From Microvirga arsenatis (GTDB lineage Bacteria > Pseudomonadota > Alphaproteobacteria > Rhizobiales > Beijerinckiaceae), in contig NZ_JAAAXJ010000007.1 of assembly GCF_009910705.1 (NCBI RefSeq), forward strand, positions 62,001-126,000: 64,000 bases of DNA, written 5' to 3'. Positions 1 to 64,000 of this stretch are shown one piece after another. The position numbers were made by a program, and so were the translations under genes. Position 1 is the first letter of the stretch, and every line of letters begins with the position of its first letter. The notes under the pieces are model-generated. The model saw only the letters and a list, made by a program, of their open reading frames with translations, was not told the DNA's origin and searched no databases.

Positions 1-386
1 CCGTCGCGGCCCACATTGGCTCCGTAGCGGGTGGCGTTCCCGTCGCCCTCGACGCGGTAGACGTAGTAGTTGCCGGGATCGACGATGATCGTCCCGGGCG
101 CCTCCCTGGTCTCGTAGCGAACCGTCCGGCGGAAATACTTGGGATCGACCTTGCTGACGTCGATCGCCGGGATCGGGAACTTTTCGTCGGGCACCGGCCC
201 GTAGACCTGCCTCGCCTCGGCGAGGCTCATCCCGTCGGACGTGGCGCAGCCGGCGAGCCCCAGCGCGCCGAGGCCGGCGGCCGAGCCGGCCAGAAACGAC
301 CGGCGGCTGAGAAGCCCCGCCCGAGCCCCGAGCAGGGCGGCCTCGTCCCTCCCGCCGTCGCCGGCGTTCCCACCGTTCATGATCAT
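1..386 (-). CDS. L,D-transpeptidase (ErfK/YbiS family), C-terminus cut by window edge
   Basis: About 128 residues of an envelope L,D-transpeptidase are visible; the rest, including the catalytic His/Cys region, lies off the left edge. The N-terminus has a twin-arginine-like segment (LLSRRSFLAG) running into a lipobox-like LAGC near residue 45, so export and lipidation are likely. The later stretch YETREAPGTIIVDPG and YYVYRVEGDGNATRYGANVGR matches the opening of the YkuD fold, where family members read 'G(T)I-D-...-L/YY-V-...-A-RY-VGVGR'. Translation starts at the ATG ending at 386, or at a second ATG at 380; an AAGGGA motif lies upstream of the first. Family function is known: forming 3-3 crosslinks or anchoring lipoproteins to peptidoglycan. 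Which one applies here is not visible. Confidence 0.85.
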   Translation of the reverse strand, partial: MIMNGGNAGDGGRDEAALLGARAGLLSRRSFLAGSAAGLGALGLAGCATSDGMSLAEARQVYGPVPDEKFPIPAIDVSKVDPKYFRRTVRYETREAPGTIIVDPGNYYVYRVEGDGNATRYGANVGRD

Positions 387-481
387 GATTGGCCGTTCCC
401 TTGTCCTGGCTGCCCGGCGCGACAAGGCTCCGGCAACCACCCGCTGGAATGTCTTGGTTGGGCTGGAGAGTGCCGTCACAG

Positions 482-541
482 GGCGCGATTGGCAAGTCGG
501 GGTTTCATGTGCAGAGGTGGGACAGGACGGTTGGGATGGCC
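482..541. repeat. 60-bp imperfect direct repeat, copy A
   Basis: By hand alignment this stretch matches 3321-3380 at 47 of 60 positions in the same orientation, with the longest identical run TGGCAAGTCGGG. The two copies lie just outside the AT-richer segment that carries the UmuD remnant and the CBASS genes. No transposase is present between or beside them. Confidence 0.6.
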
Positions 542-563
542 GCAGGAAGCGGTAGCGGGAGCC

Positions 564-938
564 TTACAGAAATGTAAGAAGGTCTGCGTTGAGCAGCAGG
601 CGCTTGACGCTGCGCTCCCCACCGATGTCCATCACCACGGTGGCGGTTCGCCCGCGTGATGCTGCGGTCGACGATGAGCAGGTCGCCGGAAAAATCCGCG
701 CCTTGACCATCGAGTGGCCGCCCACCTTGAAGAGAAACGTGAAGGCCGGATTGGGCGCCATCCAGCGAGGAAGCTCCACGTTGTCCTCAATGTAGTCCTG
801 AGCCGGGGAGGGGAAGCTCGCACACACATCATGACCGATCACCGGAACACTTACCGTCCCGCCACTGACGTCTGCCAGGACTTTCGCTCTCGTGTATTTG
901 AGAACAAAAAATGAACATATTGACGAAGGTGGCGTCAA
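564..938 (-). pseudogene. UmuD/LexA-type (S24) peptidase remnant, frameshifted
   Basis: The reading frame encodes about 124 residues resembling the self-cleaving UmuD subunit of SOS polymerase V. Visible are SPAQDYIED, a stretch ending LFKVGGHSM with the catalytic-serine motif (G-x-S-M), and TVVMDIGGERSVKRLLL with the catalytic lysine (V-K-R). Between these blocks the frame reads FPATCSSSTAASRG. The next frame reads the expected family sequence GDLLIVDRSIT over the same bases (about 655-690). Two compensating frameshifts are therefore needed to rebuild the family. No umuC follows on the minus strand, where it would lie below 564. I infer a decayed umuDC locus. A sequencing error is less likely because two shifts are required. 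Confidence 0.65.
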
Positions 939-1175
939 CCGAGCGCGGCTGGATGGTCGCTCATTCCATAAGGGAAGCTTAGAATATCCGCTGATGGAAG
1001 TATTTATTCACACGTATCCAAAGAATCGTCGTAACTAGAGGTAGAGCGATAAACCCATTGCAGATCCACCTATGTGTACGTTGAAGCAGGAACGTAGCTT
1101 GGAGCGATGTCCTTGTGGGCTCCAGAACTGCTAATCAAAGCCATCCCATAAGTGAAGTCTGTTCACGCGGAAAAT

Positions 1176-2069
1176 CTACAGGTTCGGCCAATTGTTCCAT
1201 AGATGCCGCAATGCGTTTAGGTATGCTTGGCAGTTGCCTGCCGACCAGTTCACTGGCGTGTTGCCAAGGAGTGGGTGAATACCGTTAGCACATTTGAACA
1301 ATGAGCGATCTGCATTGATTATGTAGGTGAATGTCTCAACGAAAGTGTTTTCGAAACTCGTTCCGAATTTCTCGGATGGCACATTCCAGAGCATTCCTTC
1401 GATGAAGTACGATGGTGCGATGCCATCTGGAATTATGCTCCGTTCAATCAGATAGTTGCGCATGTTCTTATAGAGGCGCACTGTCGGCTTAAACCAGCTA
1501 TTTGTCGCCTGATGTTTGGCTGTGCAGTTGTCGCTGTGCTGCACTGGGAAATTCACAATCCTCGTGCCGTCACGCAAGAAAAAGCAAATCCCGTCAGCGA
1601 AGCTCTCATCTTCCTCTGTGACACGGTAGTAATATTTAAATCGGGCACAAGGCAGCACATCGCAATCGCGACGTCTGCCGTCTCCAGGAATGAAGATGGC
1701 CTTTTGACCAACATCAATCCTCCCAAATTTTTGACGAAGCCAATCGGCTACCTCCTTCTTAAATTCGGGGAGCCCATAGTGTGCAGTACCAGGGTATTTA
1801 CGCTCAAAGATGCGGTACTGATCAGCTGGGAGAGTAGGCGCGTCGTGATAGAATGTCGAATCGAGGCGGATTATTATGTCTACATCACTATCACGAAAGA
1901 CATTCGTATCGTTTGCGTACGAGCCTTGTAGACGGATGTGAAAATTTTTCACGAAATACGCTGAATTCACGTCCTCAAGTACGCTTTTAACTGTCACGTA
2001 TGTGTCGCGCGACTGCGCGATGGCCCCTTGGTGGGACCAAGTTTCGAGTTGTGGTTCGGGAACGGCCAC
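1176..2069 (-). CDS. CBASS CD-NTase, clade-E-like (CdnE type) cyclic oligonucleotide synthase
   Basis: 297 residues. It has the cGAS/DncV-type nucleotidyltransferase signature: LQGSY with the GS pair at 49-50, S61-D62-V63-D64 as the first metal-binding carboxylates, and D137 in RDCDVLP as the third. The N-terminus (MAVPEPQLETWSHQGA) and the later TNSWFKPTVRLYKN and APSYFIEGMLWNVP closely resemble the CdnE enzyme of Rhodothermus as I recall it. The Asn reported there to select a pyrimidine nucleotide aligns with N173 in RIVNFP. On that basis a uridine-containing cyclic dinucleotide such as cUMP-AMP is a plausible product, but this is inference. The GTG start is preceded by AGGAG overlapping the stop of the upstream phospholipase gene, so the two are translationally linked. 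Base composition is AT-richer than the flanking chromosome. Confidence 0.88.
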   Translation of the reverse strand: MAVPEPQLETWSHQGAIAQSRDTYVTVKSVLEDVNSAYFVKNFHIRLQGSYANDTNVFRDSDVDIIIRLDSTFYHDAPTLPADQYRIFERKYPGTAHYGLPEFKKEVADWLRQKFGRIDVGQKAIFIPGDGRRRDCDVLPCARFKYYYRVTEEDESFADGICFFLRDGTRIVNFPVQHSDNCTAKHQATNSWFKPTVRLYKNMRNYLIERSIIPDGIAPSYFIEGMLWNVPSEKFGTSFENTFVETFTYIINADRSLFKCANGIHPLLGNTPVNWSAGNCQAYLNALRHLWNNWPNL

Positions 2070-2078
2070 GCGCTTCTC

Positions 2079-3014
2079 CTAGAATAAGTATTGCTTCAGA
2101 ATCGGCTCTCGCGAAGCGTAAGACTCCGCGCCTCGCTGGCGTAGGATATTGAGTTTATCCATGTCATGTTCAAACAAGTCTGTTGCCATCTCTGGCTTTT
2201 CAAACGTGTCGCTAATGCGGACAGTGGCAACGTCCTTGAAAAGGATAACCCGGAGTTGATCCATGGACTGAGTGTTGATCTCCAACGTCTTCTGAAGTAG
2301 CTGGACGCTGACTAAGTATTTCTTCGCTAGCCACATCTTCAGACCTGGCTTCGGCTCGGGGTACACTCCGACGCCGACACTCACGACGCGCACATGCTCA
2401 CGGGGAACTTGGAGTGCAACAAGTGCATCTGCTATTGCGTACAAGGTCGGATTATTCGCGCAGTAACCACCATCGATGAGTTCGATGCGATCTCCCATTG
2501 CCGTCGTAACGACCTTCCTGTTGAAGAATGGGTATGCTGAGCACGAAGCCTGTACCGCATCAGCGATCGTCACTCCAAACCCGGGCACAAAAGTCCCGGT
2601 GCGCCCGTGCGCTTGCTCTACGCTGCCCTTGAAGATCATCGGGCGCTCGATTTCCCACTTGGTTGCGACGACTCCTACGCCTGTCTTAACGGCGTCAAAC
2701 CTTTGGTCTTTGAAGACTTCCCTAGCAAGGTGTTCAAGGGCTGCTGACTTTTCCTTAGGAGTCTTCCGTTGCATGATGGTGGGGACGTATTCCTTGTAGA
2801 GCTGATGGATCTCCTCAACTGAATGACCGAGAGCCAGGAGCGATGCGATAATGGCTCCAGTGCTCGTACCAAAAATCAAGTCGAATTTTTCGTACAGGCG
2901 GCAACCAATGAGCCCTTCGATCTCCCGAAGAACCCCCAAACTGTAGAAGCCTTTGGCGCCTCCTCCATCAAGGCTCAGAATGCGACAAGGCTTTTCTGCC
3001 GAGAAGTTCGTCAT
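2079..3014 (-). CDS. Patatin-like phospholipase, CBASS effector (CapV/CapE type)
   Basis: 311 residues with all patatin landmarks: the oxyanion-hole glycine loop DGGGAKG at 16-22, the nucleophile elbow GTSTG with Ser51, and the second dyad member in D181-G-G. The family hydrolyses membrane phospholipids. In CBASS, CapV and CapE are activated by the cyclic nucleotide made by the adjacent CD-NTase and kill the infected cell by membrane damage. It is the first gene of a two-gene minus-strand unit, and the synthase starts 9 bases after its stop. No E1/E2 (Cap2), JAB (Cap3), HORMA or TRIP13 gene accompanies it, so this is the minimal (type I) layout. No membrane segment or signal peptide is evident, so a cytosolic enzyme is expected. 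Confidence 0.9.
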   Translation of the reverse strand: MTNFSAEKPCRILSLDGGGAKGFYSLGVLREIEGLIGCRLYEKFDLIFGTSTGAIIASLLALGHSVEEIHQLYKEYVPTIMQRKTPKEKSAALEHLAREVFKDQRFDAVKTGVGVVATKWEIERPMIFKGSVEQAHGRTGTFVPGFGVTIADAVQASCSAYPFFNRKVVTTAMGDRIELIDGGYCANNPTLYAIADALVALQVPREHVRVVSVGVGVYPEPKPGLKMWLAKKYLVSVQLLQKTLEINTQSMDQLRVILFKDVATVRISDTFEKPEMATDLFEHDMDKLNILRQRGAESYASREPILKQYLF

Positions 3015-3029
3015 CTTGTACTTTGCACG

Positions 3030-3058
3030 TTATAAAGTTGATATAGATTACTTTACAA
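3030..3058 (-). promoter_or_regulatory. Candidate sigma-70 promoter of the CBASS unit
   Basis: Read on the minus strand, TTGTAA is followed after 17 bases by TTATAA, ending about 15 bases before the phospholipase start codon. The surrounding stretch is strongly AT-rich compared with the rest of the window. The short leader leaves little space for separate regulation. Confidence 0.5.
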
Positions 3059-3145
3059 CCGCACGCTGCAAAGAGCCTTGTTGCCATTGTCCCCAACCTA
3101 ATTCCGATATTGTGGTGTCCTAGTTCATCACGTCGCCTGTTCAGT

Positions 3146-3343
3146 TCAAATCCCCGCCCCATTCTCAGACGTCCATCGATAGCGCTCCTCATACTCCTGC
3201 TCCTCGCGTTCGATGCGCTCCACATGGGCCGCGAGTTCGTCGTGCAGTTCGGCGAGGCTGCGGCGGGGCTGGTTGTCGATCTCGTATGCCCGACGGCAAG
3301 AGCGGGTGGGGCCGTCCCACGGCTCGACTGGCAAGTCGGGCAT
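3146..3343 (-). pseudogene. Fragment of the HTH-protein gene family, copy at 3.15 kb
   Basis: The minus-strand frame ends with PRRSLAELHDELAAHVERIEREE and ENGAGI. These match the C-terminus of the intact gene at 11307-11921 (PRRSLAELRDELAAHLERIEREE and ENGGGI), including the stop position. Similarity fades above about 3290, where the reading frame runs into unrelated sequence (MPDLPVEPWDG). The N-terminal helix-turn-helix half is absent. This is most simply a truncated paralogue or recombination scar. It lies between the CBASS unit and the distal direct-repeat copy. Confidence 0.6.
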
Positions 3344-3380
3344 TCATGCCCGGAGGTGGGGCTGAACGGTCCGGAGGGCC
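3321..3380. repeat. 60-bp imperfect direct repeat, copy B
   Basis: Same-orientation partner of 482-541 (47 of 60 bases identical by hand alignment). Together they bracket about 2.8 kb containing the UmuD remnant, CBASS and the HTH-gene fragment. Confidence 0.6.
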
Positions 3381-3667
3381 ATGGCGGGTCACGATCGATC
3401 CTCGCACGAGGGAGCCTCTGGGCTTTCGGGTTCGGCGGTGAGGGCTGCCTCGAGGGCTCAGTGGGATTGCTGCGCGGATGGGATTGCTTCCGGAGAGGGG
3501 AGTTCCGGCAGGATCCCGTTCAGATCGTCCGTCACCGCGATCCGCGACGAGGCCCGGTGGGTGGGCCGCTCGAACGCAGCGGTCATCAGGGTTCGGCACG
3601 CCCGTCGCCCTGCCACGTCCATGGCGACACGGGCAAACCATCGATGGGCGGCAGCGACCCCGGACCT
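3381..3667. other. Intergenic stretch without a convincing gene
   Basis: Between the repeat and the response regulator I see no family I recognise. A minus-strand frame of 54 codons (3458-3622) lies downstream of the receiver gene, but it has no clear ribosome-binding site or known motif, so it is not called. Confidence 0.4.
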
Positions 3668-4108
3668 TCACATGGCGGGTCGAAGGCTCTCGTTGAGGCC
3701 GAGCCAATAGGCGTCGATCTGCTCGACCATGCGCAGCAGTTCGTCGGGACGCGCCGGCTTCACCAGATACGAGTTCGCCCCGAGGTCGTAGGCCCTCTGG
3801 AGGTCGACGCTTTCCCGCGAGGAGGTCAGGATGATCACGGGGATGGTTCGAAGGAGCGGCTGCCCCTTGATCCACGCGAGCACCTCGAAGCCGGAACGGC
3901 CGGGAAGCTTGAGGTCCAGGAGGATGACCACCGGACGGGGCCGGTCCGGAGCGCTGCCGGCGCGGTCGAGAAATGTCAGCGCCTCGTTGCCGTCCACCGC
4001 GAAGTGGAGGGGCGTCTCCACCTTGGCTTTTCGAAAGGCCCGGGCGAGCAGGTCCCGGTCGTCGGGATCGTCCTCGACGATCAGGATCAGGTCGTCGGCA
4101 GGGTTCAT
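3668..4108 (-). CDS. Stand-alone response regulator receiver protein
   Basis: 146 residues forming a single CheY-like receiver domain with no output domain. Acidic pocket residues EDD lie near 12-14, and the phosphoacceptor is D65 in LLDLKLPG. The switch threonine or serine is in ILTSS, and the conserved lysine is in YLVKPARPDE. The extended LLDLKLPGRSGFEVL and the insertion before it resemble the Rcp1-type regulators paired with phytochrome or CHASE3 kinases. The gene overlaps the end of the upstream kinase gene by 4 bases (ATGA), so the two form a cognate pair. With no effector domain, it presumably acts through protein contacts or a phosphorelay. Confidence 0.9.
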   Translation of the reverse strand: MNPADDLILIVEDDPDDRDLLARAFRKAKVETPLHFAVDGNEALTFLDRAGSAPDRPRPVVILLDLKLPGRSGFEVLAWIKGQPLLRTIPVIILTSSRESVDLQRAYDLGANSYLVKPARPDELLRMVEQIDAYWLGLNESLRPAM

Positions 4109-5583
4109 TCCGGCCTCTCCTTCCGTGCCGACCTGAGCTCGATCCAGAAGCGGCTTCCCTCTCCCGGCCTTGAGATCACGCCGCTGCGGCCGCCCATGCG
4201 TTCAAGGCTTCTGCGGACGATGGCGAGGCCGATCCCTGTCCCCGGATAGCTTTCCACGCCATGAAGGCGCTGGAAGGGCTGGAACACGCGCTCCTGATGG
4301 GCGGGATCGATGCCGATGCCGTTGTCCTCGATCCAGAGCCGGACCCGCCCGTCCCGCGCCTCGGCCCTGATGCAGATCCGCGGTGTCCGGTCCGGCGGGA
4401 CGAACTTGATGGCGTTCGACAGCAGGTTCGCCGCGGCCTGGGCGAGGGTGGGCGGATGCGCCATGACGTCGGGCAGAGGATGCTTCACCTCGACCGCCGC
4501 CTTCGTTTCGCGAATCTGCAACTCGGCATCGGCGATCACCCTCTCTATCGTGGTTTCGAGGGAAACCGGGCGCACGCTCACCTCCTCCCGGGCCAGGCGG
4601 CTGTAGGTGAGGATGTCCTGGATCAGGCCCTCCATTCGTCCGGCGGCGGCGACGATGCGCGTGGCAAAACGATGACCCTCCTCCGGCAGGACGGAGCCGT
4701 AATCCTCCACGAGCGCATCGGCGTAGCCGTGCATGGCGCGCAGCGGCGCCCTCAGGTCATGGGAGATCGTGTAGGCGAAGGCATCGAGCTCGCGGTTGAC
4801 CTGGGTGAGCTGGGCGGTGCGCTCCTCGACCTGCCGTTCGAGGCTGCGCCGGAAGCCCCGCTCGGCCTCCAGGAGCCGGGCATTGGCGCGCTGCCGCCCG
4901 ATCCAGATGACGCCGAGGATGGTGCTGACCAGCGCCAGGACCCCCGTCAGGGCGGCGACCCGGCTGGTCCAGGTCGCCTGCCGCTCCAGGCGCCGGGTGC
5001 GGGAGACCATGATGTCCCGCTCGGCATGCTCGAACGCGACGATGGCAGCGTCGATCTCCTCCATCAGCCGCTGCCCGGCATCCGTCCGGACCAAGGCCAG
5101 GGCCTCCTCGAGGCTCCGGTGCCGAAGCTCGACCGTTCGGGCCAGCTCGTCCAGCTTGGCCTGGATGAGCGGGCGCAGCTGACGAAGGCGGCTCACCTGC
5201 CCAGGATCCTGCACGTCGTTTTCCAGCCGCCGGAAGCTGTCCCAGACCTGTCCGGTCGCCTGCTCGTAGGGAGCGAGGTAGCGGCGCTCCCCGGTCAGGA
5301 TGTAGCCCCTCTGGCCCGTCTCGGCGGCGCGAACGTCCACGTGCAGTTCGGCCACGCCCTGAAGGATGGAACTCGCGCGCAGAACCAGGCCCCGGGCCTC
5401 CGAGAGGCTCAAGAGAAACACGTTCAACGTGATCGCGCTGGCGACCAGCAGCGCCCCGGCCAGCGCAAGGGCGCCGGAGCCGAGAAACGGCCTGATCCGG
5501 GACGGGCCGGACGTAACAGGGTCACGCGTGGGCGGTGTCTCGGCCGCCGTTCGTGACGGATGGCTGCCGGTGGACAGGATCAA
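4105..5583 (-). CDS. Membrane sensor histidine kinase with CHASE3 domain
   Basis: 492 residues. A first membrane segment lies at about 35-58. A CHASE3 sensory domain follows at about 62-200, with the typical VRAAETGQRGYILTGERRYL. A second membrane segment spans about 207-228. After a short coiled coil (RQVEERTAQLTQVNRELDAF) comes HisKA with His275 in YTISHDLRAPLRAM. The HATPase_c domain has N-box NLLSNAIKFV, G1 DNGIGID and G2 GTGIGLAIV. CHASE3 is an extracellular or periplasmic sensor of unknown ligand. The product should phosphorylate the receiver encoded immediately downstream. Divergent from the + strand signalling genes across about 70 bases. The first 30 residues look poorly conserved, so a later start is possible. 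Confidence 0.92.
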   Translation of the reverse strand: MILSTGSHPSRTAAETPPTRDPVTSGPSRIRPFLGSGALALAGALLVASAITLNVFLLSLSEARGLVLRASSILQGVAELHVDVRAAETGQRGYILTGERRYLAPYEQATGQVWDSFRRLENDVQDPGQVSRLRQLRPLIQAKLDELARTVELRHRSLEEALALVRTDAGQRLMEEIDAAIVAFEHAERDIMVSRTRRLERQATWTSRVAALTGVLALVSTILGVIWIGRQRANARLLEAERGFRRSLERQVEERTAQLTQVNRELDAFAYTISHDLRAPLRAMHGYADALVEDYGSVLPEEGHRFATRIVAAAGRMEGLIQDILTYSRLAREEVSVRPVSLETTIERVIADAELQIRETKAAVEVKHPLPDVMAHPPTLAQAAANLLSNAIKFVPPDRTPRICIRAEARDGRVRLWIEDNGIGIDPAHQERVFQPFQRLHGVESYPGTGIGLAIVRRSLERMGGRSGVISRPGEGSRFWIELRSARKERPE

Positions 5584-5655
5584 CGGAGCTTCCCGTTCGT
5601 TGCCTTTGCAGCCTCGTGCACCAGTTCATTCATCGCTTCCTGCCTGAACGATCCC

Positions 5656-6639
5656 ATGCGCATCCTCTTTGTCGATGACGACCCCGATACCCGTGCTCTG
5701 GCAATTCGGGCCGTTGCCCAGGAGTTCCCCGACGCCGACATCCGGGAAGCTCCCGATCTCAATGGGCTCGAAGCCCTCCTGCGGGAGCCGGCGCCCGACA
5801 TTCTGGTCACCGATTACGACCTGCGCTGGTCGGACGGGATCGCCGTCTTCGACAAGGTCAAGGCCGCCAATCCCTTCTGCTGCACGGTCATGTTCACGGG
5901 CACGGGCAACGAGGAGCTGGCGGTTCGCGCGCTCAAGCACGGCTTCGACGATTACGTGGTCAAGGGCGCCAAGCAGCTTCGCCGCCTCGCCGCGGCGGTC
6001 CGCTCGGCCTACGACCGCAGGCGGGAGCTGCTCGAGCTCAGCGAAAACCGCGACCTGGTTCTCAAGGAGCTGTACCACCGGCTGCACAACAACCTCCAGA
6101 TCGTGATCAGCCTCCTGCGGATGACGGAGAAGGCGATCGCGGACCCGAGCGACCGGGAGCAGCTCGCGGACCTCCAGCGACGCATCCAGGCGCTGAGCGC
6201 CCTGCAGGAGGAGTTCTACCGCTCGGAGGACTTTCGCCGGGTGGACTTTGCGGCCTTCGTCGAACGGCTGGCCGGAAGCCTCGCCGGGTTGTCGGGCGGG
6301 CGCGTTCGGCTTGCCCTTCGGCTGGAAGCGGTGGAGTTGCCGGTTGACTTGGCAGTGCCGTTCGGGCTCATTGCCAATGAAGTTCTCACCAATTCCTTGA
6401 AGCATGCGTTTCCGGACGGTCGCGCCGGACAGCTGTCGGTGACTCTCGAAGCGGCAGCCAATCGAGCGGTCCTGACCGTCGCGGACGATGGAGCGGGATA
6501 CCCCGAGGATTTGGATCCGTCTGCGGCGTCCGGTGTCGGAATGCGCCTCATCCGACGGCTGGCGGACCAGATGGAGGGTGAGGTGTCGTTCGAACGAGGC
6601 GAAGCGGGAGCCACATGCCGGATCAGCGTTCCACTCTGA
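5656..6639 (+). CDS. Receiver-HisKA_2 hybrid histidine kinase (cytosolic)
   Basis: 327 residues starting at MRILFVDDDP. An N-terminal receiver has D53 in VTDYD, a threonine in MFTGTGNEE and a lysine in VVKGAKQL. A HisKA_2-type dimerisation region follows, with His141 in LKELYHRLHNNLQIV, then a HATPase with NEVLTNSLKHAF and DDGAGYP. There are no membrane segments. Placing the receiver before the kinase suggests that a partner kinase, perhaps the divergently encoded CHASE3 kinase, controls this enzyme through phosphorylation; this is inference. The upstream in-frame extension to 5560 runs back into the divergent kinase gene and is not conserved sequence, so the ATG at 5656 is preferred. Confidence 0.9.
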   Translation: MRILFVDDDPDTRALAIRAVAQEFPDADIREAPDLNGLEALLREPAPDILVTDYDLRWSDGIAVFDKVKAANPFCCTVMFTGTGNEELAVRALKHGFDDYVVKGAKQLRRLAAAVRSAYDRRRELLELSENRDLVLKELYHRLHNNLQIVISLLRMTEKAIADPSDREQLADLQRRIQALSALQEEFYRSEDFRRVDFAAFVERLAGSLAGLSGGRVRLALRLEAVELPVDLAVPFGLIANEVLTNSLKHAFPDGRAGQLSVTLEAAANRAVLTVADDGAGYPEDLDPSAASGVGMRLIRRLADQMEGEVSFERGEAGATCRISVPL

Positions 6640-7055
6640 GCGAGAGGCTGCGCGTTCTCATCGTCGAGGACGAAACCCTCGTGGCGGACTACATCGCCGA
6701 TGTGGTCGAGGAAGCGGGTCACGAAGTGGCGGGCTTTGCCGCGACGGGCGAGAAGGCGCTCGAGGCCCTGGCGCGGGACCGGGTCGACCTCGCCATCCTG
6801 GACATCAAGCTGAAGGGCAGCATGACCGGGATCGATGTCGCCCACGCGGCGCGCGATCGTGCAATCCCCTACCTGTTCATCTCCGGGTCCGGCGAAGCCC
6901 TGACGCGTCAGGCCGCCGAGGCCACAGGCCCGCTCGCCTTTCTCCAGAAGCCGTTCAACCAGGAAGAACTCGTTTCGGTTCTCAGGACCACCGCGGAGCG
7001 CGAAGCGACATCCGCACGGGCGTTCGCCCCGGATGCCAAGGGGCAAGAGGGCTGA
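6615..7055 (+). CDS. Stand-alone response regulator receiver protein
   Basis: 146 residues, a single receiver domain. The acidic pair is in IVEDE, the phosphoacceptor is D63 in LAILDIKLKGSMTG, the serine is in FISGSGE, and the lysine is in FLQKPFNQEELV. The LDIxLxGxxxG pattern is typical of receivers paired with HWE/HisKA_2 kinases. The gene overlaps the 3' end of the receiver-kinase gene by 25 bases, so co-translation is likely and it is the expected phosphoacceptor of that kinase. The C-terminal tail of about 20 residues is unstructured. No output domain is present. Confidence 0.9.
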   Translation: MPDQRSTLSERLRVLIVEDETLVADYIADVVEEAGHEVAGFAATGEKALEALARDRVDLAILDIKLKGSMTGIDVAHAARDRAIPYLFISGSGEALTRQAAEATGPLAFLQKPFNQEELVSVLRTTAEREATSARAFAPDAKGQEG

Positions 7056-7606
7056 TGGCTGCGCCATGCGTCCTGCTTCTCGGCAGGGTGCATGACGGGT
7101 TGAAGGAGCGCGCAGGATCGAGTGAACGTGCGAATGTCCGCTGATCTTTTCCGTTGAGCCTTGCCGCTCTTGCTCAAATTCCCCCGCCATTCCCGCACGT
7201 CCCGGTGCAGGCCCTCCTCGCGCTCGATGGGCTCGGGATGGGCCGCGAGCTCGCCGCGCAGTTCGGCGAGGATCCGCGTGAGGCGGGCCAGCGGCTGAAG
7301 ATGTCGCGGTCGGATCAGCTGGTGACTGATGTAGATTCGCAGGCATGCTAAGCTTAGCCGATACAAGAGCATCGATTATTCTGCCGATAATCGAAAGCGG
7401 AAGTGTCAGCGGCCAGTATTGAGGTTCTAAGCTTGGCAGATGTTCATCAGGTTATTTTGAGCAATCTGCATCCAATCGCTGACATGTCGTGTAGTGTCTG
7501 CTCAGGGTGAATGCGGGCTTCTTCCTTGTCTTGCGTGCGGCTGTCCGAGGGCCAAGGCCACGCCACTCCCCTGAAGCTCACTCGCTACCAACCATGGGAG
7601 TCGTCG
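7056..7606. other. Gene-poor stretch between signalling cluster and RTX gene
   Basis: No intact gene is supported. The middle holds the degenerate HTH-gene fragment at 7178-7310. The final 280 bases, which turn AT-richer around 7340-7500, are the likely promoter region of the RTX gene, but no convincing -35/-10 pair stands out. Confidence 0.4.
7178..7310 (-). pseudogene. Fragment of the HTH-protein gene family, copy at 7.2 kb
   Basis: Positions 7188-7271 match 11335-11418, the 3' end of the intact gene, at 78 of 84 bases. Beyond 7271 the match jumps to the part of the gene encoding LQPLARLTR, so a middle segment is missing. On the minus strand the frame reads LQPLARLTRILAELRGELAAHPEPIEREEGLHRDVREW and then continues without the family's stop codon. 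This is a deleted, non-functional copy. Confidence 0.65.
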
Positions 7607-9478
7607 ATGACTGAGCAAAACCATACGGGACACGGCGGATCGTCTTCTGGCGCAGCCAGCGGATCGCATAGTTCGCTGGACCTGAACAGCGCAAACCTCA
7701 ATGCCGCGCTTCAGGCCTTTTCCGGGGCAGACCGCGTGTTCTTCGCGGATTTGAACGAGCTTAACAATTCCGAGGCCGAAGGCGGGGCTCTGCTCCTGCT
7801 CAAGGGCAACCGACTCACCGTCATCACGGCCGCAAGGGGTGTCGAGGCCGGCCAGATCCACCCGCAGCACATTCACGGTTTCGTGGACGGGAGCAACGCG
7901 ACCGTGCCGACCCTGGCTCAGGACGACGACCGGGACGGGTTCATCGAACTGGACGAGGGTGGAGACACCTATGGCCCTGTTCTTCTCAGCCTCACCTCGC
8001 CTCCCGGGCCTGAAGCCTCGGGCTTCCCGAACCCCGCCGGCACCTCGTTCCTGTTCTCCCAAACCTACGACCTGACCGATCCGCGCAACGGCGAATTCGC
8101 AAATCTGTTGGACGACGTGTCGCTCAACAGGAGGGAGATCGTTCTGCACGGCAAGACGGTTCTGGCCGGGCACGGGCAAGGCACGGCCGGCGAGGTGGAT
8201 GGCACGGCCGGCTACAAGATCGTGCTGCCGATCGCCTCCGGTGAGCTGCGTGAACTCTCCTACAGCAGCGCCCTCGCGCTGTTTCAGGATGCGGTCTCCC
8301 TTCAGGTTCGCAGAGCTGTTGTTGGGGATGGTGGAAGCGATGTGCTTCGCGGCACGGGAAATGACGACAACCTCCAAGGCCGCGGCGGCCACGACGAGCT
8401 GTACGGCCGAGGGGGCGACGACTACCTGAGCGGCGGCTCAGGCCGCGACGAGCTGTACGGCGGCTCCGGCGACGATTACCTCGACGGTGGCTCGGGCCAT
8501 GACGAACTGTTCGGCAACGCGGGCAATGACCATCTTGTCGGCGGGTCGGGCAATGACGAATTGTCCGGCGGAACAGGTCATGACCATCTCTTCGGCGGCA
8601 CAGGCAACGACCGCGCCTTCTTCAATGTCTCGACCGGCGGCTCGGACATCGTCAATCTCGGTTCGGGCTCCGACATTGTCAGCGTCACCGCTTCCTCGGC
8701 GCGGCAGGTTCGTCTCACCTTTACGAGCGCGGAGGTGGGCAATGGAACGGCGACCGACGCCGATACGATGACCAATCAGGATGGCGGCCTCGCGGTTCGC
8801 CTTCAATCCGAGAACAGCGCCGGCGAACTCATCGGCGCCATCAGCCGCTTCGACGATGAAGGCATCACGTTCGATGCGGCGAGGTCCGGATTGACCTTCG
8901 ACGTGCGGGACCTCGTTTCGGGCGCCGCCCGCGGCGATCGGTTCGACGTGGTCAGCCTCGGCACCAGAGGAGCCGACAATCTCCGGGCCGTTCAGTCGGG
9001 CGACGCCTACTACTTCAACGCCGGCATGGGCAATGACCGGGTGACGGGCGGGAGAGACGGCGACTTCCTGGTGGGCGGTGCCGGCAACGACAGCCTCGGC
9101 GGCGGTCGCGGCGACGACACGTTCATCGGCGGCGGCGGCAATGACGTGCTCACCGGAGGAACGGGCGACGACGCCTTCATCTTCAACGCTCCTCTCGACC
9201 CGGCGGGCAATGTCGACAGGATCCGGGACTTCAGCGCCAGTGACGATACGCTGCGGCTGGACAACGCCGTCTTCGTCGGGCTGACGGACGGAGCCCTGAG
9301 CGCCAATGCCTTCGCGCTCGCAAGCGCCGCCGCGGAGGCCGATGACCGGATCGTCTACGATCAGAGCACCGGCAACCTGTTCTTCGACGCCGATGGCGGG
9401 GCTCGTGACAATCAGACGCTGTTTGCAACCCTGACCAACAGGACCAGCATCACGGCAAGCGACTTCTTCGTGGTCTAG
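7607..9478 (+). CDS. Secreted RTX calcium-binding protein with N-terminal CHRD-like domain
   Basis: 623 residues. The N-terminal 200 residues contain an EF-hand-like loop (DDDRDGFIELDE) and a HPQHIHGF motif recalling CHRD domains. Two clusters of GGxGxDxxx nonapeptide repeats follow, at about residues 238-338 and 470-526, separated by a 130-residue non-repeat domain. Such repeats form calcium-filled beta-rolls outside the cell. The C-terminus ends in the short acidic-hydrophobic tail SDFFVV, as expected for type I secretion, and there is no Sec signal peptide. No T1SS ABC/MFP genes are nearby. The start at 7607 (MTEQNHTGHGG) is chosen because the longer frame from 7511 begins with unrelated sequence. 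The role could be adhesion, a matrix protein or an enzyme; none is shown. Confidence 0.88.
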   Translation: MTEQNHTGHGGSSSGAASGSHSSLDLNSANLNAALQAFSGADRVFFADLNELNNSEAEGGALLLLKGNRLTVITAARGVEAGQIHPQHIHGFVDGSNATVPTLAQDDDRDGFIELDEGGDTYGPVLLSLTSPPGPEASGFPNPAGTSFLFSQTYDLTDPRNGEFANLLDDVSLNRREIVLHGKTVLAGHGQGTAGEVDGTAGYKIVLPIASGELRELSYSSALALFQDAVSLQVRRAVVGDGGSDVLRGTGNDDNLQGRGGHDELYGRGGDDYLSGGSGRDELYGGSGDDYLDGGSGHDELFGNAGNDHLVGGSGNDELSGGTGHDHLFGGTGNDRAFFNVSTGGSDIVNLGSGSDIVSVTASSARQVRLTFTSAEVGNGTATDADTMTNQDGGLAVRLQSENSAGELIGAISRFDDEGITFDAARSGLTFDVRDLVSGAARGDRFDVVSLGTRGADNLRAVQSGDAYYFNAGMGNDRVTGGRDGDFLVGGAGNDSLGGGRGDDTFIGGGGNDVLTGGTGDDAFIFNAPLDPAGNVDRIRDFSASDDTLRLDNAVFVGLTDGALSANAFALASAAAEADDRIVYDQSTGNLFFDADGGARDNQTLFATLTNRTSITASDFFVV

Positions 9479-9496
9479 CCGTCCCACGACCAGCAG

Positions 9497-9529
9497 GGTG
9501 CCCCGGCCACAGGGCCGGGGCACCTTTGT
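9497..9529 (+). terminator. Rho-independent terminator of the RTX gene
   Basis: A perfect 12-bp GC-rich stem (GGTGCCCCGGCC / GGCCGGGGCACC) with an ACAG loop, followed by TTTGT, 18 bases after the RTX stop codon. Confidence 0.9.
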
Positions 9530-9597
9530 CCTGTGCCAATTGGAGCAGCCACTGGCCGTCATCCCGGGCACCCGGTTCCGGCACTTATGCTGACCGC

Positions 9598-10161
9598 TCA
9601 GTGCGCTTTCTGTCGAGCCTTCTTGTCTTGCTCCAACAACGCGGCGGGCACAAAGTACAGGTGAACATCATAGTGCGGCACCTCGAAGCCCGGATGGCCT
9701 TTCGGCACGAAGTCGAAGTTCACGTGGTCCACAGGTGGCTGGGGCGTTGCGATCCTGTGCCAGGGTCGTAGTCGCTCGAAGCTCTTGCCGTCGCGCAAAT
9801 CCTGTTGTGCGATCATGAACTCCATGCAGGTCACCCGCCCTTCCATCACGCAGTAGACTGGCCCGAGCGGCAGGTCGCGCGGGTCCGCCCAATGTTCGCC
9901 CATGCCAGGGACGTGTGGTGAGATCCGCTCCACGCCGGGCGGCAGGTCCGCGAGCGGAGGGAGGTGAGCGAGGCGTTTGGCCAGAGGCTGTCTGGCGTCC
10001 TGCGCCGTGCTGCTGGAGGCAGCATGATGCTCGGCGGGCTCGTGCGCGATGGCCGGAACCGGTGTGGCGGCCAAGGCTGCCGTGATAAGAACTGCGGCAA
10101 TCTGACGGCCCGTGAGGCCCGATGTCTGCAACAGGACATTGCTGTTGTAGGTCTGATCCAT
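9598..10161 (-). CDS. Exported hypothetical protein, DUF5602-like
   Basis: 187 residues. An N-terminal hydrophobic segment ending ATPVPAIAHEP predicts a Sec signal peptide. The mature part contains PGMGEHWADP, LPLGPVYCVMEGRVTCMEFM and GHPGFEVPHYDVHLYF, a pattern I associate with DUF5602/TTHB210-like proteins, which have no assigned function. The His-rich stretch EPAEHHA and the conserved PHYDVH suggest metal binding, but that is inference. It lies 86 bases downstream of the cupin gene on the same strand, so both may share the MarR-controlled promoter. AAGGA precedes the ATG at suitable spacing. Confidence 0.7.
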   Translation of the reverse strand: MDQTYNSNVLLQTSGLTGRQIAAVLITAALAATPVPAIAHEPAEHHAASSSTAQDARQPLAKRLAHLPPLADLPPGVERISPHVPGMGEHWADPRDLPLGPVYCVMEGRVTCMEFMIAQQDLRDGKSFERLRPWHRIATPQPPVDHVNFDFVPKGHPGFEVPHYDVHLYFVPAALLEQDKKARQKAH

Positions 10162-10247
10162 GGTGAGTGTCCTTCAGTGAAGACCATTCCGGACGCCCGC
10201 TTCGCCAAGGTGACATGGGCGAAGCGAATGCGTCGGTATTGTCGTGC

Positions 10248-10679
10248 TCAGGTGGGGATGAGGCCGTGACGGAGCATGATCTCCTTCACCTGCGCCAAGT
10301 CGGGTTTGCCCGGAACGTTCACCGCCGCAGCGATCTCCTCGAAGTAGCGCCGACCAATCGAGCCGGGGGTCAGAACGACCAACGCCCGTGCGGTCGTCCC
10401 ATGCAGGTTCTCGTGGTGGTGCACGCTCCCGCGCGGGATGAAGATGACGTCGCCGGAGCGCAACTCGCGCCTCTCTCCGTCCAAGGTCACCGTGAGGGTT
10501 CCTTCCAGTCCGTAGACCGCCTCGTCCACGTCGCGGTGGAAGTGCGGCGCTGGTACGCGGGCCTGTGGCGGGACGGTGAACTCGAACATGACGAGGTCAC
10601 CCGAGCCCTGGGTTTCATCGACCAGGAACCGCAGATCCAAGTCGCCGATCCGGACGGCGTTGCTGCTAATGTCTTTCAT
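10248..10679 (-). CDS. Cupin-domain protein
   Basis: 143 residues forming a single conserved beta-barrel cupin. The first motif is in APHFHRDVDEAVYGLEGTLTV (His-x-His plus Glu and Gly). The second is in GDVIFIPRGSVHHHENLH, with the metal-ligand histidine. Cupins of this size bind a metal and act as small dioxygenases, isomerases or sensors, and the substrate is not deducible here. A strong AAAGGAG lies 7 bases before the ATG. It is divergent from a marR gene across 57 bases that hold two identical-core operators, so it is almost certainly the regulated target. Confidence 0.85.
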   Translation of the reverse strand: MKDISSNAVRIGDLDLRFLVDETQGSGDLVMFEFTVPPQARVPAPHFHRDVDEAVYGLEGTLTVTLDGERRELRSGDVIFIPRGSVHHHENLHGTTARALVVLTPGSIGRRYFEEIAAAVNVPGKPDLAQVKEIMLRHGLIPT

Positions 10680-10695
10680 GATGCTCTCCTTTGAT

Positions 10696-10735
10696 GTAAA
10701 GTGTCTTTACGTCAACGAACATAAAGCGACTTTAT
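10696..10735. promoter_or_regulatory. Tandem MarR-type operators in the cupin/marR intergenic region
   Basis: Two perfect inverted repeats are visible: GTAAAG-TGT-CTTTAC (10696-10710) and ATAAAG-CGA-CTTTAT (10721-10735). They share the half-site TAAAG and have centres 25 bases apart. The second ends one base before the marR ATG. Binding here would cover both divergent promoters and give autoregulation. Confidence 0.82.
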
Positions 10736-10736
10736 A

Positions 10737-11225
10737 ATGAGCGCAAGTGCGTTTGATCACATTGATGAGGCAGGAGCCGGCGAGGAAAACGACCCTCCGT
10801 TCGTGGGAGCCTTGCTGCGCCAGTGCTGGCGGCGTGCACGCGACCGGATCCAGGAGGCCATCCGGGCGGCTGGTTTCGACGACTTGCAGGAGGCGCACCT
10901 TGCGGTGTTCACCTACCCCCTGCCGGATGGGGTCAGGCCGGCGGACCTGGCCCGGCGAATGGGGATGTCGCCGCAGGCCACCAACTACCTGATCGCCCAG
11001 GTTGAGGCGCTCGGATATCTTGAACGACGCGCCTCGGAGGGCAGTGAGCGGCGCTTGGTTTACATGACCGAGCGTGGCTGGCAGGTGGGCGAGACGATCT
11101 TCGCCTCCTTGCGTGAACTGCAGGCGGAATGGGCCGATGAGGTTGGGCAAAAGCGGTTCGCGGACTTCATGGCGGTGTTACGACGTCTCGCAGCAGAAGA
11201 GCCGGCGAGAGATCCCCGCAAGTAG
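10737..11225 (+). CDS. MarR-family transcriptional regulator
   Basis: 162 residues with the winged helix of the MarR family: recognition-helix region PADLARRMGMSPQATNYLIAQVEALGYLERR and wing RASEGSERRLVYMTERGW. It functions as a dimer that typically releases DNA on binding a phenolic or oxidant ligand, and the ligand is unknown here. The ATG is followed directly by conserved-looking sequence, while the bases just upstream are the operator ATAAAGCGACTTTAT rather than a Shine-Dalgarno. The message is therefore probably leaderless or nearly so. It is divergent from the cupin gene, which it presumably represses along with itself. Confidence 0.9.
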   Translation: MSASAFDHIDEAGAGEENDPPFVGALLRQCWRRARDRIQEAIRAAGFDDLQEAHLAVFTYPLPDGVRPADLARRMGMSPQATNYLIAQVEALGYLERRASEGSERRLVYMTERGWQVGETIFASLRELQAEWADEVGQKRFADFMAVLRRLAAEEPARDPRK

Positions 11226-11306
11226 GCCATGGGGCAGGTGACCTGCGCCCCAAGGGGCCATCCCAATCGCCTGCAGGTCAGTTTGTCCACTCCGCCTAGC
11301 CTCCCG

Positions 11307-11921
11307 CTAGATCCCCCCGCCATTCTCGAACCACCATTCCCGCACGTCCCAGTGCAGGCCTTCCTCGCGCTCGATGCGCTCCAGATGGGCCGCGAGCTCG
11401 TCGCGCAGTTCGGCGAGGCTGCGGCGGGGCTTTGGGGCGTCGATCTCGTATTGCCCTGGAGGCAGGGGCGGGTGGGGGTGCTTGTCCAGCTCGCCCAGCG
11501 TCCGGGTGAGGCGGGCGAGCGGCTGGAGGGCGCGGTGGGCGCGCTCGATGGGCTGGCTCTCCAGCTCCTCCGCATGGCGCTCGGCGAGGCGCCAGAGCTT
11601 TTCCGTGATCTCCTGGCGCCGCCCGCCCGTGACGGGGCGCGGGGCTCTGCGCCGGCGCTCCGGCTCCGGGCTCGGCGTCGCGATGCGGGCTGACGCGGCC
11701 GCGCCCGGCGGACGGCGCCAGCCGCCCTGCGCGGCATAGCGCGAGAGGGTGGAGGCCGAGACCCCGAGCGCCTGACCGATGCGCTTGAGGGAGAGGGTCG
11801 AGCCCTCCACCCATTCGCGCAGCTCCGCAACCCGCTCCGGGCTGAGCTTGTCCCGCACGTTCGAGGAGGGGGCGGAAGGGGCCGGGGAGGGAGGGGCAGG
11901 GTCGCCGTGCGTCATGGCCAT
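11307..11921 (-). CDS. Helix-turn-helix protein of unknown function (intact member of a fragmented local family)
   Basis: About 204 residues from the ATG at 11921 (a second ATG is at 11915). Residues about 28-70 form a resolvase/homeodomain-like helix-turn-helix: LSPERVAELREWVEGS then IGQALGVSASTLSRYAAQGGW. A basic linker follows (PERRRRAPRPVTGGRRQEI). The C-terminal half is a charged, probably coiled-coil segment (SLAELRDELAAHLERIEREE) ending ENGGGI. The HTH resembles small-terminase or transposon-associated DNA-binding modules, but no phage genes surround it. Two truncated relatives occur within this window at 3.15 kb and 7.2 kb. In-frame sequence above 11921 consists of a palindromic repeat element and is not part of the gene. 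The function is unknown. Confidence 0.72.
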   Translation of the reverse strand: MAMTHGDPAPPSPAPSAPSSNVRDKLSPERVAELREWVEGSTLSLKRIGQALGVSASTLSRYAAQGGWRRPPGAAASARIATPSPEPERRRRAPRPVTGGRRQEITEKLWRLAERHAEELESQPIERAHRALQPLARLTRTLGELDKHPHPPLPPGQYEIDAPKPRRSLAELRDELAAHLERIEREEGLHWDVREWWFENGGGI

Positions 11922-11994
11922 CGGTTCTTCGCAAACGAGTACAAACCATGAACAAGATAATGTTCGCAGGGCAACCGTCAAGGTTGTGGTCTCC

Positions 11995-12132
11995 CCGTCA
12001 TTCCGGGGCGCCGAAGGCGAACCCGGAACCCATAACCGCTGACGATGCAATAATGGCGCGACGCGGCTCGCCCCTTCCTGAGCCGTCGTGTTTATGGGTT
12101 CCGGGTTCCGCTGCGCGGCCCCGGAATGACGG
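11995..12132. repeat. Large intergenic inverted repeat (REP/MITE-like)
   Basis: The left arm 11995-12034 (CCGTCATTCCGGGGC ... CCCGGAACCCATAA) is inverted at 12092-12132 (TTATGGGTTCCGGG ... GCCCCGGAATGACGG), with about 57 bases between. Elements with these ends are dispersed in many Hyphomicrobiales genomes. It carries no coding capacity of its own. Confidence 0.75.
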
Positions 12133-12151
12133 AGAGGAGCGGAGGGTGACC

Positions 12152-12439
12152 TCACCTGTTCAAGGTGAGATACAGGTCCGACCAATCGGGATTCATCTCT
12201 TCGATCAGGGCGATCTTCCAATCGCGGCGCCACTTCTTGAGACTCTTCTCACGGGCGATGGCCTCGTCGATGCGGTCATGGACCTCATACCAGACGAGGC
12301 GGCTCACATCGTACCGGGCGGAGAAGCCGGGGATGAGCTTGCGTCGGTGTTCGTCCGCTCGCCTCGCCAGATCGTTGGTCACGCCAAGATACAGCGTGCC
12401 ATGGCGGCGGCTTGCGAGGAGGTAGACGTAGTAGGGCAT
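12152..12439 (-). CDS. GIY-YIG nuclease superfamily protein
   Basis: 95 residues. The GIY-YIG core appears as YYVYLLASRRHGTLYLGVTNDLARRADEHR, where the second tyrosine pair is YLG, and the conserved arginine is in LARR. It continues LVWYEVHDRIDEAIAREKSLKKWRRDWKIALIEEMNPDW, typical of the short UPF0213/excinuclease-like GIY-YIG proteins common in proteobacteria. The biochemical role of these short forms is largely untested. The ATG at 12439 is chosen because MPYYVYLL is the conserved beginning; the frame continues upstream only through unrelated residues. It is a single-domain protein next to a palindromic repeat. Confidence 0.88.
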   Translation of the reverse strand: MPYYVYLLASRRHGTLYLGVTNDLARRADEHRRKLIPGFSARYDVSRLVWYEVHDRIDEAIAREKSLKKWRRDWKIALIEEMNPDWSDLYLTLNR

Positions 12440-12564
12440 GCTGCAATCGGGAGGCCGGGAGTGCGTGCTACACAGTAGCACGGTTGACGCAAACCTTCAT
12501 CATCGGCCTGCGACGAGTTCCGCAAGATGCGCTACACTCCGGCGGGGGTGCGGAGGGTTGTCCG

Positions 12565-13365
12565 ATGCCGATCGAGCCGGGCCTGTGGGGCGCGGGAGAC
12601 TCTTACGAGCGCTATATGGGCCGCTGGAGCCGTCGGGTCGCGCCGGCCTTCGTGGACTGGCTCGGGCTTCAGTCCGGCGGGGCCTGCATCGATATCGGCT
12701 GCGGCACAGGAATCCTGACCGCCGCCTTGCTGGAGGGGGCCGCGGTTGCGCGGATCGTCGGGATCGACAGCGCGCTGGGCTTCCTCGACCTGGCGCGGGC
12801 GCGGGTGGCCGATCCGCGGGCGACGTTCAGGCCGGGGGACGCGCTGGCGCTGCCGGAGGCGGACGATGCCTTCGACCTCGCCGTCTCGGGGCTCGTGCTG
12901 AACTTCCTGCCCGACAAGGCGGCGGCGCTCGCCGAGATGGTCCGGGTGGTGCGCCCGGGCGGCCTCGTGGGGCTCTATGTGTGGGATTATGCCGGCCACA
13001 TGCAGATCATGCGCCATTTCTTCGACGTGGCCGCTGCGCTCGACCCGCGGGCGCAGGACTTCGACGACGGGGTGAAGGCGCCTGTCTGCCGACCCGGTCC
13101 GCTCGGAGCGCTGTTCGAAGGCGCGGGCCTCGCGGACGTGGAGGTGCGGGCCATCGACATCGCGGCCGCGTTCGAGAGCTTCGACGATTACTGGACGCCC
13201 TTCCTCGGCGGCACCGGCTCGGCGCCCAGATACTGCATGTCGCTGACCGAGCCGGCGCGTGCGGAATTGCGCGAGCGGCTCCGCGCCCGGCTGCCGACGG
13301 GGCCGGACGGCGAGATCCTGCTCGCCGTGCGGGCCTGGGCGGCGAAGGGGCGGGTCGCCGGCTAG
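12565..13365 (+). CDS. SAM-dependent methyltransferase (class I)
   Basis: 266 residues. Motif I is ACIDIGCGTGILTAALLEG (about 37-55), and the acidic residue of motif II follows in IVGIDSALGFLDLA. GDALALPEADDAFDLAVSGLVLNF supplies motifs III-IV, and LAEMVRVVRPGGLVGLYVWDY is motif V-VI of the UbiE/Methyltransf_11 type. The C-terminal third (SFDDYWTPFLGG...RYCMSL) is the usual small-molecule methyltransferase cap. The substrate is not identifiable. GGAGGG lies 10 bases before the ATG at 12565, which is why the upstream in-frame sequence is excluded. It is a monocistronic gene followed by a repeat-rich gap. Confidence 0.9.
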   Translation: MPIEPGLWGAGDSYERYMGRWSRRVAPAFVDWLGLQSGGACIDIGCGTGILTAALLEGAAVARIVGIDSALGFLDLARARVADPRATFRPGDALALPEADDAFDLAVSGLVLNFLPDKAAALAEMVRVVRPGGLVGLYVWDYAGHMQIMRHFFDVAAALDPRAQDFDDGVKAPVCRPGPLGALFEGAGLADVEVRAIDIAAAFESFDDYWTPFLGGTGSAPRYCMSLTEPARAELRERLRARLPTGPDGEILLAVRAWAAKGRVAG

Positions 13366-13420
13366 GGCAGCGGACGCAAAAGCGGGAACCGGTTTCGCGT
13401 GAAAAGGTGCTCAAGGAACG

Positions 13421-13541
13421 GCGTTCCAAGGCGTTCCAGAGAAGGTTCAAGGGCTTGGCGGGCGTTCCAAGCCGTTCCAAGCCGTTCCAGGCCCGTTCCA
13501 AGCGCATTCCAGGGGCGTTCCAAGGCCGTTCCAGGCAAACC
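13421..13541. repeat. Cluster of short GTTCCA-containing tandem repeats
   Basis: Within about 120 bases the core CGTTCCA occurs eight times and CATTCCA once, mostly as CGTTCCAAG or CGTTCCAGG, spaced 10-20 bases apart. The spacing is irregular, so this is neither a simple microsatellite nor a CRISPR array. It sits between the methyltransferase stop and the EamA transporter start. Confidence 0.7.
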
Positions 13542-13652
13542 GCCCGTCCCGGGAGGTTTCATCACCGTTTCAGCGGAAAACGATCAGAGATCATCATTTG
13601 TGCTGATGGGCCTTCGGGCGTATCCGAAGGACTCGCACGAGGATGAATCGCC

Positions 13653-14585
13653 ATGAGCCATGCCACCGCCGCCCTGCCGGAGCAGAGCCTGAAGGGAATC
13701 GACGGCACGACCCTGGGCCTCTACGCGGCCACCGTGTTCCTGTGGGGGGTGAGCTGGATCGGCATCCGGGCGCAGCTCGGCATCGTGGCGCCGGAGATGT
13801 CGGTGCTGTGGCGCTTCCTGCTCGCCGCCGTGCTCATGTGGGGCTGGGTGCTCGCCACCGGCCACCGGGTGCGCTTCGCCCTGGCCGAACATCTGCGCTT
13901 CATGGGCGTGGGGTGCTGCCTGTTCTCGTTCAACTTCGTCTCGTTCTACTACGGTGGGCTGACCATCCCGTCCGGCCTGCTCTCGGTGGTGTTCTCGCTG
14001 GCCTCCGTGTTCAACCTCGTGCTCGGCTTCGCCATTTTCCGGCAGAGGCCGGAGCCGCGGGTGGCGCTGGGCGGCGTCATCGGGGTCGCCGGCATCGTGT
14101 TCCTGTTCTGGCCGGAGATCGCGGGCGCCGGCTTCAACGCGGCGGCGCTGAAAGGTCTGGCCCTGTGCGTGATGGGCACCCTGTTCTTCTGCTCGGGCAA
14201 CATGGTCTCGACGGTGGTGCAGCGCCGGGGCGTGCCGCTGCTCTCCGCCACCGCCTGGGGCATGACCTACGGATGCGGCGTGCTGCTGGCGGTCAACCTG
14301 CTGCGCGGCAATGCCTTCATCATCGAGCCCACGGTGAAGTATGTCGGCTCGCTCGTCTATCTCGCGGTCGGCGCCTCGGTGCTGGCCTTCATGGCGTACC
14401 TCACCCTGCTGCGCCGCCTCGGGGCCGCGCGGGCGGGCTACGCCACGGTGCTGTTTCCCATCGTGGCGCTCACGGTCTCCACCGTGATCGAGGGCTATGC
14501 GTGGACGCCGCTCGCCGTGATCGGCGTCGTGCTGGCGCTCGTCGGCAACGTGCTCGTGCTGCGCCGGCCGGCGGCCGCGAAATAA
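13653..14585 (+). CDS. EamA/DMT-family transporter
   Basis: 310 residues with ten predicted membrane segments arranged as two five-helix EamA repeats. The first includes FLWGVSWIGIRAQLG and MSVLWRFLLAAVLMWG; the second begins near GLALCVMGTLFFCSGN and ends VIGVVLALVGNVLVL. Members export amino acids and other metabolites from the cytoplasm, and the substrate cannot be told from sequence. The ATG is preceded by GAGGATGAATCGCC. It is convergent with the LysR gene, whose stop lies only 4 bases away, so the two are not an operon. It lies 110 bases downstream of the GTTCCA repeat cluster. Confidence 0.9.
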   Translation: MSHATAALPEQSLKGIDGTTLGLYAATVFLWGVSWIGIRAQLGIVAPEMSVLWRFLLAAVLMWGWVLATGHRVRFALAEHLRFMGVGCCLFSFNFVSFYYGGLTIPSGLLSVVFSLASVFNLVLGFAIFRQRPEPRVALGGVIGVAGIVFLFWPEIAGAGFNAAALKGLALCVMGTLFFCSGNMVSTVVQRRGVPLLSATAWGMTYGCGVLLAVNLLRGNAFIIEPTVKYVGSLVYLAVGASVLAFMAYLTLLRRLGAARAGYATVLFPIVALTVSTVIEGYAWTPLAVIGVVLALVGNVLVLRRPAAAK

Positions 14586-14588
14586 GGG

Positions 14589-15479
14589 TCATTCGGCCGC
14601 GAGCGGCTGCACGTTGCGGGTGGAGCCCAGATTGTCCAGCGACTGCTTGATGTGGAAGCCGAGCGCATCCGCGAGCGGGTTCTCCTCGCCGCGGGCGCGG
14701 ATGAGGCCGATCTTGCACGAGGGCAGGGCCGGGAAGCCGTCGGAGGGGCCGAGGATGCGCATGCCGGGCCGCACGGCGCTTTCCGGCAGCACGGAGACCG
14801 CAAGGCCCGCCAGCACCGCGGCGCCCACGGCGGTGGAATGCCAGCTCACATAGGCGATGCGGAAGGGGCGGTCCGCGCTTTCCAGCACCTCGGTGGCGGA
14901 ATGGCGCCAGTCGCAGCTCGGGCGGCCGAGCGCCAGCGGGATCGGCGTCTCCTCGTGCACCCCGTGGCGGGCGGAGGTGACCCACAGGAGCTGCTCGATG
15001 CGCACGATCTCCGAGGGGCCGCGCCGGTCCACATGGGTGATGATGGCCAGGTCGAGATCCCCGTGCTGCACCCGCTCGATCAGGTTCGGCGTCGGCTCGC
15101 ACATCACCGTCACCTCCGCCTTCGGGTTGGAGCGCGAGAAGCGGGCCAGGATCTCGGGCAGGTAGCGGTCGGCATAGTCGTCGGGAAGGCCGAGGCGCAC
15201 GCGGCCGGTGAGCTCGTTGTCGTTGAAGGAGGCCATGCATTCCGCGTTCAGCCGCACGATCCGGCGCGCATAGTCGAGCAGGCGCTCGCCCTCGTCCGTG
15301 AGCTTGGACAGGCGCCCGTCGCGCTCGAAGATCGGCTTGCCCACCCGGTCCTCCAGCCGCTTCATCTGCATGGACACGGCGCTCTGCGTCTTGTGCACGA
15401 TCTCCGCCGCGCGGGTGAAGGATCCGGTATCCGCAATGGCCACGAAGGTTCTGAGCTGGTCGATATCGAGCAGGTGCAT
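14589..15479 (-). CDS. LysR-family transcriptional regulator
   Basis: 296 residues. The N-terminal winged helix is DQLRTFVAIADTGSFTRAAEIVHKTQSAVSMQMKRLED, followed by a periplasmic-binding-protein-like effector domain (RVRLGLPDDYADRYLPEILARF). The HKTQSAVSMQMKRLE recognition helix and the LPDDYA strand resemble the LrhA/HexA subgroup. The likely target is unclear: the neighbouring EamA gene is convergent rather than divergent. Upstream (15480-15700) is an AT-rich region likely to carry its own promoter and that of the DUF1127 gene on the other strand. Confidence 0.92.
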   Translation of the reverse strand: MHLLDIDQLRTFVAIADTGSFTRAAEIVHKTQSAVSMQMKRLEDRVGKPIFERDGRLSKLTDEGERLLDYARRIVRLNAECMASFNDNELTGRVRLGLPDDYADRYLPEILARFSRSNPKAEVTVMCEPTPNLIERVQHGDLDLAIITHVDRRGPSEIVRIEQLLWVTSARHGVHEETPIPLALGRPSCDWRHSATEVLESADRPFRIAYVSWHSTAVGAAVLAGLAVSVLPESAVRPGMRILGPSDGFPALPSCKIGLIRARGEENPLADALGFHIKQSLDNLGSTRNVQPLAAE

Positions 15480-15700
15480 GGCTCAATCCTCATCATCAAT
15501 CAACGTGATGATACATATCTCAAACAATCGTTTCAAGTGATGTGATATCTTGTGGTACAACCTTCCACATGATGAAAATGATTCAGCAGAATCAATGCCT
15601 TAAGTGAGAGGTCCCTGGTGGGAGCTCTCATGGAAGCTGGAAGGAGGCGCCAGTCCCCTTCCGGAGCAGTCGATCGAGAGTGAAAGCAAGGAGACCTTCG

Positions 15701-16027
15701 ATGAATCGGTCAATACTATCCACGATGACCTTCTCAGGCATGGCTGCCATCGGGCAGTTCGTCCGCGTGCTCACGGGTCTCGTCAATGCGCTGAAGGATC
15801 GGCGAGAGGTCCGGCACCTCGCCGAGTTCGACGATCGCATGCTGAAGGACATCGGGCTCACCCGCGGCGACGTGCAAAGCGCGCTGTCGGAGCCGTTGCT
15901 GCACAACCCGTCTTCGGTGCTGGTGCGCAGTGCGGGGCAACACTCCCGTGGCGAGAGGTCTCGACCGCCAACCCGGCAGGTCCGCCCTGTCGTTCCGATG
16001 ATGAGGCCGGCGAAAGGCTGCGCCTAG
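15701..16027 (+). CDS. DUF1127-domain protein
   Basis: 108 residues. The DUF1127 core is LKDRREVRHLAEFDDRMLKDIGLTRGDVQSAL (about residues 38-69), the small arginine-rich domain common in alphaproteobacteria and also seen in regulators of phosphate or small-RNA metabolism. The remainder is low-complexity and basic. The start at 15701 has AAGGAGA eight bases upstream. The last 4 bases overlap the 3' end of the convergent DUF937 gene. The specific role here is unknown. Confidence 0.85.
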   Translation: MNRSILSTMTFSGMAAIGQFVRVLTGLVNALKDRREVRHLAEFDDRMLKDIGLTRGDVQSALSEPLLHNPSSVLVRSAGQHSRGERSRPPTRQVRPVVPMMRPAKGCA

Positions 16028-16770
16028 CTCTTGCTGCCGTCGGCCTTCCAGGCATCGGCGAAAATGGATTGCAGGGACGTGAGATACTGCATCTGCATCT
16101 CGCGTCCCTGCTTCATCATCTCGTCCAAGGAGGTGGCCGAGGAGGGAGCCGGAGGTTCCGGCTGCGGCGGCTCTGCGGGCGGCGGCATCTGGAAGAAGCC
16201 GGCGAACATCTCCTCAAAGGGATTGGCCGGCTTCTTGTCGGGAGACGCGGCCTTCATCCAGTTTGCCCAGAGATCCGTCCACGGATTGGCCGATTCCGAG
16301 GGAGTCTGCTGACTGTCCTTCGAGGCCGCGAAATTCTGGAAGGCCTGCGCATGCGCCATCATCCATTGCGACGTGCCGCCGGCCAGGATTCCCGCGAGCA
16401 CCGGCAGCATTTGCTGCATGGTGTCGGCGCTGATCCCTGCATAGCTCGCCGCCTGTTGCGCCACGCGCCGGCTGACGTCGTCGGAGCCGAAGATCTGGTC
16501 GAGCAGCTTTCGGCCTTCCTGCTGAGCCTGAGGGGTGAGGGGATTGCCGGCCGCCTGCCAGAAATTCTGGTAGGCCCCTCCCATCATGGATTGAAGCACG
16601 CGAGCCGGATCGCTCGAGGTCATGGCGTGCTGGAGCCCCATGGCGAAGGCGGGCATGAACGCTGCCATGGTCCGCTGCGGCTGGTCGCCTGAGAGATGAA
16701 ACTGCTGGGCAATGGCATTCAGCGCGGCGCTGGTCTGGGCCTGGCGCATCAGATCGAACCAGTTGAACAT
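16024..16770 (-). CDS. DUF937-family protein
   Basis: 248 residues beginning MFNWFDLMRQAQ. The N-terminal two thirds (AAFMPAFAMGLQ, LLDQIFGSDDVSRRVAQQAA, GISADTMQQMLPVLAGILAGG) match DUF937, an alanine/glutamine-rich domain of unknown function. The middle is proline-rich (MPPPAEPPQPEPPAPS). The C-terminus (LDEMMKQGREMQMQYLTSLQSIFADAW) resembles the amphipathic tail seen in phasin-associated proteins. A role near polyhydroxyalkanoate granules is only a guess. CGAGGAGG lies ahead of the ATG at 16770. An earlier in-frame start adds only seven residues. Confidence 0.75.
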   Translation of the reverse strand: MFNWFDLMRQAQTSAALNAIAQQFHLSGDQPQRTMAAFMPAFAMGLQHAMTSSDPARVLQSMMGGAYQNFWQAAGNPLTPQAQQEGRKLLDQIFGSDDVSRRVAQQAASYAGISADTMQQMLPVLAGILAGGTSQWMMAHAQAFQNFAASKDSQQTPSESANPWTDLWANWMKAASPDKKPANPFEEMFAGFFQMPPPAEPPQPEPPAPSSATSLDEMMKQGREMQMQYLTSLQSIFADAWKADGSKS

Positions 16771-16808
16771 GGCAGCCTCCTCGAAACCCATACGCTAGAA
16801 ACGAGCCG

Positions 16809-18185
16809 TCACACCGCCGGGGCAGCCTGCCTCTCCAGGCGACGGATTGTCCAGAACGCGGTGATGACGGCGGCGATACCGAAGGCCACCGATCCGACGC
16901 CGATCCCGATCAGGGCCCCGTTCGGGCCGCCCCAATGGGCTCCGAGATAGGCGAAGGGAATCATGCCGAGCGTTGCACGGCCCCAGTTGAAGAAGGTCGA
17001 GAGCAGGGGGTAGCCCAGGTTGTTGAACGAGGCATTCGCCACGAAGACCAGGCTGATGAAGAACCAGATGAACCCGCTGAGCTGGCAGAAGAACCGCACG
17101 ATCTCGGCCGTTTCCGGCGGCGCCTTGAAGGCTTCGGTGATCGGAACCTGCACGAGGAACAGCACCAGCCATACACTTCCCACATAAACGACCGTGAAGG
17201 TAAGCGCATCCTTGAGCGTCTGGCGCATGCGGTCGTAGCGCTGAGCGCCCCAGTTCTGCCCGAGCACGGGCCCGATGGCGCCCGCCAGCGCGAAGACGCC
17301 GGCGAAGGCGACCGGCGTCACCCGGTCGATGATGGCGGAGGCAGCAACGGCCTGATCCCCGAACTGCGCCATGATGCTGGTGAAGAAGGCATTGGCGATG
17401 GGGGCCGCGATGTTGGTCAGGATCGCCGGAACCGCGATGGCGAAGAACGGCCGTGCATCGCGCAGGATCGATGCCAGCTTCGGCCTCTCGAGAAGATCGT
17501 GGCTGCGCGTCAGATACCGGTAGCCCACATAGAGGTAGGCCAGGCGCGCGATATTGATCGTCCAGGCAGCGCCGTTGGCCTTCATGTCGAGCGCGAAGAT
17601 CAGGATCGGGTCGAGGATCACGGTGACGGCCGCAACCGACAGGGTGGCATACATGCTGCGCTTGGCGTCGCCCGCGGCCCGCAGGATGGTGGAGAACGCC
17701 ATGCCGATCGCCATGAGCGCGTTGGTGGGCAGCGCGATCCAGAGGAAGCTGCGCGCCACCTCAACCGTCTGCGCGCCCGCGCCCATGGCGTTCAGGATGA
17801 GCGGGAGCAGCGGCAGCAGAACGAGGCTGACCACGGCTGCGACCGCTGCCATGAGGACGGTGCACGAGGTCGCGAGGCGCCGGGCGTCGTCGGGCCTGCG
17901 CGCGCCGAGCGCCCGCGAGACGAGGGCGCCGATGGGAATCATCAGGCCCACATTGATCGAGATGGTGAAGAACATCACCACCGTCGCAAGGCCGACGCCG
18001 GCGGTCATGCTCGGATCGTTGAGCCAGGAGATGTAGAGAAGCGAGACCAGATCGACGATGAAGATGGCGATCAGCCCGGCCGCGCCCGTGCTCGTCATCA
18101 CCAGCACATGGCGCATGGTGGAGCCGATGACGAAGCGTGGGACGTCCGCCTTTCCAAGCTCACCTGTCGAGGGACTTGCGTCCAT
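16809..18185 (-). CDS. MATE-family efflux transporter
   Basis: 458 residues with twelve predicted membrane helices in two homologous halves. Typical MATE patterns include DLVSLLYISWLNDPSMTAGVG near helix 1, GALVSRALGARRPDDARRLA after helix 2, and the second-half equivalent AGAIGPVLGQNWGAQRYDRMRQ. Members exchange Na+ or H+ for cationic drugs or metabolites. The ATG at 18185 overlaps the TGA of the upstream Kef-type gene by one base, so the two are co-translated. The functional pairing of these two exporters is unexplained. Confidence 0.93.
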   Translation of the reverse strand: MDASPSTGELGKADVPRFVIGSTMRHVLVMTSTGAAGLIAIFIVDLVSLLYISWLNDPSMTAGVGLATVVMFFTISINVGLMIPIGALVSRALGARRPDDARRLATSCTVLMAAVAAVVSLVLLPLLPLILNAMGAGAQTVEVARSFLWIALPTNALMAIGMAFSTILRAAGDAKRSMYATLSVAAVTVILDPILIFALDMKANGAAWTINIARLAYLYVGYRYLTRSHDLLERPKLASILRDARPFFAIAVPAILTNIAAPIANAFFTSIMAQFGDQAVAASAIIDRVTPVAFAGVFALAGAIGPVLGQNWGAQRYDRMRQTLKDALTFTVVYVGSVWLVLFLVQVPITEAFKAPPETAEIVRFFCQLSGFIWFFISLVFVANASFNNLGYPLLSTFFNWGRATLGMIPFAYLGAHWGGPNGALIGIGVGSVAFGIAAVITAFWTIRRLERQAAPAV

Positions 18186-20035
18186 CACATCACCCCTTCG
18201 CCGAGAATGTCCCGCGTCTCCGGGCTGAGGGCGCGCGCCTTGCCTGCGGGCGCCGTCAGCGGCTCGGGGGTAATCTTGGAGCCCATCACGAGTTCCGCGC
18301 CGCCCATGGCGCCGACCTCTTTTTGCAGGACCAGGCGGGCGATGTCGCGCTTGCGGACGTCGCTGGCGGCGGCAGCGGCCGCGCTGGGTTCGACCCCGAG
18401 CTCCTCGAGCGCCGCGCGCCCGAAGACGATCGCGGATTCGAAGACCTCGCGGATCTGGTAGTCCACGTCGCGATTCATGAGCTCAATGGCATGGATGCGG
18501 TCGAAGGCGCGGACGAAGCTGCGGGCGTTCTGGAAATTCTCGTGGATGATATCGATGATCTTCATCATCGCGTCGTGATCGTCGATGCAGATGCAGATCA
18601 TCTCGGCCTTCTCGGCGCCGGCGGCGCGCAGCACGTCGAGGCGCGTGCCGTCGCCGTAATAGACCTGGAGCCCGAAGCGTCCCGCATCGCGAATGCGCTC
18701 CACGTTCGTGTCGATCACGGTGGCCTGAATGCCCTGCGCCAGGAGAACCTGGTTCACGATCTGGCCGAAACGGCCGAAGCCGATCACGAGGACGCGGCTT
18801 TCCAGCACTCCTTCGGCGCCATGAAGCGTGGGCGCGTCCGGCTCCTCCTCGGCGGCGCGGCGGCTGGCGAGGAGTTTTTCGACGAGGGTCGACAGAAGCG
18901 GCCCCAGCAGCATCGTGATGGCGGCCAGCGCCGTGACCGGCTGCGCCTCGGCGGGGGCCATGAGGCCGAGGCTCATGGCCAGGGGGATCAGCACGAAGGT
19001 GAATTCGCCCGCGGGGCACAGGATGGTGCCGGAGCGCAGGCCGTCGCGCCAGCTCGCCCCGAACAGCCTGGACAAAAGGGCCAGGAGCACGGTCTTGCCG
19101 AGGAGGACCGTCGGCACGGCAACGGCCAGGATCAGCCATTGCTCCCGAACCAGGGCCAGGTCGATGGACATGCCCACGCTCATGAAGAACAGGCCGAGCA
19201 GCATGCCGCGGAAGGGCTCGATGTCGGCCTCCAACTGGTGCCGGAAGTTCGACTCGGCCAGCAGAAGCCCTGCCAGGAAGGCGCCCATGGCCATGGACAG
19301 GCCGACCTCCTGCATGAAAAGGGCAGCGCCGAGCACCACGAGCAGCGCGGAGGCGGTCATCACCTCCCGGGCGCCGCTGCGGGCAAGGATCCGGAAGAAC
19401 GGGTTGAGCCCGTACCGGCCGACCAGAACCACGGCCGCGATGCCCACAAGCGCCTCGCCGACAGCCAGGAGACGGTCTGCGAGGGAACCCTGTTCCGCGG
19501 CCGCTCCGGAGGCCAGCAGCGGCAGGAGCGCGAGCAGAGGGACCACGGACAGGTCCTGGAAGAGCAGGATGGCGAAGGAGCGCTGACCATAGGGGGTCTG
19601 CAGGTCGTTGCGCTCCCCCAGCATCTGGAGGGCGATGGCCGTGGCCGAGAGGGCCAGGGCGACGCCGGTGACGAAGGAGGCTGCCGGCGAGAAGCCCACG
19701 GCCATGGCAGCGCTGCCGAGACAGATGGCGGTCACCGCCATCTGCGCGAAGCCAAGGCCGAAGATGTCCCGCTTCATCTCCCAGAGGTGGGACAGCTTCA
19801 GCTCGAGCCCGACGATGAACAGCAGCAGGACCACCCCGAGCTCGGCGACGGTGGCGATGGTCTGCGGATCCTCCACGAGGCTCAGGCCCGAGGGGCCGAT
19901 GGCGACGCCCGCCGCCAGGTAGCCCAGGACGGCGCTCAACCCCATGAGCCGGAACACGGGAACGGCAACGACGGCCGCCCCGCAGAAGGTGAGGATGGGT
20001 GGGAGGAAGCTGACGTGGGAAGCCGTGGATGCCAT
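18185..20035 (-). CDS. CPA2-family monovalent cation:proton antiporter (KefB/KefC-like)
   Basis: 616 residues. Residues 1-395 form the Na+/H+ exchanger-type membrane domain with GYLAAGVAIGPSGL and FQDLSVVPLLALLPLL. A cytosolic RCK/TrkA-N domain follows from about 415 (RVLVIGFGRFGQIVNQVLL), a Rossmann nucleotide-binding site. Family members couple K+ or Na+ efflux to H+ uptake and are gated by nucleotides or glutathione adducts. It is the first gene of a two-gene unit with the MATE exporter. The flavodoxin-fold ancillary protein used by KefB/C is not adjacent; a candidate of that fold lies 38 kb away at 57.8 kb. Confidence 0.93.
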   Translation of the reverse strand: MASTASHVSFLPPILTFCGAAVVAVPVFRLMGLSAVLGYLAAGVAIGPSGLSLVEDPQTIATVAELGVVLLLFIVGLELKLSHLWEMKRDIFGLGFAQMAVTAICLGSAAMAVGFSPAASFVTGVALALSATAIALQMLGERNDLQTPYGQRSFAILLFQDLSVVPLLALLPLLASGAAAEQGSLADRLLAVGEALVGIAAVVLVGRYGLNPFFRILARSGAREVMTASALLVVLGAALFMQEVGLSMAMGAFLAGLLLAESNFRHQLEADIEPFRGMLLGLFFMSVGMSIDLALVREQWLILAVAVPTVLLGKTVLLALLSRLFGASWRDGLRSGTILCPAGEFTFVLIPLAMSLGLMAPAEAQPVTALAAITMLLGPLLSTLVEKLLASRRAAEEEPDAPTLHGAEGVLESRVLVIGFGRFGQIVNQVLLAQGIQATVIDTNVERIRDAGRFGLQVYYGDGTRLDVLRAAGAEKAEMICICIDDHDAMMKIIDIIHENFQNARSFVRAFDRIHAIELMNRDVDYQIREVFESAIVFGRAALEELGVEPSAAAAAASDVRKRDIARLVLQKEVGAMGGAELVMGSKITPEPLTAPAGKARALSPETRDILGEGVM

Positions 20036-20213
20036 GGGTGATCGGGGAGGTGAAAAGCTGTTTCACCTTTCTAGGGATTCTTGGGCTTAGGCGCGAGCGT
20101 TTCTTGAAGGAGATCGTCCATCGGGTGTCTCACCGCACGCGCTGCTCCCTCTCCCGCCCGGGAGAGGGGATGTCCCCGATGTCATCCCCGCCGCGAATAA
20201 CCGTCGCTCCCGC

Positions 20214-20242
20214 TTGACAGGAGGGGCTCGGTCTCGCCACAT
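20214..20242 (+). promoter_or_regulatory. Possible promoter of ispH
   Basis: A perfect TTGACA is followed after 17 bases by CCACAT, a weak -10, ending 10 bases before the ispH ATG. If used, the transcript would be nearly leaderless. Upstream (20127-20170) is a short palindrome of CTCTCCCGCCCGGGAGAG type. Confidence 0.35.
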
Positions 20243-20251
20243 CGGCTCATC

Positions 20252-21211
20252 ATGACCAAGCCCCCTCTCGACATCCTGCTCTGTGCCCCGCGCGGCTTCT
20301 GCGCCGGGGTCGTCCGTGCCATCGATGCGGTCGAGAAGGCGCTCGCCATCCATGGTGCGCCGGTCTATGTGCGGCACGAGATCGTGCACAACAAATACGT
20401 GGTGGAAAACCTCAGGCGGAAGGGGGCGGTCTTCGTCCGGGAGCTCGACGAGGTGCCGGACACGGATGCCCCGGTGATCTTCTCGGCCCACGGCGTTCCG
20501 AAGTCGGTGCCGGACGCAGCCCAGGCCCGCAACCTCTTCGCCATCGATGCCACATGCCCGCTCGTGACCAAGGTCCACCGGGAGGCGCAGATCCACCACA
20601 AGCGCGGCCGCCACATCATCCTGATCGGCCATGCGGGCCACCCCGAGGTCATCGGCACCATGGGCCAGCTGCCCCAGGGCGCCGTGACCCTGGTCGAGAC
20701 GGTGGACGACATCGCCCGGCTCCAGCCCGAAGATCCCAGGAACCTGGCCTTCGTGACGCAGACGACGCTCTCCGTGGACGACACCCAGGACATGGTCGAT
20801 GCGCTGAAGGCCCGCTTCCCCGCCATCGTCGGGCCGCACAAGGAGGACATCTGCTACGCCACCACCAACCGCCAGGGTGCGGTCAAGCGGGTGGCGCCGC
20901 AGGTGGAGGCCATGATCGTGGTGGGCTCGCCCAATTCCTCCAACTCCCAGCGCCTGCGCGAGGTCGCGGAGCGCGAGGGCTGCCCCCTGGTGCGGCTGAT
21001 CCTGCGGGCGGAGGACATTGACTGGAGCCTGTTCGGCAGCATCCGGACGCTCGGCATCACGGCCGGCGCCTCGGCGCCCGAGATCCTGGTGGAAGAGATC
21101 ATCGACGCCTTTGCCGAGCGCTACGAGGTCTCGGTCGAGAGCGTGTCCACGGCGGACGAGAGCGTGTTCTTTCCTTTGCCGCGCGAGTTGCGTGAGCAGG
21201 CGGCGGAGTAG
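20252..21211 (+). CDS. ispH: 4-hydroxy-3-methylbut-2-enyl diphosphate reductase
   Basis: 319 residues. It catalyses the last step of the MEP isoprenoid pathway, reducing HMBPP to IPP and DMAPP with a [4Fe-4S] cluster. The three cluster cysteines are visible in [23 protein letters not shown] and [10 protein letters not shown], with the catalytic glutamate in the HEIVHN / GTMGQ neighbourhood and SSNSQRL near the C-terminus. It heads a compact + strand unit with thrB and rnhA, an order also found in other Rhizobiales near cytochrome oxidase genes. Confidence 0.96.
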
Positions 21212-21214
21212 GCG

Positions 21215-22180
21215 GTGGCGGTCTATACGGAAGTCAGCGACGAAGAGCTTTCCGCCTTCCTCGAAACCTACGACATCGGCACGGTGCTGTCCTACAAGGG
21301 CATCGCCGAGGGGGTGGAGAACACCAACTACTTCCTCCACACCACCAGGGGCTCCTACATCCTGACCCTCTACGAGAAGCGGGTGCGGGAGGCGGATTTG
21401 CCCTTCTTCCTCGGCCTCATGCAGCATCTGGCGCGCAAGGGGCTGAACTGCCCGCTGCCGGTCAACAACCGCCGGGGCGAGGCCCTGGGGCGGGTCGCCG
21501 GGCGGCCCGCCGTGATCATCACCTTCCTGGACGGAATCGCGGTGCGCCGTCCCACGGCGCAGCATTGCGGGGCGCTGGGCGCGGCGCTGGCGAAGCTGCA
21601 CCTCGCGGGCCAGGATTTCCCCATGCAGCGGCCCAATGCCCTGTCGCTGGAGGCATGGGCGCCGCTCTTCGCCCAGGCGGAGGCCCAGGCCGACACGGTG
21701 TCCCCTGGCCTCGCCGAGCGGACGCGGCGGGAGCTGGCGGATCTCGAGGCCTCCTGGCCGCGGGGTCTGCCCACCGGCATCGTCCATGCCGACCTTTTCA
21801 CCGACAACGTGTTCTTCATCGGCCCCGAGGTCTCGGGTCTGATCGACTTCTACTTCGCCTGCACGGACGCCTTCGCCTACGACGTGGCCATCTGCCTCAA
21901 TGCCTGGTGCTTCGAGACCGACGGCTCGTTCAACCTCACCAAGGGCCGGGCGATGCTGGCAGGCTACCAGTCGGTGCGCCGGCTCGGCGCGGACGAGATC
22001 GAAGCCCTGCCGGCGCTCTGCCGCGGCTCGGCCATGCGCTTCATGCTGACCCGGCTGGTGGACTGGCTCAACGTGCCGCCGGGGGCGCTGGTGAAGCCGA
22101 AGGACCCGCTCGAGTACGACCGGAAGCTCAACTTCCACCGCCATGTGCGGCACGCGCGCGAATACGGGCTTGAGGCATGA
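21215..22180 (+). CDS. thrB: Homoserine kinase, aminoglycoside-phosphotransferase type
   Basis: 321 residues, GTG start 3 bases after the ispH stop. It phosphorylates homoserine for threonine synthesis; its pathway partner thrC lies 7 kb away at 29.2-30.6 kb. The fold is the APH/choline-kinase type of alphaproteobacterial ThrB, not the GHMP type. Visible are [10 protein letters not shown] at the nucleotide loop, the catalytic-loop motif [14 protein letters not shown] and the metal-binding [10 protein letters not shown]. The last 4 bases overlap the rnhA start. Confidence 0.95.
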
Positions 22181-22644
22181 GCGAGACCGAGCGCGTGACG
22201 ATCTATACGGACGGGGCCTGCTCGGGCAATCCGGGGCCCGGCGGCTGGGCGGCCATCCTCTCCTTCAAGGGCAAGGAGAAGGAGATCTCGGGCGGGGAGG
22301 CGCAGACCACCAACAACCGCATGGAGATCCGCGCCGCCATCGAGGGGCTGAACGCCCTCAAGCGCTCCTGCACGGTCGACCTGTTCACCGATTCCCAGTA
22401 CGTGCGCCAGGGCATCACCCAATGGATGCACAACTGGAAGCGGCGCGGCTGGCGCACCGCCGACAACAAGCCGGTGAAGAACGAGGATCTCTGGCGCGAG
22501 CTCGACGAGGCGGCCTCCCGGCACAAGGTGGCCTGGCATTGGGTCAAGGGCCATGCGGACGACCCGGTCAACATCCGCGTCGACGAGCTGGCGGTCGCGG
22601 CGATGCAGCCGTTCAAGAGGCGAGGCCGGAGGGCCAGCGTCTAA
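22177..22644 (+). CDS. rnhA: Ribonuclease HI
   Basis: 155 residues. It degrades the RNA strand of RNA-DNA hybrids. Acidic active-site residues are in [25 protein letters not shown] and LFTDSQYV, with the terminal metal ligand in VNIRVDELA and the flexible histidine in KGHADDP. The length is normal for the family. It is translationally coupled to thrB through an ATGA overlap. Downstream is a palindromic repeat. Confidence 0.96.
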
Positions 22645-22669
22645 CGTTCTGGGATGAATTTCGGATGTC

Positions 22670-22692
22670 ATGGCCGGGCTTGTCCCGGCCAT
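22670..22692. repeat. Short palindrome (REP-like)
   Basis: ATGGCCGGG-CTTGT-CCCGGCCAT, a perfect 9-bp stem without a T-tract, between rnhA and the convergent peroxiredoxin gene. It could also help stop transcription from either side. A degenerate relative is at 57303-57335. Confidence 0.6.
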
Positions 22693-22769
22693 CCCGCTTG
22701 TTTGAAGCGCCTCCGTCGCTGATCGGGATCACCGGCACAAGGCGGGTGATGACGAAGGCGGTGAATTTT

Positions 22770-23252
22770 TCAGAGATCCTTCAGGAGGTTCTCGGCACCG
22801 GAATGCTGCGCCTTGGAGGGTGAGTCCTCCACGTTGAGCGCCTTAACCACGCCGTCCTCGACCACCATGGAATAGCGCTGGGAGCGGGTGCCGAGGCCGA
22901 AGCCGGAGCCGTCCATGGACAGGCCGATGGACTTGGCGAAGTCGGCATTGCCGTCGGAGATGAACTCGATGCCCTCGGCGCCGGCGGACTTGCCCCAGGC
23001 GTCCAGCACGAAGACGTCGTTGACCGAGGTGACCAGAATGGCATCGACGCCCTTGGCCAGGATCTCGTCCTTCTTCTGCACGTAGCCGGGCAGGTGGTTG
23101 CGGTGGCAGGTGGGCGTGAAGGCTCCGGGGACGGCGACGAGAACCACCTTGCGGCCCTTGAACAGGTCGTCCGTGGTCTTGGCCACGGGACCGTCGGGGG
23201 TCATCACGCGGAAAGTGACCTGGGGCAGGCGTTCTCCAACCTGAATCGGCAT
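22770..23252 (-). CDS. Peroxiredoxin (Prx5/AhpE-like, one cysteine)
   Basis: 160 residues. It reduces hydrogen peroxide and alkyl hydroperoxides. The peroxidatic cysteine is in VPGAFTPTCHRNHLPGY, the typical Prx5 block, and SRYSM-like R-S-Q-R-Y-S-M supplies the conserved arginine. No second cysteine occurs anywhere in the protein, so it should recycle through an external thiol such as glutathione/glutaredoxin. The ATG at 23252 is preferred because TTGGAGAA is its ribosome-binding site; the apparent longer frame starts at that TTG. It is monocistronic and convergent with rnhA. Confidence 0.93.
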   Translation of the reverse strand: MPIQVGERLPQVTFRVMTPDGPVAKTTDDLFKGRKVVLVAVPGAFTPTCHRNHLPGYVQKKDEILAKGVDAILVTSVNDVFVLDAWGKSAGAEGIEFISDGNADFAKSIGLSMDGSGFGLGTRSQRYSMVVEDGVVKALNVEDSPSKAQHSGAENLLKDL

Positions 23253-23294
23253 GGGCACGTTCTCCAAAGCTATGCCATTGATGATGGGCCATCC

Positions 23295-24122
23295 CTAGCG
23301 TGGGACGCCGCTGCCGTCGAGGTCGATCTGCGTCTCCACCGCCTGACCGTCCGCGACGAGGGTCAGCACGACCGGCACCCTGCCCGAAGCGTCCTTCGGC
23401 TTCTCCTCGACCGTGACGGCGATGCGGCCGGCCTCATCAGGCGCGGAGGTCGAGAGGTACCAGTGTTCGGGCCCCTCGGCGAAGAGGGCCGGCTTCGCGC
23501 CCGAGGGAGCGCGGATGGTGGCGGTGAAGGCAGGCTTGCCTCCGGAAAGCGGGGCAACGGAGAGCACCGACAGCGGCCCCTGCGCCCCCAGGGCCTGCGG
23601 CACCGGCACCTTGGCCAGGGCAGCCTCGATGGCTCCGCGGCTTGAGGCGGCCCCCGACAGGTCCAGGGCGAGGTTCGCATGGGCGGGGATGCAGATGTCC
23701 TTGCAGACCCCGTATTCGAGGCTCAGGGCCAGCTTGACCGGCCTGCTCCTGTCCTTCGCCTTCACGAGCACCGGCAGCACCACCTGCTTGGCATAGACGT
23801 AGGTGACGCCTGCGGCATCCTCGTGCCGGGCGGGGGCAGGCCAGCGGATCTCGGCGCTCGCGAGGTTCTCCGAGCCGGACCAGTCGAAGCGGGGCGGCAG
23901 TCCGGAATCGCCCGGGGTGCGCCAGTAGGTCTTGAACCCGGGATCCAGGGTGATCTCGACGCCCGCAAGCTGGGCCTCGCCCTGTTCGCCCCCCGCGATC
24001 AGGCGGGCGCGGGAATGGAACCCTTGGGCGCTGGCGGAAGGCTTGAGGGCTTGCGCACCGGCAGTCGCGAGGGACACAATCAAAAAAATCGCGGCTGAAG
24101 CGGCGCGAAGCATGAATGCCAT
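23295..24122 (-). CDS. Periplasmic DsbD N-terminal-domain-like protein
   Basis: 275 residues. A signal peptide (IFLIVSLATAGAQA) directs export. The mature part matches the DsbD alpha-domain family: VEITLDPGFKTYWRTPGDSGLPPRFDWSGS, and LEYGVCKDICIPAHA with the paired cysteines of the redox-active immunoglobulin fold. Family proteins receive electrons from an inner-membrane partner and pass them to periplasmic disulfide or copper-handling proteins. The DsbD membrane and thioredoxin domains are missing, so it needs a separate CcdA/ScsB-like partner that is not nearby. The start at 24122 has GGGAGG upstream. The peroxiredoxin gene lies 42 bases downstream. Confidence 0.85.
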   Translation of the reverse strand: MAFMLRAASAAIFLIVSLATAGAQALKPSASAQGFHSRARLIAGGEQGEAQLAGVEITLDPGFKTYWRTPGDSGLPPRFDWSGSENLASAEIRWPAPARHEDAAGVTYVYAKQVVLPVLVKAKDRSRPVKLALSLEYGVCKDICIPAHANLALDLSGAASSRGAIEAALAKVPVPQALGAQGPLSVLSVAPLSGGKPAFTATIRAPSGAKPALFAEGPEHWYLSTSAPDEAGRIAVTVEEKPKDASGRVPVVLTLVADGQAVETQIDLDGSGVPR

Positions 24123-24226
24123 GGAACTGACGCCTCCCTGAGGCACTTCCCTTATGCGTTTATCCTCGGGTCTGCCATCCACGATCCTGTGATTGGGCGG
24201 CCAGCCCGGCAAGGCAGATTGTAGAT

Positions 24227-24838
24227 ATGGGCTCTCAGATACCTTCATACGGCACCGAAACCCCTTACCTGGACGGGCAGCTCATCGTGGCCATGCCGGG
24301 CATGGTCGACGAGCGCTTCGCGCGCGCGGTCATCTATATCTGCGCCCATTCGGCGGAAGGGGCGATGGGGATCATCCTCAACCGGCCGGCCGCCCACCTG
24401 AACATGCCCGATCTCCTGGTACAGCTCGAGATCCTTCCGGAGGTCGAGCGCATCCGGCTGCCGCAGCGGGTGGAGAACATGCAGGTGCTCATGGGCGGGC
24501 CCGTGGAGACGAGCCGCGGCTTCGTGCTCCATTCGCCGGACTTCCACATCGCCCAATCGACGCTGCCCATCGACGACAGCATCTGCCTCACCGCCACCAT
24601 CGACATCCTGCGCGCCATCGCCGCCGGTCGCGGGCCTCAGAACGCGGTGCTCGCGCTGGGCTATGCCGGCTGGGGCGCAGGCCAGCTGGAGATGGAACTG
24701 CAGGCCAACGGCTGGCTCAACACTCCGGCCGATGCGGAACTCGTCTTCAACACCGCCGCCGATCTTCGCTACGAGATGGCCCTGCGCAAGATCGGCATCG
24801 AGCCCGCCATGCTGTCCATGGAAGCCGGCCACGCCTGA
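24227..24838 (+). CDS. YqgE/AlgH family protein
   Basis: 203 residues of the DUF179 family. It has [34 protein letters not shown] and [17 protein letters not shown], then [13 protein letters not shown] near 150. The fold is known but the function is not settled, despite an old link to alginate regulation in Pseudomonas. The gene is divergent from the DsbD-N-like gene and convergent with the GGDEF-EAL gene, leaving only 19 bases between stops. No partner is indicated by context. Confidence 0.93.
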
Positions 24839-24857
24839 AGCCTGACCGGCGGGCCTG

Positions 24858-27767
24858 TTAGGCGGCCGCGGGGGCCGCTCCCACGAGCTGGCGCGCCTGC
24901 AGGGTCGACATGGGCTCTCCGAAGACCGGACCCTGCGCATATTCGCAGCCGAGCTGGTAGAGCTCGATGGCCTCGGACTCGCTCTCCGCGCCCTCCGCCA
25001 CGATCTCCATGCCGAGCTCGTGCGCCATCTTGACGATGGAGCGCAGGATCACCGGCTTGCCGGCCGCCATCTGGCGCACGAAGGATTCGTCCACCTTGAT
25101 CGTGTCGAAGGGAAAGCGCTGCAGGTAGGACAGGGCGGAATAGCCGGTGCCGAAATCGTCGAGGGACAGCCCGGCGCCGAGGTCGCGAAGGCGCGAGAGC
25201 ATCTGCGCCGAGTATTCCGGATTCTCCATCACGAGGCTTTCCGTCATCTCGATCTTGAGCGTGCCGGGAATGACGCCGGAGCGGGCGATCACCGTCTTCA
25301 CGTCCTGCAAAAGGTCGTGGCGCAGGAGGTGGTGGCTCGACATGTTCACGCTCGCGAAGATGGGCGGCTCGACCTCCAGCGCGTTCTGCCAGGCGGCAAG
25401 CTCGCGGCCGGTCTGCTCCAGCAGGAAGACGCTCAGCTTGACGATGAGGCCGGTCTCCTCCGCGATGGACATGAAATCCTCGGGGCCGATGCGCCCGAGG
25501 CGCGGGTGGTCCCACCGCAGCATCGACTCGAAGCCCGCGATCGTGCGGTCCTCCAGGCGCACGATGGGCTTGAACAGCACCCGCATCTCGCCCCGGTCGA
25601 GGGCGTGGCGAAGGTCGGTTTCCATCGTGAAGTGATCGCTACGGTCGGAGCGCATGGTGGGCCGGAACACCTCGATGCGGTCGCCGCCCTGGCGGCGGGC
25701 ATGAGCCATGGCGATCTCGGCATTGCGCAGAACCTCCTCGCGGCGCGCGGCGATCTGCGGATCGTAGAGGGCGATGCCGATGGAGGCGGTGAGGAAGAAC
25801 TCCCGCTCGGCATAGGTGAACGGCGTCGTCACCACCCGCCGCACCATGTCGGCGAAGGCGATGATGCGGTCGGGCTCCCGCTCCGAGAGCAGGATGATGG
25901 CGAACTCGTCGCCGGAGACGCGGGCGAGGGTATCCTGCGGCTTGAGCAGGCGGCTCAGGCGGCGCGACAGGGTCAGCAGCACGGAGTCGCCGGCCGCGTG
26001 ACCTGCTGTGGCGTTGATCTCCTTCAGTTTGTCCACGTCGATGACCAGCACCGTGGGGCGCAGCGTATCGTCCTGCCTTGCGAACGTCAGCGCAGACTCG
26101 AGCCGGTCGTAGAAGAGCTGGCGGTTCGGAAGGCTCGTGAGGTTGTCGTGCACCGCATCGTGCAGCAGGCGCTCCTCGGCGGTCTTGGTGTCCATCACGT
26201 CCGAGAGCGTCCCGACGATGCGCAGAACCTCGCCGTCGGAGCCGATCACCGGGCGCGCCTTCAGGCGGAACCAGTGATGGGCGCCGGAGGAGGAGCGCAG
26301 GCGGAAGTCCTGGGTCAGGCGGCCGCGGCGCTGCTCGATCACTGCGTCGAGGGCGAGCCGGTACCGGTCCTTGTCGAAGGGGTGGATCAGGTCGAACCAG
26401 GCGGAGGCGGGGCCTTCGAGCGAGCCGCGCTTGAGCCCGAGCTGATGCTCGACCTCAGGGCTGACGAAGATGTTGTCGGACACCACGTCCCAGTCGAACA
26501 CGATGTCGCCGGCGCCCGTGAGTGCCAGCGCCCGGCGCTCCGTGTCGTTGACGAAGCCACGGGCGAAGGCGCCGCCGGCGAAGGCATGCTGCATGACCGT
26601 GAAGCCGATGAGCATCACGATCAGCACGAGACCGCCGACGAGAGCGGGGGGCACGAGATCGGAGGTGAGCTGGCCCACCACGGTGAAGCTCGCCGCCGTC
26701 ACCCAGGCGACGAGGAGCAGCCATGTGGGCACGAGCATCACGGCGCGATCATAGCCGTGGGTTGCCAGATGGATCACGAGCACGAAGCCGATGCCGGCCA
26801 CCGCCGCGATGGACATGCGCGCCACGCCCGAGGCCACGGGCGGGTCGATCACCGCAAGTCCCACCAACGCGCCGAGGAACAGCAGCCACACGGCGGCCAC
26901 ATGGCTGTAGCGCACGTGCCAGCGGTTGAGGTTGAGATAGGCGAAGAGGAAGACGAGCAGGGTCGCCGCCAGCACCGCCTCGGCGCCCGCGCGGTAGATC
27001 TGCTCGGTGGCTTCCGAGATGGGGAAGACGCGCTGGAAGAAGCCGAAATCGATGCAGGCATAGGCGAGCACCGCCCAGGCGAGCGCCGCGGCAGCCGGGA
27101 AGATCAGGGCGCCCTTCACCACGAAGACGATGGTGAGGAAGAGGGCGAGCAGACCCGCGATGCCGATGATGATGCCTTTGTAGAGGGTGAGCCCGTTGAT
27201 CCTGTCCTTGTAGGCGTCCGCATCCCACAGGTGGAGCTGCGGGATGTTGTCGGAGCGCAGCTCGGCCACGAAGGTGACGGTGGTGCCCGGGTCGAGGGTG
27301 ACGAGGAAGGTGTCGGCATCCTCGCTCTCCTCGCGCTCGGGCCTGATGCCCTGGCTCGCGGTGATGGCGGCGATGCGGGTCGCGCCCAGATCGGGCCAGA
27401 GGACCCCGGATCCGGTGAGCCGGAAATGGGGTGCCACCAGCAGGCGCTCGATCTGCTCGTCGGTGTCGTTGGTGAGCGCGAAAACCATCCAGTCCGGCCG
27501 CGTGCCCGTCTCGCGCGCCTTCACGGCAATGCGGCGAACGATGCCGTCGCGCCCCGGTGCGGTCGAGATGCGGATCTCGTCCCCGTCCGAGTTGTAGCGC
27601 TCGATGGCGGGGGTGAGGTCGATGGCCTTCATCTTGGGATCGACGCGCACGGATTCCACCGCCCAGCCGGCCGTAGGCCAGGCGAGCCCCAGGAATGTCG
27701 CCAACAGAAGGGTTATGGCGAAAGATACGATCCGCAATGCTTCGGTCTTTCGTCCGGTACTAAACAT
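24858..27767 (-). CDS. 7TM-PAS-GGDEF-EAL cyclic-di-GMP signalling protein
   Basis: 969 residues. A signal peptide (about 1-36) is followed by an exported beta-rich sensor region to about 195. Seven or so membrane helices span 197-400, and a PAS domain lies at about 415-530. GGDEF spans about 533-700 with motif S618-G-D-E-F, and EAL about 712-960 with motif E747-S-M instead of E-A-L. EMTES, DDFGTGYS, the KVDES lysine and the AEGAE glutamate of the EAL fold are intact. The SGDEF variant can still be active in some cyclases; the ESM change makes phosphodiesterase activity less certain. The exported-sensor plus 7TM layout recalls 7TMR-DISM receptors. The start at 27767 places the signal peptide at the N-terminus. 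Confidence 0.9.
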   Translation of the reverse strand: MFSTGRKTEALRIVSFAITLLLATFLGLAWPTAGWAVESVRVDPKMKAIDLTPAIERYNSDGDEIRISTAPGRDGIVRRIAVKARETGTRPDWMVFALTNDTDEQIERLLVAPHFRLTGSGVLWPDLGATRIAAITASQGIRPEREESEDADTFLVTLDPGTTVTFVAELRSDNIPQLHLWDADAYKDRINGLTLYKGIIIGIAGLLALFLTIVFVVKGALIFPAAAALAWAVLAYACIDFGFFQRVFPISEATEQIYRAGAEAVLAATLLVFLFAYLNLNRWHVRYSHVAAVWLLFLGALVGLAVIDPPVASGVARMSIAAVAGIGFVLVIHLATHGYDRAVMLVPTWLLLVAWVTAASFTVVGQLTSDLVPPALVGGLVLIVMLIGFTVMQHAFAGGAFARGFVNDTERRALALTGAGDIVFDWDVVSDNIFVSPEVEHQLGLKRGSLEGPASAWFDLIHPFDKDRYRLALDAVIEQRRGRLTQDFRLRSSSGAHHWFRLKARPVIGSDGEVLRIVGTLSDVMDTKTAEERLLHDAVHDNLTSLPNRQLFYDRLESALTFARQDDTLRPTVLVIDVDKLKEINATAGHAAGDSVLLTLSRRLSRLLKPQDTLARVSGDEFAIILLSEREPDRIIAFADMVRRVVTTPFTYAEREFFLTASIGIALYDPQIAARREEVLRNAEIAMAHARRQGGDRIEVFRPTMRSDRSDHFTMETDLRHALDRGEMRVLFKPIVRLEDRTIAGFESMLRWDHPRLGRIGPEDFMSIAEETGLIVKLSVFLLEQTGRELAAWQNALEVEPPIFASVNMSSHHLLRHDLLQDVKTVIARSGVIPGTLKIEMTESLVMENPEYSAQMLSRLRDLGAGLSLDDFGTGYSALSYLQRFPFDTIKVDESFVRQMAAGKPVILRSIVKMAHELGMEIVAEGAESESEAIELYQLGCEYAQGPVFGEPMSTLQARQLVGAAPAAA

Positions 27768-27936
27768 TGGAACAGGATTGGTACCGGTCAGGAGGCTTGA
27801 GGGCAAGGTGAACCCTGCCAGGGCCCCCACTTGTCCGCAGGACTCAGGTGTTATCGTTATCACGCGCCATGCGGCGCGTTTGCGGCGGGATTGAGGAGAG
27901 CTGAGCATGCCCTTAGGGCAGGTGCGGCGGAAAAAC

Positions 27937-29220
27937 TCAGCCGCGTAGCCGCGCGGCGATGCTCTCCAGGGGCGGCAGGCTCTTGATGGGCCCGATCGCC
28001 GCCAGGGTGGGGGTGCCCTGGAGCAGGCGGCGCCCCGCCTCGCGCACATGCTCCACTTCGAGCGCATCGACCTTGCGGACGATCTCCTCGCTGGAGATCA
28101 GCCGGCCCCAGGACAGGAGCTGGCGCGCCACCCGCTCGATGCGGCCGCCCGGGGTTTCCAGGGCGGTGAGGAGGGCCACCTTCATCTGCGCCTTGGCGCG
28201 GATCAGCTCGACCTCGCTGATGTCCTGCGTCGCCTGGACCATGCAGGCGAGCGTCACATCCATCAGCTCGGCCACATCCGAGCCGGCGGTTCCGGCGCCG
28301 ATGCCGAAGAGGCCGCAATCGGAAAACGGCCAGTGGAAGGAATCGATGGAATAGGCAAGCCCGCGGGTCTCGCGCACCTCGTGCCAGAGCCGCGAGGTGA
28401 GCCCGCCGCCCAGCATGTGGGCGAAGAGATGGGCGGCGTAGTAGTTCGGATCCTTGAACGAGAGCCCCGGCAGGCCCAGCACGAGATTGGCCTGCTCCAG
28501 CTTGCGCGGGATCCGCCGCTCGCCGCCGGTGTAGCGGCCCGCCTCCGGCTGGCGCGATTCGACGGCGGGCATGGCCCCGAACAGGCGCTCGGCCAGATCG
28601 ACGATGCGGGCGTGCTCCACATCGCCGGCTGCGGCGAGCACCATCTTGCCGGGCGTATATTCCCGCGCGAGGAAGGCGCGGATCGTCGCCTCGTCGAAGC
28701 TTTTGATCGTGTCCGGGGTGCCCAGGATCGGGCGGCCGACGGCCTGACCCGCGAAGGCCGTTTCCATGAAGGCGTCGTAGATGAGATCGTCCGGCGTGTC
28801 CTCGACGGCCGCATATTCCTGCAGGATCACGCCCTTCTCGCGGGCGAGCTCGCCCGCCTCGAAGGCGGAGTGGATGAGGATGTCGCCGAGCACGTCGAGG
28901 GCGACGTCCACGTTCTCGCCGAGAACCCGGGCCGTATAGCTCGTGTACTCGACGCTGGTGGCGGCATTGATGTCGCCGCCCACATTCTCGATGTCCTCGG
29001 CGATCTGGCGGGCGGAGCGCCGCGCCGTGCCCTTGAAGGCCATGTGCTCGATGAGGTGCGACAGCCCGTGCTCGTGCGGCTCTTCGTGGCGCGACCCGGT
29101 GCCGACCCAGACGCCCAACGTCGCCGTGGCGATTTCCGGCATCCGCTCGGTGGCGACCATCAGGCCGTTGGGCAGGGTGGTGATGTCGATCCGCTTCTCG
29201 CGGACGAAGTGCTGGTTCAT
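27937..29220 (-). CDS. M16-family zinc peptidase (mitochondrial-processing-peptidase-like)
   Basis: 427 residues. The inverted zinc motif HLIEH is at 55-59 within GLSHLIEHMAFKGT, and the third ligand lies in the glutamate-rich stretch EKGVILQEYAAVEDTP. The second, inactive half contains LGGGLTSRLWHEVRETRGLAYSI. These bacterial proteins are close relatives of the mitochondrial processing peptidase beta subunit. The start overlaps the thrC stop (ATGA), an arrangement widely conserved in alphaproteobacteria, although no metabolic link to threonine is known. There is no signal peptide, so a cytosolic enzyme is expected. Confidence 0.95.
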   Translation of the reverse strand: MNQHFVREKRIDITTLPNGLMVATERMPEIATATLGVWVGTGSRHEEPHEHGLSHLIEHMAFKGTARRSARQIAEDIENVGGDINAATSVEYTSYTARVLGENVDVALDVLGDILIHSAFEAGELAREKGVILQEYAAVEDTPDDLIYDAFMETAFAGQAVGRPILGTPDTIKSFDEATIRAFLAREYTPGKMVLAAAGDVEHARIVDLAERLFGAMPAVESRQPEAGRYTGGERRIPRKLEQANLVLGLPGLSFKDPNYYAAHLFAHMLGGGLTSRLWHEVRETRGLAYSIDSFHWPFSDCGLFGIGAGTAGSDVAELMDVTLACMVQATQDISEVELIRAKAQMKVALLTALETPGGRIERVARQLLSWGRLISSEEIVRKVDALEVEHVREAGRRLLQGTPTLAAIGPIKSLPPLESIAARLRG

Positions 29221-30632
29221 GCGGCAGCGCCTTTGACCGCCCGCGCGCGCTCGCGGATGAAGCGCTCGACCGCAGCTTGGTCGTTGGGGAGAACGGTAAA
29301 GCTCTCCCGGCGCTCCAGCAGATCAGCCATGTGCGGCGGAAGTGCGGGGCGCAGGCCCGTCGCGCGCTCCACCGCATCCGGGAATTTTGCGGGATGGGCG
29401 GTGGAGAGGGCCACCACGGGTGTTTGCGGATCGTCCTTCAGCAGGGCGCGACCGGCGCGGGTGCCCACCGCGCTGTGCGGATCGAGCATGGTGCCGGTGC
29501 TGCGATAGGTCTCGGCCATCTCGGCCATGACGTTATCCTCGTTCACGGCCTGAGCCGAGAATTCCTGACGGATGCGCGCGAGCGGCTCCGCGTCGATCAG
29601 GAAGGCGCGGGACTGATGGAGGCTTGCCATGAGGCGGCGGATCGCCTCGCCATCGCGGTTATAGGCCTCGAACAGCAGGCGCTCGAAGTTGGACGAGATC
29701 TGGATGTCCATGGAGGGCGAGGTGGTGGGCTCGACGCCCCTGATCTCGTAGGCGCCCGAGCCCAGCGTGCGGGCGAGGATGTCGTTGGCGTTGGTGCCGA
29801 TCATCAGCCGCTCGATGGGCAGCCCCATGCGCTTGGCCACCCAGCCGGCGAGGATGTCGCCGAAATTGCCCGTCGGCACCGAGAAGGAGACCGGCCGGTG
29901 CGGCGCGCCCAGCGCGACGGCGGCGGTGAAGTAATAGACCGTCTGCGCGGCGACGCGCGCCCAATTGATGGAATTCACGCCCGAGAGCTGCAGCTCGTCG
30001 CGGAAGCGGGCATGGTTGAACATGCCCTTCACCATGGTCTGGCAGTCGTCGAACGTGCCTTCCACCGCAAGCGCATGCACGTTGGGCGAGGCCACGGTCG
30101 TCATCTGCCGCCGCTGCACGTCCGAGACGCGCCCATGCGGGTAGAGGATGAAGATGTCGACCTGGTCGAGGCCCTTGAAGGCCTCCACCGCCGCGCTGCC
30201 CGTGTCGCCCGAGGTGGCGCCGACGATGGTGGCCCGCGCCCCGCGGGCCTTCAGCACGTGATCCATGAGGCGGCCCAGGAGCTGCATCGCCACGTCCTTG
30301 AACGCGAGCGTCGGGCCGTGGAAGAGCTCCAGCACGAACAGGTTGTCGCCGATCTGGGTCAGCGGGCAGACGGCCGCATGGCGGAAGGTGGCGTAGGACT
30401 CGTCGATCATGCGCCCGAGCGCGGCCTCGGGGATGTCGCCGTCGACCAGCGGCCCGAGCACGGCCTTCGCCACCTCCGCATAGGGCTTGCCGGCGAAGCT
30501 CCGGATCGCCTCCGCGGTCAAGCTAGGCCAGCTTTCCGGCAGGTACAGGCCGCCGTCCCGGGCAAGGCCGGTCAGCAGGGCATCGGCGAAGCCGAGCGCG
30601 GGGGCTTCCCCGCGGGTCGAGACATGGAGCAA
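29217..30632 (-). CDS. thrC: Threonine synthase
   Basis: 471 residues. A PLP enzyme that converts O-phosphohomoserine to threonine. The N-terminus (MLHVSTRGEAPALGFADALLTGLARDGGLYLPE) is the long-form type, and the PLP lysine is in PTLAFKDVAMQLLG. The phosphate-binding loop is GATSGDTGSAAVEAF. It acts after ThrB, encoded at 21.2-22.2 kb. It is the first gene of a unit with the M16 peptidase. Confidence 0.97.
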   Translation of the reverse strand: MLHVSTRGEAPALGFADALLTGLARDGGLYLPESWPSLTAEAIRSFAGKPYAEVAKAVLGPLVDGDIPEAALGRMIDESYATFRHAAVCPLTQIGDNLFVLELFHGPTLAFKDVAMQLLGRLMDHVLKARGARATIVGATSGDTGSAAVEAFKGLDQVDIFILYPHGRVSDVQRRQMTTVASPNVHALAVEGTFDDCQTMVKGMFNHARFRDELQLSGVNSINWARVAAQTVYYFTAAVALGAPHRPVSFSVPTGNFGDILAGWVAKRMGLPIERLMIGTNANDILARTLGSGAYEIRGVEPTTSPSMDIQISSNFERLLFEAYNRDGEAIRRLMASLHQSRAFLIDAEPLARIRQEFSAQAVNEDNVMAEMAETYRSTGTMLDPHSAVGTRAGRALLKDDPQTPVVALSTAHPAKFPDAVERATGLRPALPPHMADLLERRESFTVLPNDQAAVERFIRERARAVKGAAA

Positions 30633-30673
30633 TGTCGATCTCCTGGAAAATCCGGGCGGACATTATGGTGATG

Positions 30674-30701
30674 GACCGGATGCGGCAAGCCGCATCCGGT
30701 C
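30674..30701 (-). terminator. Strong hairpin downstream of the GNAT gene
   Basis: A perfect 13-bp inverted repeat GACCGGATGCGGC / GCCGCATCCGGTC with a 2-base centre, 8 bases past the GNAT stop on the minus strand. There is no T-tract, so termination is probable but not certain. Confidence 0.55.
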
Positions 30702-30708
30702 GCAGAAT

Positions 30709-31244
30709 TCACGCTTTTATCCGCGCCATCGCATAAGCATCGACGAAGGCGCCGCCCCGAAAGGCGAAATCCCTGTGGGTGCCCTCGATCTCGAAGCCGT
30801 GGCGCTTGTAGAGGGCGATCGCCGGGGCGTTGTCCACATAGACGGTGAGCTCGATGCGGCGAAGGTTGAGCCAGTCGTCCACGATTCCGATGAGTTCGCG
30901 CAGGAGCCGCGTGCCGATGCCCCGGCCGTGGAATTCGTCGTGCAGGCCCATGCCCAGATAGGCGACGTGCGCGCGCCGGCCCTGGTGGCGCTCGAAGCCT
31001 CCGCTGCCGATGATCCGGCCGTCATGCTCGACCACGAGGCTGACATTGTTGTTCGGGGCGATGCTCTCGAGCCACTTCCGGGTGGCCTCGGGCGCCTGAT
31101 GGGGCAGGCGCAGGGTGCCCCAGCGGTAGCCGGGGTTGTTTCCGAGGGCCGCAATACCCTCGCAGTCACCGGGCCGGCAGCCCGAATGACGATGTCGCCG
31201 GCCGCCGTGGGCCTGGGTGGACGAGGTGTGGGTTCGATGTCCAT
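30709..31244 (-). pseudogene. GNAT-family N-acetyltransferase gene with one frameshift
   Basis: From the ATG at 31244 (GAGGAGAG upstream) the frame encodes MDIEPTPRPPRPTAAGDIVIRAAGP and then goes off-family. A +1 base at about 31168-31173 (a run of G on the minus strand) would continue it as GDCEGIAALGNNPGYRWGTLRLP and on to the stop at 30709. The downstream frame holds the complete acetyl-CoA site (GMGLHDEFHGRGIGTRLLREL) and the C-terminal LYKRHGFEIEGTHRDFAFRGG of RimJ/SpeG-like acetyltransferases. Everything except one base is intact, so it is either a very recent mutation or a sequencing error in a G/C run. It lies between thrC and SURF1. Confidence 0.75.
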
Positions 31245-31290
31245 GTCGCTCTCCTCTGGATGAAGGCGGAGGCGAACGGAACCTTGGCGA

Positions 31291-31316
31291 AAGCCCTGCT
31301 CGTCTCCGCAGGGCTT
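31291..31316 (-). terminator. Hairpin downstream of the cytochrome oxidase cluster
   Basis: AAGCCCTGC / GCAGGGCTT, 9 bp with an 8-base loop, on the minus strand about 150 bases after the SURF1 stop. It has only a short T-run, so its role as terminator is tentative. Confidence 0.4.
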
Positions 31317-31469
31317 GTCGGGAATGCTCGACGCTTCCTAAACGCGCAAAGCCTCTCCCGTGCGCCCTGCAAGGCGCATCGTGAGATGGGCTACGGTCAT
31401 GAGAAGCGTGAACATGGTTCGCAGGATAGATGCGCTTCGCCCGAAAGCCAAACGGTTTTGCGGATATTC

Positions 31470-32234
31470 CTACGACGGCTCGGCCGGAGAGGGCTCCTTC
31501 AGCCTCTTCCACGCGAAAGCTGCAAAGACTCCGATGAGGGTCAGGGCAATGCCGTACCAGGTCAGCGCGTATTGCAGGTGGTTGTTCGGCAGGGTGAGCG
31601 GCGTCTGCCCGCCGCGGGGCCAGCCCCCGGTATTGGGGCTTGCATCGGCATCGATCAGGAAGGGCGCGACGCGCTCCAGCTTGTGGGCTGCGGCAATGGC
31701 CTGGGGATCGCGGGCGAACCATTGGTTGCGGGCGGGATCGTCGTCGGGCGTGAAGGGATTGCGGGCTTCGGGCGCCCGCACGAGGCCTGTGACCGTCACC
31801 TCGCCGGCGGGCTGGCTCTCCGGTCGGCGGGCGGGGTCGCGCAGGTCGGTCGGAACGAAGCCGCGGTTGACCATCACGATGGCGCCGCTCGAGAGTTTGA
31901 GAGGCGTGACGAGGTAGTAGCCCTGGACAGGAGCGCCCTGGCGCTCGCCGGGAGCGAGGCCGTAAACCGGGGTTTCGAGGGGGTGGAGGAAGGTGCCGGT
32001 TACGCGCACCTTCCGGAACTCGTCCTGGTCGGCCCGCCAGGTGGGCCACTCCGCCTCCGGCAGGATGGCGCCGGGCTCGCCATGGGCGCGGGCCTCGATC
32101 TGCGCGATCAGGCTCTCCTTCCAGGCCTTGCGCTGGAGCTGCCAGGTGCCGAGCCCGATCAGGATGGCAAGCGCCACGAGCGCCGCGAGGCCCGGGACGA
32201 GGAGGGAACGGCCCTTTCTCAGCGCGGCGGTCAT
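31470..32234 (-). CDS. SURF1-family cytochrome oxidase biogenesis protein
   Basis: 254 residues with one membrane helix at each end (about 13-32 and 222-242) and a periplasmic loop between them, the standard SURF1 layout. Typical motifs are LGTWQLQRKAWKE, FLHPLETPVYG, YYLVTPLKLSSGAIVMVNRGFVP and LPNNHLQYALTWYGIAL. The family helps insert heme a into oxidase subunit I. The start at 32234 overlaps the DUF983 stop by 4 bases. It is the last gene of the cox cluster. Confidence 0.95.
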   Translation of the reverse strand: MTAALRKGRSLLVPGLAALVALAILIGLGTWQLQRKAWKESLIAQIEARAHGEPGAILPEAEWPTWRADQDEFRKVRVTGTFLHPLETPVYGLAPGERQGAPVQGYYLVTPLKLSSGAIVMVNRGFVPTDLRDPARRPESQPAGEVTVTGLVRAPEARNPFTPDDDPARNQWFARDPQAIAAAHKLERVAPFLIDADASPNTGGWPRGGQTPLTLPNNHLQYALTWYGIALTLIGVFAAFAWKRLKEPSPAEPS

Positions 32235-32602
32235 TTCTCGAAGCGTCCTTCCTCGGCCTTGTGGTGGTATTGCAGGTTCATCAGAACACCCTTGAGCGGC
32301 CGCACCATGAGGAGGCTCAAGCCGATGCTGAGCGCCGTCCACAGGACGAGGTGGAGCCAGATCGGCGGCTCGTAGGTGAACTCGGCCCAGAGGGCGAGGG
32401 CCACCACCACGATTCCGACAAAGGACATGACGAAGAAGGCCGGGCCGTCCCCCGTATCCGTGAAGGCGAGATCGAGGCCGCAGACCTCGCATTTCGGCTG
32501 CACCGTGAGAAAGCCCTTGAACACATGTCCCTTGCCGCAGCGGGGGCATCGTCCCTTGAGGCCGGTCGCGATGGGCGAGGGAGCGGACGGGTCATGAGCC
32601 AC
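32231..32602 (-). CDS. DUF983 protein of the cytochrome oxidase cluster
   Basis: 123 residues. The N-terminal zinc-ribbon-like pair GRCPRCGKGHVF ... PKCEVCGLDL is followed by two membrane helices (FFVMSFVGIVVVALALWAEF and LHLVLWTALSIGLSLLMV). The function is unassigned, but it occurs consistently between coxC and SURF1 in alphaproteobacteria, which suggests a part in oxidase assembly. It is translationally coupled to SURF1. Confidence 0.93.
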   Translation of the reverse strand: MAHDPSAPSPIATGLKGRCPRCGKGHVFKGFLTVQPKCEVCGLDLAFTDTGDGPAFFVMSFVGIVVVALALWAEFTYEPPIWLHLVLWTALSIGLSLLMVRPLKGVLMNLQYHHKAEEGRFEK

Positions 32603-32664
32603 GGCTTTTCTCCGATATGGCCGGTGGGGCCGACCGAGAGATGGTGACGGCCCCCCGAAAAGCG

Positions 32665-32689
32665 AAGGGCGGCTGTGAAGGCCGCCCTT
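32665..32689 (-). terminator. Hairpin terminator between coxC and DUF983
   Basis: Minus strand AAGGGCGGC-CTTCACA-GCCGCCCTT, a perfect 9-bp stem, followed by CGCTTTTC, 28 bases after the coxC stop. It may attenuate rather than separate, because the downstream genes belong to the same pathway. Confidence 0.65.
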
Positions 32690-32716
32690 GCCGAACTTGT
32701 ATCGTGGTGAGCGGGA

Positions 32717-33580
32717 TCAGTGGCCGCCGCCGGCGACCGGTCCGCCGTAGCCCCACACGTAGATGGCGGCGAAGAGGAAGAGCCACACCACGTCGACGAA
32801 GTGCCAGTACCAGGCGGCGAACTCGAAGCCGAGATGCTGCTGGGGCGTGAAGTCGCCGCGATAGGCGCGGAGCAGGCACACGGCCAGGAAGATCGTGCCG
32901 ATGATCACGTGGGCGCCGTGGAAGCCGGTCGCCATGAAGAAGGTGGCGCCGTAGATGTTGCCGCTGAAGCCGAAGGCGGCGTGGCTGTACTCGTAGGCCT
33001 GCACGCAGGTGAAGATCAGGCCGAGGATCACCGTGAGCCACAGCCCCATCTTGAGGCCCTGCCGGTCGTTCTCCAGGAGCGCGTGGTGCGCCCAGGTGAC
33101 CGTGGTGCCGGAGGTGAGCAGGATCAGGGTGTTGAGGAGCGGCAGGTGCCAGGGATCGAAGGTCTCGATGCCCTTGGGCGGCCACACGCCGCCGAGCGCC
33201 TCGACGCGCGAGTAGAGCTGCGGATCGTTGGCATAGAGGGCGGCGTCGAAATAGGCCCAGAACCAGGCGGCGAAGAACATCACCTCGGAGGCGATGAACA
33301 TGATCATGCCGTAGCGGTGATGGAGCTGGACCACGCGGGTGTGGAAGCCGGTATTGGCTTCCTTCACCACGTCCGACCACCAGGCGATCATCGTGTAGAG
33401 CACGCCGATGATGCCCGCGCCGAAGATGAACGGGCCGAGATCGAGCCCGGCGATGGTGATGTCCTTCCACCAGGTCACGAACCCGGATGCCAGGAGGAAG
33501 GCGCTGACCGCGCCGATGAGCGGCCACGGGCTCGGTTCAAGGATGTGGTAGTCGTGGTTCTTGGCGTGGGCCTCGGCCAT
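32717..33580 (-). CDS. coxC: Cytochrome c oxidase subunit III
   Basis: 287 residues with seven membrane helices. Family motifs are FITWWKD-like GFVTWWKDI, the extended [36 protein letters not shown], and [20 protein letters not shown], with [14 protein letters not shown] at the end. It has no redox centre but stabilises the proton-pumping aa3 core. It lies downstream of ctaG on the minus strand. Confidence 0.97.
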
Positions 33581-33648
33581 GTCGTGCTGTCTCCGTGCCT
33601 CGGATGTGAACTCGCTTTAAGACGTTTCGGTCCAGCTTGTCACGTCCC

Positions 33649-34239
33649 TTATTGCGCGATGGTCTTGGTGGATGAAGTGGTCTCCGCCACCGGCTTTCCG
33701 CCCTTCGACGGGAAGTAGGTGTAGGAGAGGGTGATGGATGAAAGGTCCTTCACGTCGGGGTCCTCCGCCAGGCGGGGATCGACGTAGAACACGACCGCGG
33801 ATTCCAGGGTCTCGCCCGGCTGCAGGGTCTGCTCGGTGAAGCAGAAGCACTCGAGCTTGGAGAAATAGGTGCCGGCCAGATCGGGCTGCACGTTGTAGGT
33901 GGCAATGCCCGTGGTCGGCTTGTCGCCCCTGTTGGTGACCTTGTAGAGCACGGTCGTGGTCTCCCCGAGCTTGACCGTCACCGCGGGGGTTTCAGGGGCG
34001 AAGCGCCAGTTCAGGCCGGGCGCCACGTTGGAATCGAAGCGAACCGAAATCGTCCTGTTCGTCGCCTGCGTGTCGTTGCTGGCCCGGGCGACGGGCGTGC
34101 CGCCGAAGCCCGTGACCTTGCAGAACAGGTCGTAGAGGGGGACGGACGCATAGGCGAGGCCGACCATGCCCACGACGACGCCGACGCAGGCGAGGGCCGT
34201 ACGGTTCATCTTGCGCTGGGTGTGGGAGGTTTCAGCCAT
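33649..34239 (-). CDS. ctaG: Cytochrome c oxidase assembly protein CtaG/Cox11
   Basis: 196 residues. A single N-terminal membrane anchor (TALACVGVVVGMVGLAYASVPLY) precedes a periplasmic copper-binding domain. The copper site CFCF is in KLECFCFTEQTLQPGE, and VFYVDPRLAEDPD and LSYTYFPSK are standard Cox11 blocks. It delivers copper to the CuB site of subunit I. The ATG at 34239 is preferred over a GTG four codons upstream. It lies 8 bases after the small coxF-like gene. Confidence 0.96.
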   Translation of the reverse strand: MAETSHTQRKMNRTALACVGVVVGMVGLAYASVPLYDLFCKVTGFGGTPVARASNDTQATNRTISVRFDSNVAPGLNWRFAPETPAVTVKLGETTTVLYKVTNRGDKPTTGIATYNVQPDLAGTYFSKLECFCFTEQTLQPGETLESAVVFYVDPRLAEDPDVKDLSSITLSYTYFPSKGGKPVAETTSSTKTIAQ

Positions 34240-34247
34240 GTCGAGCC

Positions 34248-34409
34248 TCACATGGGACGCTGCAGGACGCCGGGCCCGAGCTTGGCGATCGTGACCACGT
34301 AGAACAGCAGCACGAGCGCCCCGAGCGTGAGAGCCAGGGCGAGAGAGCGCTTGCGGCGGCGCTTCTGCTCCTCGGGGGTCAGGCTCTGGGGGGCTTTGCG
34401 GTCCGCCAT
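34248..34409 (-). CDS. Small single-helix protein of the cox cluster (CoxF-like)
   Basis: 53 residues. The N-terminal basic segment TPEEQKRRRKRS is followed by one membrane helix (LALALTLGALVLLFYVVTIAKLG) and a short tail. Its size, its single helix and its position between ctaB and ctaG match the 'CoxF' or hypothetical small protein found there in Rhizobiales. No activity is known. It starts 4 bases after the ctaB stop, so it is co-transcribed, and it is short enough to be missed by automatic callers. Confidence 0.8.
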   Translation of the reverse strand: MADRKAPQSLTPEEQKRRRKRSLALALTLGALVLLFYVVTIAKLGPGVLQRPM

Positions 34410-34413
34410 CGCA

Positions 34414-35370
34414 TCACCCCAGGACCGGCCGGAAGAGGCCGAAGCCGTGCTCCGCGAGCAGGGTTGCGAAGAGCAGGAACAGGTACAGGATCGAGAAGCC
34501 GAAGAGCTGCTGGGCCACCCGCATCGCCGGCTCGCCCTCCCGCAGGCGATAGACCTGGACGGCGAGCGCCAGCATGCCCAGGCCGCCGACGAAGGAGACG
34601 AGCGCATAGGCAAGGCCGCCGAAGCCCAGGGCCACGGGAACCATGCCGAGCGGCGCCAGGAGGATCGTATAGGCCAGGATCTGGAAGCGGGTGGCATCGG
34701 GGCCGGCCACGTTCGGCATCATCGGGATGCCGGCCCGCTCGTAGTCGCCGGACTTCACCAGGGCGAGCGCCCAGAAGTGGGGCGGCGTCCACATGAAGAT
34801 GATCGCGAAGAGAACGATGCTGTCGAGGGATACCTGGCCGGTGACGGCGGCCTGCGCCACCACGGGGGGGAGGGCGCCCGCCGCGCCGCCGATGACGATG
34901 TTCTGCGGCGTCGAGCGCTTCAGCCAGATCGAATAGACGACCACGTAGAAGAAGATGGTGAAGGCGAGCAGGCCCGCCGCCAGCCAGTTGCTCACGAGCC
35001 CGAGAATGATCACCGAGCCGGCCGACAGCGTGATGCCGAAGGCGAGGGCCTCGCCGGGCTGGATCTTGCCGGCCGGGATCGGGCGCTTCGCCGTGCGGGT
35101 CATCACCGCGTCGATATCCGCATCCCACCACATGTTGAGGCAGCCGGAGGCGCCGCCGCCGACGGCGATCATCAGGAGGGAGACGAAGGCCACGACCGGG
35201 TGGACGTTGGACGGGCTCACGACCATGCCGACGAGCGCCGTGAAGACGACGAGGAACATCACGCGCGGCTTCAGGAGGGCGAAGAAGTCGGACACGTCCC
35301 CCTGCGACAGGCCTGCCGTGGCAAGGCTTTCGGCTCGGGCTTCGGTCAGGCTGTTCGACATGGTGCTCAT
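34414..35370 (-). CDS. ctaB: Protoheme IX farnesyltransferase (heme O synthase)
   Basis: 318 residues with nine predicted helices of the UbiA superfamily. The first Asp-rich motif is [19 protein letters not shown], and the second is the loop around [17 protein letters not shown]. It attaches a farnesyl group to heme B as the first step to heme A for subunit I. A hairpin separates it from coxA, but the genes remain collinear. The start is uncertain by a few codons (35370 or 35361). Confidence 0.97.
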
Positions 35371-35466
35371 CACAAAAATCCGAAATGCCGGGACGAGGCC
35401 GAAAAAGCCTCCGGATGATCGGCTCCTCGCCGGAAGGCTTGAGGAAATCCCAAGCCCTCAGGGGAG

Positions 35467-35494
35467 GAGCGGGCGGCCCTAAGCCGCCCGGCTC
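35467..35494 (-). terminator. Hairpin between coxA and ctaB
   Basis: GGGCGGC-CCTAA-GCCGCCC with flanking GAGC/GCTC pairing, 9-36 bases after the coxA stop on the minus strand, with no T-tract. It probably attenuates or stabilises the coxBA message relative to the assembly genes. Confidence 0.5.
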
Positions 35495-35502
35495 GCTTGT
35501 TC

Positions 35503-37143
<1,641 letters not shown>

Positions 37144-37148
37144 TCAGA

Positions 37149-38006
37149 TTACTGAGCGTTCGCGAACTTGACGGGAGCCGGGCTGTCCGTGGAAGCATAA
37201 CGCTGCTTCGCCTCGGCGAGCCAAGCGGCATATTGCTGCTCGCTCACGACGCGGACCTCGATCGGCATGTAAGGATGGCCGTTGCCGCAGAGCTCCGAGC
37301 ACTGGCCGTAATAGACGCCCTCCCGCTCGGCTTTGAACCAGACCTCGTTCAGGCGGCCCGGAATGGCGTCGATCTTGAAGTAGAAGGACGGCACCGTGAA
37401 GGAATGCATCACGTCGGCCGAGGTGACCTGAACCCGCACGACCTTGCCCACCGGCACCACCATGGCGTTGTCGACGCCCAGCAGGCGCGGCTGGTCGGGC
37501 TTGCGGTCCTTGTCCTCGGTGATCATGTTCGAATCGAACTTGAAGCCGCCGCCCTGATCGGCCGGGTACTCGTAGCCCCAGTACCAGGAATAGCCCGTCA
37601 CCTTCACCACGAGATCGGCCTGCGGCGGCACGAGCTGCTGGCGCAGGAGGCGGAAGGAGGGGATGGCGATCGCCACGAGGATCAGGACTGGGATGATGGT
37701 CCAGGCCACCTCGAGCAGGGTGTTGTGGGTGGTCTTCGAGGGAACCGGGTTCTTCCGCTCGTTGAAGCGGGCGATCACCACCAGGAGCAGGGCCAGCACG
37801 AAGAGGCAGATCGCGGTGATGAGCCAGACCAGGTAGGTGTGGAAGTTGGAGACGCTCTGTCCCAGCTCCGTGACCATTTCCTGCATGCCGGTTTCCCAGG
37901 GGGAGGGCTGGCCGGCGGCGGCCCACGCCTCACTTATGCCCAAGACGAGTGCGACCGCTGCCGTGGAGAGGGCGGTCACCGATCGACGTCCAGTCTCGAT
38001 CCGCAT
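37149..38006 (-). CDS. coxB: Cytochrome c oxidase subunit II
   Basis: 285 residues. A signal peptide (TALSTAAVALVLGISEAWAA) and two membrane helices (FHTYLVWLITAICLFVLALL and TLLEVAWTIIPVLILVAIAI) precede the periplasmic CuA cupredoxin domain. CuA ligands are in CSELCGNGHPYM (C-x3-C-x3-H-x2-M) and in VMHSFTVPSF. It accepts electrons from cytochrome c. It is the first gene of the minus-strand cox cluster. The start at 38006 gives a normal signal peptide; the frame extends upstream into noncoding sequence. Confidence 0.97.
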   Translation of the reverse strand: MRIETGRRSVTALSTAAVALVLGISEAWAAAGQPSPWETGMQEMVTELGQSVSNFHTYLVWLITAICLFVLALLLVVIARFNERKNPVPSKTTHNTLLEVAWTIIPVLILVAIAIPSFRLLRQQLVPPQADLVVKVTGYSWYWGYEYPADQGGGFKFDSNMITEDKDRKPDQPRLLGVDNAMVVPVGKVVRVQVTSADVMHSFTVPSFYFKIDAIPGRLNEVWFKAEREGVYYGQCSELCGNGHPYMPIEVRVVSEQQYAAWLAEAKQRYASTDSPAPVKFANAQ

Positions 38007-38311
38007 CGGCGTTCCAAAGCTCCTAGATAGGGTGGCCGTTGGCCACGAAGGCATCGGGCAGGGGTGCAGGCGTGCGAAATGGGGTGTTCCGGCCTGCGCC
38101 ACCACCTTTTTGATCTGCGTCAAAGATCACAGGATGCGTCCAAGCGCAACGGTTCTGACGTCGCAATTTATGCGTCATAACCGCCAAAAAGCGTTTCTGT
38201 CTTCCAAACGGTCCCTCTCGCTTGACATCGCGCCCCCTGCCATGGTCCCAACGGGCCAAAGACGGAACGCAGCGGCGGCACGCCGCGTCCCTTGATCCAA
38301 GGGGTTAACGG
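38007..38311. other. Divergent promoter region between coxB and the IalB-like gene
   Basis: 305 bases with no gene. It must hold the promoter of the oxidase cluster on the minus strand and that of the IalB-like gene on the plus strand. I see no operator-like palindrome strong enough to report. Confidence 0.4.
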
Positions 38312-38836
38312 ATGGAGAGACCGATGGGCGCATCGCAGTGGGTTCGCCATGGCGCAGCGGCAGTCCTGGGGCTCGCGGCCCTGTTCGGCGCCAGCGGAGC
38401 CGGCGCTCAGGGCATGGTCAAGAACACCTACGGCGACTGGCAGATGCGCTGCGAGACGCCCGCGGGAGCCACCGCCGAGCAATGCGCCCTCGTGCAGAAC
38501 GTGGTCGCCGAAGACCGGCCGAACGTGACCCTCGTCATTATCGTGTTGAAAACCGCCGACGGCAAAAGCCGCCTCCTGCGCGTCGTCGCGCCGCTCGGTA
38601 TTCTGCTGCCCTCGGGGCTCGGCCTCAAGATCGACCAGACGGATATCGGCCGGGCGGGCTTCGTCCGCTGCCTGGCCTCCGGCTGCGTGGCCGAGGTCGT
38701 GATGGAGGACAGCCTGATCAACCAGATGAAGACCGGCCAGGCGGCCACCTTCATCGTCTTCCAGACGCCCGAGGAGGGGATCGGCATCCCGGTCTCCCTC
38801 AACGGATTCGCGGCCGGGTTCGACGCCCTGCCGTAA
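38312..38836 (+). CDS. Invasion-associated locus B (IalB) family protein
   Basis: 174 residues. The signal peptide HGAAAVLGLAALFGASGAGAQ predicts export. The mature domain has NTYGDWQMRCETPAG, CALVQNVVAEDRPNVTLVIIV, and LLPSGLGLKIDQTDIGRAGFVRCLASGCVAEV with the paired cysteines of the family. IalB was named in Bartonella, but homologues are widespread in free-living Rhizobiales and their role is unknown. It is followed after 28 bases by a lipoprotein gene and is probably co-transcribed with it. Confidence 0.92.
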   Translation: MERPMGASQWVRHGAAAVLGLAALFGASGAGAQGMVKNTYGDWQMRCETPAGATAEQCALVQNVVAEDRPNVTLVIIVLKTADGKSRLLRVVAPLGILLPSGLGLKIDQTDIGRAGFVRCLASGCVAEVVMEDSLINQMKTGQAATFIVFQTPEEGIGIPVSLNGFAAGFDALP

Positions 38837-38864
38837 GAACAGGTTAGAAGGTGGGGGAACATCG

Positions 38865-39449
38865 ATGAGGATGGAGTGGGGCCGCAAGGCCGGATGGACG
38901 TTCGCCGTGCTCGGCCTGTCGGCCTTGACCGGCTGCAGCGGGGCGCCGGGCGAGAGAGGCTTCGGCTTGGGCGACATGCTGCTCACCGCGGGCACGACCC
39001 TTCCGCCGGCCCAGGCGGCCGCGATCGGGGAGGTCTATTGTCCCACCGTGGATATCGTGGACGGCGGCTCGGCCCTGCAGGTCCGCGGCGGCGGTGAGGA
39101 CGGCTCCATCCGCAGCCAGGTCGCCCTCGGCGAGGTCGCCCGCGAGTGCATCGGCCAGCTGGACGGCTCGACCCTGGTCAAGGTCGGCGTCGAGGCAAGG
39201 GCGCTCCTCGGCGTCGGCGGCTCCTCCGGACGCTTCGACGTCCCGGTTCAGATCGTGGTCAAGGACGGCTCGACCGTCTTCGCCAACCGCTCGCGGCGCG
39301 TGGCGGCCGTCATTCCCGCGGGCCAGAGCCAGACCACCGTCTCGGTGATCGAGGAGGGCATCGTGGTTCCGGCCGCCTATGCCAACAGCTTCGAGATCGA
39401 GGTCGGGCTCGGCGGCCGGGCCGCCCCGGCCGGACGGCGGCGCAGCTAA
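38865..39449 (+). CDS. Predicted lipoprotein of unknown function
   Basis: 194 residues. The N-terminal signal ends in a lipobox LTGC (about 22-25). The mature part is rich in beta-forming residues (SALQVRGGGEDGSIRSQVALGE, VKVGVEARALLGVGG, VPVQIVVKDG) and contains two further cysteines (VYCPTV and RECIGQ). I do not recognise the family. GTGGGGG precedes the ATG. The position after the IalB-like gene suggests an envelope role for both, without further evidence. Confidence 0.75.
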   Translation: MRMEWGRKAGWTFAVLGLSALTGCSGAPGERGFGLGDMLLTAGTTLPPAQAAAIGEVYCPTVDIVDGGSALQVRGGGEDGSIRSQVALGEVARECIGQLDGSTLVKVGVEARALLGVGGSSGRFDVPVQIVVKDGSTVFANRSRRVAAVIPAGQSQTTVSVIEEGIVVPAAYANSFEIEVGLGGRAAPAGRRRS

Positions 39450-39452
39450 GCT

Positions 39453-40757
39453 TCAGGAGAGCACGGCCGCGCCCGTCCGCTGATTGAGGGGGGCGGCCAG
39501 CACCTTGTCGATGCGGCGCTCGTCGAGGTCCACCACCTCGAAGCGCCAGCCGAGGGTCTCCACGTGCTCGCCCGTGGCGGGCAGGTGCTGCAGCTCGCTG
39601 ATCACCAGGCCGCCGACCGTGTGGTAGCTGCGGTTCTCGGGCAGCGCGACACCCAGGATCTCGGCCATTTCGTCCACCGGCATGGACCCTGCGAGCAGCC
39701 AGGAGCCGTCCTCCCGCCGCACGGCGTCCGCTTCCGTTGCCTCGCCGCCGGAGCGGAAGGCGCCCACGATGGCCTCGAGCGCGTCGGCCGGGGTCACCAC
39801 CCCTTCGAAATGACCGTACTCGTCGTGGACGAGGGCCATGGGCACCGCGGCGTCGCGCAGAATGGCCAGGGCGTCGAGGGCGTCGAGGGTGTCCGGAATG
39901 ACGGGGGCTGCCTGCAGATGCCTGCGGATGTCGAGCGGCTGGCCGGAGAGCATGGCCGCCAGAAGCTCCCGCGACTGGACGACGCCCACGATGTTGTCGG
40001 GCGTGCCCTCGCTCACCGGCAGGCGCGAATGCGGGGTCTCGATCAGCACCTGGCGGATCGCCTCCTCGCCATCCTCCATGTCGATCCAGTCCACGTCCGT
40101 GCGCGGCGTCATGAGCCCGCGCACCGTCCGGTCTCCGAGGCGGAGCACGCCGGCGATCATGCGCCGCTCCTCCTCCTCGATCACGCCGGCGCTCTCGGCC
40201 TCGCCGACGAGCATCTTGATCTCCTCTTCCGTCACCGTCGCGCCGTCGTCGGACTTGGTGCCGAACAGGCTGAAAATGAAGCTGGTGGAGGCGTTCAGGA
40301 GCCAGACGGCGGGGGCTGCGGCCTTGGACAGGACCAGCATCATCGGGGCCATGGCGCACGCGATGCCCTCCGGATGCCGAAGGGCAAGCTGCTTGGGCAC
40401 GAGCTCGCCGATCACGATGGAGAGATAGGTGATGATGCCGATGACGAGGCCGTAGCCCAGGGGCTCGGCCGCGCCGTCGGGCATGCCCTGGCTTTCGAAG
40501 AATCCCGTCAGCCTGGCGCCGAGCGCCGCGCCCGAGAAGGCGCCGGCCAGGATGCCGACCAGGGTGATGCCGATCTGGACCGTGGAGAGGAAGCGGCCCG
40601 AATCCTCCATGAGGGTCAGGGCCGTGCTGGCGCCCGAGCGCCCCTGCTCGGCCATGGCCTTCAGGCGGGGCCTGCGGGCGGAGACGATGGCAAGTTCGGA
40701 AAGGGCGAAGACGCCGTTGAGGGCGACGAGAGCGATGGCGATGATCAGTTCGAGCAA
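39453..40757 (-). CDS. CNNM/CorC-type membrane protein (DUF21-CBS-CorC_HlyC)
   Basis: 434 residues. A DUF21 membrane domain (about 1-190) contains LSELAIVSARRPRL, VQIGITLVGILAGAFSGAALG and IGELVPKQLALRHPE. Two CBS domains follow (VRGLMTPRTDVDWIDMED and APVIPDTLDALDALAILRD), then the C-terminal CorC_HlyC domain with YHTVGGLVISELQHLPATGE. These proteins are implicated in Mg2+/Co2+ transport or resistance; 'hemolysin' is an old label. It is convergent with the lipoprotein gene, leaving 3 bases between the stops, and is divergent from the glycine operon. Confidence 0.94.
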   Translation of the reverse strand: MLELIIAIALVALNGVFALSELAIVSARRPRLKAMAEQGRSGASTALTLMEDSGRFLSTVQIGITLVGILAGAFSGAALGARLTGFFESQGMPDGAAEPLGYGLVIGIITYLSIVIGELVPKQLALRHPEGIACAMAPMMLVLSKAAAPAVWLLNASTSFIFSLFGTKSDDGATVTEEEIKMLVGEAESAGVIEEEERRMIAGVLRLGDRTVRGLMTPRTDVDWIDMEDGEEAIRQVLIETPHSRLPVSEGTPDNIVGVVQSRELLAAMLSGQPLDIRRHLQAAPVIPDTLDALDALAILRDAAVPMALVHDEYGHFEGVVTPADALEAIVGAFRSGGEATEADAVRREDGSWLLAGSMPVDEMAEILGVALPENRSYHTVGGLVISELQHLPATGEHVETLGWRFEVVDLDERRIDKVLAAPLNQRTGAAVLS

Positions 40758-40921
40758 CGATGCCAGGAGCTGCCGACCGGATCAGGCCGCGCTTTCCCCT
40801 TCTGTGACAGATGGCCCTAAGATGGAGCCTGGCAGGCCCCGCGTCAATTAAAGGGTGAACAGGGCTGCCCTGCTTTGTTGACAGGACCGCAATTCCTCTT
40901 CAGAGCTAGACCCAGCCGATG

Positions 40922-41112
40922 ATCCCCGCGGAAGAGACCGGACGACCGTCCGGCGCCGAAGGCGCAACCGCCCCGGAAACGCTCAGGCCAAAGGACCGCG
41001 CGGGAGCTGGCACTCTGGAAAGCGGCGACGTTTGAAAACGTCGTCCACCGACGGGCGTAACCTTGGGCTTCGGCCTAAGGGAAATCTCTCAGGTCTCGGG
41101 ACAGAGGGGGCG
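40922..41112 (+). ncRNA. Tandem glycine riboswitch upstream of gcvT
   Basis: Two adjacent glycine aptamers are visible. The first (about 40927-41000) has GCGGAAGAGACCGG, CGCCGAAGGCGCAACCGCCCC and GAAACGCTCAGGCCAAAGGACCG. The second (about 41010-41110) has ACTCTGGAAAGCGG, CACCGACGGGCGTAACCTT and GGAAATCTCTCAGGT followed by CAGAGGGGG. The paired 'AGGCCAAAGGACCG' and 'CTCAGGT' blocks with the final CAGAGGGG are hallmarks of the class. TTGACA at 40878-40883 is a candidate -35. Glycine binding normally turns the downstream cleavage genes on. Confidence 0.95.
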
Positions 41113-41164
41113 CAAAGAGGCGGGCCGCAGGGCTCGTTGGAACGCGCACCTTTGAGGGACACCG

Positions 41165-42307
41165 ATGGCCGAGCCAGTGCACAGCGACGAGCCGCTCCTG
41201 ACAACTCCGCTCCATGCCGAGCACGTGGCGCTCGGCGCCCGCATGGTGCCCTTCGCCGGCTACGACATGCCGGTGCAGTATCCCACCGGCATCCTGACCG
41301 AGCACAACTGGACCCGCGAGCATGCGGGGCTGTTCGACGTGTCGCATATGGGCCAGGCGGCCCTCGGCGGGCCGGATCACGAAACCACGGCCCGCGCGCT
41401 CGAGGCGCTGATCCCGGCCGACATCGTCAACCTCAAGCCCGGCCAGCAGCGCTATTCGCAGCTTTTGGACGAGAATGGCGGCATCCTCGACGACCTGATG
41501 GTGACGCGCCCCACCACCGATGAGGAGAAGGGCTACATCTATCTCGTCGTCAACGCCTCCATGAAGGAGGCGGACTATGCCCACATCCAGGCGCGGCTGC
41601 CGCAGGGCGTGACGCTCGTGCGCGGCGACGACCGGGCTCTGCTCGCGCTCCAGGGCCCTTCCGCCGAAGGCGTGCTGGCCCGCCTCGGCAGCGGCGCCGT
41701 GAACCTGAGCTTCATGATGTCCGGGTGGTTCGAGATCGCAGGCCTGCGCTGCCACGTCTCCCGGTCCGGCTACACGGGAGAGGATGGGTTCGAAATTTCC
41801 GTCAAGTCCGATGATGCCGTCGCATTGTGGCGCGCGCTCCTCGCCGATCCCGATGTGAAGCCCATCGGTCTCGGCGCGCGCGACTCGCTGCGCCTCGAAG
41901 CGGGCCTGTGCCTCTACGGCCACGACATCGACCCCACCACCTCGCCCATCGAGGCCGGCCTCACCTGGTCGATCCAGAAGCGCCGCCGCGAGGAGGGGGG
42001 CTTTCCCGGTGCCGCGCGCATCCAGCGCGAGCTGAAGGAGGGTCCGGCCCGCGTGCGGGTCGGCATCCGGCCGGAGGGCCGCGCGCCGGCCCGCGAGGGC
42101 ACCGTGATCACCACGCCCGACGGGCGCGAGGTCGGCATCGTCACCTCCGGCGGCTTCGGCCCCACGGTCAACGGCCCGGTCGCCATGGGCTATGTGGCCA
42201 GGGACGTCTCCTCTGTCGGAACGGACCTTCATCTGATCGTTCGCGGCAAGCCGCTGCCCGCCAAGGTCGCGGCCATGCCGTTCGCACCCCATCGCTACAA
42301 GCGCTGA
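41165..42307 (+). CDS. gcvT: Glycine cleavage T protein (aminomethyltransferase)
   Basis: 380 residues. It transfers the methylene group from the aminomethyl-lipoyl H protein to tetrahydrofolate, releasing ammonia. Landmarks are [17 protein letters not shown], the folate-site aspartate in [25 protein letters not shown] and [20 protein letters not shown]. It is the first gene after the riboswitch, with the ATG about 50 bases beyond the second aptamer. The length is normal. Confidence 0.97.
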
Positions 42308-42332
42308 CATCACCATCAAGAGGGAATTCATC

Positions 42333-42707
42333 ATGACCACGCGCTACACCAAGGATCACGAATACATCCGCGTCGAAGGCGATGCCGGCATCGTCGGCAT
42401 CTCCGACTATGCCCAGGGCCAGCTCGGCGACGTGGTGTTCGTGGAGCTGCCGAGCGTCGGCAAGACCCTGTCGAAGGGCGACGAGGCGGCCGTCGTCGAG
42501 AGCGTGAAGGCCGCGAGCGAGGTCTATGCGCCCGTCTCCGGCGAGGTCGTCGAGGTCAACAGCGAGCTCGAATCCTCTCCCGGCACCGTCAACGAGGATC
42601 CGGCCGGCCGCGGCTGGTTCATGAAGATCCGCCTCACGGATCCGAGCGAGCTCGACGGCCTCATGACCGAAGAGCAGTACCAGGAATTCGTGAAGTCGAT
42701 CTCGTGA
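42333..42707 (+). CDS. gcvH: Glycine cleavage H protein
   Basis: 124 residues. The lipoyl carrier of the glycine cleavage complex. The lipoylated lysine is K59 in [22 protein letters not shown] at the start and [16 protein letters not shown] [12 protein letters not shown] after the lysine are standard. AAGAGGGA lies 9 bases ahead of the ATG. It is followed by a palindromic element before the OsmC gene. Confidence 0.98.
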
Positions 42708-42732
42708 CGTCACGCGTTCAACCAAACTCTGG

Positions 42733-42839
42733 CCTCATCCTGAGGAGCCCACGCAGTGGGCGTCTCGAAGGAGGGTCCAGAGAGCACTGGAGGCGCCTCG
42801 CCCTTCGAGACGGACCTGGCGGTCCTCCTCAGGGTGAGG
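42733..42839. repeat. Intergenic inverted-repeat element inside the gcv operon
   Basis: The outer arms CCTCATCCTGAGGAG (42733-42747) and CTCCTCAGGGTGAGG (42825-42839) are inverted with one or two mismatches. The inner arms CGTCTCGAAG (42761-42770) and CTTCGAGACG (42803-42812) are perfect. This is a nested palindrome of a type dispersed in Rhizobiales genomes. Transcribed, it would fold into a long hairpin between gcvH and the OsmC gene. Confidence 0.78.
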
Positions 42840-42869
42840 CTCAGTTGGATATCTAAGTCAGGCACGACG

Positions 42870-43346
42870 ATGGCGCACGAATATAGGGCGACGATCCGCT
42901 GGAGGCGGGGAGAGGACGAGATCTTCTCCGACAACCGCTACAGCCGCGGACACGTCTGGAGCTTCGATGGAGGCGTCACGGTTCCCGGCTCCGCATCGCC
43001 CTCCGTCGTGCCGCTGCCGCTCTCCCGGGAGGATGCGGTCGATCCGGAAGAAGCCTTCGTCGCTGCGGTGTCGAGCTGCCACATGCTCACCTTCCTGTCG
43101 ATCGCCGCCAAGAAGCGCTTTGTCGTCGATCTTTACGAGGACAAAGCGCTCGGCATCATGACGAAGAACGCGAACGGCAAGCTGTTCGTCTCCAAGGTTA
43201 CCCTGGATCCCAAGATCGAATTCTCGGGCGACAGAGTTCCGACGCCCGAGCAGATCGCCGACATGCATCACCTCGCCCACAAGGAATGCTTCATCGCCAA
43301 CTCCGTGCTCACGGAGATCGTGGTGGCGGGCATTCCCTCGCACTAG
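42870..43346 (+). CDS. OsmC/Ohr-family hydroperoxide-reductase-like protein
   Basis: 158 residues starting [14 protein letters not shown]. The two cysteines of the OsmC fold are in [15 protein letters not shown] and HKECFIANS, spaced as in thiol-dependent OsmC peroxidases. [10 protein letters not shown] is the domain-swapping helix region. It lies between gcvH and gcvPA, 17 bases before the latter, so it is probably read with the glycine operon; any biochemical link is not known. The start at 42870 is chosen because sequence upstream is the palindromic element. Confidence 0.9.
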
Positions 43347-43363
43347 CCCAAGGTTTTCAGCCG

Positions 43364-44704
43364 ATGCGTTATTTGCCCCTCTCCGACACCGACCGCAGCG
43401 AGATGCTCGCGCGGATCGGCGTCAAGCATGTCGATGAGCTGTTCGCCGACGTGCCGAAGAGCCTGCTCCTGAAGGAGCCGGTGGATCTGCCGCGCCGCAA
43501 GGGCGAGCTGGAGGTGGAGCGGATCCTCTCCCGCATGTCCGCCAAGAACATCCCGGCCTCGAGCGTGCCGTTCTTCGTCGGCGCCGGCGCCTACAAGCAC
43601 CATGTGCCGGCGACCGTCGATCACCTGATCCAGCGCTCCGAATTCCTGACGAGCTACACGCCGTATCAGCCGGAGATCGCCCAAGGCACGCTGCAGTACC
43701 TCTTCGAGTTCCAGACTCAAGTGGCCGCGCTCACCGGCATGGAGGTGGCGAACGCCTCCATGTATGACGGCTCCACCGGCACGGGCGAGGCGGTGCTCAT
43801 GGCGCACCGGGTCACCAAGCGCCGCAAGGCGGTGCTCTCGGGCGGCCTGCACCCGCATTACGCCGACGTGGTGCGGACGCTCTCGGAGATGTCGAGCGAC
43901 GAGGTCGTCACCATGGCCCCGGACGTGGACGCCGCCGAGGACATCCTCTCGCAGATCGACGACAGCACCTCCTGCGTGGTCGTGCAGTCGCCGGACGTGT
44001 TCGGCAACGTGCGGGATCTCAAGCCCATCGCCGACAAGGCGCACCAGCACGGCGCGCTGCTGATCGCCGTGTTCACGGAGGCCGTCTCGCTGGGCCTGCT
44101 CAAGTCGCCCGGCAGCATGGGAGCCGACATCGTGGTGGGCGAGGGCCAGTCCATCGGCAATGCGCTGAATTTCGGTGGGCCCTATGTCGGCCTCTTCGCC
44201 ACGCAGTCGAAGTTCATCCGCCAGATGCCGGGCCGCCTCTGCGGCGAGACGGTGGACGCGGACGGCAATCGCGGCTTCGTGCTCACGCTCTCGACGCGCG
44301 AGCAGCATATCCGCCGCGACAAGGCGACCTCGAACATCTGCACCAATTCGGGCCTCTGCTCGCTTGCCTTCACCATCCACATGACCCTGCTCGGGGAGAA
44401 GGGCCTCACACGCCTGGCGCGCATCAACCATGCCAATGCAGTGAAGCTGGCCGATCAGCTGGCCTCCGTGAAGGGCGTCGAGGTTCTCAACAAGACGTTC
44501 TTCAACGAGTTCACCGTGAAGCTCGCCAAGCCCGCGGCCGAAGTCGTCGAACGCTTGGTCGAGAAGGGCGTGCTCGCGGGCGTGCCCGTGTCGCGTCTCC
44601 TGCCTGGCGCCGGCCTCGACAACCTGTTGCTCGTGGCCTCCACCGAAGTGAACACCGATGATGATCGCGCGGCCCTGTGCGCCGCCTTGAAGGAGGTTCT
44701 GTGA
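43364..44704 (+). CDS. gcvPA: Glycine dehydrogenase (decarboxylating) subunit 1
   Basis: 446 residues. It corresponds to the N-terminal half of the P protein: [39 protein letters not shown], the [14 protein letters not shown] block and [15 protein letters not shown] near the end. It forms the non-PLP-binding partner of the alpha2beta2 decarboxylase. The stop overlaps the gcvPB start by one base (TGATG), which ensures equal synthesis. The start at 43364 is the conserved MRYLP. Confidence 0.97.
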
Positions 44705-46359
44705 TGTTGAACCGCCAGGGACGCCCCACCGCTCCGCAGGCTCATGGCGTGTCCGATCCGGCCGCCGGCATGGGCGATCAGGCCGCGCGCCTGCAGGGTG
44801 ACGACACCCGCGCCCGCGGCTCCTCCGCAGGCACTCACCCGACCTTCACCGGCAACAAGGCGCTGGCGCAGATCGAGCCGCTGCTCTTCGAGATCGGCCG
44901 CTACGACACCACCGGCGTCGACCTCGACGAGCCGGAGGATTTCAAGCCCCGCCTCGGCGGGCTGGAGCGCAAGGAGCCCATCGGCCTGCCGGGTCTCTCC
45001 GAGCCGGAGACCATGCGCCACTATGTGCGCCTCAGCCAGCAGAACTATGGCATCGACACCGGTCTGTTCCCGCTCGGCTCCTGCACCATGAAGCACAATG
45101 CGCGCCTCAACGAGCGCATGGCGCGCCTGCCGGGCTTCTCGGACGTGCATCCGCTGCAGCCGGTCTCCACCGTGCAGGGCGCGCTGGAACTGATGAACGA
45201 GCTCGGCCGCTATCTCATTACCCTCACCAACATGACCGCCGTGGCGCTCTCGCCGAAGGCCGGCGCCCATGGCGAGCTCTGCGGCATGATGGCGATCAAG
45301 GCCGCCATCGAGGCGAAGGGCGAAGGCAAGACCCGCAACGTGGTGCTCGTGCCCGATTCGGCGCACGGCACCAATCCGGCCACCGCCGCTCTCATCGGCT
45401 TCAAGGTGAAGCCGGTGCCGGCCCGCGAAGACGGCTGGGTGCATGTGGAGGACGTGAAGGAGCGCCTCGGCCCCGACGTGGCTGCGATCATGCTCACGAA
45501 CCCCAATACCTGCGGTCTCTTCGAGCCCCAGGTGGCGGAGATCGCCAAGGCGATCCACGATGCGGGCGCGTATTTCTACTGCGACGGCGCCAACTTCAAC
45601 GCCATCGTGGGCAAGGCGAAGCCGGGCGATCTCGGCGTCGATGCCATGCACATCAACCTGCACAAGACCTTCTCGACGCCGCATGGCGGCGGCGGCCCGG
45701 GCTCCGGCCCGGTGGTGCTCTCCGAGCGTCTCGCAGCCTTCGCGCCGGTGCCGTTCGTGCGGGCCGGCAAGGATGGCAGCTTCGAGCTGGTCGAGCAGAA
45801 CAATGAGGCCGGCGGCACTGCCGCCCCGTTCGGCCGCATGACGGCCTTCCACGGCCAGATGGGCATGTATGTGCGCGCCCTGTCCTACATGCTCTCGCAT
45901 GGTTCGGACGGCATGAAGCAGGCTTCCGAGGACGCCGTGCTCAACGCCAACTACATCCGCGCCGGCCTCGCCGACCTCATGTCGCTGCCCTTCGGCAACA
46001 AGCCCTGCATGCACGAGGTGCTGTTCGACGATGCGTGGCTCAAGGACACGGGCGTGACCACGCTCGATGTGGCGAAGGCCATGATCGACGAGGGCTACCA
46101 CCCGATGACCATGTACTTCCCGCTGGTGGTGCATGGGGCCATGCTGATCGAGCCGACGGAGTCGGAATCGAAGGCGTCGCTCGATCTCTTCATCGCGACC
46201 CTGCGCGACCTCGCCATGGCCGCCAAGAACGGCGACAGGGAGCGCTTCACCGGCGCGCCCTACCACGCCCCGCGCCGCCGCCTCGACGAGACCCGCGCCG
46301 CCCGCAACCCGGTCCTCAAGTGGACGCCGCCGGCGCCTGTGGCGGAAGCGGCGGAGTAG
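44704..46359 (+). CDS. gcvPB: Glycine dehydrogenase (decarboxylating) subunit 2
   Basis: 551 residues. It is the PLP-bearing half of the P protein, with the Schiff-base lysine in INLHKTFSTPHGGGGPGSGP and LGSCTMKHNARLNE as the family signature. An extra N-terminal 30 residues (QGRPTAPQAHGVSDPAAG) is common in Rhizobiales forms. It decarboxylates glycine and transfers the aminomethyl group to GcvH. It is the last gene of the operon and is followed by a terminator. Confidence 0.97.
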   Translation: MLNRQGRPTAPQAHGVSDPAAGMGDQAARLQGDDTRARGSSAGTHPTFTGNKALAQIEPLLFEIGRYDTTGVDLDEPEDFKPRLGGLERKEPIGLPGLSEPETMRHYVRLSQQNYGIDTGLFPLGSCTMKHNARLNERMARLPGFSDVHPLQPVSTVQGALELMNELGRYLITLTNMTAVALSPKAGAHGELCGMMAIKAAIEAKGEGKTRNVVLVPDSAHGTNPATAALIGFKVKPVPAREDGWVHVEDVKERLGPDVAAIMLTNPNTCGLFEPQVAEIAKAIHDAGAYFYCDGANFNAIVGKAKPGDLGVDAMHINLHKTFSTPHGGGGPGSGPVVLSERLAAFAPVPFVRAGKDGSFELVEQNNEAGGTAAPFGRMTAFHGQMGMYVRALSYMLSHGSDGMKQASEDAVLNANYIRAGLADLMSLPFGNKPCMHEVLFDDAWLKDTGVTTLDVAKAMIDEGYHPMTMYFPLVVHGAMLIEPTESESKASLDLFIATLRDLAMAAKNGDRERFTGAPYHAPRRRLDETRAARNPVLKWTPPAPVAEAAE

Positions 46360-46375
46360 GGCTCCTTAAACTGCA

Positions 46376-46405
46376 AATGCCCGGCCAAGTGCCGGGCATT
46401 TTCCT
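46376..46405 (+). terminator. Rho-independent terminator of the gcv operon
   Basis: A perfect 10-bp stem AATGCCCGGC / GCCGGGCATT with a 5-base loop, followed by TTTCCTTTG, 16 bases after the gcvPB stop. Confidence 0.9.
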
Positions 46406-46424
46406 TTGTTTCGAACTGAAATTA

Positions 46425-46525
46425 TCATCCCGGGCTGCGGAGCAGAACCCGAGATCGTTCGACGAAAATGGCGTCCAATACTGAACGCAATCCCGGATCT
46501 TGGCTGTGGTCCGTCCGGAATGACG
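46425..46525. repeat. Degenerate REP-like element
   Basis: ATCATCCCGGGCTGCGGAGCAGAACCCG near 46424-46452 and CCGTCCGGAATGACG near 46510-46524 resemble the ends of the inverted-repeat element at 11995-12132, but in decayed form. It fills the gap between the gcv terminator and the HAD gene. Confidence 0.5.
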
Positions 46526-46531
46526 CAGTCG

Positions 46532-47182
46532 TCACTTGAGAACCTGCACGGCGCTTGTCAAATCCGTCATCCGTTCAATGATCGTGTGAGCCCCTGCCTG
46601 CCGCAGCTTCTCCGCGTGATCCGGCCCGCAATGGGCGCCTCCGGCGAAGCCGATCACGCGCATGCCTGCGGCCAGCGCCCCTTGAACTCCTGCGGCCGAG
46701 TCTTCGATCACGATGCAATCCCCCGGACTTGCGTCCATTTGCGCGGCGGCATGGAGGAACAGGTCTGGGGCCGGCTTGCCGCGGGCAACCTGCGTGGCGC
46801 TGAAGACGTGGTCGAACAGATCCGCCAGTCCCGTGATGCGCAGCGACAGGGCAATGCGCTCGGGCGTGGAGGAGGAGGCCACGCAGCGCGGATAGGGGAG
46901 GGAGAGGATCGCCTCGCGCACGCCCTCGATCGGCTTCAGGCTCGTCTCGAACTTCGCGAAAAGAGCGCTGTCGATCTGCGTGCCGAGATCGGCGGGAAGC
47001 GTGCATCGATGCTCCGCCTCGAGGCGCGCAACCATGTCCTTGAAGCTGACGCCGACGAATTTGCGCGCCACATCCTCGGCCGAATAGGGCAGCCCGATCC
47101 GGGTGAGGACCTCGGCATCGACCGCGCAGGCCAGCGCTTCCGAATCGACCAGGACTCCGTCGCAGTCGAAGATCAGCAGCAT
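46532..47182 (-). CDS. HAD-superfamily phosphatase (phosphoglycolate-phosphatase/beta-phosphoglucomutase-like)
   Basis: 216 residues. The nucleophile aspartate is in LIFDCDGVLVDSE (motif I), with motif II serine/threonine in VASSSTPERIALSLR. The lysine is in VARGKPAPDLFLHAA, and motif IV acids are in IVIEDSAAGVQGALAAG. The subfamily IA cap lies between motifs I and II. The substrate is not evident. GGAGAG lies ahead of the ATG at 47182. It is separated from the upstream atp genes by a terminator. Confidence 0.92.
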   Translation of the reverse strand: MLLIFDCDGVLVDSEALACAVDAEVLTRIGLPYSAEDVARKFVGVSFKDMVARLEAEHRCTLPADLGTQIDSALFAKFETSLKPIEGVREAILSLPYPRCVASSSTPERIALSLRITGLADLFDHVFSATQVARGKPAPDLFLHAAAQMDASPGDCIVIEDSAAGVQGALAAGMRVIGFAGGAHCGPDHAEKLRQAGAHTIIERMTDLTSAVQVLK

Positions 47183-47198
47183 GATGCTCTCCAGCAAA

Positions 47199-47222
47199 AA
47201 GGCCGCCTCGGAGGGCGGCCTT
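47199..47222 (-). terminator. Rho-independent terminator of the atp F0 cluster
   Basis: Minus strand AAGGCCGCC-CTCCGA-GGCGGCCTT followed by TTTGCTGG, a 9-bp perfect stem, 26 bases after the atpF stop and just ahead of the HAD gene. Confidence 0.88.
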
Positions 47223-47247
47223 CGGGATCTTGGATGGTGCGAAGCCC

Positions 47248-47733
47248 CTACTGCAGCTTCGTGCGCACGTCGTTGAGGCTCGACGTGACGAGCGAGGCGG
47301 CGGCGGCGCCGGTGATCTCGTCCCGCAGGACGCGCTCGGAGGCCTTGATGGCGGCGTCGACGGCGGCGGCGCGGACTTCAGCGGAAGCCTGGGCCTCGGC
47401 CTGGGCGATCTTTGCCTCCGCAGTCGCGGTGCGGCGCTTCACGAAGTCGGCCATCTTCTCCTGGGCCTCGGCGGCGAGGCGCTCGGCCTCGGCGCGGGCA
47501 TTGGAGACGATGTCGGCGGCCTCGCGCTCCGCGGCCTCGCGCTTCGCCTCGTATTCCTTGAGGAGGCGCTCGGCGTCCTGGCGCAGGCGCTTGGCCTCGG
47601 CGAGCTCGTCGGCGATCCGCTTGCCGCGGGAATCGAGCTGGTTCATCACCTTGCCCGGAACGCCGAGATAGAACATCAGGCCCCAGAAGATGACGAAGGC
47701 AACCGCAACCCAGAAAGTGGTGTTCTCTAACAT
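47248..47733 (-). CDS. atpF: ATP synthase F0 subunit b
   Basis: 161 residues. A single N-terminal membrane helix (FWVAVAFVIFWGLMFYLGV) is followed by a long charged coiled coil (LAEAKRLRQDAERLLKEYEAKREAAEREA). It forms the peripheral stalk together with b'. It lies 12 bases downstream of the b' gene, and it is the last gene of the minus-strand F0 operon. Confidence 0.96.
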   Translation of the reverse strand: MLENTTFWVAVAFVIFWGLMFYLGVPGKVMNQLDSRGKRIADELAEAKRLRQDAERLLKEYEAKREAAEREAADIVSNARAEAERLAAEAQEKMADFVKRRTATAEAKIAQAEAQASAEVRAAAVDAAIKASERVLRDEITGAAAASLVTSSLNDVRTKLQ

Positions 47734-47745
47734 GCGACCTCCCGA

Positions 47746-48294
47746 TCAGGCCTTGATCTGGTTGAGAGCGGCTTCGACCTTCTGCGGGGCCGGAGCCTTG
47801 CCGGTGAGGCGCTCGATGATGGCGGAAGCCGTGTCGCGGGCGATGGCGTCCACGTGGCTCATGGCCTCGGCCTTCTTGGCGGAAATGGTGGCTTCGGCTT
47901 CGGCGAGGCGCTTGTTGAGGTCAGCCTCGAGAGCCTTGCGCTTGGCGTCGCTCTCGGCGGAGAGCTTCGAGCGGGTCTCCTGGGCCAGGGCCTGCGCGCG
48001 GGCCTTCGCCTCGGCGAGCGCCTTCTCGTAGGCCGTGCCGGCCTCTTCTGCGCGGGCCTTCATGGCCGCCGCCTCGTCGAGATCGCCGGCAATCATGGTG
48101 CGGCGGTTCTCGATGATCCCGCTCAGGCGCGGGAGGACCAGCCGGGAGAGCAGGGTGTAGAGCACCACGAATGTGATCGCCAGCCAGAGGAGCTGGCCGC
48201 CGAAGGTCTCCGTCGCGAAGGGCGGGAACCCGACGTCTGCGTGCGCGCCGCCGTGGGCCTCGGTTGTGGCGTTGGTCGTTTGAGCCTGAGCCAT
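47746..48294 (-). CDS. atpG: ATP synthase F0 subunit b'
   Basis: 182 residues. It has an N-terminal extension rich in small polar residues, then the helix [27 protein letters not shown] and a coiled coil ([26 protein letters not shown]). A second, divergent b-type subunit is typical of photosynthetic and alphaproteobacterial ATP synthases. The start at 48294 (MAQAQTTNA) has GGAGCAGATC-type upstream sequence; an earlier frame start lies inside the repeat region. Confidence 0.93.
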
Positions 48295-48319
48295 GGAGCA
48301 GATCCTGAATGAGGTTCCT

Positions 48320-48445
48320 GGCATCGGCCCCAAAAGTGGAATGCACTTTTGGGACTCGGCCGATGCCTATCCCTGAACTGGCGCATCGTTGAAGGCGGAA
48401 AACCGGTTGCCGCTTGTCCGCACGATGCGCCGGAAACATGAATGA
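48320..48445. repeat. Two REP-like palindromes between atpE and atpG
   Basis: The first spans 48320-48367: GGCATCGGCC-CCAAAAGTG ... CACTTTTGGG-ACTC-GGCCGATGCC, a nested inverted repeat. The second is near 48398-48442 (AAAACCGGTTGCCGCTTGTCCGCACGATGCGCC). Both belong to sequence types scattered widely in Rhizobiales. They create a 230-base gap inside an otherwise tight operon. Confidence 0.65.
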
Positions 48446-48524
48446 CGGCGGTTCGATCCGCCGTCACCCCTGTCGAGGCGAAGCGCGCGAGGCGCGCCTC
48501 AGCCTCCCGATCACCGTCGTTGGA

Positions 48525-48749
48525 TTAGGTGAAGAGCAGGACGAGAGCGACGACGAGGCAGAAGATACCGAGACCTTCCGCGAGCGCCGCGCCGATGAAG
48601 GCGCGAGCGAACTGGCTGTCGGCCGCCGACGGGTTGCGCAGGGCGCCCGAGAGGAAGTTGCCGAAGATGTTGCCCACGCCCATAGCGGCGAGACCCATGC
48701 CAATGCAGGCGAGGCCCGCGCCGAGGAACTTGAAAGCAATCGGATCCAT
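48525..48749 (-). CDS. atpE: ATP synthase F0 subunit c
   Basis: 74 residues, two membrane helices joined by the polar loop ALRNPSA. The proton-carrying carboxylate is E58 in ALAEGLGIF. The length and sequence ([23 protein letters not shown]) are typical of alphaproteobacteria. AAGGAGAT lies just ahead of the start. It is the rotor-ring subunit. Confidence 0.97.
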
Positions 48750-48803
48750 TGTGATCTCCTTGGGGATTCGTGATCGGGAGGGTAGGTGTAACTCAGCGCA
48801 GAC

Positions 48804-49532
48804 CTAGTGCCCCGGGTGCAGCGCGTCGTTCAGGTAGATGCAGGTCAACACCGTGAAGACGTAGGCCTGCAGAGCGGCGACGAGGAACTCGAGCGCCATG
48901 AGAGCAACCGCCATGAGAAGCGGCAGCGGAGCGAGGATCGTCAGGGCTCCGCCGGCGCCGAGCAGCGCCACCACGAAGCCGGCGAAAACCTTCAGCGCGA
49001 TGTGCCCCGCGAGCATGTTCGCGAAGAGACGCAAGGACAGCGAGATCGGGCGGGACAGGAAGGAGATGAGCTCGATCACCACGATGAAGGGCAGAAGCCA
49101 GCCCGGCACGCCCGACGGCACGAAGAGGCCGAGGAAGTGGGTGCCGTGCTTGACGAAGCCGTAGATCACGACGGTGCCGATCACGAGCATCGCCAGCGCG
49201 AAGGTGACGATGATGTGGCTGGTGACCGTGAAGAAGCCCGGGATCATCCCGAGCAGGTTCGCCGTCAGCACGAACATGAAGAGCGAGAAGACGAGGGGGA
49301 AGAACTTCATCCCCTCCTTGCCCGTGGCATCGACCAGCGTGTTCGCCACGAAGTCGTGCAGCACCTCGGCCACCGACTGGGCGCGGCCCGGAACGACGGC
49401 GCGCTTGCGCGTGGCATAGAGAAGGCCGCCCACGATGACGGCGGCGGCGCCGATCATGAACAGCGACGAATTGGTGAAGTTGATGACCGGAATGATGGGC
49501 TTGATCTGGAATTGTTCGATCGGGCTCGCCAT
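48804..49532 (-). CDS. atpB: ATP synthase F0 subunit a
   Basis: 242 residues with five to six membrane helices. The essential arginine is in [19 protein letters not shown]-like [18 protein letters not shown] starts the protein, and [26 protein letters not shown] ends it. It forms the proton half-channels against the c ring. It lies between atpI and atpE on the minus strand. Confidence 0.97.
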
Positions 49533-49592
49533 GATCCGCTCTCAAAAGTTCGCTGTTGTCCAATGCCGTGCGGCGTTCGTAAGCCTGGTCCG

Positions 49593-49964
49593 TCAGCGCT
49601 TGTCGTCATACCGGGCGGGCTTCACCACCCCGGCCGCTCGCATCAGATTGAGCATCCCGGCGCAGAAGCCGAGTATGAGACAAACGATCAGACCCCAAGG
49701 GGAAGATCCGAGCAGATAGTCGACGATCCAACCCAGGATCCCGCCGGCCGCAACCCCTGCAACGAATTCGGCCGAGAGCCTGAAGGCCTGGCCGATGGCG
49801 CTGGAATTGGACGTCGGGCGGGCGCGAGGTTCCGACTCGGCCCGATGAGCGGATGCTTGGGAGATCCGCGCGTCGAGCGACTTCAGTCTCGCTGACAGGT
49901 CGGCATCGTCGGTGCTGCCCGTCTTCCGTTCATCCTCGCCGTTCCGCTCATGAGGGTCCGCCAT
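49593..49964 (-). CDS. atpI: ATP synthase accessory protein I (AtpI/AtpZ type)
   Basis: 123 residues. The N-terminal half is charged (ERNGEDERKTGSTDDADLSARLKSLDARIS), and the C-terminal half has two membrane helices around GVAAGGILGWIVDYLLGSSPWGLIVCLILGFCAGMLNLMR. It matches the AtpZ/AtpI family found at the head of F0 operons, involved in assembling the c ring or in Mg2+ uptake. It is the first gene behind the promoter at 50027-50055. Confidence 0.93.
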   Translation of the reverse strand: MADPHERNGEDERKTGSTDDADLSARLKSLDARISQASAHRAESEPRARPTSNSSAIGQAFRLSAEFVAGVAAGGILGWIVDYLLGSSPWGLIVCLILGFCAGMLNLMRAAGVVKPARYDDKR

Positions 49965-50026
49965 CGCGATCTCCTGTCAAGCGTTGCGGGAAAATGCCTG
50001 GAAGCTCAGCCCCGAAAGCCGGGCGC

Positions 50027-50055
50027 ACCATATGAGCGGGGGTCCCCCCTGTCAA
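50027..50055 (-). promoter_or_regulatory. Sigma-70 promoter of the atpI operon
   Basis: Minus strand TTGACA followed by exactly 17 bases and TATGGT, about 65 bases ahead of the atpI ATG. The spacer itself contains GGGGGGACCCCC. This is the best consensus match seen in the window. Confidence 0.75.
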
Positions 50056-50172
50056 GGACCGTCTGAAAAGAACTAAGTCCTTGATATTGTTCCAGGAACG
50101 CTGTTTTTGGGCTGGTCCGAGCGGAAAGCGCACATGTTTTTGGGGCTGAAGCATGGCGGAGGCTTCAAAGCC

Positions 50173-53100
50173 TTAGGCCACCTCAAGAATGCGCTCGGCG
50201 CTCTGCAGGTCGACGGAGACCAGTTGGGACACGCCCCGCTCGGCCATGGTGACGCCGAACAGGCGGTCCATGCGGGCCATGGTGATGGGGTTGTGGGTGA
50301 TGACCACGAACCGGGTCTCCGTCTGCCGGGCCATGTCTTCCAGAAGGGCGCAGTAGCGCTCCACGTTGGCGTCGTCGAGGGGCGCGTCCACCTCGTCCAG
50401 CACGCAGATCGGCGAGGGATTGGTGAGGAACACGGCGAAGATCAGCGCCGTGGCGGTGAGCGCCTGCTCGCCGCCCGAGAGCAGGGTCATGCTCTGGGGC
50501 TTCTTGCCCGGCGGGCGGGCGAGGATTTCGAGGCCGGCCTCCAGAGGGTCGTCCGAATCGACCAGGGTTAGCTCGGCCGTGCCGCCGCCGAAGAGGGTGG
50601 AGAAGAGGCGCTTGAAGTGGTTGTTCACCACGTCGAAGGCGGCGAGCAGCCGCTCCCGGCCCTCGCGGTTGAGGCTGCCGATGGCTTGGCGCAGGCGCTT
50701 GATGGCCTCGACGAGGTCGTCCCGCTCGGTGGCGATGCCGTTGTACTTGGCTTCGAGCTCGGAGAGTTCCTCGTCGGCGCGCAGGTTCACGGCGCCGAGG
50801 CGCTCCCGGTCGCTCTTGAGGGAGTGGAGCTTCCCCTCGATCTCGGCATGGGAGGGGAGCTCGGTGGCCTCCTTCAGCCCGGCGAGCTCGATGAGTCCGG
50901 CGGGAGTCGTCTCGAGGTTCTCCGCGATGGCGCGGGTGATCTCGGCGAGGCGCGCCACGGCGGCCTCATGGCGGGCCTGGGACCCGGCGCGGGCCTCGCG
51001 GGCGGCCGAGAGGGCTTCGAGAGCGGCGCGGGCGGCGCGGTCGGTCTCGGCGAGATGCGTCTCCGCATCGGCGAGGCGATCGGCGGCTTCCTGGCGCTTG
51101 GCTTCGGCCTCCTCGACCTCGGCGATCAGGGCGCGGCGGCGCTGGAGATAGGTGTCGGGAGCGTCCAGCAGACGCTGATGCTCGTCCTGGGCGCGCTCCA
51201 GGCGCTCGCCGAGATCCTCGAAGGCCCGGGCAGCCCGGGCGGCCCGCTCGGTCCAGAGGCGGATATCGGCGGCGAGGGCCTCCTGCCGGCGGCGGCGCAG
51301 CTCGGCCTCGTGCATGAGCGACTGCAGGGCGGCGCGCGCCTCGGAGGCGGCAGCGCGGCGCTCGGCCACGCGGGTGCGCTCCTCCAGCAGGCGGCTTTCG
51401 AGATCGGGAGCCGGGGCGAGGTCCTGAAGGGCGCTCTGGGCATCCTCGACCCGCTCCAGGGCCTCCGCCTCGCTCTCGGAGAGGCGGGCCAGGCCTTCCT
51501 GCAGGGCGGAGCGGCGCTGGCCGAGCTCGGCCTCCCTGCGTTCGGCTGCGCCGAGCCGCATGCGGGCGGCATCGAGGGCCTGGCGGGCCTGGCGGGCGGC
51601 CTCGATGGCCTGCATCTCGTGAGAAGCGGCGCGCCGGACGGCTTCGAGAGCCGCTTCCGCCTCGTGGCGCAGGTGCTCGGCCTGCTCGCGGGCCTCGGCC
51701 GCCTCGCGCTCCAGGTCGCCGAGGCGGTTCTTCTCGGCGAGACGCCGGGCGGCCGGGGAGGGCGCTTCGGCTGCGGCGGTGAAGCCGTCCCAGCGCCACA
51801 GGTCGCCCTCCTGGGAGACCAGCCGCTGGCCGGGCTTGAGCAGGGCGCGCAGGCGAAGCCCGTCGGCCCGGCTCACCACGCCGATCTGGCGCAGGCGGCG
51901 CTGAAGGGCAGCGGGCGCCTGGGCGAGATCCGCCAGGGAACGGACGCCCTCCGGCAGGGCCGGATCGCCGTCACCGGTGCCGGTTTCGGCCCAGTGGTGA
52001 GGCGCGGATGGGTTGACCGAGGCTTCGAGATCGTCGCCCAGCGCCGCGCCGAGCGCCGTCTCGTAGCCCTTCTGCACCGTGATCTGGTCGACGGCCGGGG
52101 GCCAGAGGTCGCCGGTGGCGGAGGTGACGAGCTTGGCGAGCGTGCGCGCCTCGGTCTCCAGCCGCTGCGCCTTGCGCTCCGCCTCGGTAAGGGGCTGGCG
52201 CAGGCGGTTTTCCGCCTCGCGGGCGGCGGCCAGGGTCTCACGCGCCTCGATCACGGCCTCCTCGGCCGATCGGGCGCTCTCCTCGGCGATGGCCATCTCC
52301 TCGCGCAGATCGTCCAGGGACGGGCCGTCCTCGGGCGAGGCGGAGAGGGCCGCGATCTCGCGCTCCAGCCGCTCCTTCTCGGACCGGAACCGGGCGGCGC
52401 GCTCCATTTCCTCGCGCGCGGCGCGCTCCAGGGCGGCGCGGCGGGCATTGAGATCCGAGGTCTGGGCCTGAAGGGCGCTCAAGGAGGCTTCGGCCTCGTG
52501 CAGCTCCGCCTCGGCCGCATGCAGGCGCTCCTCGGCCTCCGCGCGGGCATCATCCGCCCCGTCGGTGGTGAGCGCGATCTCGGCGGCCTCGGCCTGGAGG
52601 CGCTCGATGGTGGCCTCGGCATCCGTGCGCTGGGCCGCCTCGCGGGCGATGTCGCGGTTGAGGTCGCCGATGTGGCGCTCGAGCTCCGTCACGCGCTCCT
52701 TGGAGCGGCGCTCCTCCGATTCGAGCTCGTTGCGGGCATGGGTCAGGCGCTGCAGGGCGGCCGCGGCGGCGGCCTCCTCCTGGCGCAGGGCGGGCAGCGC
52801 ATGGGCGGCGACCGCCTGGGCGGTGGCAGCCCGGGTCTGCTCCTCGGTGGCATCGGCCACGGCCTTGAGGTCCTCGGCCACCTGGCGCTCGGCACTGGCG
52901 GCCTGCTCCCGCGCCTCGGCGAAGCTGATGGCGTAGAGCAGGGCCTCCAACCGGCGGATCTCGGCTGAAAGATTCTTGTAGCGGGAGGCCTGGCGACCCT
53001 GGCGCTTCAGGCTCTCGATCTGGCTTTCCAGCTCCCGGATCACGTCCTCGACGCGGACCAGGTTGTCCTCGGCGGCTTTCAGCCGCAGCTCCGCCTCGTG

Positions 53101-53631
53101 GCGGCGGGCATGAAGGCCCGCGATGCCGGCGGCGTCTTCCAGGATGCGGCGGCGGGCCTGGGGCTTGGCGGAGATGATCTCGCTGATCTGGCCCTGGCGC
53201 ACGAGGGCCGGCGAGCGGGCGCCGGTGGCCGCGTCGGCGAACAGGATCTGCACGTCGCGGGCGCGCACCTCCTTGCCGTTCACCCGGTAGGTGGAACCTT
53301 CCTCGCGCTCGATCTTGCGGGAGATCTCGAGGATGTCCGCGTCGTTGAAGGCGGCCGGAGCGGTGCGCTCGGCATTGTCGATGGTGAGCATCACCTCGGC
53401 CCAGTTGCGGGCGGGGCGGCTGCCGGAGCCGGAGAAGATGACGTCGTCCATCCCCGTGGCGCGCATGTTCTTGTGGGAGTTCTCTCCCATGACCCAGCGC
53501 AGGGCCTCGACGAGGTTGGACTTGCCGCAGCCGTTGGGGCCCACCACGCCGGTCAGACCGGGCTCGATCAGGAAGTCGGTGGGCTCAACGAAGGTCTTGA
53601 AGCCTGCAATGCGAAGGCGCGTCAGCTTCAT
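50173..53631 (-). CDS. smc: Chromosome segregation SMC ATPase
   Basis: 1152 residues. Walker A is GPNGCGKSN at 31-39. Two long coiled coils flank a hinge around residues 520-600 (VDQITVQKGYETALGAALGDDLEA). The C-terminal head has signature LLSGGEQALTATALIFAVF and Walker B ICVLDEVDAPLDDAN. The protein organises and separates chromosomes with ScpA/ScpB, which are not in this window. It lies 45 bases downstream of the DsbA-like gene on the same strand. Confidence 0.97.
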   Translation of the reverse strand: MKLTRLRIAGFKTFVEPTDFLIEPGLTGVVGPNGCGKSNLVEALRWVMGENSHKNMRATGMDDVIFSGSGSRPARNWAEVMLTIDNAERTAPAAFNDADILEISRKIEREEGSTYRVNGKEVRARDVQILFADAATGARSPALVRQGQISEIISAKPQARRRILEDAAGIAGLHARRHEAELRLKAAEDNLVRVEDVIRELESQIESLKRQGRQASRYKNLSAEIRRLEALLYAISFAEAREQAASAERQVAEDLKAVADATEEQTRAATAQAVAAHALPALRQEEAAAAAALQRLTHARNELESEERRSKERVTELERHIGDLNRDIAREAAQRTDAEATIERLQAEAAEIALTTDGADDARAEAEERLHAAEAELHEAEASLSALQAQTSDLNARRAALERAAREEMERAARFRSEKERLEREIAALSASPEDGPSLDDLREEMAIAEESARSAEEAVIEARETLAAAREAENRLRQPLTEAERKAQRLETEARTLAKLVTSATGDLWPPAVDQITVQKGYETALGAALGDDLEASVNPSAPHHWAETGTGDGDPALPEGVRSLADLAQAPAALQRRLRQIGVVSRADGLRLRALLKPGQRLVSQEGDLWRWDGFTAAAEAPSPAARRLAEKNRLGDLEREAAEAREQAEHLRHEAEAALEAVRRAASHEMQAIEAARQARQALDAARMRLGAAERREAELGQRRSALQEGLARLSESEAEALERVEDAQSALQDLAPAPDLESRLLEERTRVAERRAAASEARAALQSLMHEAELRRRRQEALAADIRLWTERAARAARAFEDLGERLERAQDEHQRLLDAPDTYLQRRRALIAEVEEAEAKRQEAADRLADAETHLAETDRAARAALEALSAAREARAGSQARHEAAVARLAEITRAIAENLETTPAGLIELAGLKEATELPSHAEIEGKLHSLKSDRERLGAVNLRADEELSELEAKYNGIATERDDLVEAIKRLRQAIGSLNREGRERLLAAFDVVNNHFKRLFSTLFGGGTAELTLVDSDDPLEAGLEILARPPGKKPQSMTLLSGGEQALTATALIFAVFLTNPSPICVLDEVDAPLDDANVERYCALLEDMARQTETRFVVITHNPITMARMDRLFGVTMAERGVSQLVSVDLQSAERILEVA

Positions 53632-53676
53632 GGACGCGCCTTCCCGTCCCGCCCAGCGAGGGCGGGGTGATGGAGC

Positions 53677-54315
53677 TTATTCTCCAAGCATCGGCTTGAT
53701 GACCTTTTCAATCTCATCGATCGACAGGCTTCCAGGATGACGCTGACCATTGATGAAGAAGGTCGGCGTGGAGTCTACACGGAACTGCTCCATACCCCGG
53801 TTCTTCACCGCGTTGACTGCGTCATATAGTTTCTGGTCCTTGAGGCAAGCCTCAAATTTTTCCTGTGAAAAACCGGCCTGGCGCATGAGGGAGCGCAGGG
53901 CGTCGAGCGGCTTGTCCACAAAGGCCCAGTTCCGCTGCTGCTCGAACAGGAGGTCGGTGATCGGGTAGTATTTGTCGTTGCCGTCGCAGCGGGCGAGCAT
54001 GAAACCGGCCGTGGCGAGCGGGTCGAGGGGGAACTCGCGCAGGACGAAGCGGACCTTGCCGGTGTCGATGTAGCGCTTCTTCAGCTCCGGCCAGGTATTC
54101 TTGTGGAAATTGGCGCAGTGGGAGCAGGTGAGCGAGGCGTACTCGATGATCGTCACCTTGGCGTTCTCTGGGCCGAGGGCCACGTCGCCGAGGGGGCCCT
54201 GGACCGCGAGGTCCTGCACCGACACGTTCTGGGCGAAGGCAGGCAAGCTCGTGGCGAGATAGGCGGCCGCGGCTGCGGTTCCGAGAAGCTGAAGCGTCTG
54301 ACGCCGGGTGATCAT
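53677..54315 (-). CDS. DsbA-family periplasmic thiol-disulfide protein
   Basis: 212 residues starting MITRRQTLQLLG. The N-terminus is a twin-arginine-like export signal running to LPAFAQ. The thioredoxin fold has the redox pair CSHC in EYASLTCSHCANFH and the cis-proline loop VDSTPTFFINGQ. The Thioredoxin_4/DsbA-like subgroup forms or isomerises disulfides in the periplasm. It lies between dciA and smc, the conserved order in many Rhizobiales. The shorter start at 54315 places the signal correctly. Confidence 0.93.
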   Translation of the reverse strand: MITRRQTLQLLGTAAAAAYLATSLPAFAQNVSVQDLAVQGPLGDVALGPENAKVTIIEYASLTCSHCANFHKNTWPELKKRYIDTGKVRFVLREFPLDPLATAGFMLARCDGNDKYYPITDLLFEQQRNWAFVDKPLDALRSLMRQAGFSQEKFEACLKDQKLYDAVNAVKNRGMEQFRVDSTPTFFINGQRHPGSLSIDEIEKVIKPMLGE

Positions 54316-54387
54316 CGTGGGAAGGCTCCTGAAGAGATTTCGTCCTGCGGTAGAATGCCTTGGGCCCTGAGGCAAGCGGCCCCTATC

Positions 54388-54897
54388 TCACGCTTTCGTG
54401 CGTGAACCGGAGCTGACGATGGCCTGGCCCAGCCGGTCGAGGGCCGCCTTCAAGGATTCTTCCTCGATGGGCTGGACGGCCCTGTCGACCTTCTCCCGGT
54501 CCGCCGGGGTGAGGGCGGGCGGCGCCGGCTGCTTCTTCTCAACCCGCCGCACGGGTCCTTGTTTCAAGACGATCTTTCCGATGCAGCGCCAGCCGTAATA
54601 GGTGTTCACCCGGTCGATGATGGTGGGCGCCATGTGCTGGAGCTCGAGGGCGAAGGCGCTCTCGACCCGGATCACGAGGGTCGCGGGCTCCGGTCGGGCT
54701 TCCGGATCCGCATGGGGGCTTTTGCGCTTCCACTCGATCTTGAGCGGCTGGGTGAATGCGGCAAGCCGTTCTCCGACGATCTCGGGCCAGGCCATGATCA
54801 CGTCGGACGTCGCAAAGCCCTGCGCCGCCAGGCTGGGGGTCAGGCAGGCGTCGAGAAGCTCGGCGAGGGGGCGGGCGAGAGGCCGCATTCGTCTCAT
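54388..54897 (-). CDS. DUF721 protein (DciA-like)
   Basis: 169 residues. The DUF721 domain is at about 1-110: LAELLDACLTPSLAAQGFATSDVIMAWPEIVGERLAAFTQPLKIEW and LVIRVESAFALELQHMAPTIIDRVNTYYG. DciA proteins load the replicative helicase in bacteria lacking DnaC, so a replication role is plausible here. The basic, proline-containing C-terminal tail is less conserved. It is divergent from mutY across 56 bases. Confidence 0.88.
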   Translation of the reverse strand: MRRMRPLARPLAELLDACLTPSLAAQGFATSDVIMAWPEIVGERLAAFTQPLKIEWKRKSPHADPEARPEPATLVIRVESAFALELQHMAPTIIDRVNTYYGWRCIGKIVLKQGPVRRVEKKQPAPPALTPADREKVDRAVQPIEEESLKAALDRLGQAIVSSGSRTKA

Positions 54898-54953
54898 GTT
54901 GAATGTCCAAAAGCCGCGTTGGAATATCCGGCCGGCACCGTTATTCCACGAAC

Positions 54954-56060
54954 ATGTTAACGTCCGCCTCGAGCGCAACCAAGCCCGACCCGCAGGATCT
55001 TCTCGCCTGGTACGACCGTCACCGGCGCGACCTGCCGTGGCGCGCCAAGCCGGGAGAGACCGCAAACCCTTATCGCGTCTGGCTTTCCGAGATCATGCTC
55101 CAGCAGACCACGGTGGCGGCGGTCAAACCCTATTACCTGAATTTCCTGGATCGCTTTCCGACCGTCGAGGCCCTGGCCGAAGCCCCGTCCGAGGCGGTGA
55201 TGCAGGCCTGGGCCGGCCTCGGCTATTATTCCCGCGCCCGCAACCTCCATGCCTGCGCCAAGGCGGTCGTGGACAGGCACGGCGGGCGCTTTCCGGAGAC
55301 GGAGGCGGAGCTGCTGAAGCTTCCCGGCATCGGGGCCTACACCGCAGCGGCCGTGGCCGCCATCGCCTTCAACCAGAAGGCTGCGGCGGTGGACGGCAAC
55401 GTGGAGCGGGTCATGTCCCGCATCTTCATGGTCGAGGAGCCGCTGCCGAAGGCCAAGCCCCTGATCCGGAGCCTAACCGAGGAGCTTGTGCCGGAGGACC
55501 GCCCCGGCGACTTCGCCCAAGCCGTGATGGATCTCGGCGCCACCCTCTGCACGCCCAAACGCCCCGCCTGCGCGCTGTGCCCCTGGATGAGGCCCTGCCG
55601 CGCCCGCGCCGAAGGCCTGCAGGAGACCTTCCCGCGCAAGCAGAAGAAGGAGGCCGGGCAGCTGCGCAGGGGCGCGGCCTTCGTGGTGCTGCGGGCCGAC
55701 GACACCATCCTGCTGCGCACCCGCCCGCCGACAGGCCTGCTCGGCGGCATGGTCGAGCCGCCGACGAGCGAATGGGCGCCCGATTACGAGCCCTCCCGCG
55801 CCGTGCTCGACGCCCCCATCGAGGCGCGCTGGCAGCGCCTGCCCGGCACGGTCCGCCACGTCTTCACCCACTTCCCCCTGGAACTGACGGTGCTCTTCGC
55901 CAAGGTCGCCAAGGGAACGCCCGCACCGGACGACATGCGCTGGACCCCGCGCCTTCAGCTTCATGAAGAAGCGCTGCCCGGCGCCATGAAGAAGGTGCTG
56001 GTGCATGCACTGGGCGAGCTGCCGGGCGCGAAGGGGAAGAAGCAGGCGAAGAGCGCGTGA
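54954..56060 (+). CDS. mutY: A/G-specific adenine DNA glycosylase
   Basis: 368 residues. It removes adenine mispaired with 8-oxoguanine. The helix-hairpin-helix is LPGIGAYTAAAVAAIAFN with the catalytic aspartate in VDGNVERVMSR. The iron-sulfur cluster is C-x6-C-x2-C-x5-C in LCTPKRPACALCPWMRPC. The C-terminal NUDIX-like 8-oxoG recognition domain includes TGLLGGMVEPPTSEW and HVFTHFPLELTV. The start could be 54903 or 54954; the later one leaves the conserved DLLAWYDRHRRDLPWR close to the N-terminus. Confidence 0.95.
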   Translation: MLTSASSATKPDPQDLLAWYDRHRRDLPWRAKPGETANPYRVWLSEIMLQQTTVAAVKPYYLNFLDRFPTVEALAEAPSEAVMQAWAGLGYYSRARNLHACAKAVVDRHGGRFPETEAELLKLPGIGAYTAAAVAAIAFNQKAAAVDGNVERVMSRIFMVEEPLPKAKPLIRSLTEELVPEDRPGDFAQAVMDLGATLCTPKRPACALCPWMRPCRARAEGLQETFPRKQKKEAGQLRRGAAFVVLRADDTILLRTRPPTGLLGGMVEPPTSEWAPDYEPSRAVLDAPIEARWQRLPGTVRHVFTHFPLELTVLFAKVAKGTPAPDDMRWTPRLQLHEEALPGAMKKVLVHALGELPGAKGKKQAKSA

Positions 56061-56085
56061 ACCTTCTGATATTGACCCGCCTCGG

Positions 56086-56246
56086 TCCCCCTCCCCCTTG
56101 CGGGGAGGGGCAGGGGTGGGGGTGGTGTGGCCGGGTGAAAGGCTAAGCCAGCCAAGCACTGTAGTGATCGCGCGCTTTCTTCATCGACGAAGCGCTCTGA
56201 CATTCCGACCCCCACCCTCGATCCCTCCCCTCAAGGGGGAGGGAAG
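56086..56246. repeat. Paired CCCCTCCCC-type repeat elements after mutY
   Basis: CCCCCTCCCCCTTGCGGGGAGGGG (56089-56112) and CCCTCCCCTCAAGGGGGAGGG (56223-56243) are imperfect palindromes. GGGTGGGGGT at 56115 and ACCCCCACCC at 56208 pair with each other. Together they form a large inverted repeat between the convergent mutY and LysR genes. Confidence 0.65.
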
Positions 56247-56254
56247 AAGCCCCC

Positions 56255-57151
56255 TCACCCTCCCACCAGCGCCTTCTTGTTGCGCTTGAACAGGGTCGCC
56301 AGCGCATTCGCCACCCGCGTCACGTTGGGGCGGTTGCGGCTGCGGCGGTGCATGACGAGGAAGACGTCCTCGATCAGGTCGCCCTCGGGCTTCACCACCT
56401 GGACGAGATCCGGGTCCGAGTCGCCGAGCCAGCAGGGAAGGAAGGCGGCGCCGAGGCCGGCCTTCGCGGCCTGGTAGCGGATCGGCATGTCGCCGATGCG
56501 GGCTGCGATGGTACGGCCTTGCGCAAACTCGGCGACGTAGGCCGCCTGCCGGGAGAGCGTCGGGTCCTCCGGGGGCGCGATGACGGCTCTGGGGTTCTCG
56601 TCACGGGCATAGATGGCGAAGGCGATCTGGCCGATCCTGCGGGCGACGAGGTCCTCCGTCCCCTCGGGGAGGGAGCGCATGCGCAGGCCGATATCGGCCT
56701 CGCCCGAGGCGAGATCGAGCCGCTGCCTGGTCGGGATATAGGCGATCTCCACGGGGGCGGCGGCCTCGTGCAGTTCCGCCGCATGGAGCGAGAGGAACAG
56801 GGTGACCGAGGCGGTGGCCGTCACCCGCACGGGAGCGTCGGGATCGGGCCGGTAGGCGGCGGCCGTGCGGGACACGATGGCAGCGGCCTCGCCCATGGGA
56901 GCGGCCGCCTCCAGAACAGCCCTGCCGGCCTCCGTCAGCTCGAGATTGTTGGGACCGCGCTGGAAGAGGGTGAGCCCGAGCGTCTCCTCCAGCACCTTGA
57001 TGCGCCGCGCGATGGTGGGCTGGCTCTGGCCCAGCGCCTTGGCGGCGCTGTTCATCGATCCATGAGCCACCACGGCGAGAAAGATCCGAAGGTCGTCCCA
57101 GGACGGTTCGGCGAGGGCGAGACGGAAGGGATCGAGAGACGAAGGAGCCAT
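56255..57151 (-). CDS. LysR-family transcriptional regulator
   Basis: 298 residues. The winged helix is DDLRIFLAVVAHGSMNSAAKALGQSQPTIARRIKVLEETLG (about 19-58), followed by a LysR substrate domain with DIGLRMRSLPEGTEDLVARRIG and the inhibitory-site region GLGAAFLPCWLGDSD. The form is that of the short-chain or AlsR-like subgroup with unknown effector. There is no divergent partner: the gene upstream (57389-57781) is on the same strand more than 200 bases away. It convergently faces mutY. Confidence 0.92.
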   Translation of the reverse strand: MAPSSLDPFRLALAEPSWDDLRIFLAVVAHGSMNSAAKALGQSQPTIARRIKVLEETLGLTLFQRGPNNLELTEAGRAVLEAAAPMGEAAAIVSRTAAAYRPDPDAPVRVTATASVTLFLSLHAAELHEAAAPVEIAYIPTRQRLDLASGEADIGLRMRSLPEGTEDLVARRIGQIAFAIYARDENPRAVIAPPEDPTLSRQAAYVAEFAQGRTIAARIGDMPIRYQAAKAGLGAAFLPCWLGDSDPDLVQVVKPEGDLIEDVFLVMHRRSRNRPNVTRVANALATLFKRNKKALVGG

Positions 57152-57302
57152 GCGAGAATGCTAAAGCGCTGAACCGGGTTCGGCATAGGGGGTGTTCCGC
57201 TCTGGGGACAAGACGGACCTTCGCTCAGGAACCGCTGCCACGCAGCCTGACAGGCACATTGGAGACCTCTTCAGTTTTGAAGGGGCAGAGGCCTTCCCAG
57301 GA

Positions 57303-57335
57303 AGACGTTATGGCCGGTCTTGCCCAGCCATAACG
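57303..57335. repeat. Degenerate palindrome in the 57.2-57.4 kb gap
   Basis: ACGTTATGGCCGG-TCTTG-CCCAGCCATAACGT, an inverted repeat with one or two mismatches and a core like the element at 22670-22692. It may terminate the membrane-protein gene read on the minus strand. Confidence 0.5.
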
Positions 57336-57388
57336 TGGGCAGATCATCATCGTATTGGGTTTAGTTTATAGTCTGATGCTGGATGCGC

Positions 57389-57781
57389 TCAGATTTTGCT
57401 GCTTCGATAGGCGAGCATTGCGCTGGCCAGCAGAAGGAGGGCGGCATTCGCAGCGTGGGCGGCCCTCAGGGCTCCGATGCCGGTTGCCTCGCCGATGACG
57501 AGCCAGGCGATCTGAAGTGCGTAAAGCAGGAAGACGAGGAGGCTAAGGCCGCGCAGCCTGCGCATGTTCGTACTGAAAAGCGCGATCAGCAGCATGGTCC
57601 CGACCGGCAGAGCGATGAACCCGCCCAGGGCTCCGTGAAGCTCCCACATGGCCCCATCCACGAAGATGCCGAGGCCGACCAAGAAGAACTGCGTGACGAT
57701 GAGGAGCGGGATGATCGACGTGATGCCGAACACGACGACCGGGAACAGTCCGGGCCGGCTTCGATGAGCAAGGGTTTGCAT
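57389..57781 (-). CDS. Small integral membrane protein (DUF6220-like)
   Basis: 130 residues with four predicted membrane helices: LFPVVVFGITSIIPLLIVTQFFLVGLGIFV, LGGFIALPVGTMLLIALF, GLSLLVFLLYALQIAWLVIG and the alanine/leucine-rich last helix. The residues VDGAMWELHGALGGFIALP, with a conserved tryptophan and histidine between helices 1 and 2, resemble DUF6220-type proteins. No function is known. A strong AAAGGAGG precedes the ATG at 57781. It lies 13 bases after the oxidoreductase stop, so it is co-transcribed with that gene. Confidence 0.75.
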   Translation of the reverse strand: MQTLAHRSRPGLFPVVVFGITSIIPLLIVTQFFLVGLGIFVDGAMWELHGALGGFIALPVGTMLLIALFSTNMRRLRGLSLLVFLLYALQIAWLVIGEATGIGALRAAHAANAALLLLASAMLAYRSSKI

Positions 57782-57794
57782 GGGACGCCTCCTT

Positions 57795-58343
57795 TCAAGC
57801 GGCCAGGGTGAGGCTGAGATCGCAGAGGCGGCCTGCATAACGCTCGCCTGATAGCCTCAAGGCCTCATCGCTTGCATCCCGCGAATCGTAGAGCACGAAA
57901 GGCTCCTGCCATTGCAGACCGCAGCGATGCGCCGTCGCCTCCAGAGGCTTGAGCAGTTCCGCCACAGAGAAGCGGTTCGAGCCGTCCGGCGCGTAGGCCC
58001 GTTCGGGCGCTCCAGCCGTGACGGCCACCAGAATCGGCTTGCCCTCGAGCAGCCTGCCCTCACGCTCGAAGGCGAGATAGATCATGCGTGTCAGAACCTG
58101 ATCCTGCCACTCCTTCAGGAGCGGAGGGGTGGAGTACCACTGCATGGGAAACTGCAGCACGATCCGGTCGGCGTCGAGGAGAAGCCGAACCTGAGCTTCC
58201 ACATCGATCTGCCCGTCAGGGGATGCGTCATAGAGATCGACGATCTCTATGCCAGGACGCCTCCAGACGGCGGCGAGAAGCGCCTTGTTGGCGCGTGACG
58301 CATCCATCTGGGGATGAGCGACGAGGATGAGGGTCTTGGGCAT
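57795..58343 (-). CDS. NAD(P)H:quinone oxidoreductase, flavodoxin fold (KefF/MdaB-like)
   Basis: 182 residues. It begins with the FMN-binding strand-loop TLILVAHPQMDASRANKALL. The second flavin motif is RIVLQFPMQWYSTPPLLKEWQDQVL, and the third is AVTAGAPERAYAPDGSNRFSVAELLKPLEATAHRCGLQW. This is the DT-diaphorase/KefF-type two-electron quinone reductase family. It is divergent from the LysR gene at 58432 across 88 bases, the classic arrangement of a LysR regulator with its target, and heads a unit with the small membrane protein. Confidence 0.92.
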   Translation of the reverse strand: MPKTLILVAHPQMDASRANKALLAAVWRRPGIEIVDLYDASPDGQIDVEAQVRLLLDADRIVLQFPMQWYSTPPLLKEWQDQVLTRMIYLAFEREGRLLEGKPILVAVTAGAPERAYAPDGSNRFSVAELLKPLEATAHRCGLQWQEPFVLYDSRDASDEALRLSGERYAGRLCDLSLTLAA

Positions 58344-58431
58344 CAGTGCCTCCTGTTGGTGACAGGAAGGAATTTGGGCCTGCTGGCATAATCATTCCAA
58401 TGGATAGAAGATATATGGTATTATTCGTTTC

Positions 58432-59331
58432 ATGAATTTACGTGGTATCGACCTCAACCTACTCGTTATTCTGGATGCCTTGCTGGACGAGGCCCATGTG
58501 AGTCGTGCCGCTGCCCGACTCAGGCTTTCCCAGCCGGCAACCTCCAGCGCGCTGGACCGCTGTCGCCATCTTTTCAACGATCCGCTGCTGGAGCGGGGCC
58601 GGGGTGGGATGCGCCTGACCCCGAAGGCGAGAACCCTGCGCGAGCCCCTGAAGCAGGCCCTCGCGTCAGTGGCCACCATCCTGGATCCGCCCCAGATCGC
58701 CTTGGCAGACATCAAGCAATCGGTGCGCATCGTCATGGCCGACCATCCGGCCGTCATCGTGACCCGCACGCTCTTCGGCACCTTGAGCAAGACTGCGCCT
58801 GGAATCGATCTCGTGATCATGCCCTGGCATGGAGCTGCCGACGTGACGGAGCGGTTGGCCCGCGGGGATGTCGATCTCGCGGTGTCCGTCCTGCCGCCGC
58901 TGGGCTCGCAGTTCCATCGCATCGAACTCCTGCACGAGACCTATGTCGTGGCCATGCGCAAGGGACATCCGGCCGCGGATGTTTTCAGCCTCGATGCCTG
59001 GCTTTCCTATCCGCACATCCTCGTCTCGGGTCGTGGAGACACGCGTGGAACGCTCGATGAGGCGCTCGCCACCTTCGGCCGTTCACGCCGGGTAGGCCTT
59101 GTGATGCCGAGCTTTTTGATGGTGCCGCCCACGCTCGAATCCTCGGACATGATCGCGCTCCTGCCGCGGCACTGCCTGCCGGTCGATCATGGGAGCAGCC
59201 TCGCCGTGTTCGAGCCGCCGATTCCGGTGGAGGGTTTTCCGCTTCACATTGCCTGGCACAAGCGCCGCGACAGCGACGTCGCCGTGCAGCATGTAGCGGA
59301 GCTGATCCGGGCTTGTCTGGAGGCGCAATAA
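58432..59331 (+). CDS. LysR-family transcriptional regulator of the divergent quinone reductase
   Basis: 299 residues. The helix-turn-helix is DLNLLVILDALLDEAHVSRAAARLRLSQPATSSALDRCRHLF, the NodD/NahR-like subgroup start 'MNLRGIDLNLL'. The effector domain includes TKVRIVMADHP-like SVRIVMADHPAVIV and VDLAVSVLPP. The shared intergenic region contains an AT-rich patch and a short inverted repeat CATT-CC-AATG at 58393-58402 that could be part of its binding site. The likely role is inducing the quinone reductase in response to an electrophile or aromatic; this is inference from the arrangement. Confidence 0.92.
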   Translation: MNLRGIDLNLLVILDALLDEAHVSRAAARLRLSQPATSSALDRCRHLFNDPLLERGRGGMRLTPKARTLREPLKQALASVATILDPPQIALADIKQSVRIVMADHPAVIVTRTLFGTLSKTAPGIDLVIMPWHGAADVTERLARGDVDLAVSVLPPLGSQFHRIELLHETYVVAMRKGHPAADVFSLDAWLSYPHILVSGRGDTRGTLDEALATFGRSRRVGLVMPSFLMVPPTLESSDMIALLPRHCLPVDHGSSLAVFEPPIPVEGFPLHIAWHKRRDSDVAVQHVAELIRACLEAQ

Positions 59332-59337
59332 GATGCC

Positions 59338-61152
59338 CTAGGCCTCGAGCGCCGGAATCGGCTTGAGCCCTTCAGCAACCTTTTCGATGCCGACGCACGT
59401 TCGATGGGGTTTCCCTTCCGCCCTTACCATTGCATCCGCCTCGCAATGCCAGGGCAGGGTGCCTGCCGGCAGGTGTCGGCCTAGGGCATCGAGCGCGAGC
59501 ATGGCGAGGGTGACGACCGCCACGATCACGACGGCGACGGCCGAGGCCTGGCTCGCAAGCCCTGCCTCTTCGAGGTTGTAGAGCACCACCCCGATGGTCT
59601 CCGTGCCGGCGGACCAGAGCAGGGCCGAGACGGTGAGCTCGCTGAAGGCGAGCAGGAAGGCCATCAGGCCGCCCGCCGCCGCCGCCGGGAGCAGGGAGGG
59701 CAGGACGATGTCGGCAAGGCGCCGCATCAGGCGGGCGCCGTCGAGCGCCGCAGCCTCCTCCTGCGCCATGTCCACCTGCATCATTCCTGCGAGCACCGGT
59801 TTCATCGCCACCGACAGGAAGCGGGCGAGATAGGCGAAGACGATGATCCACGGCGTGGCATAGAGCGAGACGCCGATGAGCGGCAGGGGCTTCAGGAACA
59901 GGAGGATGCAGGCGATGGCGAGCACGATGCCGGGCAGCACGTAGGGGATCTCGAGCAGGGCCATGGCCGGAATGCGCGCCGGCCCCATGAACCGCACCAG
60001 CCCGTAGGCCAAGGGAATGGTGAGGAAGGCCAACAGGCCTGCCGCGCCGCCGGCGTAGAGAAGCGAATTCACGAAGGCGCGCATGGTCACGTCCTGCCGC
60101 GCCAGCACCTCGACGAAGTGGTCCAGCGTCACGGTCGCGACGGTGAGTGGCATGCCGTAGGACGGGACCAGCGCGGCCGCGAGCAACGACAGCATCGGCA
60201 GGACGAGGGTGGCGCCGATCACGAAGGCCGCGAAGCCCTCGGCCAGGATGCTGCCCCGGCCAAGATGCCAGAACGGCTGAAGAGGCGCATCCTCCTCCAG
60301 GTGGACCTCGCCCCGCCGCGTCAGCCATTGGCTCGCCGCCACGCACACGACGGCGATAGCGGCAACCAGCAGGCCGAGCGCCGCCACGTCGCCGAGAATG
60401 CCCGTGCCGAAGCTCGACAGGCGGCGATAGATCAGAACCGGAAGGGTGAGATAGTTCACCGGCGCGCCGAGCAGGGCGGGAATGCCGAAATTCCCGATGC
60501 CCGCCACGAAGGCGAGCAGGGCAGCGCCCATGAGATGAGGGCGCAGCAGCGGCAGCAGGTGGTCGGTGACGATCCGCAGGGGCCGCGCGCCGTCCATGCG
60601 CGCCGCCTCGACGACGGCGAGCGGAATGCGTTTGAGGCCGGCGCTCATCACCACGTAGACGAGGGGGGCATGATGCAGCCCCAGCACCACAACGATGCCG
60701 CCGCGCCCGAGCATCGGGTTGGCGGTGCCCGCTTCAGGCGCGAGGCCCAGAGCATTGAGGATCGGCGAAGCGGGACCCGCGAGATGGAGGAAGGCGAGGG
60801 CGATCACCTGGGGCGAGATCATCACCGACAGGACGAACAGGAACGAGGCGATCCGGCGCCCGCGCATGTCGGTGATGCCGAGGAGCAGCGCCATGGCGGT
60901 GCCGAGCGGCAATGCCAGCAGGCTCGAAAGCAGCGCGGTCTCGAGGGTTGCCTGCGCGGCGCGCAGGGCCGAGCGACTGGCGAGGGCGGAGAGGGCCTTG
61001 TCCGGATCGAAGGCGCCGCCGGGCGCGAGGGCTGCCAGAAGCAGCCGTGCGGCAGGAAGCACGTCGAAGGCAACGATGAACAAAGCAACAAGAGCGAGGA
61101 GGCCGAAACCTCCCCGCTCCAGGAATGACGTGGCGTGCGCGCGCTCTCTCAC
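59338..61152 (-). CDS. ABC transporter permease, fused double-domain (FbpB/PhnV-type)
   Basis: 604 residues with twelve or so membrane helices in two halves. Each half has a binding-protein-dependent permease loop: EAARMDGARPLRIVTDHLLPLLRPH in the first and EEAAALDGARLMRRLADIVLPSLLP in the second (the EAA motifs). Such fused permeases import ferric iron or 2-aminoethylphosphonate. The start overlaps the upstream binding-protein gene by 4 bases. No ATPase gene lies next to it within this window; the next gene on the other side is a divergent-strand LysR gene. Confidence 0.92.
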   Translation of the reverse strand: MRERAHATSFLERGGFGLLALVALFIVAFDVLPAARLLLAALAPGGAFDPDKALSALASRSALRAAQATLETALLSSLLALPLGTAMALLLGITDMRGRRIASFLFVLSVMISPQVIALAFLHLAGPASPILNALGLAPEAGTANPMLGRGGIVVVLGLHHAPLVYVVMSAGLKRIPLAVVEAARMDGARPLRIVTDHLLPLLRPHLMGAALLAFVAGIGNFGIPALLGAPVNYLTLPVLIYRRLSSFGTGILGDVAALGLLVAAIAVVCVAASQWLTRRGEVHLEEDAPLQPFWHLGRGSILAEGFAAFVIGATLVLPMLSLLAAALVPSYGMPLTVATVTLDHFVEVLARQDVTMRAFVNSLLYAGGAAGLLAFLTIPLAYGLVRFMGPARIPAMALLEIPYVLPGIVLAIACILLFLKPLPLIGVSLYATPWIIVFAYLARFLSVAMKPVLAGMMQVDMAQEEAAALDGARLMRRLADIVLPSLLPAAAAGGLMAFLLAFSELTVSALLWSAGTETIGVVLYNLEEAGLASQASAVAVVIVAVVTLAMLALDALGRHLPAGTLPWHCEADAMVRAEGKPHRTCVGIEKVAEGLKPIPALEA

Positions 61153-62132
61153 TGGCCGAAGATATCGGCGAAGGTCGCCTTGTTCCTGGCCTCATCGGCG
61201 AGCGCCTTGGCGGCATCGAAGCCCATGACCTTGATCTGCTCGCGCGACGGATAGCCGGCCGGGAGCGCGACCGCCGGGTGAGCCGCGATATAGCCCTGCT
61301 TCAGGGCCAGTTCCTGCCCCTCCTTCGACAGGAGGAAGTCGACGAAGACGCGGGCGGCGTCCGGATTCTTGGTGGTCTTGAGGATGGCGACCGGCTCCGA
61401 CACGGCGGAGACGCCCTCCTTCGGGAACACGAACTCGATCGGCGCGCCCTTGGCCTTCTCGCGGATCGGCATGTAGTCGACGATGACGCCGTAGAGCTTC
61501 TGGCCGCCGGCGACCTGCTTGAGCACGTCGCCGTTGCCGCCGCCCGCCACCGCGTCGTTGTCCTTCAGTGCCTCGTAGTATTTCCAGCCGCCCTCGAGGT
61601 TGCCGGTGAGCGTCGCGGCGTGGATGAGGGCCGCGCCCGAGGTCAGCGGGCTCGGCATGACGAGCTGCCCCTTGACCTCGGGCTTCGTAAGATCGAGCCA
61701 GGAGGCTGGCTTGAAGCCGGCCTTCGTGTTGTAGGCGATGCCCGTGGTGATCAGCTTGGTGGCGAACCAGAATTTCTGCGCGTCGTGCGTGCCGGGCGGA
61801 TAGGCGGAGACGTCCGCCTTCTCGTGCGCCAGCAGGCGGCCCTCCTTCTTGAGGCCCTCCATGGTCACGCTGTCGGCGATCAGCAGCACGTCCGCCTGCG
61901 GCTGGCCCGCCTCGAATTCGGCGCTGAGCTTGGCGAGGATCTTCGGCGTGCCGTCGCGCACGAAGGTGACGTTCACCCCCGGGTGCTTCGCCTTGAAGGC
62001 GTCGACGGTCTGCTGCGCGTCGGTGTTGGGCTGGCTCGTATAGAGAACGAGGTTTCCGGAGATGCCTTGTGCCTGCGCGAAGGCAGGCACGAGGGCGGCG
62101 AGCAGGGGAAGAAGAATCCGCTTCATGGGCAC
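61149..62132 (-). CDS. ABC transporter substrate-binding protein (iron or aminoethylphosphonate type)
   Basis: 327 residues. A signal peptide (ILLPLLAALVPAFAQAQG) precedes a type II periplasmic binding fold: NLVLYTSQPNTDAQQTVDAFKAKHPGVNVTFVRDGTPKIL, AKLSAEFEAGQPQADVLLIAD, and GGGNGDVLKQVAGGQKLYGVIVDY. The sequence fits the Fe3+/AEP-binding group, and which ligand is bound cannot be told. It is co-translated with the fused permease. The first two residues may be skipped in favour of the ATG at 62126. Confidence 0.92.
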   Translation of the reverse strand: MPMKRILLPLLAALVPAFAQAQGISGNLVLYTSQPNTDAQQTVDAFKAKHPGVNVTFVRDGTPKILAKLSAEFEAGQPQADVLLIADSVTMEGLKKEGRLLAHEKADVSAYPPGTHDAQKFWFATKLITTGIAYNTKAGFKPASWLDLTKPEVKGQLVMPSPLTSGAALIHAATLTGNLEGGWKYYEALKDNDAVAGGGNGDVLKQVAGGQKLYGVIVDYMPIREKAKGAPIEFVFPKEGVSAVSEPVAILKTTKNPDAARVFVDFLLSKEGQELALKQGYIAAHPAVALPAGYPSREQIKVMGFDAAKALADEARNKATFADIFGQ

Positions 62133-62275
62133 GGGGCAATCCCTCTCTTCAGGTAAGGCTTCCCCGCGCTAGCGGTCTTGGATGACGCCTCTGTGACGAA
62201 AAGCTTAGCGCGGAAAACGAAAAGGGCCAGCACATGGCCAGCCCTTTCACGGATTTGCGATCCGGATGCAAGCCG

Positions 62276-63478
<1,203 letters not shown>

Positions 63479-63563
63479 TCACCGGTTACGCAACTGACAC
63501 CTCGGATCATGGTGGGTCAGGGTAAAGATGTGGTTTCCAAGCCAGAAAAAATGCGTGATATTT

Positions 63564-63588
63564 TGGGTCGGCAATTCCTGCCGACCCA
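63564..63588. terminator. Hairpin between rnhB and ccrM
   Basis: TGGGTCGGC-AATTCCT-GCCGACCCA, a perfect 9-bp stem, 43 bases beyond the rnhB stop on the minus strand. A T-run appears 15 bases further on. It probably ends rnhB transcripts ahead of the ccrM promoter. I found no GANTC site in the gap. Confidence 0.5.
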
Positions 63589-63630
63589 TTGAAAAGATTG
63601 AGATTTTTAGTTAACCGCCGTTAAGCTCGG

Positions 63631-64000
63631 TTACAGGTCCAGTAACCCTTGGCGCAAAGGCGCGAAACTCATCCGGTGGAAGGGGCAGGGACCCTCGCTC
63701 GCCACCGCCGAAAGGTGCGCCTTGGTGCTGTAGCCTGCGTTGCTGGCAAAACCATAGGCCGGAAAAGCCTGCCCGAGCCTCGCCATCATGCGGTCGCGGA
63801 CCACCTTCGCGACGATGGAGGCCGCCGCAATCGATGCGATGTGCGAATCACCCTTGACGATGGCTTGCGTCGCGCAGGGAAGATCCGGCGGGTCGTTGCC
63901 GTCGACGAAGGCCATGTCCGGCGCGCAGGGCAGCGCCGCGAGCGCGCGGCACATGGCGAGCAGCGACGCCTGCCTGATGTTGATGCTGTCGATCTCCCGA
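63631..64000 (-). CDS. rnhB: Ribonuclease HII, 5' part beyond the window edge
   Basis: About 123 C-terminal residues are visible. At the window edge the frame reads [16 protein letters not shown], matching the helix after the first active-site block. [11 protein letters not shown] carries the third acidic residue region, [24 protein letters not shown] holds the conserved KGD...S-AASI-AKV motif, and [18 protein letters not shown] is the family C-terminal signature. It removes single ribonucleotides and RNA from DNA. The N-terminal GxDExGRG motif lies off the right edge. Confidence 0.94.

Follow-up and report, generated by a model that had tools for sequence, protein, structure and literature searches.

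A probable two-gene CapE-CdnE-type CBASS cassette in a low-GC stretch of Microvirga arsenatis

A lipase gene and a synthase gene form a compact unit

The window, a 64,000-nucleotide stretch of a Microvirga arsenatis contig, contains two adjacent genes joined by a short junction:

2079..3014, minus strand: gene for a CapE-type patatin phospholipase of 311 amino acids (Pfam, NCBIfam, identity to the E. coli protein, AlphaFold2)
1176..2069, minus strand: gene for a CdnE-type CD-NTase (cyclic dinucleotide synthase) of 297 amino acids (NCBIfam, phmmer, AlphaFold2)
2070..2081, minus strand: patatin stop codon TAG overlapping an AGGAG, with a 9-base spacer to the synthase GTG (sequence; geometry in relatives)

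ORF analysis showed that both reading frames are intact, the lipase gene starting with ATG and the synthase gene with GTG, and a gap of 9 bases leads from lipase to synthase on the same strand. The initial annotation had linked the two genes by an overlap of stop codon and AGGAG, and this is the arrangement we found: the patatin TAG runs into the AGGAG, 9 bases before the GTG. The same TAGGAG, followed by GTGGCG, occurs at a related locus (L009), and the geometry is similar in some relatives; this matching arrangement of stop, AGGAG, and GTG supports the GTG start of the synthase. A promoter scan gave nothing exceeding chance: the one promoter-like site detected lies within the patatin gene but on the strand opposite to it, and the strand of the genes has none. 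Two terminator-like sites were detected, and shuffled sequences give as many.

Type I CBASS is defined by one synthase and one effector, with no ancillary Cap2 or Cap3 gene (PMC10419184). The absence of Cap2 and Cap3, claimed in the initial annotation, agrees with our Pfam scan, in which none of 12 chosen neighbouring ORFs contained an E1/E2 or JAB domain. Just downstream of the synthase, at 564-938 on the minus strand, lies a Peptidase S24-like fragment (Pfam, 5.4e-7), which looks like a degraded UmuD-type remnant.

Both proteins fall within anti-phage families

The lipase matches the Pfam Patatin family (E value of 2.4e-28) and carries the motifs first read from the translation, namely, GGGAKG at residues 17-22, GTSTG with Ser51, and DGG with Asp181; Ser51 and Asp181 are the catalytic dyad. 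It passes the cut-off of the NCBIfam model DS2_1, "anti-phage phospholipase" (517.6 bits against 400; E value of 1e-155), and matches the PADLOC phospholipase model at 1.1e-166. A database search scored the 7999 candidates sharing most words with the lipase and gave 5835 matches; in the best 120 of these, which include the protein itself and are at least 72% identical to it, Ser51 and Asp181 are conserved without exception, which is weak evidence for proteins so closely related. Among phage records, the lipase query recovered patatins from 7 records that are 26.7-29.8% identical over 59-63% of the protein; thus, it has no close relative there.

Two comparisons distinguish the lipase from CapV, as had been proposed from the sequence. 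By sequence, the closest PDB entry is 9iom, the "cUMP-AMP-activated phospholipase" CapE, at 1.2e-142 (CapV, 1.1e-13); the aligned stretch of 9iom is contained letter for letter in the E. coli protein WP_001593459, to which our lipase is 66.8% identical. When the AlphaFold2 model (mean pLDDT of 87.2) was used in a fold search, the first seven PDB matches were all CapE chains, 64-68% identical (9iom, 9ion, 9iop, and 9ioq, with PDB titles that include cUA-bound filaments), whereas the CapV entries were 20-23% identical. Membership among the CapV cGAMP-activated lipases was rejected, as the score against the corresponding model (NF041079), 131.2 bits, is below the curated cut-off of 200.

The synthase passes the cut-off of NCBIfam DS2_2 (420.1 bits against 350; E value of 4.2e-126) and matches the PADLOC cyclase model at 3.8e-112. 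A Pfam scan yields no family for it at an E value of 0.001, and the protein database lists PF26305 for an identical protein (P0001). It is only 43.8% identical to the E. coli protein WP_001593458, which is reported to be encoded by cdnE and to make cyclic UMP-AMP (PMC9813507). Its nearest solved sequence is the Rhodothermus marinus enzyme RmCdnE (6e0k; phmmer, 4.9e-56), and its AlphaFold2 model (mean pLDDT of 91.8) has as top PDB match 6e0l, the R. marinus cUMP-AMP synthase. The nucleotidyltransferase residues are those originally described (G49-S50, D62-V63-D64, D137, and N173 within RIVNFP), so the catalytic set of G49, S50, D62, D64, and D137 is intact. With both NCBIfam cut-offs passed, adjacent genes, and intact catalytic residues, the assignment to a type I CBASS unit holds.

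The cassette lies in a low-GC stretch, and synthase relatives are rare in the genus

Four further features describe the surroundings of the two genes:

939..3200, no strand: low-GC stretch with the two genes (GC content of 0.47-0.52 by part; surroundings, about 0.64-0.72)
472..541, plus strand: left-hand member of a pair of 70-base direct repeats that are 79% identical (association only)
3311..3380, plus strand: right copy of the repeat, the two copies flanking the cassette (association only)
1..3602, no strand: the portion inside the window of a segment of about 5.9 kb; the segment starts about 2.3 kb outside the window, on its left side, and is missing from the corresponding site of the related genome G027

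Measured in 400-base windows, GC content is 0.465-0.537 over about 801-3200 and 0.64-0.72 to the right of 3200; it is 0.69-0.71 at the left end of the window and intermediate at 400-1000. The two flanking copies of the repeat are the only ones found in the genome itself, and across 48 genomes of the genus, beyond these copies, 36-base matches occur in two other species. Of 48 genomes of the genus (our own included), 37 have some match to the 3-kb right flank and 7 have a full-length one. We compared our contig with five of the six other genomes with a full-length flank (all except G030). G027 matches the flank best (87%). Its left match stops about 2.3 kb outside the window, on the left side, its right match begins at 3602, and the two are about 100 bases apart in that genome; hence, about 5.9 kb including the cassette is absent there, either by gain here or by loss there. 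None of the other four genomes compared has a match that extends through to the left flank.

A relative of the synthase was found in 1 of 36 other genomes of the genus (G032, 52%). Other matches listed include a Nitrospira genome at 67% and a metagenome protein at 88%. The GC content and this patchy distribution suggest that the cassette may have been acquired horizontally. A tRNA scan of the window found none; therefore, there is no tRNA insertion site within it. Elsewhere in the window are a glycine riboswitch at 40919-41008 on the plus strand (RF00504, 63.7 bits), the sole Rfam match, and an ORF with RTX calcium-binding repeats at 7511-9478, also on the plus strand (Pfam HemolysinCabind, 3.9e-29).

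Lipase and synthase are paired in relatives, mostly without a third gene

Of 20 loci with a synthase relative (L002, L003, and L005 to L022; L004, a 26% match in one search and absent from another, was set aside), 18 carry a patatin gene directly upstream of it in the same orientation. Among these 18, two have broken frames (L011 and L016) and one is cut by a contig end (L015). The two unpaired loci are L018, with a synthase piece of 109 residues, and L019, from R. marinus. Lipase and synthase distances are correlated (r of 0.69 over 16 pairs), and none of 9999 permutations reached this value in a test that ignores shared descent. The 16 pairs comprise the window, the E. coli locus L044, and the 14 loci that remain of the 20 once L010, L011, L015, L016, L018, and L019 are set aside; L010 and L017 give equal identities and may be one lineage.

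In E. coli AR_0128 and LR-58-1, the two examined out of 18 genomes with a DNA match among 5426, the lipase WP_001593459 and the nucleotidyltransferase WP_001593458 are followed in a row by a protein of 581 residues (WP_001593457 or WP_016240614). WP_001593457 scores 818.8 bits against the model DS2_3 (NF053872; cut-off, 630) and has DACNG and DACNH domains, described as a "probable sensor"; a literature search turned up no paper about them. In a Citrobacter plasmid, the model gives a score of 803.5 bits, and both the E. coli and the Citrobacter operons carry DS2_3 directly downstream of the pair. Profile searches located DS2_3 beside CapE-CdnE at three loci:

L044 (E. coli), 5115-6857: DS2_3
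L020, 4952-6694: DS2_3
L012, 2352-4046: DS2_3

Among 19 records of relatives, chosen by similarity to our synthase, drafts included and L019 left out, DS2_3 was detected in 3: two of the matches exceed the cut-off, and the third is split into two pieces, one of which has a stop. In this small sample, the two-gene form is therefore more common. In our own genome, a profile search did not find DS2_3, and 14 control genomes were likewise silent.

Since the third gene was not found in the genome, the cassette may be incomplete: it could have been acquired but be ineffective in defence, or be in the process of being lost, for want of DS2_3. This reading, which is compatible with the one we prefer, draws on the position of DS2_3 directly downstream in the E. 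coli and Citrobacter operons and on the Peptidase S24-like fragment that occupies the corresponding place here. We consider it unlikely, given that only 3 of the 19 related records have DS2_3 and that both genes are intact and keep their active-site residues. A different view of the same distribution is that two genes, without DS2_3, naturally make up the core of the family: CdnE by itself handles sensing and control, and the E. coli DACNG/DACNH protein is a later, optional regulator. We advance this tentatively, as a proposal just short of evenly balanced; if it is true, contrasting two- and three-gene members would reveal the role of DS2_3. In 16 of the 19 related records searched, as in our own genome, no DS2_3 was found, and the third gene may be dispensable.

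The acceptor-base residue points to a uracil-containing signal

In RmCdnE, Asn166 is reported to form a bond with the acceptor's uracil, and the N166S substitution leads mainly to cAA (PMC10442399). The initial annotation had placed N173 of our synthase at this selectivity position, and both phmmer and MAFFT align it with Asn166; the equivalent residue of E. coli CdnE is Asn174. With our own sequence included, this column is Asn in all 50 rows of alignment A2 and in all 20 sequences of a second alignment. It is also Asn in 120 of 120 database proteins, ours among them (the best 120 of 2235 matches), which is weak evidence because these are only the closest relatives, at least 59% identical.

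The donor site is less uniform. Enzymes making cyclic di-pyrimidines are reported to have (R/Q)xW there, and RmCdnE has Cys252 and Glu265 (PMC10442399). In our synthase, C260 corresponds to Cys252, V273 replaces Glu265, and residues 273-275 read VNW; W275, the Trp of the motif, is thus present, but V273 is neither R nor Q, so the enzyme lacks (R/Q)xW. On this ground, assignment to the cyclic di-pyrimidine CdnE enzymes was rejected. Among the best 120 proteins, position 273 is V in 101 and T, I, A, or L in the rest, never R or Q; across the wider comparison, the V of our enzyme is replaced by T in E. coli (Thr276), by E in R. marinus, and by N in three related loci. The donor base is therefore not set by one conserved residue. 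For R. marinus, this column reads Q in the 20-sequence alignment and Glu265 in two smaller ones; we prefer Glu, given the two smaller alignments and the numbering used in the paper (PMC10442399). The absence of (R/Q)xW fits a signal made of U plus A, the donor presumably being a purine, and the product is most likely cyclic UMP-AMP. The signal type predicted from the raw sequence thus appears to be confirmed by computation.

The donor pocket does differ from those of the characterized enzymes, with V273 where RmCdnE has Glu265 and E. coli has Thr276, and with W275 present, so the same architecture might use another pyrimidine-containing nucleotide (cUU, cUC, or cUG). We regard this as a slim chance: RmCdnE and E. 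coli CdnE, reported makers of cUA, share that Trp; the pocket-restricting R/Q is missing; and the lipase is closely related to a receptor with cUA bound. Least credible of all is a cGAMP system, with the lipase acting as CapV and the synthase making a purine signal, since the one point in its favor, the match to NF041079, falls below the cut-off while that of DS2_1 is passed, the lipase is far closer in identity to CapE (64-68%) than to CapV structures (20-23%), and N173 corresponds to a residue reported to read uracil.

A proposed cell-death cassette driven by cyclic UMP-AMP

E. coli CdnE has been reported to act through cUA, which stimulates CapE to form filaments and disrupt membranes (PMC12804361, citing Wang et al., Cell 2025). 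The window carries both genes with their active-site residues, in the same order as the homologous E. coli pair, and with the same acceptor-base residue. We conclude that they very probably constitute an anti-phage cassette, a two-gene type I CBASS like E. coli CapE-CdnE, with cUMP-AMP as its signal and cell death driven by the lipase; the product, filament formation, trigger, and role in phage defence are what we infer from this homology. Upon infection, CdnE would join UTP, the acceptor, read by Asn173, and ATP, the donor, into 3',3'-cyclic UMP-AMP. This molecule would bind the CapE patatin, which would assemble into filaments and switch on its phospholipase activity. The lipase would then break down the inner membrane, and the infected cell would die before phage release. 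The cassette extends a described anti-phage family by one member and is a relative of the characterized E. coli system.

Comparison with known systems

The closest counterpart is the E. coli CapE-CdnE pair. Here as there, the lipase precedes the synthase on one strand, and the window's proteins (66.8% and 43.8% identical, respectively) pass both NCBIfam cut-offs, DS2_1 and DS2_2, and share the acceptor-base Asn. The E. coli operon differs in continuing with a third gene (WP_001593457, DS2_3) and then with a gene annotated as a CBASS cGAMP-activated phospholipase, neither of which adjoins the pair in the window. In AR_0128, the latter gene starts at 7282 of L044, after CapE-CdnE-DS2_3; two different lipase systems may lie side by side in that strain.

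R. marinus CdnE (6e0k/6e0l) is the nearest solved synthase by both sequence and fold, with Asn166 equivalent to N173 and Cys252 to C260. Yet it is only 35-36% identical to our synthase, its DS2_2 score of 287.5 is below the cut-off of 350, and its next gene encodes Cap15 receptor and membrane domains rather than a patatin. In the LpCdnE, EfCdnE, and ClCdnE cyclic di-pyrimidine synthases, the clade E fold and the Asn at lid 1 are reportedly the same; the window enzyme differs from them in lacking (R/Q)xW at the donor lid and in being paired with a patatin instead of a Cap15 effector.

A 2023 review cites CapV as a phospholipase effector and, for U-containing signals, effectors with membrane domains (PMC10419184). 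In the type II CapV-DncV system, as in the proposed cassette, the product of a CD-NTase switches on a patatin effector (PMC10419184). In contrast to that system, the neighbouring ORFs scanned around the cassette contain no domain of the Cap2 or Cap3 type, and its lipase, to which CapV is 20-23% identical, scores below the cGAMP-lipase cut-off.
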